64,000 nucleotides of DNA, from positions 1 through 64,000 of the forward strand of contig CATKXR010000004.1 in the NCBI GenBank assembly GCA_949840805.1, given 5' to 3'. Below are positions 1 through 64,000 of the stretch, one piece after another. Made by a program: the position numbers and the translations under genes. This DNA comes from an uncultured Lachnospiraceae bacterium. Lineage in GTDB: Bacteria; Bacillota; Clostridia; Lachnospirales; Lachnospiraceae. Numbering within the stretch: position 1 is the first letter of the stretch; each line of letters starts with the position of its first letter. The notes beneath the pieces were generated by a model. That model made no database searches. It saw only the letters and a program-made list of their open reading frames with translations, and had not been told where the DNA came from.

Positions 1-48
1 GCAGTAATGTGTGGAGCTGACTGCTACTAATAGGCCGAGGGCTTAACC
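1..48 (+). rRNA. 23S ribosomal RNA, 3' end only
   Basis: The first 48 bases match the conserved 3' terminus of bacterial 23S rRNA (GAGCTGACTG, then ACTAATAGGCCGAGG and GCTTAACC). The rest of the gene lies outside the window. No 5S gene is recognisable in the 87 bases before the first tRNA, so in this operon 5S lies elsewhere or is missing. Confidence 0.93.
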
Positions 49-135
49 TGAGAAGGTCGGAGGGAAGCAGCTGTATGGCTGCTGGAGGTTCGGGTGGTTT
101 CAATATGTGGTTTTGAGGGTATATGTTACCTTTAA

Positions 136-208
136 TCCTCGATAGCTCAGTCGGTAGAGCACGCGGCTGTTAACCGCGCTGTCGTAGGTTCAAGTCCTAC
201 TCGGGGAG
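136..208 (+). tRNA. tRNA-Asn (GTT)
   Basis: A full cloverleaf is visible: acceptor TCCTCGA pairs with TCGGGGA (one wobble), the D arm is GCTC/GAGC, the anticodon stem GCGGC encloses loop TGTTAAC with anticodon GTT, and the T arm is GTAGG/CCTAC. The 3' CCA is not encoded. It is the first tRNA after 23S. Confidence 0.95.
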
Positions 209-249
209 TTTTTCGCATATATTATATAAGTATGTTTGTATGCGGCCCC

Positions 250-321
250 GGCCCCATGGTCAAGCGGTTAAGACATCGCCCTTTCACGGCGGTAACACGA
301 GTTCGAATCTCGTTGGGGTCA
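250..321 (+). tRNA. tRNA-Glu (TTC)
   Basis: Acceptor GGCCCCA pairs with TGGGGTC. The anticodon loop CTTTCAC gives anticodon TTC and the T arm is ACGAG/CTCGT. The discriminator is A321. It lies between tRNA-Asn and tRNA-Cys in the tRNA tail of the rRNA operon. Confidence 0.95.
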
Positions 322-335
322 CTTAAAATATATAT

Positions 336-406
336 GGCGACATAGCCAAGCGGTAAGGCGTGGGTCTGCAACACCCTGATCACCAGTTCAAATCTGGTTG
401 TCGCCT
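336..406 (+). tRNA. tRNA-Cys (GCA), integration target
   Basis: Acceptor GGCGACA pairs with TGTCGCC, the anticodon is GCA in loop TCTGCAA, and the discriminator is U73 as expected for Cys. From the anticodon stem to the end it is identical to the repeat at 6354-6401. Insertion of the mobile element therefore left a complete, functional tRNA on the left side and only a 3' half on the right. Confidence 0.95.
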
Positions 407-408
407 CT
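361..408 (+). repeat. attL, 48-bp direct repeat in tRNA-Cys
   Basis: Bases 361-408 are identical to 6354-6401; identity stops at T360/G360-type flank differences on the left and at 409 versus 6402 on the right. The repeat starts in the anticodon stem and runs two bases past the tRNA. Tyrosine recombinases commonly cross over in the anticodon-loop region of tRNA genes, which fits the integrase 130 bp downstream. Confidence 0.93.
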
Positions 409-417
409 TTAGAAAAC

Positions 418-459
418 AGAGCGGAAAGCGTTGATTTTACAAGGCTTCCGCTCTTTTTC
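418..459 (+). terminator. Intrinsic terminator after tRNA-Cys (element-supplied)
   Basis: AGAGCGGAA (418-426) pairs perfectly with TTCCGCTCT (446-454), followed by a T-run. It lies inside the element just past attL and would stop rRNA/tRNA read-through into the integrase. The original chromosomal terminator is now at 6404, beyond attR. Confidence 0.8.
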
Positions 460-515
460 TGTGGGAAAAACCCATTTTCATTTTTTCCTAAATATGCTAA
501 AATTTAAAATACAAG

Positions 516-536
516 TGTGGGAAAAGTGAGGGAAAA
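516..536 (+). promoter_or_regulatory. Left arm-type repeat overlapping the integrase RBS
   Basis: TGTGGGAAAAGTGAGGGAAAA recurs almost exactly at 6275-6297 near attR, and a shorter TGTGGGAAAAA copy (460-470) has a counterpart at 6246. Paired short repeats near both ends of an element are typical integrase arm-binding sites. The GAGGG inside it is also the integrase Shine-Dalgarno, so binding could repress int translation or transcription (inference). Confidence 0.55.
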
Positions 537-539
537 TTT

Positions 540-1727
540 ATGAAGTACACGCCGATCACAATCAACAAAAAGACAAAGACACACAAGGACAAGAACGGTA
601 AGGAAAAGAAATATGTCTATTATGAGGCCGTATGTACCGTTCAGTTGGCAAAAAAATCCTACAGAGAAACGGGTAATGGTAAGACCAGGCAGGCCGCCAA
701 GGATGCACTGTTAAAGAAGCTGGATGCAGAGGAAAAGAAAAACCTGACCAGTGTTCCGGTCAAATCGGAAACCTTGAGTGATGCAATCGATCATTTCCTG
801 AAATACAAATTGTCAGAGGGCTGGGCAGAATCCACTTATAGCAGGTATCAGAGGACAAGGGTTAATCAGATTGAAACCTATAATATAGGAATGAAGCATC
901 CATTGGAGGTCACTCATAATGACATTTTGGAATACCTGGAACAATTAAGGTCGTATAAATATAGTAAAAGCACTTTGGATAAGGCCTACTCACTCCTGCA
1001 ATTATACTTTAATTATGTTTATCAAGACAACCGGATGCAAAATCCGTGCTATGGTATCAAGATTGGATATGCACCAAAGCTGGAAGAAGACCAGGTGCTA
1101 ACATCTGAAGAAGTAGCGCGAGTGTTTAAAGTCTGTGACGAGTTAGGAGGCGATGCTGATATCATCAAATTTGCTTTTATGACCTATGAGCGGCCGGGAG
1201 AGGTATCCACATTGAGGTTTTCGGATTGGAGCCGCCAGACCAGAACCATTAAGATTAACCGGACATATACAGAAAATGCCGAGGGTAAAAAGGTAGTCAG
1301 TGCAGAGGGCAGGACGAAAACAAAGACATCCACAAGATCGATTAAATTATCAGAAATGGCAAATGATTTGCTTGTTAAGAGGTATAACCAGAGATGGCAG
1401 AGCCTTGGTAAAAGACCGGGATCGTCTTACATCTGGACACAAAAGAAAGACCCAGGCAAGCCGATAGATTATAACACGCTCCGGCGGCTGTTTAAGAAGA
1501 TACTCAAATTGGCAGAGGTAGACAAAGATATAACGCTTCATGGTTTACGCCATTCAGGGATAACATTTTATGGGAAAGACAGAGATCAATTTCTGACCAT
1601 ATCCAAAAATGCCGGTCACTCAAGGCCGAGTATAACCGAGGATATTTATTCTCATGTGTTGGATGAACATAAGGACGCCGCTGTAAAGTCTGCTGATAAT
1701 TTGAATAAGATATTCCGTACACAATAG
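540..1727 (+). CDS. Tyrosine-type site-specific integrase
   Basis: This 395-aa protein belongs to the phage integrase (tyrosine recombinase) family and would catalyse integration and excision at tRNA-Cys. An N-terminal arm-binding region (about 1-70) with a Tn916-Int-like basic start is followed by a SAM-like core-binding domain (about 75-170) and the catalytic domain. The catalytic residues are visible: R218 (ERPGEV), K near 262, H334-x-x-R337 (HGLRH), H360 and nucleophile Y370. The ATG at 540 has GAGGG eight bases upstream. It is transcribed away from attL and ends in a terminator at 1736. Confidence 0.95.
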   Translation: MKYTPITINKKTKTHKDKNGKEKKYVYYEAVCTVQLAKKSYRETGNGKTRQAAKDALLKKLDAEEKKNLTSVPVKSETLSDAIDHFLKYKLSEGWAESTYSRYQRTRVNQIETYNIGMKHPLEVTHNDILEYLEQLRSYKYSKSTLDKAYSLLQLYFNYVYQDNRMQNPCYGIKIGYAPKLEEDQVLTSEEVARVFKVCDELGGDADIIKFAFMTYERPGEVSTLRFSDWSRQTRTIKINRTYTENAEGKKVVSAEGRTKTKTSTRSIKLSEMANDLLVKRYNQRWQSLGKRPGSSYIWTQKKDPGKPIDYNTLRRLFKKILKLAEVDKDITLHGLRHSGITFYGKDRDQFLTISKNAGHSRPSITEDIYSHVLDEHKDAAVKSADNLNKIFRTQ

Positions 1728-1735
1728 AGATTTAG

Positions 1736-1762
1736 GAGAGGGAGAGATACCCTCTCTTTTTT
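1736..1762 (+). terminator. Intrinsic terminator of the integrase gene
   Basis: GAGAGGG (1736-1742) pairs with CCCTCTC (1750-1756), followed by six T residues. It starts nine bases past the integrase stop codon. Confidence 0.85.
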
Positions 1763-1969
1763 CGTTGACTATATTATATAGTAGAAAGAAGCCAGTTTTG
1801 TTGGATGCGGAGCCGGGAGGAGCATCGCCGTGGTGCCTCCGGCTCTCGTAGGTTGCAAGTAGTCCATGGCCGTTTTGTGCTTCCCCAAAGGGAAGCATAA
1901 AGCGGTGATGGACGGGCGGGAAGGATTGCCAGCGCAGGCTATATTGTAGAAGTTTGGAAGCCTCGCAGA

Positions 1970-2087
1970 GCCAGTTAAGCCATTTGCGTAGAAAATGGTA
2001 TAACTGGCTATACCATTTGCCCTGAAATGCTGTGGACTTCTTACATGATATATTTGGCTGGGAAAATTAATGGATGGAGGTAGTGTG
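1970..2087 (+). other. Candidate oriT: overlapping inverted repeats upstream of mob
   Basis: The 362-bp gap between int and mob holds no gene. Arm A (1970-1985) can pair with arm B (1993-2008) as an 8+6-bp stem with a 2-nt internal mismatch, and part of B (1993-2002) can instead pair perfectly with arm C (2009-2018). TAGTGTG at 2081-2087, just before the mob start, resembles the nick region of pMV158-family oriT sites, which lie directly upstream of Mob_Pre genes. Two further hairpins occur at about 1808-1846 and 1879-1897. The oriT assignment is by position and resemblance only. Confidence 0.45.
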
Positions 2088-2089
2088 GT

Positions 2090-2848
2090 ATGCACGTTGA
2101 GAAATTTCAGAAAAGCGCGGTCGGTCATATGCTCCGGCATTATAGCAGAAGTTCCACGAATTATAGCAATGAAGATATAGACCCTATGCGGTCAGGCTTA
2201 AACTATAATCTTGCGCCTGAACGAGAACAGTCTAGCATCTGTTATTATAAAGAGCGGCTTTCGCAAGTCAAATGCCAGAATAGGGCAGATGTAAAGACTT
2301 TATGCGATTGGGTTATTACTTTGCCTAAACGTGATTTTACAGAAGACCAAGAAAAGTGTTTCTTTCAGTCAGCTTATGCTTTTATGAAAGAACGTTACGG
2401 CGAAAAGAATGTGATATCGGCATGGGTACATAAGGATGAATCCGGACAACCGCATATGCATTTTTCATTTATTCCTATATGCTTGGATAAAAAGAAAAAT
2501 ATCGAAAAGGTATCGGCCAAAGAGGTGCTTACCCGTAATGAGTTGAGGTGTATTCATCAGGAAATGTCAAACCACATGGAGAAAACTTTTGGATATGATA
2601 TTGGTATTTTGAATGGAGCGACCGCAGGAGGCAATAAAACAATTATGGAATTAAAGACAAAAGGCTTGGAGCAGGATATTAAGGTTTTAGAGAAAGTTAA
2701 GCGGCAATCCCTTATAGATATGGCCCAGACAATCAAAAAAGCGCCAAATGTCCTATCAGATATTTCAAAAGCCGTTAAGATTGCTTTGGGAAAAGAACAG
2801 TCACCACCAGAACATAAACATAACCGGGCGCATGAGCGGAGCCGGTAA
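2090..2848 (+). CDS. mob: Mob_Pre family relaxase
   Basis: This 252-aa protein belongs to the Mob/Pre (MOBV) relaxases, which nick oriT and pilot plasmid DNA through a helper conjugation pore. The family metal-binding signature is clear: H114-K-D116-E117 followed by P121-H122-M-H124, and the N-terminal H/R-rich motif (LRHYSR) is present. It is shorter than MobM of pMV158 (about 490 aa) and keeps the catalytic domain but little of the C-terminal membrane-association region. GGAGG lies nine bases before the ATG. The next gene starts ten bases after the stop. Confidence 0.88.
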   Translation: MHVEKFQKSAVGHMLRHYSRSSTNYSNEDIDPMRSGLNYNLAPEREQSSICYYKERLSQVKCQNRADVKTLCDWVITLPKRDFTEDQEKCFFQSAYAFMKERYGEKNVISAWVHKDESGQPHMHFSFIPICLDKKKNIEKVSAKEVLTRNELRCIHQEMSNHMEKTFGYDIGILNGATAGGNKTIMELKTKGLEQDIKVLEKVKRQSLIDMAQTIKKAPNVLSDISKAVKIALGKEQSPPEHKHNRAHERSR

Positions 2849-2857
2849 GGAGGTATA

Positions 2858-3283
2858 ATGAGAGAAAAACAGATAACAATTACACAAGCAGAATTGAATG
2901 AACTTGTCGAAAAGGAATTTCAGAAGAAGAGGCGTATACTATTTGATTTGTGCGCGGAGGGCTATAGCCTGGATCTTGATTATAAGGAAAAAAACATCTT
3001 CGGGAAAAGATTTATTATATTTGATGGGAAAAGCTGGGATAGACTATGGAAACGCTTTACAAAGGTTTCTGAGGATTTGATGGATGCAAGGGAGATATTG
3101 GAGATTACAGAGCCATTTTATAAAAAGTATCGTACTTTCTATGAGCAGGATATAAAGCCAGAATATCCTTTTGCTTCCTTTGATGAATATATAAAAATGG
3201 TTGATGCAGAATATACATCTGAGGAATTTGAACGGGTTCGGGAAGAATTTGAAGAATATTTTGCAGAGGATGAAGAGAGGTAA
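2858..3283 (+). CDS. Hypothetical protein of the mobile element
   Basis: This 141-aa protein is not recognised. It is acidic and charged, with no signal peptide or membrane segment. The first 25 residues resemble a helical KQITITQAELNEL segment, and the C terminus is rich in Glu (REEFEEYFAEDEER). AAGGAGG sits just before the ATG and the gap to mob is nine bases, so it is almost certainly co-transcribed with the relaxase. An accessory role in mobilization is a guess from position only. Confidence 0.75.
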   Translation: MREKQITITQAELNELVEKEFQKKRRILFDLCAEGYSLDLDYKEKNIFGKRFIIFDGKSWDRLWKRFTKVSEDLMDAREILEITEPFYKKYRTFYEQDIKPEYPFASFDEYIKMVDAEYTSEEFERVREEFEEYFAEDEER

Positions 3284-3309
3284 CGCCGAGGTGCATTTGC
3301 ACCCCGGCG
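3284..3309 (+). terminator. Stem-loop after the mob operon
   Basis: CGCCG-A-GGTGC (3284-3294) pairs with GCACC-C-CGGCG (3299-3309) around an ATTT loop with one mismatch. It follows the stop of the preceding gene directly and sits between convergent genes. There is no T-run, so it may act as an mRNA-stabilising hairpin or Rho-independent site of low efficiency. Confidence 0.45.
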
Positions 3310-3339
3310 AGGTTGTATAGAGCATGAAAAGATAGGATT

Positions 3340-4191
3340 CTACTGAAAATATACATTGTCTGGTGTTGGAGCATTAAGATTAAGCACATTATTCTGTCCA
3401 AAGTACGCAACTCCATTAACCTGAATATAGTAAACAGCATGATTACCAGTCCCAGAAATAGCTGCTTTTAATCCCAATGCATTTGCAAGGGAAATAGCAG
3501 TCATAGCATATTCTCCACAAACACCTCTTTTGTTAATTAAAACTGAATAATATGCATTTCTATTTGATGTATTTTCAAGCACATACTGTCCCTGTCCAAG
3601 TACTTTTTGAATTTCTCTTGCTCTTTCCATTTCAGTCATATTTTCAAAATCCATACCATTCAGCCAATTACAGAACCACTGATAAAGAGCCTGAGTGTTA
3701 TGGACATTTTTATCATAATCTTCTTGGGATATATACATCTGATCTCCCGTATTTGGATTTATAGAATATCCTGCCGGCGGAATGAAATATTTATCCATTT
3801 GTCCAGTTAATAAAGCTTGTATATTGTCATTACAAATGCTAATGCTATTAGCACCAATCAACCCAGTATTTGTAATTCTCAGATTCCACTCGTCAATCTT
3901 CCCTGCCAACGGATGCGCCGGGTCATAATTGGCGCTATGGTTCACATTGTTGCTAATAGCTACATTCTGTGTTTGAATAACGCCATTCACAATCCACGCG
4001 CCTGCTTCGTTTACCTGATACCCGTCCGGCGTGGTGGTATTCGTTAAGGGAGATCCATTTTCCATATAGTAACATTCCGAGATACCGTCACTATTAGAAT
4101 CCAGCCATTGCCATTCTCCGGCAAAGGAAGTTCCGGCCATTGCTAAAGATAATGCGGCGGCCAGTGTGATTTTGATGAATTTCTTTTTCAT
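3340..4191 (-). CDS. Secreted transglutaminase-like protein with one cell-wall-binding-like repeat
   Basis: The 283-aa precursor has a signal peptide (about 1-24, ending TSFA). After it comes one choline-binding-like repeat (about 25-75: aromatic, DGISECYYM, then PDGYQVNEAGAW), as used by Lachnospiraceae to stay at the cell wall. The C-terminal half resembles the transglutaminase/protease superfamily: C225 in RGVCGEYA and H251 in GNHAVYY; the usual third Asp is not evident. AAGGAGG nine bases before ATG 4191 decides this start over the longer frame. It is the only cargo-like gene and runs opposite to the rest of the element. Its substrate is unknown. Confidence 0.75.
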   Translation of the reverse strand: MKKKFIKITLAAALSLAMAGTSFAGEWQWLDSNSDGISECYYMENGSPLTNTTTPDGYQVNEAGAWIVNGVIQTQNVAISNNVNHSANYDPAHPLAGKIDEWNLRITNTGLIGANSISICNDNIQALLTGQMDKYFIPPAGYSINPNTGDQMYISQEDYDKNVHNTQALYQWFCNWLNGMDFENMTEMERAREIQKVLGQGQYVLENTSNRNAYYSVLINKRGVCGEYAMTAISLANALGLKAAISGTGNHAVYYIQVNGVAYFGQNNVLNLNAPTPDNVYFQ

Positions 4192-4209
4192 TATAAATGC
4201 CTCCTTTTT

Positions 4210-4286
4210 GTCCATATGGACTTGTTCTGGTTCCATTGTATCATAAAGTCCCGATAAAATAAATATAAAAGGACTGATTTTAGTCC
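4210..4286. promoter_or_regulatory. Palindromes between divergent cargo and Xre genes
   Basis: A perfect 12-bp palindrome GTCCATATGGAC (4210-4221) and an inverted repeat GGACT-N6-AGTCC (4271-4286) lie in the 110-bp divergent promoter region. Both carry GGAC/GTCC half sites. They are plausible operators for the adjacent Xre-type protein; a minus-strand TACAAT -10-like box falls between them. Confidence 0.4.
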
Positions 4287-4301
4287 AATTCGAGAGGGAA
4301 C

Positions 4302-4538
4302 ATGGATACCATAAGAAATGATGATAGAATATGTATCGGTGCAAATATCCGTCAGATTAGGAAAGAACGGCATATCGGGCAGACGGAACTTGTTCGGATG
4401 GTTCAGTTGACGGGTGTAGACCTTACAAGAGAAACGCTGGTAAAGATTGAGCGAGGAAAACAGCATATCAAGGTGTCGCAACTAAAAGCGATCCGGGAGG
4501 CGCTAAAAACATCATATGAGGAACTGCTAAAGGAATGA
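4302..4538 (+). CDS. Xre/Cro-CI type helix-turn-helix regulator
   Basis: This 78-aa protein is a bare HTH_3 domain: an initial helix (ANIRQIRKERHIGQTELV), a recognition helix around LTRETLVKIERG, and the closing VSQLKAIREAL helix. The family binds DNA as a dimer and commonly controls mobile-element genes. It diverges from the transglutaminase-like gene and precedes the origin region, so it could regulate the cargo, the rep operon, or both. Its target is inferred from position. Confidence 0.85.
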   Translation: MDTIRNDDRICIGANIRQIRKERHIGQTELVRMVQLTGVDLTRETLVKIERGKQHIKVSQLKAIREALKTSYEELLKE

Positions 4539-4540
4539 AG

Positions 4541-4564
4541 GAAGCTGGGAACGGCTTCTTTTTT
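4541..4564 (+). terminator. Intrinsic terminator of the Xre gene
   Basis: GAAGCTG pairs with CGGCTTC around GGAA and is followed by six T residues, starting three bases after the stop codon. Confidence 0.8.
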
Positions 4565-4589
4565 CATGTGTTGGTATCAAGGTGAGGTA

Positions 4590-4844
4590 ACAGAAGTCTA
4601 GGGATAACCCTAGACTTCTGTGTTGTGTGTCTAAACTGCCGAAAAGTGAGGATTTATGCAGGTTTGCGGCCTCTATTTCAGGCACATAGGGACTGTGCCA
4701 GGGACGCTTGGTCTGTGCCAAAAAATGTTTACAAAATGTTCACAATTTTTCTGCCGCCATTTGCCGCCAATCACTACATATTATCTATGCAACAAATAAG
4801 CACTGATTCATGTAGTAAGTGCCGGGAATGAAATCCCCCGGCAC
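4590..4844 (+). other. Candidate replication origin of the element
   Basis: This non-coding stretch before copG-rep is dense in repeats. A perfect 14-bp stem with an ATAA loop (4590-4621) has no T-run, so it is not a terminator. CTGTGCCA occurs twice 20 bp apart (4693, 4713). AAAATGTTTAC and AAAATGTTCAC are tandem 11-mers (4722-4743). ACTACAT/ATGTAGT form a wide inverted repeat (4773-4779, 4810-4816), and GTGCCGGG/CCCGGCAC make an 8-bp stem with a 10-nt loop (4819-4844). HUH Reps nick at stem-loops and often bind nearby iterons. The origin role is inference. Confidence 0.5.
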
Positions 4845-4866
4845 GTGTTAAACCAGGAGGTAACCA

Positions 4867-5025
4867 ATGAAACAATATAAGTATGACAGATATACATTAA
4901 GACTGTCAAAGGAAATGACAGCTTATGTAAAGGCGGAATCGGCACGAAGAGGCATTGCACCAACGGCATTTATCAAGGCCGTTCTGGGAGAGTATAAGGA
5001 GGCGGAAAGACTTGGCAGAAGATAA
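4867..5025 (+). CDS. Small CopG-like ribbon-helix-helix protein
   Basis: This 52-aa ORF starts at ATG 4867 with CAGGAGG seven to eight bases upstream. A short beta-strand motif (YTLRLSKEM) is followed by two helices around RRGIAPTAFIKAVL, the pattern of ribbon-helix-helix repressors such as CopG, which bind as dimers and limit plasmid copy number by repressing rep. Its 3' end contains the AAGGAGG of the downstream rep gene and overlaps it by 14 bases, so translation is likely coupled. The small size makes the family call moderate. Confidence 0.7.
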   Translation: MKQYKYDRYTLRLSKEMTAYVKAESARRGIAPTAFIKAVLGEYKEAERLGRR

Positions 5026-6208
5026 GAAGGGATTGAAATTAAAGAATGATACACGTTCCCGGTCATGGTTTATTGTGTGTCCAAACGTGGATAAAAATGG
5101 TGTCTGTGGCCTGACGGCAGAGGAAGTAGGCGAGTTATCCGAACAAGAATTATGTGAGTATGTGGTCTGCCAATGGGTTTCCAGCACCAGGCAGGCGGCT
5201 TGTCTGTATTGTGTCTCCAAAGAGGGAATGAAGCATTTACACATTGTCCTTTGCGGAAATAATCCTATTCGGTTCAGCAGGATAAAAAAATTTATTGGAG
5301 ATAAAGGGCATATCGCAATGACGAGAGGCAATAAAGAGCAGGTAGAGGCTTACATAAATAAGACGGGCAAGTTTGAGGAAAAAGGCGAGGTCATCCTGGC
5401 GAAAGCCCAGGAGGGCGAGCTAGTCGGGAGACAAGGCCGCAGAGTAGACATTGAATTGATTCGGGATGCTATCGACAATGGGATGTCATGGCAGGAAGTC
5501 CGGCGGCTGGATGATAATTTTTTTGACAGCCGGATGACAGCCATGATTAAGAATATGTATTTTGACAAACGAGCACAAGAAACACCATTCAAGAGAGATG
5601 TGGCCGTTCACTGGCTTTTCGGAGAAAGCGGGAGCGGCAAGACGGGAATCATTTTTGACCTAATTGCAAAGCATGGCGAGGGCAATGTATATCTTGTATC
5701 CGACTATCAAAATCCATTTGACAATTATGCAGGAGAGCCGATTATTATATTAGATGAATTTCGAGGACAGCTTCCTTATGCGACTGTATTGAGCATGTTG
5801 GAGGGTTATAAAAAAGAAGTCCACTGCCGTTATGCGAATGTGATGGGCTTGTGGACGGATGTGTATATCACTACAATTAAAACGCCGGAGCAGGTGTACG
5901 CCAAAATGATTGATAAAGAAGAAGACGATACAGACCCAATAGGGCAGTTGCTAGGGCGCATCAAATATTTCAGCTATTGCTATAGGGTCAACCGCCCGGA
6001 CGGAGCAAAAAAGGATAGGGACGGACACCCGGCGGATTTTTATCGCTTTACGATCACTGGCGAAAACTATCGGAATTTGCAAGACAGCTTTGCAAAGGGT
6101 ACGAAAATCCAGCAGATTCAGAAAGCCGCCCGTAGGGATTATCTGGATAATTATGCCAGACCGGATGATACGGTAGAATCCTTTCGGATAAAGCCTCTAA
6201 TCTTATAA
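5012..6208 (+). CDS. rep: CRESS-like replication initiator: HUH endonuclease plus SF3 helicase
   Basis: TTG 5012 is chosen because AAGGAGG (4996-5002) sits nine bases upstream inside the CopG-like gene; this gives 398 aa. The N-terminal nuclease domain shows WFIVCPNV (motif I, about 19-26), HUH motif H75-L-H77 and nucleophile motif Y114-I-N-K117. The C-terminal helicase has Walker A GESGSGKT (204-211), Walker B IIILDEF (244-250) and a motif-C-like VYITTIKTP. This order is that of CRESS-DNA virus Reps and of their bacterial plasmid relatives. It would nick the element's origin for rolling-circle replication. It ends at a strong terminator near attR. Confidence 0.85.
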   Translation: MAEDKKGLKLKNDTRSRSWFIVCPNVDKNGVCGLTAEEVGELSEQELCEYVVCQWVSSTRQAACLYCVSKEGMKHLHIVLCGNNPIRFSRIKKFIGDKGHIAMTRGNKEQVEAYINKTGKFEEKGEVILAKAQEGELVGRQGRRVDIELIRDAIDNGMSWQEVRRLDDNFFDSRMTAMIKNMYFDKRAQETPFKRDVAVHWLFGESGSGKTGIIFDLIAKHGEGNVYLVSDYQNPFDNYAGEPIIILDEFRGQLPYATVLSMLEGYKKEVHCRYANVMGLWTDVYITTIKTPEQVYAKMIDKEEDDTDPIGQLLGRIKYFSYCYRVNRPDGAKKDRDGHPADFYRFTITGENYRNLQDSFAKGTKIQQIQKAARRDYLDNYARPDDTVESFRIKPLIL

Positions 6209-6213
6209 TGTAA

Positions 6214-6239
6214 GAAAAAAGCCGGGAACGGCTTTTTTT
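6214..6239 (+). terminator. Intrinsic terminator of rep
   Basis: AAAAAGCCG pairs with CGGCTTTTT around GGAA, followed by further T residues. It directly follows the rep stop. Confidence 0.88.
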
Positions 6240-6245
6240 GTTGCA

Positions 6246-6297
6246 TGTGGGAAATATTTGTGATAGAATAAAACTGTGGGAAAAAGTGAGGGAAAAA
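6246..6297 (+). promoter_or_regulatory. Right arm-type integrase repeats
   Basis: TGTGGGAAATA at 6246 and the longer TGTGGGAAAAAGTGAGGG at 6275 mirror the left-end copies at 460 and 516 in the same orientation and order. The longer copy differs from the left one by a single inserted A. This supports a role as integrase arm sites rather than coincidence. Confidence 0.55.
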
Positions 6298-6353
6298 TAT
6301 TTCACAGATACATAAAAGTATTGTAAAATCAATAAAAATAACGCTTTTAAAAT

Positions 6354-6401
6354 TGGGTCTGCAACACCCTGATCACCAGTTCAAATCTGGTTGTCGCCTC
6401 T
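6354..6401 (+). repeat. attR, 48-bp direct repeat (tRNA-Cys 3' half)
   Basis: Identical over 48 bp to 361-408. It is only the 3' portion of tRNA-Cys, without acceptor 5' strand or D arm, so it is not a second tRNA gene. It marks the right junction; chromosomal sequence resumes after it. Confidence 0.93.
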
Positions 6402-6403
6402 CT

Positions 6404-6432
6404 AAAACCCTTGATTTTTCAAGGGTTTTTTA
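6404..6432 (+). terminator. Original chromosomal terminator of the tRNA operon
   Basis: AAAACCCTTGA (6404-6414) pairs with TCAAGGGTTTT (6419-6429) and continues into T residues. It lies three bases past attR, where the tRNA-Cys transcript would have ended before the element inserted. Confidence 0.85.
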
Positions 6433-6475
6433 ATTTGTATCCAGACTGGCAGAGAAAATCCCGGATGTCATCTGG

Positions 6476-6504
6476 TAGACGAAATTTTTTTCTTGTGATA
6501 TAAT
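6476..6504 (+). promoter_or_regulatory. Promoter of gdpP-rplI-dnaB
   Basis: A perfect TATAAT (6499-6504) with the extended TG at 6496-6497 is preceded 17 bases upstream by TAGACG (6476-6481), a fair -35. The gdpP ATG follows 26 bases later. Confidence 0.6.
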
Positions 6505-6530
6505 AGGTGTACTTAACAAGGAGAAGAGAG

Positions 6531-8570
6531 ATGAAGGAAACCATAAAAATAAAAGGCCAGTTGAAGATATTCCTATCCTGGCCGCTATTGCTGTCTTTAT
6601 TTCTGATATTTGGAAATATTACCATTGCAGTATTAAATAAAACATCAGGTCTGCTGTTATTTCCGTTTACACTATGTTATTTGATTGCTGCAGTGTTTTT
6701 AAGCCTTCATCAGAAAAGACGGCTTTTAAGCGGGCTGGTGGAGTTTTCAGCTCAATATGCCTGGATTCAAAAACAGCTTTTGGCAGAGATGGCAGTTCCT
6801 TACGGACTTGCAGATGAGGAAGGGAACTTATTATGGACGAATGAAGCGCTTCAGGAGATTTTGTCAGAGAAAAAAGCATTCAAGAAAAATCTTCAGGTTC
6901 TTTTTCCCGAAATTGCCAAAACGGATCTGGGTACACAGGAATTGGCGCATGTTCATACAACATATCAGAACCGAAAGTTCCGTTTGGATATCCGCACCGT
7001 TTATGTCACAGGTGACGAGGAAGATGAAAGCGCCATTATTTCAGGAAAAGAAAAGATATTAGCTGTATATTTGTTTGATGAGACAGAGATTCTTCAGTAC
7101 AGGCAGGAAATCACGGATGAAAAGATGGTGGCAGGATTAATATATCTTGACAATTACGAGGAAGCTCTGGAAAGCGTGGAGGAGGTTCGTCGTTCTCTTT
7201 TAACAGCTCTTATTGACAGGAAAATTAATAAATATATTGGCGCCATGGATGGAGTTGTGAAGAAGACGGAAAAAGATAAATACTTTTTCATGATCAAGCA
7301 GAAATATATGGAACAGATCCAGGAGGAGCGGTTCGGTATCCTGGAAGATGTGAAAGCCGTAAACATTGGAAACGAGATGGCAGTGACCTTAAGCATCGGA
7401 ATCGGTATGAATGGGGAGAGTTACAGCCAGAATTATGAATATGCCCGCGTGTCCATTGATATGGCCTTAGGCCGGGGCGGCGACCAGGCAGTGGTGAAGG
7501 ATGGCGGGAAGATCCAGTATTATGGCGGGAAATCCCAGCAGTTGGAAAAAGCCACCAGGGTAAAGGCCCGGGTGAAGGCTCATGCTCTGCGGGAGTTGAT
7601 AGAGACGAAAGACCGTTTGCTGATTATGGGCCATAAGCTGGGGGATATCGATTCCTTTGGCGCTTCCATTGGGATTTACCGAATTGCTGCTTCGCTGAAT
7701 AAGAAGTCCCATATTGTGATAAATGAAGTTACCACTTCGGTTCAGCCTATGATGGACCGATTTCTGAGCAGTTCGGAATATTCGGAAGATTTGTTCTTGA
7801 ACGGGGCGCAGGCGGCAGAGCTTGTAGATAATAATACCATGTTGGTGGTAGTGGATGTGAACCGGCCCAGTATCACGGACGCGCCGGAGCTTCTGCATAT
7901 GGTGAAGACGATTGTGGTTCTGGATCATCACCGGCAGAGCAGTGAGATCATCGGGAATGCCGTGTTGTCCTATGTAGAGCCCTATGCGTCCTCAGCTTGC
8001 GAGATGGTAGCCGAGGTGCTGCAGTATATTGCTGATGATATTAAGATTAAATCAGTAGAGGCTGATGCCATGTATGCGGGTATAGTTATTGATACCCTGA
8101 ATTTTACGAATCAGACAGGTGTTCGAACTTTTGAGGCGGCAGCCTATCTCCGGCGCAGCGGAGCAGACGTGACTCGTGTGCGTAAGCTGTTCCGGGACGA
8201 TATGGCAGAATATAAAGCCAGGGCGGCGGCTATTACGTCAGCAGAGGTTTATCGGGAGGCATTTTCCATAGGAGTCTGCCCGGCGGAAGGGCTTCAAAGC
8301 CCCACAATCGTAGGCGCCCAGGCAGCTAATGAGCTGCTGGATATCAAAGGCATCAAGGCGTCTGTGGTTTTGACAGAATACCATGGCAAGATTTATCTGA
8401 GCGCCCGTTCGATAGATGAGGTGAATGTACAGGTTATGATGGAGCAGCTTGGCGGAGGCGGCCACAGGACAGTCGCGGGAGCGCAGCTTGAAGGTATTTC
8501 TGTTGAGGAAGCCAGGAAGCGTGTAAGGGAAGTATTAGATAATATGTTGGAGAAAGGAGATATATCATAA
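6531..8570 (+). CDS. gdpP: GdpP-type cyclic-di-AMP phosphodiesterase
   Basis: This 679-aa membrane protein matches the GdpP/YybT family, which hydrolyses c-di-AMP to pApA. Two N-terminal membrane helices (about 10-60) lead to a PAS-like region, a degenerate GGDEF domain and a DHH-DHHA1 phosphodiesterase module. The DHH motifs are seen as [16 protein letters not shown] and VLDHHR, and the GGGGH of DHHA1 is near the C terminus. ATG 6531 is preferred over GTG 6507 because AAGGAG lies nine bases upstream. It overlaps rplI by one base (TAATG), the usual gdpP-rplI-dnaB arrangement. Confidence 0.93.
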
Positions 8571-9016
8571 TGGAAATCGTATTGTTGGAGGATGTTAAAG
8601 CACTGGGAAAAAAGGGGCAGATTGTCAAGGTAAGCGACGGGTATGCCCGGAATTTCATTTTGCCGAAAAAACTGGGAGTGGAGGCTACCTCCAAGAATTT
8701 AAATGATTTAAAGCTTCAAAAAGCCAATGAGGCAAAGCTTGCTGCGGATCAGCTTGCCGCTGCCAAAGAGCTTGCGGGCAAAATAGAGGCTGCCAGTGTA
8801 AGCCTTTCTATGAAGGCAGGAGAAAGCGGAAAGGCGTTTGGTTCTATTTCCAGCAAGGAGATCGCATCTGCGGCCACAGAACAGTTGGGACTGGAGATTG
8901 ATAAGAAGAAGCTTTTATTGCCGGAGCCGCTTAAGACTTTCGGCACTCATCTGGTACCTATCAAGCTCCATAAAGATGTGACAGCAAAACTGACCGTAAA
9001 GATCGTGGAAGCATAA
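8570..9016 (+). CDS. rplI: 50S ribosomal protein L9
   Basis: This 148-aa protein is a full-length L9, which binds 23S rRNA near the L1 stalk. The N-terminal signature ([21 protein letters not shown], split by GYARNFILP) is followed by a long helix (about 40-75) and the C-terminal domain ending in KLTVKIVEA. Its ATG overlaps the gdpP stop and dnaB starts four bases after its stop, so all three are one operon. Confidence 0.97.
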
Positions 9017-9020
9017 AGCT

Positions 9021-10352
9021 ATGGAAGATACTCTAATAAAGCGGGTGCTTCCCCACAGTATTGAAGCGGAGCAGTCAGTGATCGGATCTATGCTGTTGGA
9101 TAAGGATGCTATTATTGCTGCCTCAGAGATATTGTCTGAGGCAGATTTTTATCATCGGGCTTACGGCGTCATGTTTGGAGCTATAACAGAGCTGTTCAAT
9201 GAAGGAAAACCGGTGGATTTGGTTACTCTTCAGGACCGTTTAAAGGAAAAGGATGTGCCTCCGGAGGTGAGCAGCCTGGATTTTGTGAGAGATATCCTGG
9301 ATACGGTTCCCACATCGGCTAATGTCAAGTCTTATGCCAACATTGTACGGGAAAAAGCGGTTTTGAGAAAGCTTATTAAAGTGACGGAGGAGATTGCCAA
9401 TACCTGCTACGCAGGAAGGGAGCCGTTAGACCAGATTTTGGCTGACACGGAGAAATCGGTATTTGACTTGCTGCAGAACCGTGATTCGGCGGAATTTGTT
9501 CCGATTCGCCAGGTGGCGCTGAACGTGCTGGAAAGGATTGAAATTGCATCAAAGAACCCGGGGTCGGTGACAGGGATCCCTACGGGTTTTATTGATCTGG
9601 ATTATAAAACTTCCGGCATGCAGCCATCCGATCTGGTATTGATTGCGGCACGCCCGTCTATGGGAAAGACTGCTTTTGTGCTGAATCTGGTGGATCATGT
9701 GGCGGTCAGGAAGAAAATGCCCTGTATGATTTTCAGCCTGGAAATGTCAAAGGAACAGCTTGTCAACCGTATGCTGGCTATGGAGTCTAATGTGGATTCC
9801 CAGAAGCTTCGCACCGGAAGCCTGACAGACTCTGACTGGGACGCGGTGGTGGAGGGAATTGGCATAATCGGCAATTCCAAGCTATTGATCGACGATACGC
9901 CCGGTATTTCCATTACGGAACTTCGGTCTAAATGCAGGAAGATGAAATTGGAGTATGGTCTGAGTATGGTCATTATTGATTATCTTCAATTGATGACCGG
10001 GAGCGGCAGGGCAAGCGACAACCGGCAGCAGGAGATTTCCGAGATTTCCCGTTCCTTAAAAGCTCTGGCAAGAGAGCTGAATGCGCCTGTGATCGCTTTA
10101 TCCCAGTTAAGCCGCGCCTGCGAATCCAGGCAGGATCATCGGCCTATGCTGTCTGATCTGCGTGAATCAGGGGCGATTGAGCAGGATGCAGATATTGTGA
10201 TGTTTTTGTATCGGGATGATTATTATAATAAAGATACAGAGACTCCTAATATAGCGGAGGTGATTATCGCAAAACAGAGAAACGGCCCGATCGGCACTAT
10301 AAATCTTTTATGGCAGCCGGAATTTACCAAGTTTGTGAATTTGGCAAGATAG
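9021..10352 (+). CDS. dnaB: Replicative DNA helicase DnaB
   Basis: This 443-aa protein is the ring-shaped replicative helicase. The N-terminal domain (about 1-110, LPHSIEAEQSVIGSML) is followed by a linker and the RecA-like C-terminal domain with Walker A ARPSMGKTAF, Walker B MVIIDYLQLM and the conserved LSQLSRACESR and DLRESGAIEQDAD. Length is normal. It is the last gene of the gdpP operon, which ends at the hairpin at 10393. Confidence 0.97.
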   Translation: MEDTLIKRVLPHSIEAEQSVIGSMLLDKDAIIAASEILSEADFYHRAYGVMFGAITELFNEGKPVDLVTLQDRLKEKDVPPEVSSLDFVRDILDTVPTSANVKSYANIVREKAVLRKLIKVTEEIANTCYAGREPLDQILADTEKSVFDLLQNRDSAEFVPIRQVALNVLERIEIASKNPGSVTGIPTGFIDLDYKTSGMQPSDLVLIAARPSMGKTAFVLNLVDHVAVRKKMPCMIFSLEMSKEQLVNRMLAMESNVDSQKLRTGSLTDSDWDAVVEGIGIIGNSKLLIDDTPGISITELRSKCRKMKLEYGLSMVIIDYLQLMTGSGRASDNRQQEISEISRSLKALARELNAPVIALSQLSRACESRQDHRPMLSDLRESGAIEQDADIVMFLYRDDYYNKDTETPNIAEVIIAKQRNGPIGTINLLWQPEFTKFVNLAR

Positions 10353-10392
10353 AGGGCTTATTTGTCCGGCTGTATGCGTGGAAGATAGATTG

Positions 10393-10434
10393 TCTGCCCA
10401 GATAAGAAAAGAGTCTTGCCTGGGCAGATTTTTT
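10393..10434 (+). terminator. Terminator of the gdpP-rplI-dnaB operon
   Basis: TCTGCCCAG (10393-10401) pairs with CTGGGCAGA (10420-10428), followed by six T residues. It lies between dnaB and the convergent MerR gene. Confidence 0.85.
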
Positions 10435-10438
10435 GACG

Positions 10439-11116
10439 TTACAGCTTTTTTTTGTCCCTGCCAAATTTTTTCCTTTTGAAAAATGGCAGCTTCGTAGCTG
10501 CAGCTTCTGCTTTGCCTTTGCTTTCTTTCTGATAGGCACGCAGAGTTTCGTCCAGGGCTTTAAAACGCTCCTCTGCCCGTTCATCGTTGACCCGCATCAT
10601 ATATTCCAATTCCTGAACCATTTTATCATTGACCTGGCGGCTGATCTCGTTGCTCAGTGCTTTATTGTTTTCCTGGATCGCTTGTCCTACAGCCTTTCCG
10701 ATGACCTGATTCATGATCTGCTGCAATTGCTCCATTTTCTCCTGATTAATCGTGACTGCCGTATTTTCCTGTTTTTGTATGGTTTTTAAATTGGTTTCTC
10801 CTTCCATTTCTTCCCCTGCACTTCCTTCTTTTAAAATATTTACAGCATTTTGTTCCAATATCTGATCCGGATTGATATCGTCGTCACCGTCTATCATTTT
10901 TTTCAGAACCTGTTCAATGGCTTTTAGCTGATATCCTTTTTCCTTTAGTTCTTTTATCTTTTGGAAGAGCCGAATATGTAATTCTGTGTAATAACGGTGG
11001 CTTTTTCCATTTCGCGGTATATCAAGCTGAAGCTCGTCCTCCCAGTAACGCAGTACATGGGATTCCACCCCGACCAGTTTACCGGCCTCTGATATGGAAT
11101 AGCTTGTTTTCTCCAT
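10439..11116 (-). CDS. MerR-family transcriptional regulator with long coiled-coil tail
   Basis: The 225-aa protein has an N-terminal MerR winged helix (about 5-75: YSISEAGKLVGVESHVLRYWEDEL, split by its wing HRYYTELH). After it comes a long charged, helical region rich in Glu, Lys and Gln (about 85-205), and a basic tail (FFKRKKFGRDKKKL). There is no cysteine-based metal site, so it is not a metal sensor. Clostridial proteins of this shape are annotated only as MerR-like. It diverges from the NlpC/P60 gene, which could be a target. Confidence 0.85.
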   Translation of the reverse strand: MEKTSYSISEAGKLVGVESHVLRYWEDELQLDIPRNGKSHRYYTELHIRLFQKIKELKEKGYQLKAIEQVLKKMIDGDDDINPDQILEQNAVNILKEGSAGEEMEGETNLKTIQKQENTAVTINQEKMEQLQQIMNQVIGKAVGQAIQENNKALSNEISRQVNDKMVQELEYMMRVNDERAEERFKALDETLRAYQKESKGKAEAAATKLPFFKRKKFGRDKKKL

Positions 11117-11253
11117 TTTGTCCTCTCCTTATACGTCATGTGAAAATTTATTCTGAACGATTTTATAACTTTACTATTATCATATGAGAGAACTTTGAAA
11201 ATTATGTTTAAATTACGGAAAAAGTTGAAAAAATTTCTGAAAGGATTTTTAGG

Positions 11254-11283
11254 TTGTAATCTGTTGGAAATGTGTGTTAAAAT
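11254..11283 (+). promoter_or_regulatory. Possible promoter of the NlpC/P60 gene
   Basis: TTGTAA (11254-11259) and TAAAAT (11278-11283) are separated by 18 bases, about 75 bases before the TTG start. The match is fair, not strong. Confidence 0.4.
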
Positions 11284-11359
11284 AGACAGTATTCGACAGA
11301 AACGAAAAAACGACAGGATAAGAACAGAGGTCAGGACAGAAGAAAGAGAAGGTGATACT

Positions 11360-13000
11360 TTGACGGATGTATGTATGAAGACAGGGAAAAAAATATCTGA
11401 AAAAAATAGAAGGAATGTATGCGTAAGATTTTGTATGGCAGTCCTGGCAGCAGGGATCATGCTGAATACGGCGGGCTGTAAAAAAGAACAGGTGGAAGAG
11501 ACAGAGACTACAGTCTCGGAATTTGTGCTGGCAGAAGAGACATTAAGCCCTACAGAGGCGGATGAGATTGTGATGGCGCTGACGCCGGACGGCCCGCTCC
11601 TGCCTTCTGTGGAGGGAGTGGAGGCTGAGTATTCGGAGCCTATTCCGGATTATCTGCGGCTGGGAATGCGGCATTCGGTGGTGCTTCAGCTTCAGGAGAG
11701 GCTGATGCGGCTGGGATTTATGGATACAGACGAGCCTACGGATTTGTATGGCGATGTGACGGTGAATGCAGTAAAGGTTTATCAGAGGCAGAATAAGCTG
11801 GCTCAGGATGGCGTGGTAGGGCCGGATACTTTAAAGGCGATTTTGTCTCCGGATGCCAAATATTACGCGGTACAGAAAGACGATGACGGCGATGATATCA
11901 TGAGAATTCAGTTGCGTCTTTATGAGTTGGGGTATCTGGCAACGGAAGATATGGTGACAGGCCATTTTGGAGACAGCACAGAGACGGCAGTTAAAAAAAT
12001 GCAGGAGGTCAATGAACTGGATCAGGACGGCAAGGTGGGGAGAAAGACCATAAACCTCTTGTACAGTGAGGAGGTAAAGCCCAATATGCTTTCCTTCGGT
12101 GAGACAAGTGAGGTGGTTCTGGCTGCCCAAAAGCGCCTGAAGCTTTTAGGCTACATGACTTCAGAGCCGGACGGGAATTATGGCAACGATACGGTGGCGG
12201 CAGTGAAGCAGTTCCAGTCCCGAAATGACCAGGTAGTAGACGGATACTTAGGGCCGTCAACCAGAATTGCCCTTAACAGTGAGACAGCGGTACCGAACGG
12301 CCTTCGGATCGGCGACAGCGGCGATACGATTTCCCGGGTCCAAAATCTGCTTAGTAAACTGGGATATATCAATTCAGCCAATGTGACAGGATATTATGGT
12401 GATGTGACGGCTAATGCGGTAAAGCTGTTCCAGCGCACGAACAATCTGACGGTTGACGGGACGGTAGGCGCCCAGACGATGGCCATGCTGACCGGTGGAA
12501 ATGCGAAAAAGGCACCGGCTAACGCAGCCAGGCAGACAGGAGGCAGTTCATCGTCCGGACGCACGACGCAGAGACAGACCACAGGCGGCGGTTCTTCTTC
12601 AGGCGGAAGCAGCGTTCCCAGCACGGGAAGCGCAAGCGGCAGCGCCAGCGCCCTGATTGCCACGGCAAAGTCTAAACTGGGCTGTCCTTACGTGTGGGGC
12701 GCAAAAGGACCTAATTCCTTTGATTGTTCGGGGTTTGTGTATTGGTGCCTCAAGCAGGTCGGTGTCAGCCAAAGTTATATCACATCGTCGGGATGGCGCA
12801 GTGTAGGCAGGTATACCAAGATAACGAATTATTCGAATCTCAGGGCCGGAGATATTATTGTAGTAAGCGGCCATGTTGGAATCGTAGCAGAGGGAGGTAC
12901 TGTGGTAGATGCCTCTTCCGGCAACGGGCGGGTGGTACATCGTTCTCTTGGTTCCTGGTGGAAGAGGAATTTTATCTGTGGATGGAGAATCTTTGGATAA
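11360..13000 (+). CDS. Cell-wall hydrolase: peptidoglycan-binding repeats plus NlpC/P60
   Basis: TTG 11360, with AAGGTG just upstream, gives 546 aa. A hydrophobic signal segment ends in a lipobox-like TAGC, so the protein is probably a lipoprotein. Four PG_binding_1 repeats follow, each with the L-x-x-LGY/F and DG-x-x-G pattern (for example AQDGVVGPDT, VDGYLGPST, VDGTVGAQT). A Ser/Gly-rich linker leads to a C-terminal NlpC/P60 endopeptidase with catalytic Cys in FDCSGF, His in SGHVGI and a third polar residue near DASSGNG. It would cleave peptide stems of peptidoglycan. ATG 11375 is an alternative start. Confidence 0.88.
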   Translation: MTDVCMKTGKKISEKNRRNVCVRFCMAVLAAGIMLNTAGCKKEQVEETETTVSEFVLAEETLSPTEADEIVMALTPDGPLLPSVEGVEAEYSEPIPDYLRLGMRHSVVLQLQERLMRLGFMDTDEPTDLYGDVTVNAVKVYQRQNKLAQDGVVGPDTLKAILSPDAKYYAVQKDDDGDDIMRIQLRLYELGYLATEDMVTGHFGDSTETAVKKMQEVNELDQDGKVGRKTINLLYSEEVKPNMLSFGETSEVVLAAQKRLKLLGYMTSEPDGNYGNDTVAAVKQFQSRNDQVVDGYLGPSTRIALNSETAVPNGLRIGDSGDTISRVQNLLSKLGYINSANVTGYYGDVTANAVKLFQRTNNLTVDGTVGAQTMAMLTGGNAKKAPANAARQTGGSSSSGRTTQRQTTGGGSSSGGSSVPSTGSASGSASALIATAKSKLGCPYVWGAKGPNSFDCSGFVYWCLKQVGVSQSYITSSGWRSVGRYTKITNYSNLRAGDIIVVSGHVGIVAEGGTVVDASSGNGRVVHRSLGSWWKRNFICGWRIFG

Positions 13001-13036
13001 TAAACGTTAAGATGAAAATTAATATTATAAAAATAA

Positions 13037-13067
13037 AAAGGCTGCCGGGGAAATTCCCGCAGCCTTT
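13037..13067 (-). terminator. Bidirectional terminator
   Basis: AAAGGCTGC pairs with GCAGCCTTT and an inner GGG with CCC around GAAATT. It lies between the convergent NlpC gene and the two-component operon. The minus-strand side runs into a T-rich stretch, so it serves the kinase operon best. Confidence 0.8.
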
Positions 13068-13109
13068 CGTGTCCGGCAAAATGTGCCGGCAATATATTTG
13101 ATGGATTTT

Positions 13110-15413
13110 CTATCGGTTATCATCTATGGACGGAAAGCCAATCCGCGCTTTGTATAAATCACCGTCTACCAGGATTTCAAAAGTCCCGCCCTGAAGTTTT
13201 GTCAGGCTTTGGGCGATGGACAGGCCCAAACCGCTGCCCTCCGTAGTTCGGGATACATCTCCCCGGACAAAGCGTTCTGTCAGATCTTCTGAACTGACGT
13301 TCAGCGGGTGCTCGGAAACATTTTTAATTGTAAAATATGCATATCCGTCCTGGCAGGTAACTTCGGTAAATACCCGGCTTCGTTCCATGGCATATTTAAA
13401 AGCATTGTTATATAAATTCTCTAAAACCCGCCACAAATGCCTTCCGTCTGCTTCGATCATGATGTTCTTGTCAGGAAGATCGGAAACCAATTCCAGGTTC
13501 CGTTCGGAAAATTTTTCTTCAAATTCGCCGTTGGTCTGCCAGATCATTTCCACCAGATCCAAATGTGCCATCTCGAGCTTCAAGGTACCGGAGCTTGCTT
13601 TGGAAGCTTCTAATAAATCTTCCGTCAGGGTTTTTAGCCGCTGGGATTTCTGGTCCAGAACATTTAAGTACTCTTGAATCCTGGGGTTTTGGATGTGTTC
13701 CCGCTTGATAAGATCCACATAATTGATAATGGAGGTCAAGGGTGTTTTTAAATCATGAGAAACATTGGTAATTAAGTCTGCCTTTAACCGTTCGCTTTTT
13801 ACCTGTTCCTGCAGAGCATGTTCCAGGCCGATGCCGATGCGGTTAATCTTGCGGGCGATTTCCAGCTCTTTGCCGGACAGGCCGCCCAGCTCCATTTGGT
13901 ATGAAGTGTCGCCGTCTGCAATCCGCGCAATGGCGTCTGCCACCCTGTCTTCCTGCATGGACGACAGAAACATTTTGTGGAAGGTCTGATAATCCATGAC
14001 AAGTAACGCCAGAATCAGGAGCAAGGCGCCCGGTTTTGCAAAAGGATGGTTCCAATGGAAAATTCCCATCAGAATAAGTCCGGCTCCGGTAAAATGTGCA
14101 GCCACAAAAGCAAGGAAAAAGCAAAACAGCCGGTAACTGAAGGAGCGATGTACAAAATACTGGTTAATGGTCTGGTGAATATGGCAGACCAGGCTGCCGG
14201 ACCAAAGCTGGTGGCATTTGTAACGGCGCAGCAGGCTGAAGGCGGCGATCATGCAGCATCCGTAAATAATGACGGCCATCAGCATCCGTTCCGAAAAGTC
14301 GGCGGCATATTTAGAAACCAGCAAATGAAGGATCCGGTAGCCGATCTTTTCGCCCAAAAACAGGGCAAACATGGTAAAGACACCCGCCAGTACAATATAG
14401 CATTCCGTATAGATTGTATCAAAACCATAAAGGACGGGAGCTGTGCTCTGGCTGTTTTCGTAACCGGAGACAAGAAACAGGTAGTATAAAGTCACAAGGC
14501 ATCCGATAATGCCTAAGGCCAGTCCCATAAGGCCTTCCAGAAAACGCTCACGCAGCAGGGAATATTTGGCAGCATTTTCCGCGTAGATATCGTCTGCCGG
14601 GTAAGTGGTGTCAACGGCAGCGATAACATAATAATGATCCACATCGTAAAAGTTGTTCTTTTCCATGGATGTGGTAATGTTGGACGGTATTTCCGGCAAA
14701 TTGGTTTCGATAAAAGCAGAATCACTGTCCACATAGCAGAACCGGCCTGATTTGAGTATGTTTTTTAAGTTGTCCTCCGTAGTGTTTGTGTAAAGGAGCT
14801 GATTATCAGAGCCGCTTCCATATAAAATCCGAAAATAGAAATTGGAAGGGTTGTCAATCATCTGATAATGGACCTTATAGTAGGCGCCAAGGCAGTTAAG
14901 AACCTCACGTGACAATTCTAAAAGGGAGGTATAGGCATCGCCGGGTTCCGTGATCTGCTGGTCTGTCATATATGCGCGCCAGTTGATCCGGTAATCTTTT
15001 GCCGTAGCAGCATTGTCATAGACCAGCAGGTCGTTGACCACATCAAAATTGCTGTTTAAGTAAAAACCCTGGCTCCGGGCATAACGCAGCACTTCCTCCA
15101 AGGTATAAATAACCTCCGGCCCGTCTCCCCTGGCTACGGAGAACATTTGGCTTGAAAGGTCTAAGACGCCTTGCTCTTCGAAAACATCCCGGTAAGAGAC
15201 ATATTGGAACAGGGCATCCAGGTCATGCTGAAACTGTACCATAAATTCAGGAGAATCCTCATAATTTCTGTCTTTCAGCCGTGAAAGCCCGGAGCCTGGT
15301 TCTGAATTAAAATAGATCAGGCTGATTCCGCCAATGGCAATAGCCAGGGCAATCAGATGCAGAAGGAAGGCAATATTTTTTTTAATCAGTAAAGAATAAT
15401 CGTTTTTTTCCAT
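13110..15413 (-). CDS. Membrane sensor histidine kinase
   Basis: This 767-aa protein has an N-terminal membrane helix (about 12-32), a large extracytoplasmic sensing region (about 33-300) and a multi-helix membrane region (about 300-480). HAMP-like sequence follows, then HisKA with phospho-acceptor His in NVSHDLKTPLTS and HATPase_c with N box NLYNNAFKYA and G box GSGLGLSIA. It would autophosphorylate and pass phosphate to the regulator encoded eight bases upstream. The ligand is unknown; the unusually large sensing part is unlike simple PhoR-type kinases. Confidence 0.92.
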   Translation of the reverse strand: MEKNDYSLLIKKNIAFLLHLIALAIAIGGISLIYFNSEPGSGLSRLKDRNYEDSPEFMVQFQHDLDALFQYVSYRDVFEEQGVLDLSSQMFSVARGDGPEVIYTLEEVLRYARSQGFYLNSNFDVVNDLLVYDNAATAKDYRINWRAYMTDQQITEPGDAYTSLLELSREVLNCLGAYYKVHYQMIDNPSNFYFRILYGSGSDNQLLYTNTTEDNLKNILKSGRFCYVDSDSAFIETNLPEIPSNITTSMEKNNFYDVDHYYVIAAVDTTYPADDIYAENAAKYSLLRERFLEGLMGLALGIIGCLVTLYYLFLVSGYENSQSTAPVLYGFDTIYTECYIVLAGVFTMFALFLGEKIGYRILHLLVSKYAADFSERMLMAVIIYGCCMIAAFSLLRRYKCHQLWSGSLVCHIHQTINQYFVHRSFSYRLFCFFLAFVAAHFTGAGLILMGIFHWNHPFAKPGALLLILALLVMDYQTFHKMFLSSMQEDRVADAIARIADGDTSYQMELGGLSGKELEIARKINRIGIGLEHALQEQVKSERLKADLITNVSHDLKTPLTSIINYVDLIKREHIQNPRIQEYLNVLDQKSQRLKTLTEDLLEASKASSGTLKLEMAHLDLVEMIWQTNGEFEEKFSERNLELVSDLPDKNIMIEADGRHLWRVLENLYNNAFKYAMERSRVFTEVTCQDGYAYFTIKNVSEHPLNVSSEDLTERFVRGDVSRTTEGSGLGLSIAQSLTKLQGGTFEILVDGDLYKARIGFPSIDDNR

Positions 15414-15421
15414 GGCATGTC

Positions 15422-16117
15422 CTACTGCTTTTCGATCTTATAGCCGACACCCCACACTACTTTCAGGTATCGCGGCTCTCGGGGATTGATCTCAATCTTC
15501 TCCCGGATATGGCGGATATGGACGGCTACGGTATTGTCCGCCCCGATGGCTTCTTCATTCCAGATCTGCTCATAAATCTCATCAATGGAAAATACTTTTC
15601 CGGCATTTTTAACCAGAAGAAGGAGAATATTGTATTCAATAGGGGTAAGCTTAATGAGCTCATCGTCTACCGATACCTCTTTTGTCTCATCATTGATCGC
15701 AAGTCCGCCGCATTTGAAAATATGTTCATTGGCATGCTGGCTCATGTTGCCAAGCTGGGTGTAGCGGCGGAGCTGGGACTTAACCCGTGCCACCAGCTCC
15801 AGGGGACTGAACGGCTTGGACAGATAATCATCGGCGCCAATGTTTAGGCCCAGGATCTTGTCGGTATCCTCTGACTTAGCCGAGAGAATGATAATGGGGA
15901 TACTGCTTGTCTCCCTCACTTTCAAAGTGGTCCGGATACCGTCTAAGCCCGGCATCATCACATCCAGGATCATCAGGTCAACAGGCTGCTTTTCCATAAT
16001 TTCAAGGGCCTCATAACCGTCATATGCCTTTACTACCTGAAAACCTTCTCCGGTCAGGTATATATCAATAGCATCTACAATCTGCTGGTCGTCGTCACAT
16101 ACTAAAATAGTCTGCAT
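15422..16117 (-). CDS. OmpR/PhoB-family response regulator
   Basis: The 231-aa protein has a receiver domain (about 1-115) with acidic DDD pocket near residue 8, phospho-acceptor Asp in LMILDVMMPG and the Lys of LSKPF, then a Trans_reg_C winged helix (about 130-231) ending VVWGVGYKIE. ATG 16117 has AAGGAG nine bases upstream and is preferred over the longer frame. It is the first gene of the operon with the kinase at 13110. Confidence 0.95.
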   Translation of the reverse strand: MQTILVCDDDQQIVDAIDIYLTGEGFQVVKAYDGYEALEIMEKQPVDLMILDVMMPGLDGIRTTLKVRETSSIPIIILSAKSEDTDKILGLNIGADDYLSKPFSPLELVARVKSQLRRYTQLGNMSQHANEHIFKCGGLAINDETKEVSVDDELIKLTPIEYNILLLLVKNAGKVFSIDEIYEQIWNEEAIGADNTVAVHIRHIREKIEINPREPRYLKVVWGVGYKIEKQ

Positions 16118-16171
16118 ATTCCTCGCTCCTTTTATACTGTTCATTATCTATATAGAGACAGTATACACCAA

Positions 16172-16203
16172 AAAAGACCTGGCCGCAATCGGCAAGGTCT
16201 TTT
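16172..16203 (-). terminator. Terminator after the kinase-like gene
   Basis: AAAAGACCT pairs with AGGTCTTTT and an inner GCC with GGC. On the minus strand it is followed by T residues. It separates the gene ending at 16222 from the downstream response regulator. Confidence 0.83.
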
Positions 16204-16221
16204 CTGATAAAAAAATCGGCC

Positions 16222-16974
16222 TTATTGATAATCGCAGATATCCACCCATTTGTGAAGAAGTTCCGCTTCTTCCGGGCGGTGCTTGGTAAGCTGGGCGGCT
16301 GCTACCAGAGGAAGCCACTGCTGCACATAGCGCCGGTCGGTATCTGTCTTTTCGCAGAACAGCTCCATGTACTTGTCTGCTTTGTTCTGGTCTTCCAGAC
16401 ATAAAAGCAGGTAGGTGCGGGCCGCATCGGCACTGGCATTGCCCTGAGTTGCGTGTACCCAGTCAAGCACATACATGGTGCCATCGTCCGTGACGATGAT
16501 ATTGTTCGGCTGGAAATCCCCGTGGCACAGCTTCACATGCTTGGGCATGCCGTCTAATCTGGTCAGGAGGTCATAACGGTTGACAGAGTTTAATCCTTCC
16601 GCATCTGAAATCTGCCGGATCATTTTGTCTTTCAGTTTGTTCAGTAAGGGGCAGGTTTTGGAATGAATCGTCAACTGTAAGTCAACCATCTGCTCCATAT
16701 ACTCATCCAGCTTGTCAGGATTTTCATCCATGAGCTGTTTGAGAGTCTTTCCGTTAATAAAGTCTTTCGTTATGGACCAGCAGCCGTCTACATCGACGGA
16801 AACTGCCAATGTGGCAGGAATATTGATTCCTCCGATTTCCTCGATCCGGGCGCTGATCAGCGCCTCATTCAATACCTCTGCTTTGGGAAATCCCTGGCAG
16901 AAGGATTTGATCGCTTTGTCGCCGTCCCGGTAAACGCTTTTGGTCGCATTTTTGGATATTAACTCTCTTGCCAT
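16222..16974 (-). CDS. Aminoglycoside-phosphotransferase-fold kinase
   Basis: This 250-aa protein has the APH/choline-kinase fold: a brief N lobe, the catalytic loop HGDFQPNN (D is the base) and the metal-binding DWVHA. The family phosphorylates small molecules such as aminoglycosides, choline, sugars or homoserine. The sequence does not allow a substrate call, and it should not be read as an antibiotic-resistance gene. It is a single-gene unit with a terminator downstream. Confidence 0.85.
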   Translation of the reverse strand: MARELISKNATKSVYRDGDKAIKSFCQGFPKAEVLNEALISARIEEIGGINIPATLAVSVDVDGCWSITKDFINGKTLKQLMDENPDKLDEYMEQMVDLQLTIHSKTCPLLNKLKDKMIRQISDAEGLNSVNRYDLLTRLDGMPKHVKLCHGDFQPNNIIVTDDGTMYVLDWVHATQGNASADAARTYLLLCLEDQNKADKYMELFCEKTDTDRRYVQQWLPLVAAAQLTKHRPEEAELLHKWVDICDYQ

Positions 16975-17165
16975 ACGTAACTCTCCTTCCTTTTTTTGTT
17001 CCTGATAATAACCGTTGGCCGATCAATTTTTATTGTACTACAAACCGGCAAGAATGTCACTCATTTTTTTGATAAATTTTTAACAAATTCACAGGCATAA
17101 TTTGTGATAGTGTTTATATCCGCAAGAAAAATGAAGTTCGGACCGTGTTAAAGCATTTTTTAATA

Positions 17166-19085
17166 TCAGGAAAAACGCAAAATAGCAGTTCCGTATGCAG
17201 AAAGCGGCAACTTAATCATATAAGGCTGGCCGTCGCATTCTTCTTTTACGGCATGCAGTACATCCGGCTTCTCTGACGGCTGGTACATTCCGTGCTTATT
17301 GTCTAAAAGCAGGGTGTAATTGCCCTTTTTCGGAACTCCTACCTGATAATCAGGGCGCTCCATTGGAGTAAAGTTGCAGACAAACAGCAGATTCTTCTTG
17401 CGGTCTTTTCCATGGCGGATAAAACTGAAAATACTGCGGTCGCCGTCATTGGCATTGATCCACTCAAAGCCGTCCCAGCTTTCATCACATTCATACATAC
17501 AGGGATATTTCTGATAAATATGCAGCAGGTCCCGCACATAGGCCTGAAGGCTCTTGTGTTCGTCCTCCTCAGTCAGATACCAGTCCAGGCTTACTTTTTC
17601 GTCCCATTCGTGGAGCTGTCCGAAGTCCTGGCCCATGAATAAAAGCTTTTTGCCCGGATGTCCGAACATGAAAGTGTATCCGACTTTTAAGTTGGCAAAT
17701 TTATCGGTAAAATAACCTGGCATTTTGTTGATCATGGAACATTTTAAGTGAACCACCTCATCATGGGACAGGACAAGGATGAAATTTTCACTGGTAAAAT
17801 AGGTCAGTCCAAAGGTCAGTTTATTGTGGTTAAATTTACGGAAATAGGGATCCAGCTTCATATACTCCAAAAAGTCATGCATCCATCCCATATTCCATTT
17901 AAAAGTAAAGCCCAACCCGCCGTCTTCCGGCGCGCCTGTGACAGACGGCCATGCGGTGGACTCCTCCGCAATAATCATAGCGCCCTGTCCTCTGTCTTTG
18001 ACCGTTTTGTTTAAATGGCGGAAAAACTCGATAGCTTCCAGGTTCTGGTTGCCGCCGTACTTATTGGCAAGCCATTGTCCGTCTTTGCGTCCATAGTCCA
18101 GATAGAGCATGGAGGCCACCGCGTCTACCCGCAGCCCGTCTACATGGTATTCTTTGATCCAGTAAAGAGCGTTGGCAATGAGGAAGTTGGAGACTTCATG
18201 TTTTTCATAATCGAAAACTTTGGTACCCCAGTCGGGATGCTCACCCTTGCGGGAATCTGCATATTCATAAACCGGTTCTCCGTCAAAGTCGGCAAGGCCG
18301 TGGGCATCCCGCGGGAAATGTGCCGGTACCCAGTCCAAAATGACCCCGATCCCCTTTTTATGTAGGTAATTCACAAAATACATGAACTCCTGGGGAGTGC
18401 CGTAGCGGGAAGTGGGAGCATAATAACCGGTGACTTGGTAGCCCCAGGAGCCGTCGAAAGGATGCTCGGCGATGCCCATCAGTTCTACATGCGTGTAGCC
18501 CATCTCTTTAACATAGTCGGCAAGTTCGTGGGCCGCCTCTTTATAAGTGTAATAGCCCTCCTTCTCCGGGCGGTTTTTCTTTTTCCAGGATCCGATATGC
18601 ACCTCATAAATACTCATGGGAGCTTCTTCGGGAACGAGAGCTTCCCGCTTTTTCATCCAGGTCTCGTCACTCCATTTAAAGCCGGAGATATCACAGGTGA
18701 TAGATGCGGTACCGGGACGAAACTCTGCCTGGAAGGCATAAGGGTCAGCTTTAAAAAGAACTTTGCCTGACTTGGTGGTGATGGCGTATTTGTAGAGTTC
18801 GCCGTTTCCCAGATCCGGGATAAAACATTCGTAAATACCGGAGGTATCCAGTGCCTTCATGGGATTTGCTTCCAGATTCCACTGATTAAAATTGCCGATG
18901 ACACTGACAGAGAGGGCATGGGGAGCCCAGACGGCAAAATATACTCCGTTCTTTTTTCTGAATGTCTTCGGATGGGCGCCCAGCTTATTGTAAATTTCAT
19001 AATGAGTGCCTTCACCAAACAGATAACGGTCCATCTCGCTGATCATGCCGGTGCCAACGGTCTTGTTTGTGGTTTTGCCTGCCAT
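17166..19085 (-). CDS. glgB: 1,4-alpha-glucan branching enzyme (639 aa)
   Basis: This GH13 protein introduces alpha-1,6 branches in glycogen. A CBM48 domain (about 35-120) precedes the catalytic barrel. The nucleophile Asp is in DGLRVDAVAS, the acid/base Glu in IIAEESTAWP and the third Asp in LSHDEVVH. The motif after it reads HLKCSM where the paralog at 35719 and most family members have HGK, and GIAEHPFDGSW replaces the usual PVMEHP. These changes may alter branch-length preference. It is shorter than the paralog, lacking the extra N-terminal CBM48 and the Lys-rich tail. GGAGG precedes the ATG. Confidence 0.93.
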   Translation of the reverse strand: MAGKTTNKTVGTGMISEMDRYLFGEGTHYEIYNKLGAHPKTFRKKNGVYFAVWAPHALSVSVIGNFNQWNLEANPMKALDTSGIYECFIPDLGNGELYKYAITTKSGKVLFKADPYAFQAEFRPGTASITCDISGFKWSDETWMKKREALVPEEAPMSIYEVHIGSWKKKNRPEKEGYYTYKEAAHELADYVKEMGYTHVELMGIAEHPFDGSWGYQVTGYYAPTSRYGTPQEFMYFVNYLHKKGIGVILDWVPAHFPRDAHGLADFDGEPVYEYADSRKGEHPDWGTKVFDYEKHEVSNFLIANALYWIKEYHVDGLRVDAVASMLYLDYGRKDGQWLANKYGGNQNLEAIEFFRHLNKTVKDRGQGAMIIAEESTAWPSVTGAPEDGGLGFTFKWNMGWMHDFLEYMKLDPYFRKFNHNKLTFGLTYFTSENFILVLSHDEVVHLKCSMINKMPGYFTDKFANLKVGYTFMFGHPGKKLLFMGQDFGQLHEWDEKVSLDWYLTEEDEHKSLQAYVRDLLHIYQKYPCMYECDESWDGFEWINANDGDRSIFSFIRHGKDRKKNLLFVCNFTPMERPDYQVGVPKKGNYTLLLDNKHGMYQPSEKPDVLHAVKEECDGQPYMIKLPLSAYGTAILRFS

Positions 19086-19087
19086 AA

Positions 19088-19218
19088 TTATTTATCCTCC
19101 CTGATTTTAAGGACAACGCCCTGGTTGTCTGGTAATGTAATTGAAAGTCTGCCGTCTGTTTCGGATTCTCCCTGGATGCGCCGGCCGTTGCAAGCGGATA
19201 CGTGCTGATATATCTCAC
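19088..19218 (-). pseudogene. 3' remnant of a GH13-like gene upstream of glgB
   Basis: A frame with no start codon, closed upstream by a TAG, encodes about 45 residues ending DGRLSITLPDNQGVVLKIRE, which resembles the C-terminal beta-domain end of alpha-amylase family enzymes. Its stop lies two bases before the glgB ATG, with the glgB Shine-Dalgarno inside it, exactly as a real upstream operon gene would sit. Its 5' edge coincides with the stop of the DUF2508 gene. Best explained as the tail of a deleted amylase or pullulanase gene. Confidence 0.45.
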
Positions 19219-19439
19219 AGCTCTTCTAATAGTTTGAAGCGCCTGAGCAGGAACTGATATCTGAGCTGAGCCGCTTTTAACTCATAAATATAACAATCGA
19301 TCAGCGTCGGGTCCACTACCTGTTCAAAATGGTTCCGGGCAGATTCGATCTTATGCTTTGTACGGTCAATCTCTTTCATCAGTTCTTGATTTTCCGGCGG
19401 GACTGAGTGCCGCCTTTTAGTAAAACGCCCTGCTTTCAT
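19215..19439 (-). CDS. DUF2508 (YaaL-like) small protein
   Basis: This 74-aa helical protein matches the DUF2508 pattern: a basic start, a central ENQELMKEIDRTKHKIESA helix, VDPTLIDCYIYELKAAQLRY and the closing FLLRRFK. The family's function is not known. ATG 19439 is preferred over 19448 because AGGAG abuts the upstream ATG with no spacer but lies nine bases before this one. Confidence 0.68.
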   Translation of the reverse strand: MKAGRFTKRRHSVPPENQELMKEIDRTKHKIESARNHFEQVVDPTLIDCYIYELKAAQLRYQFLLRRFKLLEEL

Positions 19440-19553
19440 AATTTCCATCTCCTGTTTCTGTCATATTTGGTTAATTTGGAAATCCCTGTGGTTATAGTAT
19501 TTTCCGAAAATGGAAAGTTATGCAGGGGGAGTGAAAAAATACCATCCGGACGC

Positions 19554-19904
19554 TTACTCCGGTGATAAAACCTTCTCAACCATAAAACCCAGCTTCATAA
19601 GCTGCTGTGTGCCTTCCCGCAGAGTGAGCCGGTAATAGTTGGAAGTGCCGGATTCCCGGACGTTTACAAGACCCGAATTTTTCAAAATCTTCAGGTGATG
19701 GGAGATGGCAGGGCGGGATAAATTGACCTGCTTTGTGATCTCATTGACATTCAAGCCGTCCCGGTTGCCGCTGCGGGCGGCGCGGCTTAGAACTTCAATG
19801 ATTTTCAGACGCATTTCATCTCCTAAAGCGATGAACAAGGGCATGCATTCATGGAAATAAGCCTCCAATTCTCTGCCGCCGGTCATGTTTTCACCGTCTG
19901 CCAT
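19554..19904 (-). CDS. ArsR-family winged-helix regulator
   Basis: The 116-aa protein has a typical ArsR fold: LFIALGDEMRLKIIEVL, then the helix-turn-helix NVNEITKQVNLSRPAISHHLKIL and the wing VNVRESGTSNYYRL. It has a single cysteine (HECMP) and no CxC metal motif, so it is probably not a classical metal sensor. AAGGAGG is well placed before the ATG. It diverges from the Tad locus, whose promoter is 180 bases away. Confidence 0.88.
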   Translation of the reverse strand: MADGENMTGGRELEAYFHECMPLFIALGDEMRLKIIEVLSRAARSGNRDGLNVNEITKQVNLSRPAISHHLKILKNSGLVNVRESGTSNYYRLTLREGTQQLMKLGFMVEKVLSPE

Positions 19905-20084
19905 AAAAACCTCCTTGGTTTAAAAATTTAAACTGAAGATATTCTACCACTAAAAGAAGGTAACGTCAACCAAAAATTGTTTAAAATACAGATGAATATT
20001 AGGAAGGTTGTATAAAGGACAGCAGAATATAAGGAGAAAGCCTTTGTGAATTTTGTATACATAAAGAAAATTGAAAAAAAGTCC

Positions 20085-20113
20085 TTGACAGAATCGGACA
20101 AGATGTGCATAAT
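20085..20113 (+). promoter_or_regulatory. Strong promoter of the Tad locus
   Basis: Consensus TTGACA (20085-20090), an exact 17-base spacer and CATAAT (20108-20113). Transcription would start near 20120, leaving a leader of about 180 bases before the first gene. Confidence 0.75.
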
Positions 20114-20118
20114 GAAAG

Positions 20119-20254
20119 AAATCGCTACCCGTTCCGGGTGGCAGAGATTCTGGTTTTATTGATTGCCCCGGCATAGCGCGCCGGGCATCACGAGCCGTAT
20201 CGGCAGAAATTTCAGATTTCGAAGTATAAAATGTATAGGAGGTGTTTAGGATGC
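20119..20254 (+). ncRNA. Unassigned structured leader RNA of the Tad operon
   Basis: Four consecutive stem-loops follow the promoter: a 7-bp GC-rich stem (20124-20130 with 20136-20142, closed outside by AATC/GATT), TGCCC-c-GGC with GCC-GGGCA (20164-20187), GCCG/CGGC (20194-20204) and GAAAT/ATTTC (20206-20220). Then AGGAGGTG (about 20238) precedes ATG CAG TAG at 20250, a two-codon ORF. No known riboswitch class is recognised. The rest of the 397-bp gap before the first Tad gene shows nothing else. Confidence 0.45.
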
Positions 20255-20301
20255 AGTAGTCAAAGTAGATCCGGACAAGAATATCTATTTAAGGAAAAGA
20301 G

Positions 20302-20823
20302 GTGGCAGGGATAAGTACAGGTTTATTGTGCCTGATCCTGGCAGGGGCGGCGTGGACGGATATCCAGGAAGGGAAAGTTCGGAACAGGTGGCTTTTTGCA
20401 GGGGTTATCGGAGGAATATTGTGCCGGGGATGGGATTTCTTCCCAGGTGCCGCAGCGGTTTTGGCAGGAGCTTTTTTTCTGTTCCGGCTTCGTGTAATGG
20501 GAGCAGGCGACGGGAAGCTGATGGCTCTGATTGTGGGTTACTTAGGGATGGATTCCGGGCTGGAGGCAATCTTTTTTGGAATGGCAGCCGGGGCAATATG
20601 GTCGTTATGCCGTCTGTGGCATGACAAAAGTCTGAAAATATTTCTCACTCATCTTGCTGTGTGTTTCACACTGGGTTTTCAGATCAAAAGTGCAGAAGAA
20701 TATGATAAAAGAGTATTAAAAAATCCCAGAAGGACCATACCATTGGCTCCCTGCATGGCGGCAGGGACATATCTGTACCTGATGGTAACAGGAGCGATGG
20801 CCTTGTGGTCAGGGAATTTGTAA
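20302..20823 (+). CDS. Prepilin peptidase, A24 family (first copy)
   Basis: This 173-aa membrane protein is a TadV/CpaA-type aspartic prepilin peptidase that would cleave Flp and pseudopilin leader peptides. The two catalytic aspartates are seen: D20 in AAWTDIQEGKVRN and D70 in GAGDGK. Several hydrophobic helices surround them. GTG 20302 with AAGGA six bases upstream is the start. It opens the Tad operon; a second peptidase is at 28358. Confidence 0.85.
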   Translation: MAGISTGLLCLILAGAAWTDIQEGKVRNRWLFAGVIGGILCRGWDFFPGAAAVLAGAFFLFRLRVMGAGDGKLMALIVGYLGMDSGLEAIFFGMAAGAIWSLCRLWHDKSLKIFLTHLAVCFTLGFQIKSAEEYDKRVLKNPRRTIPLAPCMAAGTYLYLMVTGAMALWSGNL

Positions 20824-20850
20824 AGATATCGAAAAGAGAAAGGGGGCGCT

Positions 20851-21861
20851 ATGAGACGAATTATGGGGGTCTATGATGCAGACCCGTTTTATGCAGAAAG
20901 ATTTGCGGAGTTTGCCAACCAGAAGGAAAGGATTCCTTTTACGGTCGTGTCTTTTTCAAGCCTGGGGAAACTGATTTCTTTTGCTAAGCAACATACCATA
21001 GAGCTTTTGCTGGTGGGAGATGAGGTAGATAAAAGCCAGCTTACGGAAGTTCATGCAGAACAGGTTATACACTTAAGTGAAAGCAGGGAGACTCTTCACC
21101 AGGAGACGCCGGTGATTTATAAGTACCAGGCGTCGGACGCATTGCTGAGAGAGGTAATGGCTTGTTATAAGACTCAGCCGGAGCAGCCTCCCATGGCGGC
21201 AGTAGGGATGAAGAGTGCAGTGATCGGAGTGTATTCTCCCATAAACAGATGCGGAAAGACAGGGTTTTGTATGACAATGGGGCAGATCCTGGCAAGGGAT
21301 TCCCAGGTGTTGTTAATAAGCCTGGAGGAATATTCCGGATTGTCCCGTCTGACGGGAACCGCTTATACCGCAAGCCTATCTGACCTGATCTATTATTACC
21401 GGCAGGGGGAATATAACAGGATGCGCCTGGGAGCTGTCGTGCATAACTGGGGAGGGATGGATTATGTGCCTCCCGCGGCCTATGCGGAGGATCTTGCAGA
21501 GATGCGGGGGGAGGAATTGGCGGAATTGATTACAAGAATAGCCGCAGACGGGATTTATGAGGTGGTTTTATTAGATCTGGGATGTCTTGCAAGGGGGATG
21601 GAACCGTTGCTGGAGCTGTGTGACATCATTTATTCTCCCATAAAAGAAGACTGTGTATCATCGGCAAAACTGGAGGCCTGGCAGGAGTATTTAGAGCAGT
21701 CGGGGCGGGGAGGTTTGTGGGAAAAGGTCCGTCTGATGAAGCTGCCCCGTATCAATACGGTGTGGCAGACAGAGACGTATTTAGAACAGCTTCTTTGGGG
21801 GGATCTGGGGGATTTCATCCGGAATCTGCTAAAGGGGCAGAATGGAGGATACCGATCTTGA
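20851..21861 (+). CDS. tadZ: TadZ/CpaE-like atypical MinD/ParA ATPase
   Basis: The 336-aa protein has an N-terminal receiver-like region (about 1-115) and a C-terminal ParA/MinD fold. The P-loop is degenerate (YSPINRCGKTGF), as in TadZ, which localises the pilus machine at the cell pole. LLDLGCL is the Walker-B-like strand. The stop overlaps the TTG of the secretion ATPase by four bases, consistent with translational coupling. Confidence 0.78.
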   Translation: MRRIMGVYDADPFYAERFAEFANQKERIPFTVVSFSSLGKLISFAKQHTIELLLVGDEVDKSQLTEVHAEQVIHLSESRETLHQETPVIYKYQASDALLREVMACYKTQPEQPPMAAVGMKSAVIGVYSPINRCGKTGFCMTMGQILARDSQVLLISLEEYSGLSRLTGTAYTASLSDLIYYYRQGEYNRMRLGAVVHNWGGMDYVPPAAYAEDLAEMRGEELAELITRIAADGIYEVVLLDLGCLARGMEPLLELCDIIYSPIKEDCVSSAKLEAWQEYLEQSGRGGLWEKVRLMKLPRINTVWQTETYLEQLLWGDLGDFIRNLLKGQNGGYRS

Positions 21862-23075
21862 CCGAGGATAAGAGTGTGCTGGAGCGTCTGAAGGGACAGA
21901 TCCGGGAAGAACTGCAGAATCGGAACCGAATTGAGGAGGAAGAACTTAATGCGTGTATCCGGCAGGCCATCGACGAAGAGGCGGCTAAGACTTATCTGCC
22001 TCTCAAAAAGCGGCTGGAGCTAAAGACACGATTGTATGATGCGTTCCGGCGGCTGGACATTTTACAGGAGTTGGTGGATGACCCGGAAGTAACAGAGATT
22101 ATGGTTAATGGCAAGGATCATATCTTTGTGGAACGGAGAGGCGCGATTTGCAGATGGGAGCAGAGCTTTGAACGGGAGGAACAACTGGAGGACATGATTC
22201 AGCAGATTGTGAGCCGCATCAACCGGTCGGTGAATGTTTCCCATCCCATAGCAGACGCCAGATTGGAGAACGGAGCCAGAGTCCATGTGGTATTGCCGCC
22301 TGTGGCATTAGACGGGCCTGTGGTTACGATCCGAAAATTTCCGGAAGCGATAACACCGGAAAAATTGATTGAACTGAATTCACTGACCAGGGAAGCGGCG
22401 GATTTTTTGGAAAGGCTGGTGAAAGCAGGGTATAACCTTTTTATCAGTGGAGGCACAGGCTCAGGAAAGACTACTTTTTTAAATGCCATGTCCGGGTTTA
22501 TTCCGGAAACAGAGAGGATTATTACAATAGAAGACTCGGCGGAACTTCAGATTAATCAGATTCCTAATCTTGTACGGCTGGAAACTCGTAATGCAAATTC
22601 TGAAGGAGAAGGCGCTATTGAGATCAGCGACTTAATCCGCGCGTCCTTAAGAATGCGCCCTTCCAGGATCATTGTGGGGGAGGTGCGTGGAAAGGAATGT
22701 CTGGATATGCTGCAGGCCCTCAATACCGGACATGCAGGCAGTCTCTCGACGGGACATGGCAACAGCCCCAGAGATATGCTGTCAAGATTGGAGACAATGA
22801 CATTGATGGGAGCAGATCTGCCGCTTCCGGCAGTGCGGAGCCAGATTGCCTCTGCTATTGATATTCTGGTGCATTTAGGACGGCTGCGTGATAAAAGCAG
22901 AAGGGTACTGGAGATTGTGGAGGTGGGAGACTATGAGGATGGAGAAATACGACTCAACCCCTTGTTCCGGTTTGAGGAGGAGCCGGGGAGCGGAAAAAAT
23001 GTCTGCGGACGGCTTAAAAAGGTCGGGAACCTTAAAAGCATCGGAAAACTCCGTTCGGCAGGTTATCCGGTATGA
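21858..23075 (+). CDS. tadA: TadA/CpaF secretion ATPase
   Basis: TTG 21858 overlaps the tadZ stop (TTGA) with TGGAGG upstream and gives 405 aa; the longer frame back into tadZ is rejected. It is a VirB11-like hexameric ATPase that powers Flp assembly. The N-terminal domain (about 1-150) is followed by Walker A SGGTGSGKTT, the Asp box TIEDSAELQI, Walker B IIVGEVRG and the His box SLSTGHGNSP. The stop lies within the tadB coding region. Confidence 0.93.
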   Translation: MTEDKSVLERLKGQIREELQNRNRIEEEELNACIRQAIDEEAAKTYLPLKKRLELKTRLYDAFRRLDILQELVDDPEVTEIMVNGKDHIFVERRGAICRWEQSFEREEQLEDMIQQIVSRINRSVNVSHPIADARLENGARVHVVLPPVALDGPVVTIRKFPEAITPEKLIELNSLTREAADFLERLVKAGYNLFISGGTGSGKTTFLNAMSGFIPETERIITIEDSAELQINQIPNLVRLETRNANSEGEGAIEISDLIRASLRMRPSRIIVGEVRGKECLDMLQALNTGHAGSLSTGHGNSPRDMLSRLETMTLMGADLPLPAVRSQIASAIDILVHLGRLRDKSRRVLEIVEVGDYEDGEIRLNPLFRFEEEPGSGKNVCGRLKKVGNLKSIGKLRSAGYPV

Positions 23076-23802
23076 CAAATACCGGTTGAACCTGAAGGAA
23101 TTTGTTTTTGGCCTTGGAAAGGGAGCGGCAGTGTGCGGCTTGCTGGCTTTTACCTTTTACAGGAGTTTTCGGATGTTTTTATGGATGCTTCCTTTTGCCC
23201 TGGCAGGGCCGGCTTTAGAAAGAAACCGCTTGTTGGAAAAACGGAAAAAAGAGCTTGCAGGACAGTTTAAGGAGAGCATGATGGTGGTGGCCTCTTCCCT
23301 GAGTGCCGGGTATTCGATTGAAAATGCCCTGGCATCAAGCGTGAATGAATTATCAGTGCTGTTTGGACAGAGAGGGATGATTGTGCAGGAATTTGCGTTT
23401 ATGGTACAGCAGATCCGCACAAACCGGTCAGTGGAACACGTACTGGAGGATTTTGCGCAGCGCAGCGGGTTGGAGGATGTCCAAAATTTTGCAGAGGTGT
23501 TTTCGGTGGCTAAAAGAAGCAGCGGCAATGTGGGTGGGATTATGCGGCACACGGCAGAGGTGATCCGGGATAAAATGCAGGTGAGGGAGGAGATTCTTAC
23601 CATGACGGCTTCCAGGCAGTTTGAACAGAAAATCATGAATATGATTCCATTTTTTATTGTGTTCTATGTAGAAAGCGCATCGCCAGGATTTTTTTCCCAG
23701 ATGTATGGTACAAGTATGGGGCGTGTGTTGATGAGCGGATGCCTGGCCGTGTATCTGATCTCTTACGTGCTGGCAAAAAAGATTTTGGATATTGAAATAT
23801 AG
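22999..23802 (+). CDS. tadB: TadB-like inner-membrane platform protein
   Basis: This 267-aa protein has two N-terminal membrane helices (about 35-70), a T2SSF/GspF domain (FKESMMVVASSLSAGYSIENAL, split at AGYSIE) and two C-terminal helices. ATG 22999 has GGGGAG nine bases upstream and overlaps tadA by 77 bases in another frame; an upstream in-frame ATG at 22936 is possible. With TadC it forms the platform for pilus extrusion. Confidence 0.85.
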   Translation: MSADGLKRSGTLKASENSVRQVIRYDKYRLNLKEFVFGLGKGAAVCGLLAFTFYRSFRMFLWMLPFALAGPALERNRLLEKRKKELAGQFKESMMVVASSLSAGYSIENALASSVNELSVLFGQRGMIVQEFAFMVQQIRTNRSVEHVLEDFAQRSGLEDVQNFAEVFSVAKRSSGNVGGIMRHTAEVIRDKMQVREEILTMTASRQFEQKIMNMIPFFIVFYVESASPGFFSQMYGTSMGRVLMSGCLAVYLISYVLAKKILDIEI

Positions 23803-23823
23803 GGTGTGATACAGGGAGAGAAG

Positions 23824-25071
23824 ATGGAGGAGAGTGGAAAAAAGGCCCGGAAGAAACGGGAGGCGGGAGCATGGCTGGCACCGGCAGCCAGCCTGTTGGG
23901 AGCCGCGGCCTTGTACGGGGTCCTTACGATGACAGCCTCAGATTCAGATATTGTGTCAGAAGAGGGACGCATCAAAAGAGAAGGATACGGCGGGGAAGAG
24001 CAGATCTATGAGGTGTGGGTGGAAGGGCTGGAGGAACAGGCTGTATCGGTGACGGTTGCCGTGGATTCTCAAATCTATACAAAAGAAGAGGCCGATACGG
24101 CGTTTGCGCAAGTCATGGAAAATATGGAAGAGAGGATCCGGGGAGAAAACCGGAATTTAACGGAAGTGAGAAGCGACCTGGTTCTCCCGTCACGTACAGA
24201 GGAGGGAATACGCCTGCGATGGTATTCTTCAGATCCGGATGTAGTGGACTCGCTGGGAAAGCTGGGGGAGGAGGTGGAAGAGGAGCAGCTTATTATTTTG
24301 TATCTGGAACTTTCGACAGGAGAATATCATCAGGAGTATGAGGTGCCGGTGCGGGTGCTTCCTCCGGACAGGAGTCCATCGCAGCAGCGCCTGGCTGATT
24401 TTTTAAAAGAACTGAGCCGGAGAAATAAGGAACAGCAGGAAGAACCCTGGCTGGCTCTGCCGGAAAGCTTTGAGGGCAGTGCTTTAAAATATCACACAAA
24501 AGAACAGGGCGGATATGAATCGATTCTGCTGATTGGGGCGGCCATGGCGGTTCTTTTAGTGATGCGGGAAAAAAGCGAGGCAAAACAGGAGAGCAGAAAA
24601 CGGCAGAAAGAGCTTTTGCTGGACTATGCAGATTTGTTGTCTAAGCTTATGGTGCTGATTGGAGCCGGACTCACAATTCCCAATGCATGGGAAAGGATGG
24701 TGAAGGATTATGAATGGGCTTTAGAACAGAAAAAACAAAAACCCAGGGCAGCTTATGAGGAGATGAGGCAGACTTATTATCAAATGCAGAGCGGTATGGC
24801 AGAAGGAGATGCGTATCGTGAATTTGGCAGGAGGTGCAGGCTCCAGCCCTATCTGAAGCTGAGCGGCTTATTGGAACAGAACCGCAGGTCAGGGACAAAG
24901 AACATGAGGGCTATTTTGGAGACCGAGATGGCAGATGCCCTGGAACAAAGGAAAAACCTGGCCCGCCGCCTGGGCGAAGAGGCAGGGACAAAATTGCTGA
25001 TGCCCTTGTTCTTAATGCTGGGAATCGTGATGGTCATGATTATGGTTCCGGCTATGATGACAATGGGATAG
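23824..25071 (+). CDS. tadC: TadC-like platform protein with extracytoplasmic Ig-like domain
   Basis: This 415-aa protein is larger than ordinary TadC (about 300). A membrane helix (about 20-38) is followed by about 160 residues likely outside the membrane, with RLRWYSSDPDVVDSLGKL resembling an atrophied bacterial Ig (aBig) repeat. A second membrane helix, a T2SSF domain (LLDYADLLSKLMVLIGAGL, then GEEAGTKLLMPLF) and a final helix follow. ATG 23824 with GGGAGAG upstream is preferred to GTG 23806. Confidence 0.78.
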   Translation: MEESGKKARKKREAGAWLAPAASLLGAAALYGVLTMTASDSDIVSEEGRIKREGYGGEEQIYEVWVEGLEEQAVSVTVAVDSQIYTKEEADTAFAQVMENMEERIRGENRNLTEVRSDLVLPSRTEEGIRLRWYSSDPDVVDSLGKLGEEVEEEQLIILYLELSTGEYHQEYEVPVRVLPPDRSPSQQRLADFLKELSRRNKEQQEEPWLALPESFEGSALKYHTKEQGGYESILLIGAAMAVLLVMREKSEAKQESRKRQKELLLDYADLLSKLMVLIGAGLTIPNAWERMVKDYEWALEQKKQKPRAAYEEMRQTYYQMQSGMAEGDAYREFGRRCRLQPYLKLSGLLEQNRRSGTKNMRAILETEMADALEQRKNLARRLGEEAGTKLLMPLFLMLGIVMVMIMVPAMMTMG

Positions 25072-25132
25072 GGAGGAGGCAGGTTAGTACAAGAATGATT
25101 GTGAGTTTTCAAGAAGAGAGGAGAATACAACA

Positions 25133-25321
25133 ATGAAGAAAATGACGATTTTGGATGAAGGACTGGCATTTTTGAGAGAAGAAGACGGCGTGGGGGTCAT
25201 AGAAGTAGTTTTGATTCTGGTGGTTTTAATCGGGCTGGTCATTATTTTCAAACAGCAGATCAATAAGCTGCTTCAGGATATTTTCAAACAGATCAACAGC
25301 CAATCTAAAGAAGTTTACTAA
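25133..25321 (+). CDS. Flp-family type IVb pilin
   Basis: This 62-aa protein has a short basic leader and the prepilin motif EEDGVGVIEVVLI: cleavage after a Gly with Glu at +5, followed by a hydrophobic helix (LILVVLIGLVIIF). Such Flp pilins polymerise into the Tad pilus after processing by the A24 peptidases encoded at both ends of this locus. AGAGGAGA lies about ten bases upstream of the ATG. Confidence 0.88.
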   Translation: MKKMTILDEGLAFLREEDGVGVIEVVLILVVLIGLVIIFKQQINKLLQDIFKQINSQSKEVY

Positions 25322-25366
25322 AGAATGAGGCTTAGGCGGACATGAAGGGAGGAAAACGGCGCAGAT

Positions 25367-27337
25367 ATGAGAGGAATCAAGGGACAGGTGACGATATTCA
25401 TCAGTATGGTAATGATGTGCATATTTGCGCTGTTTTTCTGCCTTTTGGAATCGGCGCGGACGGCAGGGGCAGGGTGGTATCTGCAGACAGCCGCTGCATC
25501 TGCCATGGACTCGGTATTCAGCCAGTACCATCGCCGGCTATGGGATTCCTACCGGCTGTTGTTTGCGGAATATGAGGATACGGAAGAAATGGAAGCTGAT
25601 TTTTCTGGATTTTTGCAGCCGTATCTTGAGGTCGAAAACTGGTATCCCATGGAGTTAGAGACAACCAGGGTAGAAGAATGGCTGACGGCTACGGATGATA
25701 ATGGGGCATATCTGGAGGAAGAAATTTTAGATTATATGAAATTTGGAATCTGGGATATGGATTTTGACGTGGATACGGTTGACGGGTTGTGGGAAAATGC
25801 AAAGGAAGCAGGAGCAGTAAAAAATGTTGCGGAGATTTATCGTGGGCATGCAAAGGATGCGTTAAAGCTTGAGAAGGCATTGGAAGCGATCAGTGAAAGC
25901 CTGGGAAAGCAGGAAAGCAAAAAGCAGGAAGGCATGTCACGGCTGCGCGGCTATGATGGTTCGGGATTCCGGAAAAAGGCAGAAGAACTAATACGGGAAT
26001 TAAAACGGATGCCTGGGCTGGTTGACCGATATGAAAAGCAGGCGGATAAGCTGGAAAAAGAGCTGAAAAAGAGCCGGAAAATTTTCAATGAGGAAAAAGA
26101 AGACTGTAAAACCGGGACGGACAGACAGTTGGAGGAAGAAATCCGGCAGTTTGAATCTTATATAGCACAAGATGGGGAACGAAGAAAGAGCATTCAGGAA
26201 TTAAAAAACCAATCCTATGAACAGATTGCGGCAGCAGAGAGCGTGATGGAAGAGGCAAGAGAAGTAGAGAGGATTATAGATGAATGGGAGAGTGATGATG
26301 AGGATGATGACGGGCCTGATTTGGAAGCCTTGTGGTCACCGGTTATCCGCCATTTTGACCAGATTCATATAGATTCTCTGTCGTTTTCCCATGGCGTAAA
26401 GGATAAAAAGACGGAAGGCTGGCTGAACCAGGTGGAAAAGCTGTATCGTTCAGGGCTGTTGGAGCTTGTGATGCCGGACGGAATGAAAGTGTCGGCCGGG
26501 AACCTCAAGACGCCGGAACTTCCTTCCGGCAGTGAAATCATGACAAAGGGGGCAAGGGGAATCTCGCTTATGGATCATCTGTTGGTCAATGAATATTGCG
26601 GGAGGTTCTTTCGGTGTTTTCCGACGGACGCACAGTCAGACCAGGAAGGCGGAAAGCAGAATGTGCAGCAGGCAGGGGATACAGGAAAGGGCGGATTGTC
26701 TTATGAAGTGGAATATCTTATCGGAGGAAAGGGATTGGATGAAGAAAATCTTGTATGCGTGATAAACCGGCTGTTGGCAATTCGGGAAGGCCTGAATCTG
26801 ATACATATTATGTCAGACAGCAAAAAACGCCAGGAGGCGCAGAATTTGGCAATGATGATTACCGGAGTGGCCGGCTTATCTCCCTTAGTGCTGCTCACGA
26901 CATTTTTTGTCATGTCAGTGTGGGCTTTGGGGGAGTCTTTGATGGATATTCGCGGCCTGCTGGCAGGAAAGAAGGTGATGATTTTTAAATCTGCCGAGGA
27001 CTGGACGTTAGGGCCGGAGGAATTGCTGGCAATAGGACGAGAAGGACGGATCGGTACAGGCGGCGGTGAACGAGGGCTTGCCTATCTGTCCTGGCTGAAA
27101 ATTTTGCTGTTTATGGATGAAATTGTATGTCAGGAATACCGGATGATGGATATGATTCAGATGAATATCTGCCGGGAACAAAACAGTTTCCGTATGCGCA
27201 GGGGCGTATACCGGGCACGGGTGGGAAGCAGCCTGGCAGGGAAGCATGTGTTCTTTTCCCTGGGCTTTATGGAAAATATGTTAAATAACAAAGATCATGT
27301 ATATGCAATGGAGATAGCGGCAGAGCGCAAATACTGA
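25367..27337 (+). CDS. DUF5702-type Tad-locus surface protein
   Basis: This 656-aa protein begins with a single hydrophobic segment (TIFISMVMMCIFALFFCLLESAR) in the TadE/TadG style (E close after the helix) and continues as a large extracytoplasmic region with coiled-coil stretches (about 150-310) rich in Lys and Glu. It resembles the clostridial DUF5702 family, found next to Tad genes. A hydrophobic segment recurs at about 500-525 (PLVLLTTFFVMSVWALGES). A minor pilin or pilus-anchoring role is inferred from position. Confidence 0.75.
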   Translation: MRGIKGQVTIFISMVMMCIFALFFCLLESARTAGAGWYLQTAAASAMDSVFSQYHRRLWDSYRLLFAEYEDTEEMEADFSGFLQPYLEVENWYPMELETTRVEEWLTATDDNGAYLEEEILDYMKFGIWDMDFDVDTVDGLWENAKEAGAVKNVAEIYRGHAKDALKLEKALEAISESLGKQESKKQEGMSRLRGYDGSGFRKKAEELIRELKRMPGLVDRYEKQADKLEKELKKSRKIFNEEKEDCKTGTDRQLEEEIRQFESYIAQDGERRKSIQELKNQSYEQIAAAESVMEEAREVERIIDEWESDDEDDDGPDLEALWSPVIRHFDQIHIDSLSFSHGVKDKKTEGWLNQVEKLYRSGLLELVMPDGMKVSAGNLKTPELPSGSEIMTKGARGISLMDHLLVNEYCGRFFRCFPTDAQSDQEGGKQNVQQAGDTGKGGLSYEVEYLIGGKGLDEENLVCVINRLLAIREGLNLIHIMSDSKKRQEAQNLAMMITGVAGLSPLVLLTTFFVMSVWALGESLMDIRGLLAGKKVMIFKSAEDWTLGPEELLAIGREGRIGTGGGERGLAYLSWLKILLFMDEIVCQEYRMMDMIQMNICREQNSFRMRRGVYRARVGSSLAGKHVFFSLGFMENMLNNKDHVYAMEIAAERKY

Positions 27338-27358
27338 AAGAAACGGGGGTGGACAGGA

Positions 27359-28336
27359 ATGCCTTTTTCCAGGGCGGTTTATCAAAACGGTTCCATATGT
27401 AAGATCTGTTTTCACAGAATATCCGGAAAGAATACAAATAAAAAACTCGTGACTCTCCAAGTACGAATCCTGAATGATCCTAAGTTCTGCAGTCTTAAAA
27501 AACGCTTTGGCAAAAAGGCATTCCTGTCCGTCCCTGCGGCGCTTACCCTGGAGGCAGCTATCTCCCTGGTCTTGTTTATATTTGCGTCGGTCTGCCTGAT
27601 ACTGCCAATGAAGATCATGAATACAGAGCGGAGAATGCAGGCGGCTTTAGAAAAAATGGGGGAGGACTGCAGCCAATATGCTTATGTAACGGATGCTTTA
27701 GAGAAAGGGAAATTATCTGCCATAGCAGGAGCCGGAGATGCCGCAAAAGAATTTTGCCGATATCTGGCATCCGGGGCGGCACAGGGATACGTTCGGGGCC
27801 GGATTTCGGAGTATATTGACACGGCGGCTGTCAATCAGATATCACTGTCCGGATCTGCTGTGATGGAGGATAAAGAAATGATCGATTTCGTAATGGGGTA
27901 TGAGGTCCGCCTTCCGTTTCCGGTTCTTGGGATTCCGGCATTAAAGAGAACCATACGGTGCAGACGGCGGGCATGGATCGGAAAAGAAGGGAAGGATTAT
28001 GGCGGGACGGGCGGCAAACAGGAGCAGGATAAGGATACCATTGTTTATATAGGAAAAAACAGTACCCGGTATCACAAAAGCCGTAGCTGCCATTATCTGG
28101 CAAACGACCTGTCAGGCGTATCTCTTGCCCAGGTCAGGGATTTGCGCAACAATAGCGGAGGAAAGTATTATCCTTGTGCGGTTTGTGGGAAAAATGCAGG
28201 CGGCACGGTATATATTATGCCGAGTGGGAGCAGTTATCACTCGACAAAGAGTTGTACGGCGATTGTGGCCTATGCAAGGGCGGTAAAGCTGTCGGAAGCA
28301 GAACATCTGGGAGCATGTTCTTATTGCGGAAAATAA
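27359..28336 (+). CDS. TadE-like pseudopilin with two C-terminal YH-C/CxxC repeats
   Basis: The 325-aa protein has an unusually long basic start (about 1-58) before a TadE-like helix (PAALTLEAAISLVLFIFAS). The C terminus carries two tandem units: RYHKSRSCHYL ... YPCAVCGK and SYHSTKSCTAI ... GACSYCGK. The Y-H-x4-C ... CxxC pattern resembles the Ada-like or YHxxxC metal-binding tails found on secreted clostridial nucleases. This would place a cysteine-based, perhaps zinc-binding, module on the outside of the pilus. Confidence 0.68.
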   Translation: MPFSRAVYQNGSICKICFHRISGKNTNKKLVTLQVRILNDPKFCSLKKRFGKKAFLSVPAALTLEAAISLVLFIFASVCLILPMKIMNTERRMQAALEKMGEDCSQYAYVTDALEKGKLSAIAGAGDAAKEFCRYLASGAAQGYVRGRISEYIDTAAVNQISLSGSAVMEDKEMIDFVMGYEVRLPFPVLGIPALKRTIRCRRRAWIGKEGKDYGGTGGKQEQDKDTIVYIGKNSTRYHKSRSCHYLANDLSGVSLAQVRDLRNNSGGKYYPCAVCGKNAGGTVYIMPSGSSYHSTKSCTAIVAYARAVKLSEAEHLGACSYCGK

Positions 28337-28357
28337 AGAAAGGACGGAAAAATAACC

Positions 28358-28852
28358 ATGAATATGAAGATGCTGGTTTTTTTAGGATTTACGGTGACGG
28401 CAGCATTACAGGACCTTTTCAAAAAGGAAGTAAGATTGTGGGTATTCGTATTATTTGGAGGATTGGCCATCATGCTGAACGGATATTTATGGATGGCTTC
28501 AAAGGAAGATTTTATATGGATAAAACATTTGTGGAGCTGCTGTCTGGGAATCGGATTGCTGTTGCTGGGAAAAGGGATCGGAGGAGGAATCGGGGCAGGA
28601 GACGGTTTGTTTTTCTTGGTAAGCGGCCTGCTGCTGGATTTTGGGGAGAATCTTTGGATATTATGCGGAGGGATTTTTCTGGGAGGCATATATGGATTGG
28701 CCATATTCGGATGGAACAGGATTTATGGAAAAAAGGATATGAGAAAAGAAACCATACCGTTTTTACCTTTTGTGGCGATTCCCGGAATCTGGATGGCAGC
28801 AATGAAGGGCGGAGGAATATTGCAATATGGAAATCTGTTTATGGAAAAATAA
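28358..28852 (+). CDS. Prepilin peptidase, A24 family (second copy)
   Basis: This 164-aa membrane protein carries the A24 aspartates D19 (ALQDLFKKEV) and D82 (GIGAGDGLFF) and several hydrophobic helices. It is divergent from the first copy at 20302 (different loop lengths, poor overall similarity), so it is not a recent duplicate. One may serve the Flp pilin and the other the TadE-type pseudopilins that flank it (inference). Confidence 0.8.
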   Translation: MNMKMLVFLGFTVTAALQDLFKKEVRLWVFVLFGGLAIMLNGYLWMASKEDFIWIKHLWSCCLGIGLLLLGKGIGGGIGAGDGLFFLVSGLLLDFGENLWILCGGIFLGGIYGLAIFGWNRIYGKKDMRKETIPFLPFVAIPGIWMAAMKGGGILQYGNLFMEK

Positions 28853-29171
28853 AAGAGGGAAAGTGAGCGGGTGGCTGTACAGTGGTTTGGGTATGGGAAT
28901 TCGTGCCAGTTATACGGTAGAGGCGGCGGGACTGATGGCTCTGATATTTTTTACAATTATGATATTGCTGAATCAGGCGTTCCACGTCCATGCTGAAACG
29001 TCCGGGTGTTTTGCCACTCATGAAGCCGTGGAAAGTGAACGTCATAAGATTGAAAACCAGGATGAACCGGAGATTTCCCGGCAGGTTCAGGGAATGCGCT
29101 GGAGCCTGGATTTGACGGCGTCCGTATTTTCTCCTGAGAAGACCTTGCGGATGTGGAGCCTGGCCGAGTAA
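28827..29171 (+). CDS. Small TadE-like pseudopilin
   Basis: This 114-aa protein has ASYTVEAAGLMALIFFTIMIL, split as a TadE motif (Y-T-V-E-A followed by a hydrophobic helix), at about residues 27-48. A short hydrophilic extracytoplasmic part follows. It overlaps the peptidase gene by 26 bases; GGAGG lies upstream of its ATG. Likely a minor pilin. Confidence 0.75.
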   Translation: MEICLWKNKRGKVSGWLYSGLGMGIRASYTVEAAGLMALIFFTIMILLNQAFHVHAETSGCFATHEAVESERHKIENQDEPEISRQVQGMRWSLDLTASVFSPEKTLRMWSLAE

Positions 29172-29196
29172 AGCAGTGGATATGAAGGGAAAGATA

Positions 29197-30432
29197 ATGA
29201 AAATCAGTTATCAAAGGGAATTTAAATACAACTATCTGATCATTGACCCGGAGGAACTGCCCTGGCAAGGGTACGAAAGCCAAATGCTCTGGAAAAACCA
29301 GATTGAAGGAATTCTCCGGTTTCAGGTGAGGCAGAAAGATGACGGGGTACGTTTCTATTATGAGATTACATCAAGGCAGCCGATAGCAAGGATTTTAGAA
29401 AACAGAAGCATACGGGCAGAGGAGATCAGGAGGCTTGTGATCGGAATATTCGGAGTACTGGAGCGAATGGAGCTTTATCTGCTGGGGGAAGGAAGTATTC
29501 TGCTGGAGCCGGAATATCTGTATGTGGACTCGGATTCCTTTCGGATCTGGTTGTGCCTGGTTCCGGGGATGAAAAGAAATTTTCCAGAGGATTTCAGCCG
29601 GTTTTTGGAATATTTGCTGGGAAGCGTGGATCATCAGGATAAAGAAAGTGTAGTGCTGGCATATGGTTTATATCAGGAAACCAGAAAGGAAAATTATGGA
29701 TTGGATGATATAAAACGTCTCCTGCAGCAGGAAAAAGGAAGCGGTATTTTGCAACAGGAGGACAGGGAAAACGAGCAGGCAGATAAAAGAGCAGAAAGTG
29801 AAAATCACGGGGAAAGATATGGTACAGGAAGGGAATTCAGAAAACCAATTCAAGAAAAAGAATCTAAACAAAAGGAATCCAAACAAAAGACCTTGTGGGG
29901 GCGCTGGAAGGAAAGGATTTTCCATAAACCAGGAAAAACAGAGATCCGAACGGTACGGCCACCAAAAGAGATGATTTTTCAGGAAGAAAGTATACAGTCT
30001 TGTTTTCCGCCCATGGGAGGACGAGGTGCAGAAACCAGGCAGGGGATTCTGGAACCGGACAAGACGGTTTTTGGCAGTATGGAATATTCGATGCCAGCCG
30101 GACCGGGAACCGTGCTTTTGGCAGATTTTTCTTCTGATACGGGACAAAGAATGCTGCGGTCATTAGATCCGGGCGGAGAAGATATCCCGCTGTCTTATTA
30201 TCCGTTTATTATAGGTAAACAGGAAAATCTGGTTGATTTTAAACTGGAAAAGGAGACGGTCAGCAGACTGCACTTGAGAATCGACCAGGCAGGGGATACT
30301 TATCGGATTAAAGATCTCAATTCTACGAACGGAACATTTCTCCGTGGCCGGCTGCTGGACAATAATGAGGAAGCGGAACTGCATACAGGGGATGAGGTCG
30401 GCATTGCGCGATACCGATATCGGTTTGAATGA
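29197..30432 (+). CDS. DUF6382-FHA protein of the Tad locus
   Basis: This 411-aa protein has an N-terminal DUF6382-like region (about 1-170), a charged, low-complexity linker (about 180-300) and a C-terminal FHA domain with the phosphothreonine-binding SRLHLRI and STNGTFLRG motifs. There is no membrane segment, so it is cytosolic. ATG 29197 with AAGGGAAAG upstream is preferred to the GTG/ATG further 5'. It may link Ser/Thr phosphorylation to pilus function, but no kinase gene is in the window. Confidence 0.8.
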   Translation: MKISYQREFKYNYLIIDPEELPWQGYESQMLWKNQIEGILRFQVRQKDDGVRFYYEITSRQPIARILENRSIRAEEIRRLVIGIFGVLERMELYLLGEGSILLEPEYLYVDSDSFRIWLCLVPGMKRNFPEDFSRFLEYLLGSVDHQDKESVVLAYGLYQETRKENYGLDDIKRLLQQEKGSGILQQEDRENEQADKRAESENHGERYGTGREFRKPIQEKESKQKESKQKTLWGRWKERIFHKPGKTEIRTVRPPKEMIFQEESIQSCFPPMGGRGAETRQGILEPDKTVFGSMEYSMPAGPGTVLLADFSSDTGQRMLRSLDPGGEDIPLSYYPFIIGKQENLVDFKLEKETVSRLHLRIDQAGDTYRIKDLNSTNGTFLRGRLLDNNEEAELHTGDEVGIARYRYRFE

Positions 30433-30459
30433 AACAGTTCACGAGAGAAATATTGACTT

Positions 30460-30488
30460 TTGACGATATATCAAGTATCATGGATAAT
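30460..30488 (+). promoter_or_regulatory. Promoter of the rhomboid gene
   Basis: TTGACG (30460-30465), a 17-base spacer and GATAAT (30483-30488). It leaves a leader of about 205 bases before the ATG at 30700. Confidence 0.6.
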
Positions 30489-30535
30489 ATTATAGGATTA
30501 TTGTTAAATGAAAGGAAGAAATGTTAGAAAATAAA

Positions 30536-30610
30536 TGTTATCCTAATATGGATAAGCACAATGGCAGTGCTTTTACCGTTGTGAACATGAATAGGATAAC
30601 AGGACGTCCT
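30536..30610 (+). ncRNA. Nested hairpin in the rhomboid leader
   Basis: A perfect 10-bp outer stem (TGTTATCCTA 30536-30545 with TAGGATAACA 30592-30601) encloses an 8-bp inner stem (CACAATGG 30557-30564 with CCGTTGTG 30576-30583, one wobble). A perfect 10-bp palindrome AGGACGTCCT begins at 30601. No T-run follows, so it is not a terminator. It matches no riboswitch class known to me. Confidence 0.45.
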
Positions 30611-30699
30611 ATTTATTTTGAAAATAGTGATAAAATACTGATGAAGTTCGACAATGAGTGCGTTTACAGAACTATCATCGGAAATCGGAGATGATAGGA

Positions 30700-31320
30700 A
30701 TGGAAAGATACAACAAGAAAAAGGCCTGGATGAATAGTATCTTGATAATCTTGAATATTGTATACTTCTTATATCTGGAAATAGCAGGTTCTAGTGAAGA
30801 TACGTTGTTTATGTTGCGTCATGGAGCGATGTTTGCTCCGCTGGTCGTGGAAGAAAGAGAATATTATCGTCTGCTAACATCTATTTTCATGCATTTCGGA
30901 ATTCACCACATCACCAATAATATGATTATCCTTTTTGTATTAGGGGATAATATGGAGCGTGCAATAGGAAGTGCAAAATATTTGGTTTTTTATTTACTCT
31001 GCGGAGTGGGTTCCAACCTTATATCAATGCGTGCAAGTATGAACAGCCAGGTGAAGGCTGTGGGAGCCGGGGCGTCAGGGGCGATTTTCGGGGTTATCGG
31101 AGGGCTTTTTTATGCAGTTGCGGTTAATCGTGGAAAATTGGAAGATTTAAGCACCAGACAGTTGGTTATTATGATTATATTTTCCCTTTATTTCGGGTTT
31201 ACCAGTACAGGAATAGATAATGTGGCTCATGTATCAGGACTGGTGTTAGGGATTCTTTTGGCAATGGTTTTTTATCGGAAACCAAAACGGATACGGGAAT
31301 GGGAATACTGGGAAGTATAA
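30700..31320 (+). CDS. Rhomboid-family intramembrane serine protease
   Basis: This 206-aa protein has six hydrophobic segments and the rhomboid catalytic dyad: S126 in GAGASGAIFG and H178 in AHVSG. The HxxxN loop (HHITNN) is present. It would cleave transmembrane substrates in the bilayer. ATG 30700 with GGAG nine bases upstream is preferred to earlier in-frame starts. Its position right after the Tad operon hints at a surface-protein substrate, but it has its own promoter. Confidence 0.92.
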   Translation: MERYNKKKAWMNSILIILNIVYFLYLEIAGSSEDTLFMLRHGAMFAPLVVEEREYYRLLTSIFMHFGIHHITNNMIILFVLGDNMERAIGSAKYLVFYLLCGVGSNLISMRASMNSQVKAVGAGASGAIFGVIGGLFYAVAVNRGKLEDLSTRQLVIMIIFSLYFGFTSTGIDNVAHVSGLVLGILLAMVFYRKPKRIREWEYWEV

Positions 31321-31342
31321 AAAATACAAGGAGGATGTGCTT

Positions 31343-31759
31343 ATGAGGGAGGATAACTGTATTTTCTGCAAAATTGCCAGAGGCGAGATTCCATCCACAA
31401 CTGTTTATGAGGACGGGGATTTTCGGGTGATTCTGGATCTGGGGCCGGCATCAAAAGGCCATGCTTTGATTTTGCCAAAAGAACATTTTAAGGATCTTTG
31501 TGAGGCTGACCCGGTGGTGACAGCCAAGATTCTGCCATTGGCAGGCAGAATCGGGAAAGCTATGAAGACGGGACTTGGAGCCAGTGGGTTTAATGTGGTG
31601 CAGAATAACGGGACAAGTGCCGGGCAGACAGTATTTCATTTACATGTACATGTGATTCCGCGTTATGAGGGAGGTCCTGCCATGGTGGGATGGACGCCGG
31701 GAAAAGAAAACGCGGAGGAGTTAGAGAGGACGGCGGACGTAATAAAAGGGGCATTGTAG
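31343..31759 (+). CDS. HIT-family nucleotide hydrolase
   Basis: This 138-aa protein begins CIFCKIARGEIPS, with two of the zinc-binding cysteines, and carries the histidine triad HLHVHVIPR near residue 100. It matches the Hint/HinT branch, which hydrolyses nucleoside phosphoramidates. ATG 31343 has AAGGAGG eight bases upstream. Confidence 0.93.
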   Translation: MREDNCIFCKIARGEIPSTTVYEDGDFRVILDLGPASKGHALILPKEHFKDLCEADPVVTAKILPLAGRIGKAMKTGLGASGFNVVQNNGTSAGQTVFHLHVHVIPRYEGGPAMVGWTPGKENAEELERTADVIKGAL

Positions 31760-31785
31760 TGTATACATAGGAGAAAGTGAAAATT

Positions 31786-32391
31786 ATGGATTCAAAAGAA
31801 AATCTGTTTCCGGATATTTATAGAACCTATATGCCGTTGATTCGTATGATCGCAAAAGATAAAAATATTCCACAGGATGAAATTGATGATTTGGTTCAAG
31901 ATACTTTTGCCTCATACTATACTCATTATCCACTGGATTGGCCGAAGTATAAAGTGAAGGGAGCTTTGGTCAGGATAATTAAAAATCGATGTGTGGATTA
32001 TTACAGAAAACAGGGAAGCCATCCGGTAACATACTGCGACCCTGCTGTGATACAGGAAACCATTCAGTCGATTGAAGATAAAGTGGGCCGTGACAGTTTA
32101 AGCATTTGCCTGGAGAATCAGGAATGCGAGAAGATCATGAGCATAGTTCTCAAGATGAAAGAGAGCTGGGTCAGTGTCTTCTTGTTACATGAGGTAGAAG
32201 GACGTCCCATAAGGGAAGTCAGTGAAATGCTTGGAATCAGTCAGGCGGCATGCCGGGCAAGGTTGTTCAGGGCAAAGAGATATCTTAAAAAGTCCCTTCG
32301 TTCTGAGAAAACAGAGAAGTATGATTCTGCGACGCAGGATAATACTTCTCCATCAGATGGGGCAGAAAATGAAATTCCGGAAGGCATATGA
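31786..32391 (+). CDS. ECF-like sigma-70 family factor
   Basis: The 201-aa protein has region 2 (DDLVQDTFASYY, then GALVRIIKNRCVDYYRK) and region 4 (HEVEGRPIREVSEMLGISQAACRARLFRAKRYLKK). This is the extracytoplasmic-function arrangement without regions 1 and 3. ATG 31786 is preferred to GTG 31777, which is too close to the AGGAG. The DUF4367 protein at 33668 has an anti-sigma-like layout but is separated by the opposing murG gene. The gap to the murG stop is only 26 bases. Confidence 0.85.
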   Translation: MDSKENLFPDIYRTYMPLIRMIAKDKNIPQDEIDDLVQDTFASYYTHYPLDWPKYKVKGALVRIIKNRCVDYYRKQGSHPVTYCDPAVIQETIQSIEDKVGRDSLSICLENQECEKIMSIVLKMKESWVSVFLLHEVEGRPIREVSEMLGISQAACRARLFRAKRYLKKSLRSEKTEKYDSATQDNTSPSDGAENEIPEGI

Positions 32392-32417
32392 TGCTGGTCT
32401 GGCCTGGCACAATATTG

Positions 32418-33485
32418 CTATGCCTTTTGACAGGCTGAGATGAGATCAATAATGGTAGAAACGGCGTCATTCAGGGTACTTTGCTCCATAGCGGCGATAA
32501 GCTGTCCGCGATTTTGGAAGGTATCCTGAATGGTATCCAAAAGAAGGGTTTCTGTTAGCTGCTCTTCTTCGAGTACTTTTGAAAAGCCCTGTTTTTCAAA
32601 AGAGCGGGCGTTAAGTATCTGGTCTCCGCGGCTGGCGGAAGCAGAAAGAGGAATCAGGATATTTGGTTTTTTCAATGCCAGTATTTCACAGATGGAATTG
32701 GCCCCTGCTCTGGAGACAACCAGGTCTGCGGCAGCGAACAGATGGCGCAGGGGGGCGTCTACATATTCATATTGTACATATCCGTTTCTGCCAATCAGGT
32801 GTTCATCCAAATTGCCTTTACCGCAGATATGTATGACCTGATAAGTCTCCAGCAATTTAGGAAGGATTCCACGGATTGCACGGTTGACAGCAACAGAACC
32901 TAAGCTCCCGCCTATGACTAAAATGATAGGGCGGCTGGCAGACAGACCGGAATAATTGAGTCCGGTAAGGCGGTCTCCTTCCAACAGTTCTTTTCGGATG
33001 GGAGAACCGGTGAGAACAGCTTTTTCTTTGGGAAGGTATGCTAAAGTTTCCGGAAAGTTACAGCAAACTTTAGTCGCAGAGGGAATACAGATTTTATTGG
33101 CTAAGCCCGGGGTCATATCAGATTCATGGATGATAGTAGGAATCTTGAAGTGCCTGGCTGCCAGGACAACGGGGACAGAGACAAAACCTCCCTTGGAAAA
33201 CACTACATCCGGACGATATTTTTTTATCAGGCTTCTGGCTTCCGCACAGCCTTTAAGGACACGGAACGGATCCGAGAAATTCTTTAAATCAAAATAGCGG
33301 CGCAGTTTGCCGGAAGAGATACCTGCATATTCGATACCGGCATTTTCAATCAGCTTTCGTTCGATACCATTATAGGAACCGATGTAAAGAATTTCATAGC
33401 CAAGCTCTTTTAAAGAAGGGAGAAGCGCCAGGTTAGGAGTTACATGTCCGGCAGTTCCTCCGCCGGTCAACACGATTTTTTTCAT
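32418..33485 (-). CDS. murG: UDP-GlcNAc transferase MurG
   Basis: This 355-aa GT-B glycosyltransferase adds GlcNAc to lipid I to make lipid II at the inner membrane face. The N-terminal [11 protein letters not shown] loop, the second Gly-rich loop VIGGSLGS and the donor-binding [13 protein letters not shown] are all present. It sits alone, outside a dcw cluster, as seen in some Clostridia that carry a second or relocated copy. Confidence 0.92.
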
Positions 33486-33536
33486 AAAATGCCTCCATTT
33501 GCATTTGGATTGTTTCCCATATAAGGATGATCTATT

Positions 33537-33567
33537 ATTATAGTAACCATAACCGTTAAAAAGTCAA
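33537..33567 (-). promoter_or_regulatory. Possible murG promoter
   Basis: On the minus strand TTGACT (33562-33567) and a perfect TATAAT (33537-33542) are separated by 19 bases, longer than ideal, 51 bases before the murG start. Confidence 0.4.
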
Positions 33568-33667
33568 CCCTAAATTCAATGAGAAATCGATGGCGGATTT
33601 GGAAGAAGGCAGCAATTTTGGTTATTTTGCTGTTACAGAAGGATTATGAAGGTGGGGGGAGGATCTC

Positions 33668-34507
33668 GTGAAAAACTTGCATGACGATGAAGTAAGACGT
33701 ATAGAGCAGTGGCTTCAGGAAGCGATGGGCATGGACGATGCCAGTTTGCTGAAAGAGGCGGCAGAAGCAGAACGGCAATGGGAGCTGGAAAAAGAGCTGC
33801 ATCCGGAAGAAGCGGAACAGATAGAAAAGAATGCAGATCTGAATCTGGAACTTTTAATGGCACGTCTGGATGCAGAAGGAATAAAACCTCTGACAGAAAA
33901 GGAATATGAGCAGAATCGCAAACGAGAGGAAAAAAGAGGACGAAAACGGAAGCGGGTCAAGAGGCTGATTGTGGCTGCGGCGGCAGGGATGCTGGTGGTG
34001 GGGACGATGAATTCGGTGGCGAAGAGTGGGTATCGGTATATAGCCAATATAAAGCCAGATGAAGGTAGTGCAATATTGCGTTATAATTCAAATATAAGTT
34101 TTATTGATGATGAATTGGATTTAACATATCGTTTGATCTTGGAAAAATTAGAGATTCCCATATTAAAATTGGACTATGTACCCTCTGGAATGATATTTAT
34201 TAAGGGTGATATTGATAATGGACATGCTGTACTTAGATTTGATTATGCGGGAAAATCTATTTATTTAAAAGAAGATAAATTGGTAGAGAAAAGAGCAATG
34301 TCAGTAATAGAATCTGATAGATCAACAGAATTAAAAATTTACAATGATTGGATTGAAAAAGAAATTTATATTGAAGAAAACAAATTAGAAGATGGGGAAA
34401 TTGAGTATAGTGCAAATATAGAAGGTGAAGATGCATGTTATTATTTTTCTGGGGTTATGGAAAAGGAGGAGTTTGTAAAAGTAGTGGAGAGTTTAAATTA
34501 TTATTGA
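33668..34507 (+). CDS. DUF4367 membrane protein, anti-sigma-like layout
   Basis: The 279-aa protein has a charged cytoplasmic part (about 1-98), a basic stop (KREEKRGRKRKR), one membrane helix (about 100-118) and an extracytoplasmic DUF4367-like domain (about 170-279: LDYVPSGM, then YYFSGVMEKEEFVKVVESL). GTG 33668 has GGAGG upstream. Base composition changes abruptly near 34045: the first 45% is mixed, the rest strongly AT-rich, hinting at domain replacement. Such proteins often partner ECF sigma factors. Confidence 0.7.
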   Translation: MKNLHDDEVRRIEQWLQEAMGMDDASLLKEAAEAERQWELEKELHPEEAEQIEKNADLNLELLMARLDAEGIKPLTEKEYEQNRKREEKRGRKRKRVKRLIVAAAAGMLVVGTMNSVAKSGYRYIANIKPDEGSAILRYNSNISFIDDELDLTYRLILEKLEIPILKLDYVPSGMIFIKGDIDNGHAVLRFDYAGKSIYLKEDKLVEKRAMSVIESDRSTELKIYNDWIEKEIYIEENKLEDGEIEYSANIEGEDACYYFSGVMEKEEFVKVVESLNYY

Positions 34508-34536
34508 GTTAGGTGACGGATTTTAGGAGGAAAACT

Positions 34537-35043
34537 ATGAAGAAATATTTAAGAAAAGGTATTACTATTTATGTGGCATTAGTGATGTTTCTGATGTCGG
34601 CAATAACAGTTCATGCAGAAAATAGTAATGCTTCAGCAGGAATGATGGTGAAAGAATACTCTGGTGAAGATTTTTCTAGGGTGGTAGCATCACCTAGAGG
34701 ACAGTTGATATCTTCTGTGCAGCTAGAATTAGTGGATGAAGGTTTTAGAACCGTGAGTATTTATTCAGAAGTATTGTGTCATGAGGAGATGAAAAAAATA
34801 AAAATGTCTGTTACTTTGCAAAAGTCTGCAAGCAAAGGATGGACAGATGTTAACCGTAAGGAATTTACCTGGACGAAAGAAAATCACCCGGATGACTATT
34901 TGTCAATGGCAACTATTTCTTATAGGATTGGTTCATTATCAGCAGGAACATATCGTCTTAAGGGAAGCTATTCCGTTTTTGAGTTAGACGGGAGTTTACA
35001 AGAATTCAGGACTGTAACAACACCAGGACTGGAAATCAAATAA
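34537..35043 (+). CDS. Secreted protein of unknown function
   Basis: The 168-aa precursor has a signal peptide (about 1-28, ending VHA) and a beta-rich mature part (SVQLELVDEGFRTVSIYSEV and similar alternating strands). It loosely resembles small Lachnospiraceae exported proteins of the DUF6147 type. AGGAGG is seven bases before ATG 34537, which is preferred to the frame's earlier start. It is 30 bases after the DUF4367 gene, likely co-transcribed, and equally AT-rich. Confidence 0.65.
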   Translation: MKKYLRKGITIYVALVMFLMSAITVHAENSNASAGMMVKEYSGEDFSRVVASPRGQLISSVQLELVDEGFRTVSIYSEVLCHEEMKKIKMSVTLQKSASKGWTDVNRKEFTWTKENHPDDYLSMATISYRIGSLSAGTYRLKGSYSVFELDGSLQEFRTVTTPGLEIK

Positions 35044-35172
35044 AAAACTGCTTCTCGTTTTGATAACCCATTAAAAAACTGCTAATTATTTTTATGTTTT
35101 CTATATTTGTACAAATTAAATGATTCCATGTCTGTATGATTTTAAATAAAGGTCAGGAACAGCACAGAAAAG

Positions 35173-35215
35173 AGCTTATGGATATACCAGTTTCCGGTTT
35201 ATCCATAAGCTTTTT
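35173..35215 (+). terminator. Intrinsic terminator after the secreted-protein gene
   Basis: AGCTTATGGATA pairs perfectly with TATCCATAAGCT over 12 bp, followed by five T residues. It lies 130 bases after the stop codon. Confidence 0.8.
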
Positions 35216-35246
35216 CACGTTTCACCGAAATTCTACTTCAGTCAGT

Positions 35247-35556
35247 AAGGTAGCCTGTCCGCGTCCCCTATTCCCATGAGGGGCCTCTGCCCCGCCGGTC
35301 CTTAACTCGTGTCTTTTGCGAGTCAAGGAACTGTCCCGAAATAACTTGCCATACTCCTTGTCTTTTTCTTCGAGAGCACTGTTCAAAAATCAGTTACATA
35401 GCCCGCTATGCGCCTGATTTTTGAACAGCACTCTCGAAGAAAAATCCTGCGGACTAATGGTAAGTTATTTCGGGACAGTTTCTTAGTACCGCTGCAGGGG
35501 CAGCAAGAGTGAGAATGTACCCTCATGGGAATAGGGGACGCGGACAGGCGGACCTT
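35247..35556. repeat. ~310-bp nested palindrome (possible MITE-like element)
   Basis: Three nested arm pairs are visible: 30 bp perfect (35253-35282 with 35520-35549), 18 bp perfect (35330-35347 with 35462-35479) and 31 bp with two mismatches (35363-35393 with 35414-35444). CATAG/CTATG at 35398 forms the apex, and ACTCG/CGAGT makes a side hairpin on the left arm. AAGGT/ACCTT extends the outer end. It has no plausible coding frame. The remainder of the 675-bp gap (to 35718) holds the terminator at 35173 and an AT-rich promoter-like stretch. Confidence 0.8.
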
Positions 35557-35718
35557 CTGAGACACCTATAATCAACAATTATCAATCGCAACTTTCAATC
35601 CGATATTTCCACCAATAATCGTTGCCATGTTGTTAAAAATCCGTTATAATAATAACTATAATAAGAGTGTGGCGTTTGGGTAAATAAAAAAACCATTCGG
35701 CAGCAAAGGGGGTTCCTT

Positions 35719-38211
35719 ATGGACAAAGAGTTATACGATTTAATGGATTGGAAGGCGATTGAGGATTTGGTGTACTCAGAGGTAGCCAGACCGCAGAATT
35801 TGCTGGGGCCGCATGTGACGGACGCGGGGCTGCTGATTCAAGCCTTTATTCCGACGGCAGCAGAGATGACGGTGAAGCTGTCAGGCACCGGCAAAACATT
35901 TCCTATGGAAATGCAGGATGAAGCAGGTTTTTTTGCGGTATTGGTGCCGCGCAAGACTGTAACAGACTATACCTTCCTGGTAACTTATAGTGACGGAAGC
36001 CAGCAGGAGCTGCATGACCCCTATGCGTTTGGGAGCCAATACAGTGAGTCAGAGCTGAAAAAGTTTGAGACAGGCATTTATTATGATGTCTACAAAAAGA
36101 TGGGCGCCCATCCCATGGAGATTAACGGAGTGAAGGGCGTGCTGTTTTCTGTTTGGGCGCCGTGCGCCATGCGGGTCAGCGTAGTGGGTGAGTTTAACAG
36201 GTGGGACGGAAGACGCCACCAGATGAAGCTGCTGGGAGATTCCGGTGTGTTTGAGCTGTTCATTCCCGGGCTTGAGTCAGGGACGATCTATAAGTTTGAA
36301 GTGAAGAACCGGAAGGGGGAGCCCATGCTGAAGGCGGACCCTTATGGGAATTATGCGGAGCTCCGTCCCAATACGGCTTCTGTAGTGTGGGATATTGATA
36401 ACTTCAAATGGACAGACGACAGATGGATGAACGCACGGATAAAAGACAGCTCGAAGGCAAAGCCTATGGCGATCTATGAACTCCACTTAGGTTCCTGGAT
36501 TCGCAAGCCGATCTCGGTAGATGAGAATGGCAAGGAGATCATTGGCTCCGAGTTCTATAACTACCGGGAGATTGCGCCGCGTCTGGCAGAGTATGTGAAA
36601 GAGATGGGGTATACTCACGTGGAGCTGATGCCGGTTATGGAACATCCGCTGGATGCATCCTGGGGCTATCAGGTGACAGGGTATTATGCGCCGACCAGCA
36701 GATACGGGACACCGGATGATTTTATGTATTTTATGAATTATCTCCATGAGCAGGAAATTGGTGTGATTTTAGACTGGGTTCCGGCCCATTTCCCACGAGA
36801 TGCCTATGGTATGGCATGTTTTGACGGAAGCTGTGTGTACGAACATCAGGATCCCAGACAAGGTTCCCATCCTCATTGGGGTACTTTGATTTATAATTAC
36901 GGACGGCCTCAGGTAAAGAATTTCCTTATTGCCAATGCTTTGTTCTGGGCAGAGCAGTACCATGCAGACGGGATTCGTATGGATGCGGTGGCGTCTATGC
37001 TGTATTTGGATTATGGAAAGAATGACGGAGAGTGGGTGGCCAATATCTACGGAGGCCATGAGAATCTGGAAGCCGTAGAATTTTTAAAACATCTGAATTC
37101 CGTGTTTAAGGGGCGCAAGAACGGCGCGGTTCTGATTGCCGAGGAGTCCACGGCATGGCCGAAGATTACCGGTGATGTGAAAGATGACGGCTTGGGATTT
37201 GACTATAAGTGGAATATGGGGTGGATGAATGACTTTATCGGCTATATGAAGTATGATCCCTATTTCAGGAACCATCATTACGGAGAGCTGACCTTCAGTA
37301 TGCTGTATGCATATAGTGAAGATTTTGTGCTGGTATTCTCCCATGACGAGGTGGTTCATGGTAAATGTTCCATGTTGTGCAAAATGCCCGGAGACACCTA
37401 TGAGGCCAAAGCCAATAATCTGAGAGCAGCATATGGATTTATGTATGGACATCCTGGAAAGAAGCTTTTGTTTATGGGTCAGGAATTTGCACAAGTCTCC
37501 GAGTGGAATGAAAATGAAGAACTGCCATGGGGTATTTTGGATTATCCGGTACACAAGAATACCCAGGAATATGTAAAAGCTTTGAATCATCTGTACAAAA
37601 CCCAGCCGGCTTTGTACCAAAAGGATTTCCATCCGGACGGTTTTGAGTGGATCAATTGCTCCAGAAGTGAGGATAATATTGTATCTTTCCTGCGCAAGAC
37701 AGATAAGCCGGAGGAAACACTGCTGTTTATCTGCAACTTTGCCCCGGTGGAACATGAGAAATTCCAGGTGGGCGTGCCGTTCTACGGAAAGTTTAAAGAA
37801 ATCTTAAACAGTGACGCCACAGATTTTGGAGGCAGCGGAAAGGGCAATTCCAGGGTGAAGACCTGCAAGCAGGAGGAATGGGATGACAGGGAGAATTCTC
37901 TGGTGATCGATCTTCCGCCTATGTGTACTTTGGTGTTCTCCTGCACACCGATGCCTGCTCCGGCAAAGAAGGTGGAAAAAACCGAGGACGCGGCAAAAAC
38001 CGGGACAGGGAAAGAGGCCGGTATAAAGGCTGTCACAGCAAAGAATGAGCCGGAAACGGGAAAGAAAACAGAGACACAGGAAAAAGCTAAGGCCAAAAAG
38101 GCGGATGCTTCGGAGAAAAAGACAAAAACGAAAAAGGAAGACGGGACAGGGAAAAAGAAAAAAGCGGAAAAAAATGCCAAGAAATCATCTTCTAAAAAAG
38201 ATAAAAAATGA
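35719..38211 (+). CDS. glgB: 1,4-alpha-glucan branching enzyme, long form (830 aa)
   Basis: This second GlgB has two N-terminal CBM48-like modules (about 1-105 and 115-215), the GH13 barrel with Asp in DGIRMDAVAS, Glu in LIAEESTAWP and Asp in FSHDEVVHGK, and a beta-domain ending near 755. A Lys/Glu/Thr/Ala-rich tail of about 75 residues (KKADASEKKTKTKK and similar) is unusual for the family and could bind polyanions or the cell surface, or be disordered. Catalytic motifs are more canonical than in the copy at 17166. GGGGG precedes the ATG. Confidence 0.93.
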   Translation: MDKELYDLMDWKAIEDLVYSEVARPQNLLGPHVTDAGLLIQAFIPTAAEMTVKLSGTGKTFPMEMQDEAGFFAVLVPRKTVTDYTFLVTYSDGSQQELHDPYAFGSQYSESELKKFETGIYYDVYKKMGAHPMEINGVKGVLFSVWAPCAMRVSVVGEFNRWDGRRHQMKLLGDSGVFELFIPGLESGTIYKFEVKNRKGEPMLKADPYGNYAELRPNTASVVWDIDNFKWTDDRWMNARIKDSSKAKPMAIYELHLGSWIRKPISVDENGKEIIGSEFYNYREIAPRLAEYVKEMGYTHVELMPVMEHPLDASWGYQVTGYYAPTSRYGTPDDFMYFMNYLHEQEIGVILDWVPAHFPRDAYGMACFDGSCVYEHQDPRQGSHPHWGTLIYNYGRPQVKNFLIANALFWAEQYHADGIRMDAVASMLYLDYGKNDGEWVANIYGGHENLEAVEFLKHLNSVFKGRKNGAVLIAEESTAWPKITGDVKDDGLGFDYKWNMGWMNDFIGYMKYDPYFRNHHYGELTFSMLYAYSEDFVLVFSHDEVVHGKCSMLCKMPGDTYEAKANNLRAAYGFMYGHPGKKLLFMGQEFAQVSEWNENEELPWGILDYPVHKNTQEYVKALNHLYKTQPALYQKDFHPDGFEWINCSRSEDNIVSFLRKTDKPEETLLFICNFAPVEHEKFQVGVPFYGKFKEILNSDATDFGGSGKGNSRVKTCKQEEWDDRENSLVIDLPPMCTLVFSCTPMPAPAKKVEKTEDAAKTGTGKEAGIKAVTAKNEPETGKKTETQEKAKAKKADASEKKTKTKKEDGTGKKKKAEKNAKKSSSKKDKK

Positions 38212-38257
38212 TAGATGATTTATGGTATCAGACATGTGACCTCAATAACCAAGCTTG

Positions 38258-38290
38258 AACTCATCGGAAGAAATTCCGGTGAGTTTTTTT
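38258..38290 (+). terminator. Intrinsic terminator of the long glgB
   Basis: AACTCATCGG pairs with CCGGTGAGTT (one wobble) over 10 bp around AAGAAATT, followed by seven T residues. Confidence 0.88.
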
Positions 38291-38347
38291 GTGAATTTCA
38301 TTAGTATGTAATATAACACATGAAAAATTTTTTTATATACATAAATA

Positions 38348-39052
38348 TCAATTACTCTTTTCAGATACGGTAAAGAACCGCTGGTATTCTTCGGAAAACA
38401 ATTGGCTGCCCATGCGGCGCATTCCGCCATAAAGGTGGCGTTTCAGGAGCGGTTCAATGGCAGTAAAATCTCTGTTCTCTATAACATCAATTAACTCCTG
38501 ATGTTCTTTCATCACGTCCGGAACATTCCGTCCTCCCACTACGTCCAAACGTATAAAACGGGAATAGTCTGCCTGAGGACGGATCAGATTTTCCCATAAA
38601 AACATCTTATCCGTAGCCTGAAACCAGATTTTGTGCATGGACAGGTCTGTCACTAAAAATTCATTGATATCAAATTCTTCAGGAGCATTTTTGAGCTTAT
38701 CGGCTATTTTTTGCAGGCATTCCTGGGCATAGCGGATGTGGGCGACATCTGCCGGAGTGCAAATGTTGATAAAATCCCTCAAAACCATGCACTCAACTGC
38801 CATGCGTTGGAAAATCCACTGATTGGCAAGTTTTAAACAGATGGAGGTAACGATCGTGCCTTTATGGGGGACGATCTGGACAAAACCGGCCTGCTGCAGT
38901 CTTTGCAGCACGCTCCGGATGGGAGTCCTGGAGATTTGGAAACGTTTGCAGAGCGTGTTTTCGCTTAAGAAATCCCCTGGCTGGATCTTTAATTGGACAA
39001 TTTCATTTTCAAGAATTTTATAAATTTTATCACTGGTCAGGTTAATGTTCAT
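38348..39052 (-). CDS. GntR/FadR-family regulator
   Basis: The 234-aa protein has an N-terminal winged helix (about 5-70: ENTLCKRFQISRTPIRSVLQRLQ, split at SRTPIR) and a C-terminal FCD ligand-binding domain (about 90-220) with metal-site histidines in DLSMHKIW, KEHQEL and KRHL. ATG 39052 with GAGGTG upstream is chosen. It diverges from a TRAP transporter, and TTGTATACAA palindromes lie between, so it most likely senses the transported acid and represses dctPQM and itself. Confidence 0.88.
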   Translation of the reverse strand: MNINLTSDKIYKILENEIVQLKIQPGDFLSENTLCKRFQISRTPIRSVLQRLQQAGFVQIVPHKGTIVTSICLKLANQWIFQRMAVECMVLRDFINICTPADVAHIRYAQECLQKIADKLKNAPEEFDINEFLVTDLSMHKIWFQATDKMFLWENLIRPQADYSRFIRLDVVGGRNVPDVMKEHQELIDVIENRDFTAIEPLLKRHLYGGMRRMGSQLFSEEYQRFFTVSEKSN

Positions 39053-39148
39053 GAAAACACCTCGATTCGTCACGATTGGAGAAATTCTTTTCTTGATTAT
39101 AGAGGGAAATGGGACAACTGTCAAACGGAGGAGAAACAAAAAGGGGAC

Positions 39149-39166
39149 ACACTTGTATACAGGTGT
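39149..39166. promoter_or_regulatory. GntR-type operator 1
   Basis: ACACTTGTATACAGGTGT is an 18-bp near-palindrome with two mismatches, centred on GTATAC. It fits the FadR-subfamily pattern (TNGTNNNACNA) and lies about 100 bases upstream of the regulator start. The rest of the 380-bp gap is AT-rich without a gene. Confidence 0.6.
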
Positions 39167-39349
39167 GACAAAATGATTCTGAAAAATATGTAGATATTTA
39201 CTATGGAGATGGAAAGAAATATAAAAAATAATGGAAAATAGCATAAAAATTACGAGACAATAAAAAATAAAATATACAAAATGCACATGAAATAAAAATT
39301 TTCAACATAAATATAATGAGAAAGTAAGCAATTTTTTTGGGAAACACTA

Positions 39350-39397
39350 TTGCTTTTATCGGGAGAATATGGTAATATCAAAACAAGTTGTATACAA
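39350..39397 (+). promoter_or_regulatory. dctP promoter with GntR operator 2 at the start site
   Basis: TTGCTT (39350-39355), a 17-base spacer and TAATAT (39373-39378) form a fair promoter. The perfect 10-bp palindrome TTGTATACAA (39388-39397) overlaps the expected +1 to +12 region, the classic place for repression. It shares its core with operator 1. Confidence 0.65.
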
Positions 39398-39432
39398 GTA
39401 GTGAGTTATTTTTTTAAGGAGGAACGGGATTT

Positions 39433-40557
39433 ATGAAAAGAAAAATTGCAATGTTATTAACTTTGGCATTGACGGCATCCGGCCTGGCAGCCTGCGGTGG
39501 CGGCAGCCAGCCTGCGGCTCCGGCGACAACTACAGCGGCGGCCGCAGCAAATGACAGTACGGAAGCGGCGGGAGCGGCGGACGCGGGAGCCGGCGCTGAA
39601 GCAGGGGAAGATGCTTTTGCGGATCTTGGCGATTTTACCATGATGGTTGGACATGCACAGCCGGAAGGGAATCCTCGTTATGTGTCCATGGAAAAGTTTG
39701 CTGCAGATGTGGCTGAGAAGACGAATGGCCATGTGACGGTAGAAGTGTTTGGCAACGGACAGCTTGGCACGGAGAAAGAGATGTTGGAGCAGGTTGTGGC
39801 AGGCACAGTCCAGGGCATGAGAGGCGGCCAGTTTGACTTCAGCCCGCGTCTTTTGATGTTTACCCTTCCTTTCCTTGCACAGAACCGTGCACAGGTTACG
39901 GCGCTTTTACAGAGTGATCTGGCAAAAAAGGTTTGTGCAGAGGCAGAGGCAGAGACCGGTACTGTGATCATCAATCTGTGTGATGCCGGCGGCTGGAGAC
40001 AGTTTTCCAACAGCAAGCACGCCATTACCAAGCCGGAGGATCTGCAGGGATTGAAGATGCGTACCAACGGCATGAATACCATTGACAAGACTTTTGTGGC
40101 ATTGGGGGCCACCACTACTACGATTCCTTATTCTGATCTGTACATGGGACTGAAGACCGGCGTTGCAGATGGGCAGGAGAATCCGTGGGTAAACGTGGAA
40201 GGCATGAAGTTCTATGAAGTTCAGCAGTATTTTACTGAGGTGAACTATCAGTTCCATCCGGATCCTTTCTATGTAAATGCTGCCTGGTGGAACGGGCTTC
40301 CCCAGGAGTACCAGGATATTATTTCCGAGTGCGCAACGGAGATGGGTACATATAACGACCAGCTTATTGACGAGAATCAGGAAAAAGCAAAACAGGTCGT
40401 AATTGACGCAGGCTGTGAGGTATACGAGCCCAGTGAAGAAGAACTGAAAGCATTCCAGGATGCGGTTCAGGTTGTTTATGATCAGTGTGTGGAAGAGGGG
40501 ATCATGACGGCAGACGAACTGCAGGAGATGCTGGATATTGTAGCAAATACTAAATAA
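39433..40557 (+). CDS. dctP: TRAP transporter solute-binding lipoprotein DctP
   Basis: This 374-aa lipoprotein has a lipobox LAAC at about residue 21, a low-complexity Ala/Thr linker (about 24-58) and the DctP fold. The signature region KMRTNGMNTID, then ATTTTIPYSDLYMGLKTGVADGQENPWVN, contains the Arg that typically binds the substrate carboxylate. It captures an organic acid outside the membrane for DctQM. GGAGG precedes the ATG. Confidence 0.93.
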   Translation: MKRKIAMLLTLALTASGLAACGGGSQPAAPATTTAAAAANDSTEAAGAADAGAGAEAGEDAFADLGDFTMMVGHAQPEGNPRYVSMEKFAADVAEKTNGHVTVEVFGNGQLGTEKEMLEQVVAGTVQGMRGGQFDFSPRLLMFTLPFLAQNRAQVTALLQSDLAKKVCAEAEAETGTVIINLCDAGGWRQFSNSKHAITKPEDLQGLKMRTNGMNTIDKTFVALGATTTTIPYSDLYMGLKTGVADGQENPWVNVEGMKFYEVQQYFTEVNYQFHPDPFYVNAAWWNGLPQEYQDIISECATEMGTYNDQLIDENQEKAKQVVIDAGCEVYEPSEEELKAFQDAVQVVYDQCVEEGIMTADELQEMLDIVANTK

Positions 40558-40610
40558 TACGAAATAGAAACAGCAGACTGTTTGAAATAACAGAAATTAG
40601 TCAGGATAGG

Positions 40611-40664
40611 AGCTCCTGGAAGCCATGGTACCGGAAGTACCGATGTGTTCCGGGAGCTTTTCTG
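40611..40664 (+). terminator. Attenuator-like hairpin between dctP and dctQ
   Basis: AGCTCCTGGAA pairs with TTCCGGGAGCT (one wobble), with an inner GGTAC/GTACC, followed by TTTTCT. In TRAP operons such a hairpin commonly lets the binding protein be made in excess of the membrane subunits. Confidence 0.65.
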
Positions 40665-40673
40665 ATTAAATAA

Positions 40674-41216
40674 ATGAGGAAGGGGCTGGTTATCATCGAA
40701 AAGTGGAAAAAGATCGGCGATAAGGTATTTCAGGTTTATTTCGGAATCGGTGTGGTTGCCATGGGGCTGCTTGCAGTGCTGGTGATTTTTTCGGTAATTG
40801 CACGTTATTTCTTTTCCCATAGCTGGAAGGAACTGTCAGAATTTAATGTGACATTGTTTGCGTTTACCACATTCTGGGGGATGGGGATCAATGTGCTGAA
40901 GAATGAACATGTGATAATTGATATTCTCTATGACCGGGTTCCTCCTGCACCCAAGAGATGGCTGAGTGTAGTGAATTATCTGATTGTGCTGGTCGTGGAT
41001 CTGGTGTTTACCAAGCAGGGATTCAACTATGTGGGCGTTGCCGGTAAACAGATCAGCCAGGGTATGGAGATCCCTATGAAATATATGTATGGGATCATGC
41101 CGGTGGCAGGTGTGGTCTGTGCAGTATGTATCATTATCAAGATCATTGAATTTATCACAGCGGATATTTCCTTTTTTGAACCTAAAAACAAGGTTTTGAC
41201 CAAAGAAAATCCATAA
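40674..41216 (+). CDS. dctQ: TRAP transporter small permease DctQ
   Basis: This 180-aa protein has four membrane helices (about 18-42, 55-75, 95-115, 135-158) with the family WxRYxF-like and KNEHV motif (MGINVLKNEHVIID). It pairs with DctM. The ATG at 40674 lacks a clear Shine-Dalgarno; an AGGAAGGGG lies just inside the frame, so the true start may be a few codons downstream at a non-standard codon. Confidence 0.9.
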   Translation: MRKGLVIIEKWKKIGDKVFQVYFGIGVVAMGLLAVLVIFSVIARYFFSHSWKELSEFNVTLFAFTTFWGMGINVLKNEHVIIDILYDRVPPAPKRWLSVVNYLIVLVVDLVFTKQGFNYVGVAGKQISQGMEIPMKYMYGIMPVAGVVCAVCIIIKIIEFITADISFFEPKNKVLTKENP

Positions 41217-41242
41217 GCCGAGAAAGGAGCTGAGTATTTGTT

Positions 41243-42532
41243 ATGGCAATGATTATACTTTTAGTGCTGTTGATCTTTTTCGCAGTGCTTGGAGTGCCGC
41301 TGGCATTTGCAATCGGCGCTTCCTGTATTACTTATATCGTCACCAATGCCCCGACATTTTTGTCCATGGTTCCTCAGCGGGTGTGGAATGGTGCGTTCAG
41401 TGAATTGATGATCGCCATGCCGCTTTTTATGCTGGCAGGTGAGCTGATGAATACCGGCGGCATTACCAAAAGAATCATCAATTTCTGCCTGCAGATCTTA
41501 AAGCCGTTTCATGGCGGACTGGGTGAAGTAAATATTGTGGCGTCTATGATTTTTGGCGGTATTTCCGGTTCTTCCGTGGCGGATACCTCTGCTTTGGGGA
41601 GTATTTTGATTCCTGCCATGGAGGATTTAGGATATCCGCCGGATGCTTCTGCAGGCATCACGGTAGCTTCCTCTACTATGGGCATGATTATACCGCCTTC
41701 CACCCCGATGATCGTATATTCCATGATCTCAGGAGCGTCCGTAGGAGCGCTGTTCATGGCGGGGGCAGTGCCGGGGATCTTAATCGGGGTGACTCAGCTT
41801 ATTGTGGTATTTGCTATCAGCCATAAAAAGGGATGGCATCCTGCAAAGACTCCCTTTGTGTTTAAGGAGTTTGCCTCAGCGATCCTGTCCGGCATTCCGG
41901 CTCTGCTGATGCCGGTGTTCATCATCATCTGTGTGTCCTTTGGCGTGTGTACGGCATCGGAGAGCGCCGGCGTGGCGGTATTATACTCTATGCTGGTAGG
42001 ATTTTTTATCTACAGGGAGCTGACCTGGAAGGCCGTGATAGAGGCACTGAAAAAGACCCTGATCTCCTCTTCCTCCATTATGCTGATCATTGGTTTTACT
42101 ACGATTTTCACCTGGGTACTGACTATGCAGAAGGTTCCCCAGATCGTGGCCAATTTCTTTATTGCGCTGAATATGCCCAGTTGGGGGATTGCGCTGGTAT
42201 TCTGCGTGATGATTCTGATGATCGGAACGTTTATTGACGTAAGCCCGGCAATCTTACTGCTGACGCCCATCATGCTTCCGGTGATGCAGAGCTATGGATT
42301 TTCTGCTTTGCAGTTTGGGGCTATGATGATTACGGGTCTGGCCATCGGCCTGGTGACACCGCCGGTAGGAATGTGCCTGAATGCCTGCAATAAGATCAAC
42401 CGAATGCCGATCATTACCATATTCAGGGGAGCGCTGCCGTATTTGATCTGTAATGTTATCGTTCTTATGGCGATCAGCCTCTTTGCGCCGCTGACTACGT
42501 GGCTTCCTCTGGCATTGGGGTATAGTTTGTGA
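41243..42532 (+). CDS. dctM: TRAP transporter large permease DctM
   Basis: This 429-aa protein has about 12 membrane helices and the family motifs AMPLFMLAGELM, GGISGSSVADTSALGS and IPPSTPMIVY. It is the sodium-driven translocation subunit of the TRAP system. AAAGGAG lies upstream of the ATG, and the gene closely follows dctQ. Confidence 0.95.
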   Translation: MAMIILLVLLIFFAVLGVPLAFAIGASCITYIVTNAPTFLSMVPQRVWNGAFSELMIAMPLFMLAGELMNTGGITKRIINFCLQILKPFHGGLGEVNIVASMIFGGISGSSVADTSALGSILIPAMEDLGYPPDASAGITVASSTMGMIIPPSTPMIVYSMISGASVGALFMAGAVPGILIGVTQLIVVFAISHKKGWHPAKTPFVFKEFASAILSGIPALLMPVFIIICVSFGVCTASESAGVAVLYSMLVGFFIYRELTWKAVIEALKKTLISSSSIMLIIGFTTIFTWVLTMQKVPQIVANFFIALNMPSWGIALVFCVMILMIGTFIDVSPAILLLTPIMLPVMQSYGFSALQFGAMMITGLAIGLVTPPVGMCLNACNKINRMPIITIFRGALPYLICNVIVLMAISLFAPLTTWLPLALGYSL

Positions 42533-42705
42533 TCGAATGCAGCCGTTTAAAGGAAATGTCTGCGGTTACGGCCAAGATGTAAGGGTGTAAAGATTTTACG
42601 GGGCTGCTAAAGAGCGGCTCCGCTTTTTGATTAAGAAGGACTGATGTATGGGAAAAGCGTCCGGAGCCAGACGTCAGGAAATTGAGCAAAGGGAGAATGA
42701 AAAAT

Positions 42706-43893
42706 ATGTCAGAGAAGTTATATTATGAGGACAGCCATTTAAGAGAGTTTGCGGCACAGGTTATGGTCTGCCAATGGGACGAAGGAAAAGGATGCTATGG
42801 GATAGTATTGGACCGAACCGCTTTTTTTCCAGAAGGCGGAGGCCAATATGCGGATTCCGGAAAGATTCAGGGGATTGCGGTGGAGGACGTGCAGGAAAAA
42901 GGAGATGAGATAATCCACTACATGAAAACAAAGCTGGAACCGGGGGAAACGGTCTTGGGGCAGATTGATTTTCCGGAACGGTTTTCTAAAATGCAGCAGC
43001 ATACAGGAGAGCATATTGTCTCCGGGCTGGTCCATCGTCACTTTGGTTATGACAATATAGGCTTTCATCTGGGGAAAGAGCTGGTGACTATGGATTTCAA
43101 CGGGTCATTTACAAAGGAACAGATCAGGATGATAGAGCAGGAGGCCAATGAAGCCGTGACGGCTGACCTTGATGTCCGTGTGGATTATCCTTCAAAAGAG
43201 GAATTGGAAAAGCTGGAATATCGAAGCAAAAAGGAACTGTCAGGGAAGGTTCGGATTGTCACGGTGCCGGGATACGATGTGTGCGCCTGCTGCGCGCCTC
43301 ATGTAAAGCGCACCGGGGAGATCGGCATTATCCGTCTGATAGATGCCGCCAGGTATAAGGGTGGAACGCGAGTCACTATGGTTTGCGGGTTCCGGGCATT
43401 GGAGGATTACCATATGAAGGAAGAAAATGTTCTGGAAATTTCCAGGCTTTTGTCCGCAAAGCCTTATGAGACTGCGGAGGCGGTAAAGCGTCTGCAAAGG
43501 GAAATACAGCAGGGGAAAGACAGGCTGTTCAAGATTCAGGAGCGTTATCTGGAACAGAGGCTAAGAGAAGTGACGGATGGCAGGAGACCGGCGGAAAACG
43601 AGGAAAACGGCGGAAATATTCTGCTGTTTGAAGAAGAGCTGGACAAAAATGCAGCGAGACGTTTTGTGGATACGGGGATGCATAAGTGCGATGGGGTCTG
43701 CGGCATTTTCCTGGGAAATGACAGGGAGGGATATCAGTATATTTTAGGAAGCCAGAGAGTGGATTTGCGGGAGTTTTTGAAAGCGTTCCATAAAGAGTTT
43801 TCCGGCAGGGGAGGAGGAAAGCCTCAGATGGTACAGGGGACGGTTTCCGGGAAAAGGGAAAAACTGGAAAAATATTTTTGTCAAAAATACTGA
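42706..43893 (+). CDS. Alanyl-tRNA editing protein, AlaX-L type
   Basis: This 395-aa stand-alone relative of the AlaRS editing domain removes Ser or Gly from mischarged tRNA-Ala. The beta-barrel (FFPEGGGQYADSG) and the zinc site (H in HTGEHIVS, C and H in CACCAPHVKRTGE) are present, followed by a DHHA1-like C-terminal domain (GRGGGKPQMVQG). ATG 42706 is chosen over the frame's TTG 42682, because AGGGAG lies upstream of it at a workable distance. Confidence 0.88.
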   Translation: MSEKLYYEDSHLREFAAQVMVCQWDEGKGCYGIVLDRTAFFPEGGGQYADSGKIQGIAVEDVQEKGDEIIHYMKTKLEPGETVLGQIDFPERFSKMQQHTGEHIVSGLVHRHFGYDNIGFHLGKELVTMDFNGSFTKEQIRMIEQEANEAVTADLDVRVDYPSKEELEKLEYRSKKELSGKVRIVTVPGYDVCACCAPHVKRTGEIGIIRLIDAARYKGGTRVTMVCGFRALEDYHMKEENVLEISRLLSAKPYETAEAVKRLQREIQQGKDRLFKIQERYLEQRLREVTDGRRPAENEENGGNILLFEEELDKNAARRFVDTGMHKCDGVCGIFLGNDREGYQYILGSQRVDLREFLKAFHKEFSGRGGGKPQMVQGTVSGKREKLEKYFCQKY

Positions 43894-43962
43894 TTCTGAG
43901 GTTGTTTTTCTTTGCGGTTTTAGCCTATGCAAACTCTGGCCTTTATGATATAATGCACTATT

Positions 43963-44961
43963 ATGAGGAATTACATTGTATTTGATTTAGAGTGGAATCA
44001 GAGCGCGCACGGGAAGGCGGATTCTGTGGTGGATTTCCCTTTTGAGATCATTGAGATCGGGGCAGTAAAGTTAAGGGATGATTTTTCTATGGCAGGTGAG
44101 TTTCACCGGCTCATAAAGCCGCAGGTTTATAAGCAGATGCATTATGCGATTTCGGAAGTGACCCATATGGATATGTGGGAGCTGCGGCACCATGGTGAGG
44201 ATTTTGCCAGCGCGGCAGACGAGTTTATGGAGTGGTGCGGTGACGACTGTGTGTACTGCACCTGGGGTTCTATGGATTTGACGGAACTGCAGCGGAATAT
44301 GAAGTATTTCGGAGTGGAAAATTCTTTTCCAAAACCGCTTTTTTACTATGATATACAGAAATTGTATGCCCGGTTTTATAATAATGGCCTGAAGCCGTCA
44401 CTGGATTCGGCAGTGGAGGAGCTGGGGCTTATGGAAGGAAGATCCTTTCATCGGGCATTGGATGATGCATATTATACAGGAAGGCTGTTGGCACGGATGG
44501 CAGGGGAAGTCGGGGCAGAGAGGCTGCTGATGTATTTGTCCATGGACTATTTCCGTCTGCCGGCCCGTAAGGATGAAGAAGTGCGGATGGTGTTCCCGGA
44601 CTATTCTAAATATGTATCTTTGATTTTTTCTTCCAAGGAAGAAGCCATGAAAGAGCGGTCCGTAGCAGAGATGAAATGTTACAAGTGTGGAAGGATGCTG
44701 CGAAAGAAGGTGCGCTGGTTCACACCTAACCAGAAGATTTATTATGGACTGGCCATCTGTCCTGAGCACGGATACCTGAAGGGGAAGATCCGGATGAAGC
44801 GGGTGGACGACAGCCAGGTATACGTCGTGAAGACATTGAAGCTGACAGACGAGGAAGGAGCCGGGAAGATTCTTGACCGGAAAGATGACGTGCGCAAGAA
44901 GCGGGCGCAGCGAAGCAGGGATAAGAGGAAGCGGCAAAAGAAAATAGCAGAAGGAGAATAA
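43963..44961 (+). CDS. DEDDh exonuclease with C-terminal zinc-finger-like region
   Basis: The 332-aa protein has a DnaQ/KapD-like 3'-5' exonuclease domain (about 1-185): FDLEW with the first D and E, SMDLTELQ region, and the final H-x4-D in FHRALDD. A C-terminal extension carries CYKCGR ... CPEHG, a possible zinc-binding set, and a very basic tail (KKRAQRSRDKRKRQKK) suited to nucleic-acid binding. The substrate is not known; KapD/ERI1-type proteins act on RNA or DNA ends. Confidence 0.85.
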   Translation: MRNYIVFDLEWNQSAHGKADSVVDFPFEIIEIGAVKLRDDFSMAGEFHRLIKPQVYKQMHYAISEVTHMDMWELRHHGEDFASAADEFMEWCGDDCVYCTWGSMDLTELQRNMKYFGVENSFPKPLFYYDIQKLYARFYNNGLKPSLDSAVEELGLMEGRSFHRALDDAYYTGRLLARMAGEVGAERLLMYLSMDYFRLPARKDEEVRMVFPDYSKYVSLIFSSKEEAMKERSVAEMKCYKCGRMLRKKVRWFTPNQKIYYGLAICPEHGYLKGKIRMKRVDDSQVYVVKTLKLTDEEGAGKILDRKDDVRKKRAQRSRDKRKRQKKIAEGE

Positions 44962-44974
44962 AGGAAAGAGGAAT

Positions 44975-45034
44975 AAAGCCGGAGGGGAAGAGACTGCTGT
45001 GTATTGCAGGGGATCTTTTTTCTCCGGCTTTTTC
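44975..45034. terminator. Convergent terminator
   Basis: AAAGCCGGAG (44975-44984) pairs with CTCCGGCTTT (45022-45031) with T-runs, between the exonuclease gene and the opposing carboxypeptidase gene. Confidence 0.8.
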
Positions 45035-45056
45035 GGTAACGTAACAACAGGAACCG

Positions 45057-47297
45057 TCATGTTTTTCGTTTTCTTGGGTATCTGCGTTTCTGGCTGCCCA
45101 AAAGAGATTTTTTTCGTTTTTGCTCTACCAGAAGTTTGAATTCATCACCGGACATGCCGATATCCTGAAGGCGCTGCCGGCGGCGCTGGTAACGGAGCCG
45201 CCGTTCGGCGGATTCTCTCTTACGGCGGAGCTGCATCAGGAACATGATGCCGTAGGCAATGGCAAAAAGGGCGGCTATGGATAATAAAATCCACACGAAG
45301 ACAGGGATGCGGACGGAGAATCCTCTGGAACTTTCACTCTCGGAACCAGGGTCGGGACCATGGGAACCGACATCCTGATAAAAAGGGTCAAGGGCATTGG
45401 CAATCTGCTCGGCATCTGTTTCGGCAGGAACATCCAGAGATTGCACGGTTAAATAATCCGCGGAAGGTTCCGGCATGTTTTTATTTACCATAAGGTAGGC
45501 GGAGCCAACGGTTCTGCCATCATAGTCATAGCTGATCAGGGCCGCCGCGTGTTCCGGCGCGCCGGGAGGAAGATCGTAGGAAATGGACGAGGTGGTATCG
45601 GAAAATTCCCCGTTCAGGGGCAGGGAAAGCCGGCAGTCTTTCTGGACTGTGATCACAGAAAGATCCGTGGTGGGCAGCCCTGCGATAGTAAGGTCATTCT
45701 CTATGGACGTGTAGGTGTCATCCAGTTCCGAAATATCCAGGGAACGGAAATTCCGGAAACCAAAATTCAGTAATGCCCGGGTGTCTGTATAATGCGTGCG
45801 GTGTCCGTTTAGCACTACGGTGATCAGCATCATGTTGTCACGGCGGGCGCAGGTGACTAAAGTATTGCCGGCAAGAGAAGTATAGCCGGTTTTGCCGCCT
45901 ATGGCGCCCGGATAGTAATTGGGGCTGTTCTTTTTTATCATCTGATGTCCCGGATAGATCCGGAGACCTTCCGGGTTCCGTTTGGTGGGAGGAAGATCAT
46001 AGTATAGGGTGGAAGCAATCTGCGCGAAGGTTTCGTTCTGAAATGCTGCCTGGGCAATCAGCGCCATATCATGGGCGGAAGTGTAATGTTCCGGATCATT
46101 TAAGCCGCTCGGATTGTTAAAGTGGGAATCCGTACAGCCCAGGGAGATGGCCTTGGCATTCATCATGGTGGCAAATGCTTCTGTGGTGCTGGCGGTGTGT
46201 TCCGCTAGGGCATTGGCCACTTCATTGGCGGATTTTAACATCATGGCGTATAGGCAGTCGCGCACGGTCATCCGGTCGCCCTCTTCCATGTTGGCGTTAC
46301 TGCTGCCGGATTCTACATTGTATACCGCATTGTGGGAGAAGGCGACTACTTCATCCATCTGGCAGTTTTCGATAATGATCAGAGCGGTTAGGATCTTGGT
46401 GATGCTGGCAGGGTAATATTGTTCATGTATATTCTTTCCGTATAAGACAGCTCCGGAATTGGCGTCAAACAGAATGCAGCCTTCTGCCGAGATGGAAGGC
46501 CCTTCCGGCCATGGAGGCGCGGCAGCGGCATTCTGATGAAACATGCCGGTGAAAAGGAACAGGCATAAAAGGAAGGAGATGTGTCTTTTTCTGGTTAGCC
46601 CAGAAGTGCTTTTGCCTTTTCCGGAAAGCAGGATTGCGGCAAGGCAGAGGAAAAATACTGCAGAGACACAGATTCCATAGGTGATCCCAATCCTGGCGGC
46701 AGTGTCCATGAAGAATGGTTCCGGCACAATATTAATCAGCAGATCCGTAGAAGGGTCTAACATCCAGAGGTCGTTATGAAAGAATATTTTGTGGAAAACA
46801 ATAAAATATTTTGTAAAGTCTGTGGATATTATGGCGGCCAGGGCAGCCAGCAGGGCAAAAAAGAGTACGGTTCCCACGCAGATAGTCCGGGGAAGCACCC
46901 GTCTGATGTCTGCCCTGGTAAGGATGAGCAGCCCTATTGCGGCAAGAATCGTAAAAAGGCACACTCTCCGAATGGCAATGGCAGCCAGAAACAGCCCGCG
47001 TACATCTTCCATGTGGGCGATTTCCCGTTGGTTAAAAAATTCCCTGGGTTGTCCGTCCACAATGGCAGGAACGTGAAGATCCGGCCGCTTCCCTTTTAAA
47101 TAGGCCATCATTTCTTCTGTTACGTCCAGCAGGTCGTCCATTTCCATATGGACGTTGTCCAGCACATTATATTTCATATATTCTTTTTCATAGTAGTCTG
47201 GTGTCCAGTAGGTGACTGCTTCCACGGAGGTGATAAGCAGTGAGACCATCAGGGCAAAAGCGCATAAAATACCAAGAAAATGATGGATGAGTTTCAT
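45057..47297 (-). CDS. DUF1461 membrane module fused to an S11 D-Ala-D-Ala carboxypeptidase
   Basis: The 746-aa protein joins two modules. Residues 1-225 match the DUF1461/TIGR01906 integral-membrane family (N-terminal helix, extracytoplasmic YMKYNVLDN region, three helices at about 103-225). Residues 265-570 are a peptidase S11 domain with S298-I-T-K301, S356-A-N358 and K469-T-G471, preceded by its own hydrophobic segment. A beta-rich part, a final helix (about 670-695) and a basic Arg-rich tail follow. ATG 47297 has AAAGGAA nine bases upstream. It would trim stem peptides at the membrane surface. Confidence 0.85.
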   Translation of the reverse strand: MKLIHHFLGILCAFALMVSLLITSVEAVTYWTPDYYEKEYMKYNVLDNVHMEMDDLLDVTEEMMAYLKGKRPDLHVPAIVDGQPREFFNQREIAHMEDVRGLFLAAIAIRRVCLFTILAAIGLLILTRADIRRVLPRTICVGTVLFFALLAALAAIISTDFTKYFIVFHKIFFHNDLWMLDPSTDLLINIVPEPFFMDTAARIGITYGICVSAVFFLCLAAILLSGKGKSTSGLTRKRHISFLLCLFLFTGMFHQNAAAAPPWPEGPSISAEGCILFDANSGAVLYGKNIHEQYYPASITKILTALIIIENCQMDEVVAFSHNAVYNVESGSSNANMEEGDRMTVRDCLYAMMLKSANEVANALAEHTASTTEAFATMMNAKAISLGCTDSHFNNPSGLNDPEHYTSAHDMALIAQAAFQNETFAQIASTLYYDLPPTKRNPEGLRIYPGHQMIKKNSPNYYPGAIGGKTGYTSLAGNTLVTCARRDNMMLITVVLNGHRTHYTDTRALLNFGFRNFRSLDISELDDTYTSIENDLTIAGLPTTDLSVITVQKDCRLSLPLNGEFSDTTSSISYDLPPGAPEHAAALISYDYDGRTVGSAYLMVNKNMPEPSADYLTVQSLDVPAETDAEQIANALDPFYQDVGSHGPDPGSESESSRGFSVRIPVFVWILLSIAALFAIAYGIMFLMQLRRKRESAERRLRYQRRRQRLQDIGMSGDEFKLLVEQKRKKSLLGSQKRRYPRKRKT

Positions 47298-47418
47298 TTT
47301 GTGCAGTTCCTTTCTTTTCTTCCTATGGCTTATCCGCATTGCGGCTTTCTCTATTTTACTACATTCAGGCTTTTTTTCCAAGATTTTTTGTGTGGTGGAA
47401 TTTTAGAGAAGGATATGG

Positions 47419-47424
47419 TATACT
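47419..47424 (+). promoter_or_regulatory. Extended -10 promoter of the TRIC gene
   Basis: TATACT with TG at 47416-47417 forms an extended -10 about 35 bases before the TTG start. No good -35 is seen. Confidence 0.4.
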
Positions 47425-47460
47425 TTTGGAGTACAAACTTTCTAAAAGGGGACCGGAAAA

Positions 47461-48111
47461 TTGAAAGGGATTACGGTATTTTTTATAATAGAGATGATCG
47501 GCACGGCCGCGTTTGCCTGTTCAGGAGGCATGACAGCCATTCGAAAAGGCCTGGATTTACTGGGAATTATTGTTTTGGGAGTAACTACGGCAGTGGGGGG
47601 AGGCATGCTCAGGGATCTGATCATTGGGATTCATCCTCCTGCTTTGTTTGTAAAGCCGGTGTATGTAAGCGCGGCATTTGTTTCGGTTTTTGTGTTGTTT
47701 ATTATCGTGCGGTTTCATAAGATAAGCCTGGCAGTGCTGGAGTCGGAGCGTTACGAGGCAGTAATGAACTTTCTTGACGCCATCGGGTTAGGGGCATTTA
47801 CGGTTGTGGGCATTGATACGGCCATTGAAGCGGGATTCGGAGAATATCGTTTTCTGATGATTTTTCTGGGAACCCTTACCGGGGTGGGGGGAGGAATCCT
47901 GCGGGATATGATGGCGGGGCAGACGCCGGCTGTGCTGAAAAAGCATGTGTATGCCTGTGCGTCCATTGCCGGGGCCGTGTGCTATGTAGGGCTTCTGAAT
48001 GTAATGGATAATGACCCGGCGATGGTGGTCAGCGCCCTGCTGGTAGTGTTGATCCGGATATTAGCCCGAAAGTATAGATGGAATTTACCGAAAGCCCTGG
48101 GAAAGGAGTAA
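47461..48111 (+). CDS. TRIC-family (UPF0126) membrane channel
   Basis: This 216-aa protein has seven hydrophobic segments and two internal repeats, each with a GGG-x-LRD motif (AVGGGMLRDLIIG and GVGGGILRDMMAG), the UPF0126/TRIC signature. Members are cation channels or glycine transporters. TTG 47461 follows AAAGGGGA at a normal distance. The PAP2 gene starts four bases after its stop. Confidence 0.9.
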   Translation: MKGITVFFIIEMIGTAAFACSGGMTAIRKGLDLLGIIVLGVTTAVGGGMLRDLIIGIHPPALFVKPVYVSAAFVSVFVLFIIVRFHKISLAVLESERYEAVMNFLDAIGLGAFTVVGIDTAIEAGFGEYRFLMIFLGTLTGVGGGILRDMMAGQTPAVLKKHVYACASIAGAVCYVGLLNVMDNDPAMVVSALLVVLIRILARKYRWNLPKALGKE

Positions 48112-48114
48112 TAA

Positions 48115-48666
48115 ATGGAATTACTATGGCAGATTGACAAAAATATTTTATTGTGGATCCAATCTCTCCGGCAGGAATGGATGACGCCATTCTGGAAGGG
48201 GATTACTTTCCTGGGGGATTACGGATGGTTTTGGATCGTCCTGGCCCTGGGGCTTCTTTGTTTTCAAAAGACCAGGAAGACAGGGGCAGTAACCTTGCTG
48301 GCTCTCCTGATTGGCTCCCTGGCGACTAATATCATATGCAAGCCTTTATTTGCCCGGATACGTCCTTATGAGGTAATTGAAGGGCTGGTGCTTTTAGTCC
48401 CTAAACAGATGGATTATTCGTTTCCGTCCGGCCATTCCTGCGCGGCCTTTGCCGGGGCGGCGGTCTGCATGCGGATGCTGCCCCGGTGGTATGGGGGCGG
48501 ACTCTTAATATTGGCCGGGCTGTTGGCATTCTCCCGGCTGTATGTGGGAGTCCATTACCCCAGTGATGTCCTGGGAGGTATTTTGATCGGGATATCAGCT
48601 GGATGGACGGCGTTAAAGTTATATGGCTGTTATCAAAGGCATATTAACGGGATTGCCCCTTCTTGA
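48115..48666 (+). CDS. PAP2-family membrane phosphatase
   Basis: This 183-aa protein carries the three phosphatase motifs: KPLFARIRPYE, PSGHS and SRLYVGVHYPSDVLGG, between five to six membrane helices. Likely substrates are undecaprenyl pyrophosphate or phosphatidyl phosphates. Its last 23 bases overlap the 3' end of the opposing V-ATPase D gene, with no terminator between them. Confidence 0.92.
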   Translation: MELLWQIDKNILLWIQSLRQEWMTPFWKGITFLGDYGWFWIVLALGLLCFQKTRKTGAVTLLALLIGSLATNIICKPLFARIRPYEVIEGLVLLVPKQMDYSFPSGHSCAAFAGAAVCMRMLPRWYGGGLLILAGLLAFSRLYVGVHYPSDVLGGILIGISAGWTALKLYGCYQRHINGIAPS

Positions 48667-49261
48667 TTACCTTTAGCCGGGTGAATTCTTCCCTTTCCTT
48701 TTCTTCCAGAGCGTTGGTAATGTCTGCGATCAGAGCCTCATAGGCAGGAATTGTGATATTTTTTAATGCATTAGCCCGTTTCTGCGTCTTGCGGATGCTG
48801 CCCGCAAGGCGGTAAGCAGAGTTCTCTACCATGGAAAGCCGGATGGTCAGATTTTTTACCTCCTCGAAGTGGAGCCTTGCTTCATCTAATGCTTCATCTG
48901 TGCTGTAATAAGCATAAGAAAGCTTCATGGGGGTCTCTTCATGGCGGACGAGAGGAATTTCCGTACCCATAATGCTGCGGGTCTTGATCTGGACGGAATC
49001 TTCAATCGGCACAGATTTGGCCATTTCTTCCACGAAATGGATTCCCAACTCAATATTGGCATGCTGCAGCGCTTCATAAGCCGCGGAGAAGGCAGAATCG
49101 ATTTCTGACTGAATATCTTTAGCCTGGCCGATCAGCCCCATCAGTTCCCGCAGCAGGATGTTTCGCTTTTTATCCATCAGTTCATATCCCTGACGGGCAA
49201 GAGCAAGGGAGTTTTTTGCCAGGATCAGATTGCCCTTGGTGGGAAATGTGTTAGGGTTCAT
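48644..49261 (-). CDS. V/A-type ATPase subunit D
   Basis: The 205-aa central-stalk subunit is a long coiled coil: [21 protein letters not shown] at the start and [25 protein letters not shown] near the C terminus are family signatures. It turns with F inside the AB ring. It is the last gene of the operon and overlaps the B gene by four bases. Confidence 0.95.
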
Positions 49262-50640
49262 GAAATCCTCTCCTTATAATACTGATCCAGAATCTTGGTA
49301 TCGATCCGGTCTAACTCTTCTCGCGGCAGCAGTCCCAAAAGTTCCCATCCAATCTTTAATGTCTCGATAATGTTCCGGTTATCATAAGGATCCTGTCCCA
49401 CAAAACGTTGTTCAAATTCTTTTCCGAATTTCAGATATTTTTTGTCCAGAGGAGAAAGTTCGTCTTCGCCGATAACGGAAGCCAGAGCCCTGGCATCGCC
49501 TACCTTGGCGTAGCAGGAAAAAAGCTGATTGGCCACAGACTGGTGGTCCGCCCTGGTGTATCCTTCTCCGATCCCGTCCTTCATCAGGCGGGACAGGCTG
49601 GGCAGCACGTTAATAGGCGGATAGACGGACTGGCCGTGAAGGCTTCGGTCCAGCACAATCTGTCCCTCGGTGATATAGCCGGTCAGATCGGGAATCGGGT
49701 GCGTAATATCGTCGCCTGGCATGGTCAGAATGGGGATCTGGGTTACGGAACCATTTACGCCTTTCACGATTCCTGCACGTTCGTACAGGGCGGCAAGTTC
49801 ACTGTACAGATATCCGGGAAAGCCCTTTCTGGAAGGAATCTCCCCTTTGGAGGAGGAGACTTCACGCATGGCTTCGGCAAAGGATGTCATATCGGTCAGG
49901 ATTACCAGGATATGCATCCCTCTTTCAAAGGCAAGGTATTCGGCCAGCGTCAACGCGACTTTCGGTGTGATCAGACGTTCTACTACCGGGTCGTTGGCCA
50001 GGTTCATAAACATAGCCACATGGGAGGAGACCCCGGTCTCCTCAAAAGTTCTGCGGAAAAAATCCGCTACATCATGCTTTACGCCCATTGCAGCGAACAC
50101 AATTGCGAATTCTTCATCAGAATCGTCACCCAGAGAAGCCTGCTGTACAATCTGGGCGGCAAGCTGGTCATGGGGAAGTCCGCTTCCTGAAAAGATAGGG
50201 AGCTTCTGGCCCCGGATCAGGGTCATAAGCCCGTCAATGGCAGAAATTCCGGTACGGATATAGTTCCTTGGATATTCCCGTGTTACCGGGTTTAAAGGCT
50301 GGCCGTTAACATCCAGCGTTTTTTCGGGGACGATATCTCCCAGGCCGTCAATAGGGATACCGATGCCATTAAAAGTCCTGCCTAACATTTCTTCTGATAC
50401 TCCCAACTCCATGGGATGGCCTGTCAGGCGGGTTTTCACACCCTGAAGGGTAAGTCCTTCTGTACCTGCAAATACCTGGATGACGGCATGGTCTTCACTG
50501 ATTTCAATGATCCGGCCCAGTTTCTTTTTGCCGTCGTCTGTGGTCATTTCCACAATCTCGTCATAGGCAGCTCCCTGAACACCTTCCAGCACCACCATGG
50601 GACCCTGGATTGCATTTAACCCTAAATATTGAATGGACAT
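49258..50640 (-). CDS. V/A-type ATPase subunit B
   Basis: The 460-aa non-catalytic nucleotide-binding subunit has family motifs [27 protein letters not shown] and [17 protein letters not shown]. In place of a P-loop it has the GSGLPHD stretch, as expected for B. It forms the hexamer with A. The gap from A is 33 bases with AGGAGG. Confidence 0.96.
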
Positions 50641-50673
50641 ATTTACCTCCTGCGGCGCGTTGCGGCGCCCCGT

Positions 50674-52455
50674 TTATGCGTTCCGTTCCAGGACATCATC
50701 ATAGAAACGGTCTATAAGCTTTTTATAATCTTCCAGCATGGCAAGCCGGTCGTTCGGTACGTCATATTTGATGGCAGTTACCTTGTCGAAAACAGAATCC
50801 TCTTTCAGCACGGACATAGGCATACCCATGGAGATCAGGGAGCGGGATTTCTGATACAGATATAAGATGATCTCCATCATCTTAAACTGCTTTTCCAGAG
50901 GAACACAAGTATCGTCTTTATGGAAGGCATTCTGCTGTAAAAAGCCTACACGGATAACCTTGGCAATCTCCAGGATCAGTTTTTGGTCGTCTGGCAGCAC
51001 ATCGCTTCCGATCAGCTTTACAATCTCCATAAGGCTGCTTTCCTGGGAAAGCAGGGATACGATCTGATTGCGGTAATCCACGAAATCCCGGTTTACATGG
51101 TCGGAATACCAGGAGGCCAGGTCATTCATATAATCGGAGTAACTGGTCAGCCAGGAGATGGCCGGGAAATGCCTGGCGTAGGCAAGGCTTTTGTCCAGAC
51201 CCCAGAAGCAGCGGACAAAACGTTTGGTATTCTGCGTCACCGGCTCGGAAAAATCTCCGCCCTGAGGTGAAACGGCGCCGATGATGGAGACGCTGCCTTC
51301 TGTACCGTTCAGATTTTCCATCAAACCGGCACGCTCGTAAAAGGCGGAAAGCCTGGAAGCCAGGTAGGCCGGAAATCCTTCCTCCGCCGGCATCTCTTCC
51401 AGACGGCCGGAAAGCTCACGCAGGGCCTCCGCCCATCGGGATGTGGAATCTGCCATGATCGCCACATGATATCCCATATCCCTGTAATATTCTGCCAGGG
51501 TAAGCCCGGAGTAAAGGCTTGCCTCACGGGCGGCTACCGGCATGTTGGAAGTGTTGGCGATCAGGGTGGTGCGGTCCATAAGGGGCCTGCCCGTTTTCGG
51601 GTCTGTCAGCTCACTGAATTCTTCCAGGACCTGGGTCATTTCATTGCCCCTCTCTCCACAACCGATATATATGATGATATTGGCGTCGGACCATTTGGCG
51701 ATCTGGTGCTGGGTCATAGTCTTGCCGGTGCCGAACCCGCCCGGAATAGCGGCGGTTCCGCCTTTGGCCAGAGGAAATAAAGTATCCAGGATCCTTTGCC
51801 CGGTTACAAGGGGCTGGCCTGCAGGAAAACGCCGGGCTACGGGACGCGCCTGGCGGATCGGCCATTTTTGGGTCATTGTCAGGGTTTCCTGGCTTCCGTC
51901 ATCATGCTGCAGGGTCAAAAGGGGGTCGCTGATTGTGTACTCGCCGTCCGCCGCAGTCTCCAGCACATAACCTTCCTTATCCGGGGGAACCATGACCTTG
52001 TGGAGGATGGCAGGTGTCTCAGGAACTTCTGCGATGACAGTGCCGCCGCATATCCGGTCTCCTTTCCTGACGGTCATATGGACCTGCCATTTTTTTGCCG
52101 TATCCAGAGATTCGACGTTGACGCCCCGGTTGATGTAAGCGCCGCCGGCCTTTGCAATTTCACTTAAAGGGCGTTCGATTCCGTCGAAGATATTATTCAG
52201 GATACCGGGGGCAAGGGTAACGGTGACTGGGGCGCCTGTGCCAGTGACCGTCTCGCCAGGTTTGATTCCGGTGGTTTCTTCATAGACCTGAATCGTGGTC
52301 TTTTCTGCTGCCAGGCCGATCACCTCTCCCACCAGGCGTTGTCTTCCCACATAGACCATTTCATTCATCATAAATCCGGCGTCTTCCTTAAGCTGGACTA
52401 TGGGACCGTTGATTTTATATATAATACCGGTCTTCTCAGATTTTGCTTGCGGCAT
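50674..52455 (-). CDS. V/A-type ATPase catalytic subunit A
   Basis: This 593-aa catalytic subunit has P-loop GGFGTGKTMTQHQ, the NSNMPVAAREASIY-like stretch (NTSNMPVAAREASLYSG) and the bulge domain typical of V/A-ATPases. ATG 52455, eight bases after GGAGG, is preferred to the longer frame and overlaps the E gene by 20 bases. Confidence 0.97.
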   Translation of the reverse strand: MPQAKSEKTGIIYKINGPIVQLKEDAGFMMNEMVYVGRQRLVGEVIGLAAEKTTIQVYEETTGIKPGETVTGTGAPVTVTLAPGILNNIFDGIERPLSEIAKAGGAYINRGVNVESLDTAKKWQVHMTVRKGDRICGGTVIAEVPETPAILHKVMVPPDKEGYVLETAADGEYTISDPLLTLQHDDGSQETLTMTQKWPIRQARPVARRFPAGQPLVTGQRILDTLFPLAKGGTAAIPGGFGTGKTMTQHQIAKWSDANIIIYIGCGERGNEMTQVLEEFSELTDPKTGRPLMDRTTLIANTSNMPVAAREASLYSGLTLAEYYRDMGYHVAIMADSTSRWAEALRELSGRLEEMPAEEGFPAYLASRLSAFYERAGLMENLNGTEGSVSIIGAVSPQGGDFSEPVTQNTKRFVRCFWGLDKSLAYARHFPAISWLTSYSDYMNDLASWYSDHVNRDFVDYRNQIVSLLSQESSLMEIVKLIGSDVLPDDQKLILEIAKVIRVGFLQQNAFHKDDTCVPLEKQFKMMEIILYLYQKSRSLISMGMPMSVLKEDSVFDKVTAIKYDVPNDRLAMLEDYKKLIDRFYDDVLERNA

Positions 52456-53077
52456 CAAAGCTCCCTCCTTTTTTGCTGTCTTTGGGGGCATCTTCTGTCA
52501 GGCTTAAATCAAGATGAAAACTTTCCCGTGCTTCTGCCAGCTTCGTCTGGAAGGAGTTGTCTATTAAAATCCTGCGGGAAGGAAGAGCAGCACGGGTGCC
52601 TCCCATGAAAGGTTCATCATTCAGCCGGATGTGGACGGACGGATAGTTTTTGGCAAGGCGGTCCGACTTATCTTTGTCAGAAGGGTCGAGATAGATGAAA
52701 AGTTCATCTTCTCCTGCAAGGCTTACGGCGTCCTGGAACTGACGGTTTAAAAGCCTTTCGTATTCCGGTGTCCGGCGGTAAGTTTCAAGTTTGTCTTGAA
52801 GGTCTGCGAATAATTTTTCTTTTAATTCTTCCTGTTTTTGTCCCAGCATACGTTTTAAGTTTAACAGTTCCATGGAAAGCTGTTTATTGATATCCCGCTC
52901 GATCTTATCCGTCTCCTGACGTACTTCAAGCTGGGAGCGATGCCTGGCGTCTTTTTGGTGTTCCTCGAAGGATTTTTCCAGGGAAGCCGTGTATTCTTTT
53001 ATCATGCGGCTGCTTCTGGCCCGGGCATCCTCCATACAGGTATCCAGGAAATGTTTTAATTTCTCCTCTGTGGTCAA
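52436..53077 (-). CDS. V/A-type ATPase subunit E
   Basis: This 213-aa peripheral-stalk protein is a long helix at the N terminus (about 1-110, rich in Glu, Lys and Gln) with a globular C-terminal part (VHIRLNDEPFMGGTRAALPS). It starts at TTG with an AGGTGA upstream. It pairs with the small subunit H to form the stator. Confidence 0.85.
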   Translation of the reverse strand: MTTEEKLKHFLDTCMEDARARSSRMIKEYTASLEKSFEEHQKDARHRSQLEVRQETDKIERDINKQLSMELLNLKRMLGQKQEELKEKLFADLQDKLETYRRTPEYERLLNRQFQDAVSLAGEDELFIYLDPSDKDKSDRLAKNYPSVHIRLNDEPFMGGTRAALPSRRILIDNSFQTKLAEARESFHLDLSLTEDAPKDSKKGGSFDAASKI

Positions 53078-53107
53078 AGAGTCACCTGCTTTCTTTTAGG
53101 GCATTAT

Positions 53108-53416
53108 CTATAATTTCAATCCGATCGCTTCATTTACATAAGAAGTGATAAAATCCGGCTTGCGGCCGGTTCCGTGGCGGTCAGGAATCTCGACAAACAG
53201 GGGGAGCTTATGGTTCAGCTTTGCATCGTTTACCAGCTCCGGAAATTCCCTGCCGAATTTTTCTGTCAAAAGTACGATTCCGATCTCCCGGTCGGCCAGG
53301 ACTTTATCCAGCTCTCTTTGAAGCTCCTGCTTTTCATGGACGACAACGCCCTCTATGCCGGCCAACCGCATGCCGGTCCAGGTATCGACGTTGTCACTGA
53401 TCAGATACATTTTCAT
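53108..53416 (-). CDS. V/A-type ATPase subunit F
   Basis: The 102-aa protein has a CheY-like fold: MYLISDNVDTWTGMRLAGIEG at the start and IGIVLLTEKFG in the middle are typical of subunit F, which joins D in the central shaft. It starts four bases after the K gene's stop. Confidence 0.92.
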   Translation of the reverse strand: MKMYLISDNVDTWTGMRLAGIEGVVVHEKQELQRELDKVLADREIGIVLLTEKFGREFPELVNDAKLNHKLPLFVEIPDRHGTGRKPDFITSYVNEAIGLKL

Positions 53417-53420
53417 GGGA

Positions 53421-53852
53421 TTACAGTTTACCCAGGATCATGAAGGAGATGATCAGCCCATACAGACATACACCTTCGGCAAGACCGACGAAGATGAGTG
53501 ATTTACCAAGGATGGAGCCGTCTTCACTGATGGCGCCCAGGGCAGCGGAAGCCGCGGCCGATACGGCAATGCCGCCTCCGATACAGGACATCCCGGTTGA
53601 GAGCGCGGCGGCAAGATAACCCCATCCTGCTGCGCTTGCGGCAGCCGTTTCTGCGGTCTGTGCGGCGGCGGCATTTCCTGTAAACATGACTGCGCTTGCC
53701 GTGAACAAAGTGCCTGCAAAAAGCAGTATGTTGATGCCAAGAGCCCTTTTATAGCGTCCCCGGGTCTTCTCCCCGGCGGCAAAGACGCCGAAAGGCACGC
53801 CGATACTTAAAAGCAAAGCTATGGACAAGGTAATCTTTGTCAGTAATGTCAT
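53421..53852 (-). CDS. V/A-type ATPase rotor subunit K
   Basis: The 143-aa proteolipid has an N-terminal hydrophobic segment (about 7-27) plus one helical hairpin, with the ion-binding Glu in VGLAEGVCLYG. Enterococcal NtpK has two hairpins in about 156 residues; this form has a signal-like helix and one hairpin. Whether it carries sodium or protons cannot be decided, though the Gln/Thr-rich loop region would be worth comparing. Confidence 0.93.
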   Translation of the reverse strand: MTLLTKITLSIALLLSIGVPFGVFAAGEKTRGRYKRALGINILLFAGTLFTASAVMFTGNAAAAQTAETAAASAAGWGYLAAALSTGMSCIGGGIAVSAAASAALGAISEDGSILGKSLIFVGLAEGVCLYGLIISFMILGKL

Positions 53853-53957
53853 GGTTAAATCCTCCTGTTATATGGTTATTTTATTTTGATATTAAAATTT
53901 ATCGGCAGTTCTGAATGAGCCTTAATGGCTGCGGCTTCCGAGGATGCAGCCCGGGGC

Positions 53958-55898
53958 CTACGGCCTGGGATCCGTGCTGCCATATGCTCTGAATTCCCTC
54001 CCGGTCCCCTTGTAGAACCGGCTGAACAACTCATAATATTCCAGCCTTAGCACCTGAATTCCCACGATCAGTCCCTCCATGCCGCAGACAAACAGGTTCC
54101 CTAAAAGGATGACCAGCCAGTTGGGGCTTCCGGATTCCGCGCCGGCCAGCATCAGCACCACTTCCATCATGGCGGCATGGCTGACGGCAAAGGCACCTAC
54201 GCGGACAAAGGAAAGTGTGTTGGAGAAGTAGCTGAGTAAAACTTCAAACAGTTCAAAAAATCCCTGTACGAAAAACATTCCTTTTTCCTCCGGCATGGCT
54301 TTTGCTTTTTTCTCTGCCAGGGCTGCCAAAGGTTCCTTAAAGAAGATGACAAGCAAAGGAAGCACGAACATGACAAACAGTACGGCTGAAGCCGGAAGAG
54401 GCCTGCCGCTCATATACAAAAATACCGTGATTACCAGGGCGCTGTAAAACACGATTCCGGCCACCCCGTTGGTGTCAAAATATGCCTTTTCAGGATCGTG
54501 GGATCGCAGGCTGTTGACTACATTTAACACCATAGTCATCAGCACGATTCCCATTCCAAGGGCAATTGCCACTACAAAGACCGTGTTTAGATTCCCGATA
54601 AAAGGAAGCTGTGTCATAGCTTTCTGGGGATGGAGCCATAGGGCAGGAAGGATATCCTCAAATCCAAATACACTGCCAAACAGGAAGCCGAATATGGTGG
54701 AGAAAAATCCGCAACAGGAAATAATAGCCGCCAGGTTCAGCTTTTTAGCCCGGTATAAGGCAAATCCGCCAAGAAGCAGGCAGAGCCCCTGTCCTGCATC
54801 TCCAAACATAAAGCCAAAGAGAAAAGCATAGGTCAGTCCCAGGATTATCGTGGGGTCCAGCTCATCATAGGAAGGCAGCCCGTACATGTGGATAAACATT
54901 TCAAAAGGCTTGAAAAGCCCTGGGTTTTTCAGCTTGGTGGGAGGCCGGCTTACAATATTGTTGTGGTCGGTTTCCATGAAGAAGAAAGTATCCGAATCGT
55001 TTTCCAGTTCCTTACAGAAGGCATCTGCGTCTGATTCGCTCATCCATCCACAGAGAATATAGTAGGTACGGTCATCATGGCTTGAGCAGGCGGCAAGTTT
55101 TCTTACGTCAAAATTGCGGGAAAAACGTTCCAGCCTGTTTCTTGCGGCCACCAGCTCTTCTTTTTTAGACAGGACTGTCTGGGAGATCTGGTTATTCATC
55201 TGGTCGATATCCGCCTGCAGGACGGAGATTTTTTCATCCAGTTCTTTTACCGCCTCGGTGGGAGTGCCTTCATATTCGTCCGGAAGGAAAAAACGTTCAA
55301 AATGAAGAGAGGCTAAAATAGCATCAGCCTTATCATGGATAACATCAGGAACAAAGTAAACGACCCATACATAGTGTTCGTCTTCCTGGCATTTATGCAT
55401 TACCACATCAATGGTATCATATACATAATCCATGAATTTTTTATAATATTCATGGGGAATCCGCCCAAAACGGAAACTGACAAATTTAAACTGCATAATG
55501 GATCTTACTGCATAGTTCAGATCCACAAAAGGCTGTACCCGGTTTCGGGAAAGCTGCAGCAAATCCAGTTCTTTTTCCAGAGATTCTTTTTTTTCGCAGA
55601 GAGTTTTTAACTCCTCGTCCAGAGACCTGACAACCCGGACGGCATCCTCGATCACAGGAGTCAATAACGTCTTTGTGCCGTCCTCTTTGTCCAAATAATC
55701 GGCAATAAGCCGGTTGGCTGTCTGAAGTTCCCCTTTATATGGATTGCTCTCGTTAAAAGGCTTCAGATCAGGGACGGTCTTAAGCTCAGACAGGGCATTT
55801 TCCAGGTGAATCTCATATTTAGAGAAGTACTGGTCAACGACCTGGTCAATACCACCTTTATGGCCGGTGATACTTAAGAACTTCATTTTTTCTATCAC
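53958..55898 (-). CDS. V/A-type ATPase subunit I
   Basis: The 646-aa membrane stator subunit has a cytoplasmic coiled-coil N-terminal half (about 1-340) and about seven to eight membrane helices. The conserved FGFMFGDAGQGL and SNTLSFVRVGAFAVSHAAMM motifs, with the essential Arg in VRVGAF, are clear. GTG 55898 has AGGAGG eight bases upstream, while the next ATG is 20 bases away, so GTG is the start. Confidence 0.95.
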   Translation of the reverse strand: MIEKMKFLSITGHKGGIDQVVDQYFSKYEIHLENALSELKTVPDLKPFNESNPYKGELQTANRLIADYLDKEDGTKTLLTPVIEDAVRVVRSLDEELKTLCEKKESLEKELDLLQLSRNRVQPFVDLNYAVRSIMQFKFVSFRFGRIPHEYYKKFMDYVYDTIDVVMHKCQEDEHYVWVVYFVPDVIHDKADAILASLHFERFFLPDEYEGTPTEAVKELDEKISVLQADIDQMNNQISQTVLSKKEELVAARNRLERFSRNFDVRKLAACSSHDDRTYYILCGWMSESDADAFCKELENDSDTFFFMETDHNNIVSRPPTKLKNPGLFKPFEMFIHMYGLPSYDELDPTIILGLTYAFLFGFMFGDAGQGLCLLLGGFALYRAKKLNLAAIISCCGFFSTIFGFLFGSVFGFEDILPALWLHPQKAMTQLPFIGNLNTVFVVAIALGMGIVLMTMVLNVVNSLRSHDPEKAYFDTNGVAGIVFYSALVITVFLYMSGRPLPASAVLFVMFVLPLLVIFFKEPLAALAEKKAKAMPEEKGMFFVQGFFELFEVLLSYFSNTLSFVRVGAFAVSHAAMMEVVLMLAGAESGSPNWLVILLGNLFVCGMEGLIVGIQVLRLEYYELFSRFYKGTGREFRAYGSTDPRP

Positions 55899-55910
55899 AA
55901 CTCAAACCTC

Positions 55911-56954
55911 CTATTGTTTTTCCGCCATGGCAATGATCTTATCAGAAGGAAGGCCATAACGGATGCCTTCAATAATGGCAATGATTTTTTGCAGTTCCAG
56001 TTCTTTGGCATAGAGATAAGAATCCAGCGCTGCCATGGAATAGGGATTCCTGCGCCCGGTGCCTTTGTAAATCCGGTTCAGAATCTGATGGTACAGGGCT
56101 TCCAATTCCGGCGGCTCATTCCAGTCTGCTTCCGGAAGCTTCCCGTAGTGGGTGCTTTTTAACACTGCAAAAAAGTCATCCAGAGAGACGGCATCTGCCA
56201 TTCGGCGGATCTGTTCCGTCCGCAGCTTATATTTTACCGGAATTAAAAGGGCGTATATCTCTGCGGCCGGAAGATTGTAATATTTTTTTGAGCGGTAGAT
56301 CCATTGGATGTTCAGCAGATCTAAGCGGCTGCCAAAACAATGGCCGATAACGACCCGTTCTTTTTTCGTCAGAACCTTGTCTTTGGTCTTCCACATAGCT
56401 TTAAAATATAGAAAATCCAACTGTGTTTCGTAGTCGAACAGTGTCATTTCCCTTTGCGTTTCAAGATTGGCTATGGGGGCATAATAGGGAGAACCTTCCA
56501 GACCGGCAATAAACTCAGAAATATTCTCTGCCTGTGCCAGTTTTATCAGATTTACCGAAGAATGCTGGTCAAAAAATTCCTGGAAGTCCGACAGATCCAT
56601 CTTTTGTTTTTTGCCGCCCATAATGTTATGCAGCACCTGCTTGATAATCGTGATTTCATAGTTCATAAAATAGAGATCAAGAAATCTGCGCTGGGAAAGG
56701 TTGGAGAACCGATAAAGCTTGGCAAAATCCCGGTATTCCGACTGGGTCAGCAGACGTTCGATATGGCTGCGGTGAAGCATGGTGTCATCCAGCCCGGAAA
56801 AAATATCCGCATAGGAAGGAAGCTGTTTCAGATAATCGGCGGCGCTCCGCACGTCTTCTAAGGATGCCATTTCCCGGAATTGCTGTTCCGTAATCAGACG
56901 GCTTTCCATAGCGCGTATCTTTGTGGCAATACCGCTGTATGTTAACAGGCTCAT
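55911..56954 (-). CDS. V/A-type ATPase subunit C
   Basis: This 347-aa protein (family AC39/d) is the socket between the D-F shaft and the K ring. It is mostly helical with the three-part repeat of the family; LTYSGIATKIRAMESRLI at the start and RNPYSMAALDSYLYAKELELQKI near the end are typical. Confidence 0.9.
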   Translation of the reverse strand: MSLLTYSGIATKIRAMESRLITEQQFREMASLEDVRSAADYLKQLPSYADIFSGLDDTMLHRSHIERLLTQSEYRDFAKLYRFSNLSQRRFLDLYFMNYEITIIKQVLHNIMGGKKQKMDLSDFQEFFDQHSSVNLIKLAQAENISEFIAGLEGSPYYAPIANLETQREMTLFDYETQLDFLYFKAMWKTKDKVLTKKERVVIGHCFGSRLDLLNIQWIYRSKKYYNLPAAEIYALLIPVKYKLRTEQIRRMADAVSLDDFFAVLKSTHYGKLPEADWNEPPELEALYHQILNRIYKGTGRRNPYSMAALDSYLYAKELELQKIIAIIEGIRYGLPSDKIIAMAEKQ

Positions 56955-56958
56955 TTTG

Positions 56959-57270
56959 TCACACTCCTGTCAATGACCGGAACAGCTTTTCCACATATTC
57001 TTCATGGTGATCATTATAATTCTGCTCCATCCGCTGAAGCAGGCGGTCTGCATGAAGCCGCTGTTTTTCCAGTTTTTTATTCATCTCTGCCTCCATCCGT
57101 TTCCGAAGCTCCTGGATTCCCTGCTGTGTCCGCTCTTTTAGATCCTGGTCGAAGGCCTTGGTTCGCTCCTCCATCTCCTGGGCAAACGCTTTTTTCCTTG
57201 CGCCTGCGCTTTCCATGACAGAGGATGCAGCATCTTCAATTTCGGATATCTTTTTGATTACCGTATTCAT
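56959..57270 (-). CDS. V/A-type ATPase stator subunit H (G-like)
   Basis: The 103-aa protein is one long amphipathic helix (Glu, Lys, Arg, Gln heptads from about 5 to 85). By length, position as first gene of the operon and coiled-coil character it is the peripheral-stalk partner of subunit E (AhaH/NtpF-like). Confidence 0.82.
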   Translation of the reverse strand: MNTVIKKISEIEDAASSVMESAGARKKAFAQEMEERTKAFDQDLKERTQQGIQELRKRMEAEMNKKLEKQRLHADRLLQRMEQNYNDHHEEYVEKLFRSLTGV

Positions 57271-57400
57271 AGTGGTCCTCCTGTTTCTATTTCTCTAACA
57301 TCATACTCCTTTTTTTTAAAATTTCCATAGTGAATATCGTTAAAAAAACGTTTGGAAATGGGAAATTTGGTAGCAAAATGAAAAATAAGGAGCTTTCAGG

Positions 57401-57455
57401 CAAAAAAGCAGCCGCAAAATATCCTGTGCGGCCTGCACAGACTGCTTTGCGGCTG
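57401..57455 (-). terminator. Terminator of the SH3 protein gene
   Basis: CAGCCGCAAA pairs with TTTGCGGCTG over 10 bp and an inner CTGTGC with GCACAG. On the minus strand six T residues follow. It separates the gene at 57467 from the V-ATPase operon. Confidence 0.85.
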
Positions 57456-57466
57456 TCCCGTTCACG

Positions 57467-58309
57467 CTATTGGGCAGTCAGATATTGGCTTGCAACGTAT
57501 GCTTCTTGTCCTTCATACATAATAACGGCCCATTCTTCATTTTCAGCCCTTACATATTCGACGGTAGTCCCGGATGCCAGCTTTCCTAAACGTGTGCTGT
57601 CTGTCCTGGGTTCAGCTCTTACATTCAGGACATCCGTGGTCTTGTAAACAGGAGCCGAATCCTCCTCCACGGAAGAAGGCTCAGGGGGCATGGTCTCTGC
57701 AAAATTATGGCTTTCAAAAGGTGTTTCCACAGGCGTCGTTTCGCCGGTAGTCTCTGCCTCCTCCTGCTTTGGCTTTACCAGCCTTACGATACAGAAAATC
57801 ACCAGGATGCAGATGACAGGGATCAACAGCTTTAACAAATCATAAGGCGTAAATATGTTCCGTCTTCTGCCGGATCTGCGGCGGTTGTTTCTGGAAGAAT
57901 AGGTACGATAGGCATGGGAGGATCTTTTTTTCGTGCTTTTCTTTTTTTCCCGGTAATTATTGGAAAAGGTATAAACTTCCTGTGATAGCAGTTGATATGC
58001 CAAAGAGGCATTGGAAGGCGAGTTATCTCCTTCATGGGCCGCTTTATTGCCGATCATGCGGATTTTGTGGTAACGGTCGCAGGAAGTCTTGCTGATCCTG
58101 CGATTCCGGTACAGCATATCGATCATTTCTTTTAAATCTCCGTCATTTAGGGATCCGGACCGTTCGGCCAGGAGACGTATCATAAATTCCAATGTCTGGC
58201 GGGCCTTTATCATGGCAGAATTGTAATCTTTTTGTCCGATCAGCCGTTCTGTACTTTTAACGCCAAGCTGGATCCGTTCCCAATTATTGTTTGTGCTGCC
58301 GCTTGCCAT
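57467..58309 (-). CDS. DUF4145-like / SH3b membrane protein
   Basis: This 280-aa protein has a helical DUF4145/HEPN-like N-terminal domain (about 1-110, with the IGNKAAHEGD motif), a basic Arg/Ser segment, one membrane helix (about 158-178), a Thr/Glu-rich linker and a C-terminal SH3b domain (about 220-280: VLNVRAEPRTDSTRLGKLASGT). Topology predicts the SH3b domain outside, where it could bind peptidoglycan. The function is unknown. Confidence 0.78.
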   Translation of the reverse strand: MASGSTNNNWERIQLGVKSTERLIGQKDYNSAMIKARQTLEFMIRLLAERSGSLNDGDLKEMIDMLYRNRRISKTSCDRYHKIRMIGNKAAHEGDNSPSNASLAYQLLSQEVYTFSNNYREKKKSTKKRSSHAYRTYSSRNNRRRSGRRRNIFTPYDLLKLLIPVICILVIFCIVRLVKPKQEEAETTGETTPVETPFESHNFAETMPPEPSSVEEDSAPVYKTTDVLNVRAEPRTDSTRLGKLASGTTVEYVRAENEEWAVIMYEGQEAYVASQYLTAQ

Positions 58310-58402
58310 TGTTATCCTCCTCTGTGTTTTGCAAAGCTCATAAGATTATTATACTACATGTTCTGCAATTCTGCACGAAGAAAATGAAAAAGAAGGAATT
58401 GC

Positions 58403-58431
58403 TTGCAAAGAACGGAAGGGTCTGATAAAAT
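58403..58431 (+). promoter_or_regulatory. trmB promoter
   Basis: TTGCAA (58403-58408), a 17-base spacer and TAAAAT (58426-58431), 45 bases before the ATG. Confidence 0.55.
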
Positions 58432-58475
58432 GAGAAAATAAGAAGCAGAATCTTTATTTCAGAGGAGAAGAAAGT

Positions 58476-59138
58476 ATGAGATTGCGCCATATTCCGGGAT
58501 CCGAGGAAACCATCGCCGCCAGTCCTTATGTGGTAAGGCAGCCTTGGGAGTACCGGGGGAGATTCGGGGAATTGTTCGGCAATGATAATCGCATAGAGAT
58601 CGAAGTCGGCATGGGAAAGGGAAAGTTTATCATGGAACTGGCAGCGTCCAACCCTCAGGTTAATTATCTCGGGATTGAGCGGTATCCAAGTGTGCTTTTG
58701 CGGGCTATTTCAAAACGGCAGGAGCTGGAGCTGTCCAATATTTATTTTTTGTGTATAGACGCAAAAGCCCTGGAAGAAATATTTGCACCAGGGGAAGTAA
58801 CTCGGATTTATCTGAATTTTTCCGATCCCTGGCCAAAGGAGCGTCACGCGAAGCGCCGCCTCACCTCGCCGGAATTTATGAAGGTCTACGGTCAGATTCT
58901 CAAAAAGGACGGTACCGTGGAATTTAAGACTGATAATCAGGAGCTTTTTACTTATTCTCTGGAATCAATCTCCAAAGCCGGATGGCAGATTCTCTGTTCC
59001 ACCCGTGACCTGCATAACAGCGCCATGGCAGAAGGTAATGTCATGACGGAATACGAGACAAAATTTTCCTCCAGGGGAAATCCTATTTGCAAACTGATAG
59101 CCGGCCGCGAGCCTGCATATACTATTAGCGAAGAATAA
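58476..59138 (+). CDS. trmB: tRNA (guanine-46-N7)-methyltransferase
   Basis: This 220-aa protein uses SAM to make m7G46 in tRNA. The SAM-binding IEVGMGKGKFI, FSDPWPKERHAKRRL and EFKTDNQELFTYSL motifs are those of TrmB. AGAGGAG precedes the ATG. Confidence 0.96.
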   Translation: MRLRHIPGSEETIAASPYVVRQPWEYRGRFGELFGNDNRIEIEVGMGKGKFIMELAASNPQVNYLGIERYPSVLLRAISKRQELELSNIYFLCIDAKALEEIFAPGEVTRIYLNFSDPWPKERHAKRRLTSPEFMKVYGQILKKDGTVEFKTDNQELFTYSLESISKAGWQILCSTRDLHNSAMAEGNVMTEYETKFSSRGNPICKLIAGREPAYTISEE

Positions 59139-59143
59139 CCGCG

Positions 59144-59293
59144 GTGAAAATAGTGGACTGGAAAACAAAGATTGTAAACGGCCTGCGAAGTGCCACCAGT
59201 GACAAAGAAGGCATGAACCGCCAGATTTTGAAATGGCACAAAAGTTTTAAGGAAGTGGAGAAGGTGCTGAACCGTTCAAAAGGAAAAGGGTGA
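59144..59293 (+). CDS. Possible 49-aa basic protein
   Basis: A GTG-started frame five bases after the trmB stop encodes 49 residues rich in Lys and Arg (ILKWHKSFKEVEKVLNRSKG). The ribosome-binding site is weak (GAAGAA). It fills the gap between trmB and trxA and ends with a normal stop. It resembles no family known to me, and it may be spurious. Confidence 0.35.
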   Translation: MKIVDWKTKIVNGLRSATSDKEGMNRQILKWHKSFKEVEKVLNRSKGKG

Positions 59294-59348
59294 GGGCATG
59301 GGGCAGACAGCCGATGCAAAATTAAAATTCAGAAAGGAGAAAGAATTT

Positions 59349-59660
59349 ATGGAAAAAAAATTTACAACGGAAAATTTTGAGAATGAGGTGTTGAAGGCCG
59401 ATAAACCAGTTCTGGTGGATTTTTATGCAGACTGGTGCGGCCCTTGCAAGATGATGGCGCCTGTGGTGGAAAAACTGGCAGAAGATATGTCAGGGGAAGC
59501 TGTAATCGGCAAATTAAATGTGGACGATTGTGAGGAGATTGCCATGAAGTACGGGGTGATGAATATTCCTACAGTGATCCTGTTTAAGGGCGGACAGGAA
59601 GTAAACCGGGTAATCGGCGTACAGAGCAGAGAGGTTTTGGAAAAGCTTCTCAGGAGCTGA
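59349..59660 (+). CDS. trxA: Thioredoxin
   Basis: This 103-aa protein is a canonical thioredoxin with the active site WCGPCK (about 31-36) and the cis-proline in NIPTVILF. ATG 59349 with AAAGGAG eight bases upstream is preferred over the longer frame. Confidence 0.96.
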   Translation: MEKKFTTENFENEVLKADKPVLVDFYADWCGPCKMMAPVVEKLAEDMSGEAVIGKLNVDDCEEIAMKYGVMNIPTVILFKGGQEVNRVIGVQSREVLEKLLRS

Positions 59661-59697
59661 TTTTGTTTACCATTATATGGCATCGGAAGGCAAGCAC

Positions 59698-59731
59698 GGG
59701 CGTGGTTTCTATTCCCATAAGGGATACGCCC
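59698..59731 (+). other. Hairpin in the trxA-tRNA-Lys gap
   Basis: GGGCGT (59698-59703) pairs with ACGCCC (59726-59731) and encloses TCCC/GGGA. There is no T-run. The rest of the 300-bp gap between trxA and tRNA-Lys holds the tRNA promoter and nothing else recognisable. Confidence 0.35.
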
Positions 59732-59883
59732 GGGCCGCGTTCCTGTCTATGGGAGGGACTTCCGGGGAGCTTCCGTGAGCTTTTCAGGTCAACTCTTCAC
59801 GTCTTTGCCGAAAAGGCCTTTTGTGGAAAAAGTCCTTTGCGAAAATAGCTTAACGAAAAAATGAATATTTTGTAAAAAAGGGG

Positions 59884-59912
59884 TTGACATTTGAGAGACT
59901 TTGCGATAGAAT
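59884..59912 (+). promoter_or_regulatory. tRNA-Lys promoter
   Basis: Perfect TTGACA (59884-59889), a 17-base spacer and TAGAAT (59907-59912), about 48 bases upstream of the tRNA. Confidence 0.78.
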
Positions 59913-59960
59913 AATGTTCGTGCCACAGAGAAGATGTGACACAGATATAGAGATATAGAT

Positions 59961-60033
59961 GCGCCCTTAGCTCAGTTGGTAGAGCAGTAGACTCTTAATC
60001 TATTTGTCCAGGGTTCGAGTCCCTGAGGGCGCA
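59961..60033 (+). tRNA. tRNA-Lys (CTT)
   Basis: Acceptor GCGCCCT pairs with AGGGCGC, the D arm is GCTC/GAGC, the anticodon stem GTAGA/TCTAT encloses CTCTTAA with anticodon CTT, and the T arm is CAGGG/CCCTG. Discriminator A60033. It is a single-tRNA unit. Confidence 0.94.
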
Positions 60034-60190
60034 GTGAAAGTTCTGATTTTGCGGGCTGCGAACCGCGGGGTCGGGGCTTTTTTATTTTTCGGAAATGCAT
60101 CCGAAAAAATGTCCACCCTAAACCCTTGATATAATCAGATTACCAATCAGGATAGTCCTGATTGACCATAAAAGTATAGAAATAAAAAAT

Positions 60191-60230
60191 AATTGTCCTC
60201 AACTTGTCAGGGTCGGAGGACAATTGTTTT
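60191..60230 (-). terminator. Terminator of the M15 peptidase gene
   Basis: AATTGTCCTC pairs perfectly with GAGGACAATT over 10 bp; a T-run follows on the minus strand (and a shorter one on the plus). Two smaller inverted repeats (60084-60110, 60145-60163) lie between it and tRNA-Lys. Confidence 0.8.
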
Positions 60231-60284
60231 TTATGATTGTCGAGATAGGTGGGGGCTGCAAATAATACCAGCAGCAAAGATCTC

Positions 60285-61265
60285 TTAACTTTTTTCATTC
60301 TTGTCAAAATGCTGATAATCTTTCGGATTATTCCAGTCTCCTCCCCAGCGGAATCCCCTTTCTGTAAACAGTTTAAACGCAAGATCTTCGTGGGTAATCA
60401 CATGGGGAAGCCCGGTTGCGCGGTCGATATAATCATCTGCATTGGAATGCGCCCATTTGGGCTGCCCTGTTGAATAGGAAACATAAGGATTCTGCTGTGG
60501 ATTCAGGTCAATTGCCTTGCCATAAGCATGGTTGGAGAGATGTCCGGAGCCTGTGGCCATCCTAAAGCAAAATGCCGAAGTGTTATTCACGTCAATGGAA
60601 GCCGAATCGGTGGTGTCCGGATCGCCTGTCCAGTAGTTGTCAACAAGGTACATGGATTGAATCTGATATTTTTCTTTTAACAGCTCTTTAAAAATATAGA
60701 ATACATCCTCCATGATATCCGCGCTGACAATCATTTCTCCTACCTGAATCTGCCCGTCAAAGTTGTAGTGGGGCATTTTAATATAGCGCAGAGATGACAA
60801 TGGCACATAATCGTTCTTTTTGTAAGATTTGCCGTTGATCCTCTCATATAAGTTATCCCCCTCCTCAATTTCCCAGGCCATAAAATAAGAATCCAGATTA
60901 TCAAAGTCCAATTGCTCTTCTGATAATATAGAGCCTGCCGGCAATCCTGAAAGGCTTTCCAGATAAACCGGTGCTGTCTCTATAGGTTCCGTTTCCATAG
61001 GTTCTGTTTCTGCCGGTTCGATTGCTATAGGTTCTGTTTCATCGGGAATTTCTTGGGTTTCAGAAGTTTCCTCCCGGATGTCGTCTGAAAATTCCGCATC
61101 ATACATTTCTTCCAGCTCTTGTGTCAGCCTTTTGTATTTTCTTGACATGTCGGAAAGCTGCTTTCTTTGCCATAGCAGAAAACCTACGGCTGCAACGGCT
61201 GCGATCAATAAAATGATACAGGCTATGAGAAAGATAACGTTTTTGTTTTTTCCTGAATTTTGCAT
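60285..61265 (-). CDS. Membrane-anchored M15-family peptidoglycan peptidase
   Basis: This 326-aa protein has an N-terminal membrane helix (about 10-32), an Asp/Glu/Thr-rich linker with repeats of ETEP (about 65-100) and a C-terminal M15 metallopeptidase domain. The zinc site reads SNHAYGKAIDLN (H and D) and KDYQHFD (H), with the preceding ATGSGHL. Such VanY/M15C-like enzymes cut D,D or L,D bonds of stem peptides. It lies downstream of the zinc-ribbon genes on the same strand. Confidence 0.85.
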   Translation of the reverse strand: MQNSGKNKNVIFLIACIILLIAAVAAVGFLLWQRKQLSDMSRKYKRLTQELEEMYDAEFSDDIREETSETQEIPDETEPIAIEPAETEPMETEPIETAPVYLESLSGLPAGSILSEEQLDFDNLDSYFMAWEIEEGDNLYERINGKSYKKNDYVPLSSLRYIKMPHYNFDGQIQVGEMIVSADIMEDVFYIFKELLKEKYQIQSMYLVDNYWTGDPDTTDSASIDVNNTSAFCFRMATGSGHLSNHAYGKAIDLNPQQNPYVSYSTGQPKWAHSNADDYIDRATGLPHVITHEDLAFKLFTERGFRWGGDWNNPKDYQHFDKNEKS

Positions 61266-61324
61266 TTAATATCTGTACGCTCCTGCTCTTATGGTAGTGT
61301 TTTTGATATACGGATGAAAACACG

Positions 61325-61741
61325 CTATCCGCGTAGTTTGTTTCCGCATTTTTTACAGAAATTCACATCAGACGGACACGCGGCTCCGCATTTGGGGCAG
61401 GTAATGGTATTTGCTGTAGGAGGCGGGGCCTGCTCTGATGATGTCTGTCCCAAAACCTGCTGATTTTTTGCCACGATTTCCCGCATTTGTTGTTCCTGTT
61501 CCAAAATCTGTTTTTCCTTTGTAGAGATCTCTTCATACATTGGCGTTAACCGTGCCACATCAAAATCACCGGCCTTCCACATGGCATATCCCAGTTCTCC
61601 TGCCTTTACCTTCAGATCACGAATATCGTTTTCTAAGGTTGCGATATAAGTTTTGATCTTATTTTCTTCTAAGAATGTGGATGTTTTCATATTGAGTTTT
61701 GTAATCTGTTTTGAAATTCCCTGTTTAAAATCTAAAGCCAT
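61325..61741 (-). CDS. Coiled-coil protein with C-terminal zinc ribbon
   Basis: The 138-aa protein is helical over most of its length (about 1-95, EENKIKTYIATLENDIRDL) and ends in CPKCGA-AC ... FCKKCGNKL, a four-cysteine zinc ribbon. No membrane segment. It probably works as an oligomeric adapter in the same group as its zinc-ribbon neighbours. Confidence 0.75.
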   Translation of the reverse strand: MALDFKQGISKQITKLNMKTSTFLEENKIKTYIATLENDIRDLKVKAGELGYAMWKAGDFDVARLTPMYEEISTKEKQILEQEQQMREIVAKNQQVLGQTSSEQAPPPTANTITCPKCGAACPSDVNFCKKCGNKLRG

Positions 61742-61814
61742 GACTTTGTCCTCCTCATAAATACATTGAAATTTTTGTCAGAACCGTACATTTTATATCG
61801 ATCCACTGTAATGC

Positions 61815-62279
61815 CTATAAAAAATATATACAAACAAAGATAATGATTCCAACAACTGCCGCGCCTCCTAAAATCGCCGGAATAAGGATGTCAGGTTTTT
61901 TCTTATTCTGTTCCGGCTTCGTTCCGGAGACAGGAAAGCCGCATTCATTGCAAAATGCAGTTCCTGCAGAAAGCTGTTTTCCGCAATTAGGGCAGGATAT
62001 CTTTTCCAAGGCCTGGTCTTTTGGAATGTTGTCAGAATATTCAGGATCCCGGGCCGGGGAATCCGGCTCTTCCGGATCTGTTTCGGAAGGACTGTCTTCT
62101 GCATCTAAAGTTTCCCACTCTTCAGCCGCATCCCATTCCTCGGCCACATCCCATTCGGCCGCTTCATCCTCTGCGGATTCCTCCGTCGGCAGGGCAGGCG
62201 CTTCTGTCAGCTTGGTTCCACAAATACCGCAAAATATGGCGTCTTCCACCATTTCTGCGCCGCATTTATAACATTTCAT
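61815..62279 (-). CDS. Double zinc-ribbon membrane-tail protein
   Basis: The 154-aa protein has an N-terminal ribbon (CYKCGAEM ... CGICGTKL), an acidic low-complexity stretch with near repeats of EEWDAAEEW (about 35-85), a second ribbon (CPNCGKQL ... CNECGFPV) and a C-terminal membrane helix (ILGGAAVVGIIIFVCIYFL). The ribbons lie in the cytoplasm. The function is unknown. Confidence 0.75.
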   Translation of the reverse strand: MKCYKCGAEMVEDAIFCGICGTKLTEAPALPTEESAEDEAAEWDVAEEWDAAEEWETLDAEDSPSETDPEEPDSPARDPEYSDNIPKDQALEKISCPNCGKQLSAGTAFCNECGFPVSGTKPEQNKKKPDILIPAILGGAAVVGIIIFVCIYFL

Positions 62280-62303
62280 CTGTTTTCCTCCTCATGCATC
62301 TTT

Positions 62304-63131
62304 TTACGGCATGGAATCTTCTATTCTTTTTATAAGAAGTATATTATCTTTTTCTATCTGGCTCAACATATCCTCATTAAAAGAAGAAGGGGCAATTGTT
62401 CCGTTGTACCAGGATTTTGTGTTAAAATAATTCTGCAATGCTTCCGTGTCAAACCGCCTCCCATGCCTGGCATAGATTTCATTGCGGGCGATTTTCAACT
62501 GTTCTTTTGAAAGGCCTGCCAGGTCTGCTTCTGTAAGCCTGCTATAGCTGCTGCTTGGTATCATGTAACTGCTGTCATATCCTCCTGAATTATAATAGGA
62601 TGGCGCGGCGGTTGTTGCAGGCGGAGTGTAACTGTAATAATTGGGCGATGGATTTTGATAATCTGGTGCAGAATAATAGGAAGCCGTGGTTTCCATGGCT
62701 GGAGTCGTTGCAGACGGCCAGGTTTCAGACGCCGCGGCTGTCTCGGCAGCAGTTGTTGTCTCGGCCGCCGTGGTCTCGGCGGCTGCCGTTGTGGCAGCGG
62801 CTTCCTCCTCTTTTCGTTTTCTTTTTTCTCTGGCTTCCCTTCGCTCCTCCCTTTCACTGTCTTCATTGTCCGCCCAGGGGGCGTTGCTGATCAGATCGTC
62901 TAACATTCCCTGTTTATACGCAGCGAAAACACCCAGCCCTAAGACCAGCAATAAAAACAAGACCAGCAAAATTCCCGTTAAAATACCTTTTTTCTTTTTC
63001 GGAGGTTTATTTGCCGGTGCCTGCTGCGTGGCAGCCGTATTTTGAGATGGCGCCTGGTTTACGGCGGCTCCACATCCGCTGCAGAATTTGGTTCCGGGTT
63101 TTAATTCTTTGCCGCATTTTGAACAAAACAT
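62304..63131 (-). CDS. Zinc-ribbon / membrane / YARHG-domain protein
   Basis: This 275-aa protein starts with a zinc ribbon (CSKCGKEL ... CSGCGAAV), then one membrane helix (about 50-70), a Lys/Glu and then Ala/Thr-rich linker, and a C-terminal YARHG domain (QLKIARNEIYARHGRRF) that is predicted to be outside. YARHG domains are extracellular and of unknown function. The layout joins an inside ribbon to an outside sensor- or binder-like domain. Confidence 0.82.
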   Translation of the reverse strand: MFCSKCGKELKPGTKFCSGCGAAVNQAPSQNTAATQQAPANKPPKKKKGILTGILLVLFLLLVLGLGVFAAYKQGMLDDLISNAPWADNEDSEREERREAREKRKRKEEEAAATTAAAETTAAETTTAAETAAASETWPSATTPAMETTASYYSAPDYQNPSPNYYSYTPPATTAAPSYYNSGGYDSSYMIPSSSYSRLTEADLAGLSKEQLKIARNEIYARHGRRFDTEALQNYFNTKSWYNGTIAPSSFNEDMLSQIEKDNILLIKRIEDSMP

Positions 63132-63186
63132 TGTTTTCCTCCCTCAAAGGCAAAATATTGGTAATGACTCGGTTATCTACATGAAA

Positions 63187-63231
63187 AAGATGCTCTGGCA
63201 TTCATCTCACCGATGAACGCCAAAGCATCTT
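63187..63231 (-). terminator. Terminator between the FHA and YARHG genes
   Basis: A 19-bp stem (63187-63205 with 63213-63231) with two wobble pairs is followed by a T-run on the minus strand. The FHA gene and its upstream neighbour are thus a separate transcript from the YARHG group. Confidence 0.85.
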
Positions 63232-63238
63232 CCCGGTA

Positions 63239-63730
63239 TCAACTGCCCATATCACACTCGGCTACTGTCAGCTCAACCATACCGAATTTTAAACGATCTC
63301 CCACATGGATTTCCTGCGGCTCTTCCACCATCACTCCGTTTAAGTAAGTGTGGTTAAAGGAATTCATATCTTCAACAAAGCAGGCGCCGCCCCGGCAATA
63401 AAATTTGCAATGCTTTCTGGAGACAGATTTATCGCCTTCGATCACCACGTCACAGCTTGAAGCGTCCCGGCCCAGGACGGCAGGATATGCCAGATCACAG
63501 CCATAGACTTTGTTGCTGTCTGTAATGTCCTGCAGCACCAGAAGTCCCTGAGCCGGAATATCTTCCTCGGTATTCGGATCAACATCCGCCATGGAAGCCG
63601 ATGCCGGTTCCGCATTAACATTCTCCTGCGGCGCTGCTGCCTGCGGGTTTTCATTAGCCAGACGTACTCCGCAATAGATACAGAAATTCAGGCCATCGCT
63701 TAATTCCCTTCCACAATTTGTGCAAAACAT
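63239..63730 (-). CDS. Zinc-ribbon FHA-domain protein
   Basis: This 163-aa protein has an N-terminal zinc ribbon (CTNCGREL ... CIYCGVRL), an Ala/Glu-rich linker and an FHA domain (about 80-155) with LGRDAS, SVSRKHCKF and the N of SFNHTYLNG, so the phosphothreonine pocket is largely kept. It would read Ser/Thr phosphorylation in the cytosol. Confidence 0.85.
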   Translation of the reverse strand: MFCTNCGRELSDGLNFCIYCGVRLANENPQAAAPQENVNAEPASASMADVDPNTEEDIPAQGLLVLQDITDSNKVYGCDLAYPAVLGRDASSCDVVIEGDKSVSRKHCKFYCRGGACFVEDMNSFNHTYLNGVMVEEPQEIHVGDRLKFGMVELTVAECDMGS

Positions 63731-63756
63731 AATCTAACCTTCCTTCTTCTTTACTC

Positions 63757-63984
63757 CTAATCATCATAATAATGATCGTGATCATAATCATAATCATAAT
63801 CGTGGTCGTAATCATGATCATAATCATAATAATCATAATCGTCTCTGCCATAATTACCGCTTTCAACGGCGCGGATGAATTCCTGGATCTCCGCGTCTTC
63901 TGCATACAGATGTTTTAAATCACGTTTTACATTTTCCTCCCACTCGGTCCGTTTCCTGGCCCGTGCTTTTGAATTCAGGTTCAT
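63757..63984 (-). CDS. Small protein with Asp/Tyr/His-repeat tail
   Basis: The 75-aa frame begins with a charged helix (ARARKRTEWEENVKRDLKHLYAEDAEIQEFI) and ends in about 28 residues made almost only of Asp, Tyr and His (YDHDYDHDYDYDYDHDH). The tail could bind metal ions; it is encoded by the simple repeat at 63770. Translation signals upstream are weak and the gene lies at the window edge. Confidence 0.6.
   Translation of the reverse strand: MNLNSKARARKRTEWEENVKRDLKHLYAEDAEIQEFIRAVESGNYGRDDYDYYDYDHDYDHDYDYDYDHDHYYDD
63770..63845. repeat. Imperfect ATCATA/ATCGTG-type simple repeat
   Basis: About 75 bases consist of ATAATC, ATGATC and GTGATC hexamers and trimers, all read in one frame as Asp/Tyr/His codons on the minus strand. 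In-frame units allow tail length to vary without frameshift. Confidence 0.8.
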
Positions 63985-64000
63985 AACATTCTTTTTGTAG

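Follow-up and report, generated by a model that had tools for sequence, protein, structure and literature searches.

A CRESS-type Rep in a likely integrative and mobilizable element of a Lachnospiraceae bacterium and a nonanucleotide hairpin in its relatives

Organization of the element and its integration site

The window, that is the whole 64-kb stretch of DNA analyzed here, comes from a draft assembly of a Lachnospiraceae bacterium (152 contigs, 6.35% contamination) and contains a compact unit bounded by two 54-nt direct repeats sharing 96% identity. The left repeat, attL (361–414; forward strand, as for all features below unless stated), runs from the anticodon region of a tRNA-Cys gene (336–407, predicted with ARAGORN), the integration target, to just beyond its 3′ end, and the right repeat, attR, lies at 6354–6407. 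Their spacing gives an element length of 5,993 bp. These ends, absent from the initial annotation, are each accompanied by a copy of an 18-nt repeat (519–536 and 6279–6296, 94% identity), a candidate arm site for the integrase. The features are arranged in the order integrase, candidate oriT, MobV relaxase, 141-aa protein, transglutaminase-like cargo in reverse orientation, XRE regulator, hairpin, 52-aa RHH-like protein, and rep, and all reading frames are intact.

The first gene (540–1727) encodes a tyrosine integrase of 395 aa (PF00589, E 1.2e-16). It is followed by the candidate oriT (1969–2023), made up of a 17-nt inverted repeat (88%) and the bases behind it, and by a MobV-family relaxase of 252 aa (2090–2848). 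The latter matches PF01076 (E 1.3e-30) and PDB entry 4lvi (E 1.5e-22), exceeds the curated NCBIfam cut-off for MobV (NF041497, 117.5 bits for a cut-off of 100) and has an HUH-type motif, HMH, which 4lvi shares at the aligned position. The proposed linkage of a tyrosine integrase and a MOBV relaxase to rep within 6 kb is borne out by these Pfam matches. Downstream of mob lies a gene for a 141-aa protein (2858–3283) with no Pfam match at E 1. The cargo gene (3340–4191, reverse strand) encodes an apparently secreted transglutaminase-like protein of 283 aa, with PF01841 and PF19085 over cut-off and a signal peptide judged by eye, and the next gene (4302–4538) a 78-aa HTH regulator of the XRE type (PF12844 and PF01381 over cut-off). 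The 52-aa protein (4867–5025), whose gene overlaps the start of rep, has weak RHH/CopG-like matches: it scores 18.8 of the 28 bits required for PF12441 (E 0.0028), and further hits are an Arc-like PHROG at E 0.0091 and an NCBIfam family of the BrnA type at E 0.063. The label of CopG-like repressor given to it in the initial annotation is weak, the PF12441 match being under the cut-off.

Integrase, relaxase, and attachment repeats combined in one unit make it an integrative and mobilizable element (IME) by these characters. Pfam detected no T4SS family among its seven genes; the source genome carries eight PF02534 coupling-protein matches in seven places, which are possible helpers for transfer. 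The gene plan of small repressor, rep, and MobV is also that of pMV158-type plasmids, which are not known to carry an integrase. Unlike the window Rep, pE194/pMV158-like Reps lack a helicase domain and fall in another cluster, according to the main text of PMC6668415. The IMEs with MobV, or with Viral_Rep/PF00910 proteins, described in the accessible text of PMC5357655 and PMC5704250 share with the element integration at a tRNA gene or gene end, a tyrosine integrase, a relaxase of their own, and no mating pore of their own.

Among 24 genomes searched in the genus, the source genome included, 15 carry the tRNA-Cys core: the source genome has two copies and the other 14 have a single copy each. 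The evidence that these sites provide for an empty target is mixed. In the 52 bases 3′ of the core, the closest congener, G407, most resembles the right flank of the window (score 51, versus 13 to 40 for the others), and its flanking protein is 91% identical to that of the window. The ancestral flank is nevertheless uncertain, since the corresponding bases of G172 match the left end of the element itself (score 86). The flanking DHH gene, taken as a route to the empty site, led to no tRNA in 12 congeneric loci. Behind the tRNA-Cys terminator, two loci (L087, G407:C168, and L093, G423:C1) carry what may be the 5′ terminus of a group II intron. In the congener G417, a decayed relative of the element occupies the same tRNA-Cys (L103, G417:C127, 8908–10997); its integrase is 92% identical, its mob is cut to 185 matching residues, and no rep match was found in it.

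The Rep protein and related bacterial elements

The last gene of the element (5012–6208) has a TTG start codon, with AAGGAGG about nine bases ahead, and encodes a protein of 398 aa. The HUH nuclease motifs HLH (75–77) and YINK (114–117, motif III) and the SF3 helicase motifs GESGSGKT (204–211) and IIILDEF (244–250) lie where the initial annotation had placed them. An alignment of 21 Reps agrees with this assignment: H75, Y114, K117, G204, K210, E249, and R316 are invariant, H77 nearly so, and the YxxK form of motif III is common to all. RNA_helicase PF00910 is matched above cut-off (E 2.8e-5), while Viral_Rep PF02407 remains sub-threshold (E 0.12), a relative (L034, see below) reaching 25.9 of the 26 bits and thus falling just short. 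Searched alone against the PDB, the window Rep matches five sequences at E ≤1, four of which are Reps (9pqq being the best at E 1.3e-11, with 7lar at E 1.2e-6) and the fifth a ribosomal protein (E 0.25). The profile of the 21 Reps matches 12 distinct sequences at E ≤0.01, all named Rep, replicase, or replication-associated protein. The top one, at E 6.9e-29, is the full-length Rep 7lar, which we take to be that of a porcine circovirus. Structure prediction from three Reps gave a mean pLDDT of only 42.2. Motifs and profiles together identify the protein as a CRESS-type Rep with two domains, HUH and SF3; the profile search upholds the original assignment, with both motif III and the SF3 region aligning.

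Elements with the same kinds of gene, namely integrase, MobV, small repressor, and CRESS-type Rep, were found in three relatives at three different tRNA genes. In a metagenome-assembled genome of Enterocloster bolteae (L002), a near-complete set lies at tRNA-Cys between repeats 6,064 nt apart, with identities to the window of 90% for the integrase, 72% for mob, 68% for the 141-aa protein, 54% for the cargo, 85% for the small protein, and 80% for rep, and with another HTH gene where the window has XRE. In bacterium 1XD21-70 (L003), the repeats lie at tRNA-Gln, 5,568 nt apart, and enclose an XRE gene (81%), a rep (67%), a divergent integrase (35%), and a Mob_Pre protein (E 2.1e-15); no transglutaminase was found there. 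In L034 (genome G217, same family), a 25-nt repeat reaching into tRNA-Gly recurs after 5,713 nt, with mob at 58%, rep at 60%, the 141-aa protein at 38%, another tyrosine integrase, and a transglutaminase-like gene of 23% identity and sub-cut-off Pfam score. The candidate oriT is kept in L002 and L034, not in L003, and candidate small RHH-like frames overlapping rep were recognized by eye in L003 and L034. In a phylogeny, the four Reps form a single clade with a support of 100/100. The cargo is on the reverse strand both in the window and in L002 (3149–4060); the distant gene of L034 (10842–11780) sits between rep and mob.

Between the window and L002, dN is far under dS in all five genes compared, although dS is so large as to be unreliable: dN and dS are 0.13 and 2.15 for rep, 0.18 and 1.34 for mob, 0.06 and 2.40 for the integrase, and 0.08 and 0.85 for the small gene, the fifth being the gene of the 141-aa protein; dS of the cargo gene was incomputable and it is left out.

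More widely, a search of 397 genomes from the family found relatives of the Rep in 24 (E 1e-10), and one of 392 genomes drawn from the order found them in 29 (E 1e-8), these being partly the same genomes; two records of the plasmid collection and six of the phage collection matched as well. The viral_contigs collection yielded neither a relative of the window Rep nor the hairpin-arm pattern. MobV is rare in this wider set: 2 of the 24 genomes have a Mob_Pre match close to the Rep, and a MobV profile built from the four elements finds L002, L003, and L034 only, among 26 fetched loci. Of these 26 loci, 19 have an integrase no further than 4 kb from the Rep, in one case as a 144-aa fragment.

According to the main text of Kazlauskas et al. 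2019 (PMC6668415), 97.5% of the viral-like Reps outside pCRESS7 and pCRESS9 are in elements site-specifically integrated in bacterial chromosomes. Because such integrated Reps (pCRESS) are already known, the class of element is not new; what stands of the suggested under-described type is a CRESS-type Rep in an integrative element with a relaxase. The p4M-like integrated elements (pCRESS1–3) of the same text likewise combine an HUH-SF3 Rep, site-specific chromosomal integration, and no structural genes, and the YINK motif resembles their Reps in not being of the YLxH type that marks pCRESS4–8. Unlike them, the present subgroup carries a MobV relaxase and a transglutaminase-like cargo. No description of MobV combined with a CRESS-type Rep was found in the literature searched, PMC6668415 being represented by its main text.

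An origin-type hairpin in the element and its relatives

When the sequences ahead of rep were aligned across the four elements, an origin-type hairpin emerged. The loop in L002, L003, and L034 is CTTAGTATTACC, which contains TAGTATTAC, the nonanucleotide of nanoviruses. The window copy (4590–4621) has an intact, perfect 14-bp stem and a 4-nt loop, ATAA, without the nonanucleotide. The corresponding sequences are TAGTATT*AC in nanoviruses, AAGTATT*AC in PCV2, and TAATATT*AC in WDV (accessible text of PMC7826260). As at these nanovirus and circovirus origins, the nonanucleotide of the relatives tops a hairpin upstream of a homologous Rep, and short repeats adjoin it in L003 and L034; unlike them, the elements are bacterial and integrated, have no capsid, and include a window copy without the nonanucleotide, and cutting is only predicted. 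This CRESS-virus-type origin of the relatives, which the initial annotation did not contain, is a more surprising feature than the presence of the Rep in an element.

The hairpin was then scored as an exact nonamer on a stem of at least 9, within 2.5 kb of rep. In a first set, of which the three discovery loci are part, it is present at 18 of 27 Rep copies, compared with 2 of 1,080 dinucleotide shuffles; the more distant parts of these loci, 240,512 bp in all, have none. In a second set, fetched after the idea had formed, 12 of 21 have the exact hairpin. Counted per locus, 17/26 and 12/21 give 29 of 47 Rep loci, not all of which are independent (L052 and L053 are nearly identical, and L107 to L109 are close); 300 permuted nonamers reached at most 2 of the 47 loci, with a mean of 0.09. 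Fetched loci that have no such Rep, 44 in number and 175,699 bp in total, did not yield the TAGTATTAC hairpin, and the 64-kb window had no exact hit either. It has the sense of rep in 30 of the 30 Rep copies with a strict hit, and lies upstream of the rep frame at a distance of at most 700 nt, or just inside the first possible start in both L035 copies. There are two exceptions: in L054 it is 1.9 kb upstream, and in L037 it follows the rep start by 3.1 kb. In L035 (G096:C11), two different CRESS-type Reps stand in tandem (5526–6713 and 9172–10335). An integrase follows each of them and each has a TAGTATTAC hairpin of its own, which suggests two neighboring elements.

The exact hairpin is missing in 18 of the 47 loci. 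Several of these show near variants close to rep: CAG-TATTAC (L046 and L115), AAG- (L048), GAG- (L049 and L121), TAA- (L056), and TAGTATTAA (L055). L110 and L111 have a hairpin with a non-canonical loop, and L057 a AAGTATTAC hairpin more than 2.5 kb from rep. No trusted hairpin was detected in L040, L044, L045, L116, L118, L122, L126, and L127 (15 upstream bases to scan), nor near the rep of the staphylococcal plasmid L033, the Rep of which has a YLxxH-like motif III.

Short repeats lie beside the hairpin: a k-mer count found clear ones in L003 (TCTGTATCT) and L034 (TGCCGCAC) and called none in the window and L002, where a weaker set is visible by eye (in the window at 4681–4720, GGCACA and two copies of CTGTGCCA). 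Their sequence varies by lineage, and they could be Rep-binding sites.

We found no report of a nonanucleotide origin in integrated bacterial elements in a literature search that was thin on subscription papers. The main text of PMC6668415 contains neither the word nonanucleotide nor the string TATTAC, and mentions no origin hairpin for the p4M-like elements. In the accessible text of other papers, the nonanucleotide is discussed for virus Reps (PMC8780604), and the SPHINX/BMMF circles tested for it are without it (PMC10378824). One circular genome, grouped with pCRESS9 by its authors, carries the loop GCTTAATATTACC (accessible text of PMC7183601), which counts against full novelty of the origin.

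Taken together, the 6-kb integrative and mobilizable element is likely to amount to a rolling-circle plasmid in integrated form whose replicon is of CRESS type. From the gene families, we infer a cycle of excision, nicking, and transfer. The integrase would recombine the tRNA-Cys repeats and release a circle; Rep would bind the repeats beside the hairpin, upstream of the operon of small repressor and rep, and nick the nonanucleotide in the loop through its Tyr114; the SF3 domain would unwind the DNA for copying of the circle by a host polymerase; and the small RHH-like protein would repress the operon. MobV may nick oriT and make the strand transferable by a co-resident conjugative element through the mating pore of the latter, after which the integrase would insert it into the tRNA-Cys of the recipient.

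With its ATAA loop at the place where three relatives have the nonanucleotide, the window copy is either without the predicted nick site or wrongly assembled in the loop. A further -TATTAC hairpin, on a stem of at least 8, was not found in this copy, the sole -TTAC one being located at the tRNA terminator. Unless the assembly is wrong at this point, the copy is thus probably unable to start replication at the hairpin. It may then be a replication-dead passenger that is maintained solely through its integration, or whose movement depends on MobV transfer or on the Rep of a relative. We hold this reading only tentatively: the hairpins of L110 and L111, likewise devoid of a canonical nonamer, and the rep-less decayed relative of G417 speak for it, whereas the intact reading frames and the low dN relative to dS of rep and of the small gene speak against it. 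It is compatible with the integrated-plasmid explanation for the family as a whole.

Related Reps in a plasmid and in phage-type genomes

The best plasmid match to the window Rep is RepA of p4M (tblastn E 6e-17, 26% identity), which is on a long branch in the tree. Upstream of its repA, p4M carries TAGTGTTAC in a 9-bp hairpin. Among the six matching phage records, two are bajarodino virus 2, one of which was fetched. The five fetched genomes, deposited as Inoviridae, combine a gene annotated Zot with a Rep related to that of the window, and Pfam confirmed Zot in the three that were checked (L029, L031, and L105). The exact TAGTATTAC hairpin is present in all five, as well as in two IMG/VR contigs with such Reps (L128, which has a Zot match, and L129), that is, in 7/7 phage-type sequences (L029–L031, L105, L106, L128, and L129). 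The main text of PMC6668415 states that none of the bacterial elements surveyed in 2019 encoded known viral structural proteins; set against this, the Zot genomes suggest that the Rep family may extend to virions.

These relatives raise the question of whether the element itself descends from an endogenized CRESS-like virus or a filamentous prophage, since related Reps accompany Zot genes. We regard this origin as very improbable: searches of Pfam and PHROGs, at the thresholds applied, gave no structural or assembly family for any of the seven genes, the source genome has no Zot match, and the phage-type Reps are separated from the MobV clade by a branch with a support of 98/98. An endogenized virus was rejected on the lack of a structural (capsid) family among the seven genes in the same two databases.

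The phage-type genomes also bear on the function of the Rep. Streptococcal IMEs with PF02407 proteins have been described, and a role in conjugation has been proposed for these proteins (accessible text of PMC5357655 and PMC5704250), so that the window Rep might be a second relaxase rather than serve circle maintenance. In those Viral_Rep/PF00910 IMEs, the Viral_Rep protein is taken as the relaxase, together with TcpA, whereas the present element has both MobV and a CRESS-type Rep. This function seems unlikely, as the element has its own MobV relaxase, the rep-linked hairpin of its relatives carries the nonanucleotide of virus replication, and related Reps serve phage-type genomes.

We lean slightly towards the view that the Rep and the TAGTATTAC-topped hairpin form an old bacterial module, common to IMEs, p4M (as TAGTGTTAC), and gut filamentous-phage-like genomes, from which eukaryotic CRESS viruses would have inherited both initiator and origin, the nonanucleotide being older than them. 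The virus-type start signal of the relatives thereby bears on the origin of the circovirus and nanovirus group, for which an origin sequence shared with bacteria would provide an independent character. CRESS-type replication is thereby linked to conjugative mobilization and to filamentous phages, and the TAGTATTAC hairpin offers a DNA mark for finding such elements; the origin is the part that merits specialist attention.

Of 24 host genomes, two have a Zot match close to the Rep, at about 6 kb in G111 (G111:C32) and about 3 kb in G369 (G369:C1). Both regions are prophage-like and carry a CRESS-type HUH-SF3 Rep.
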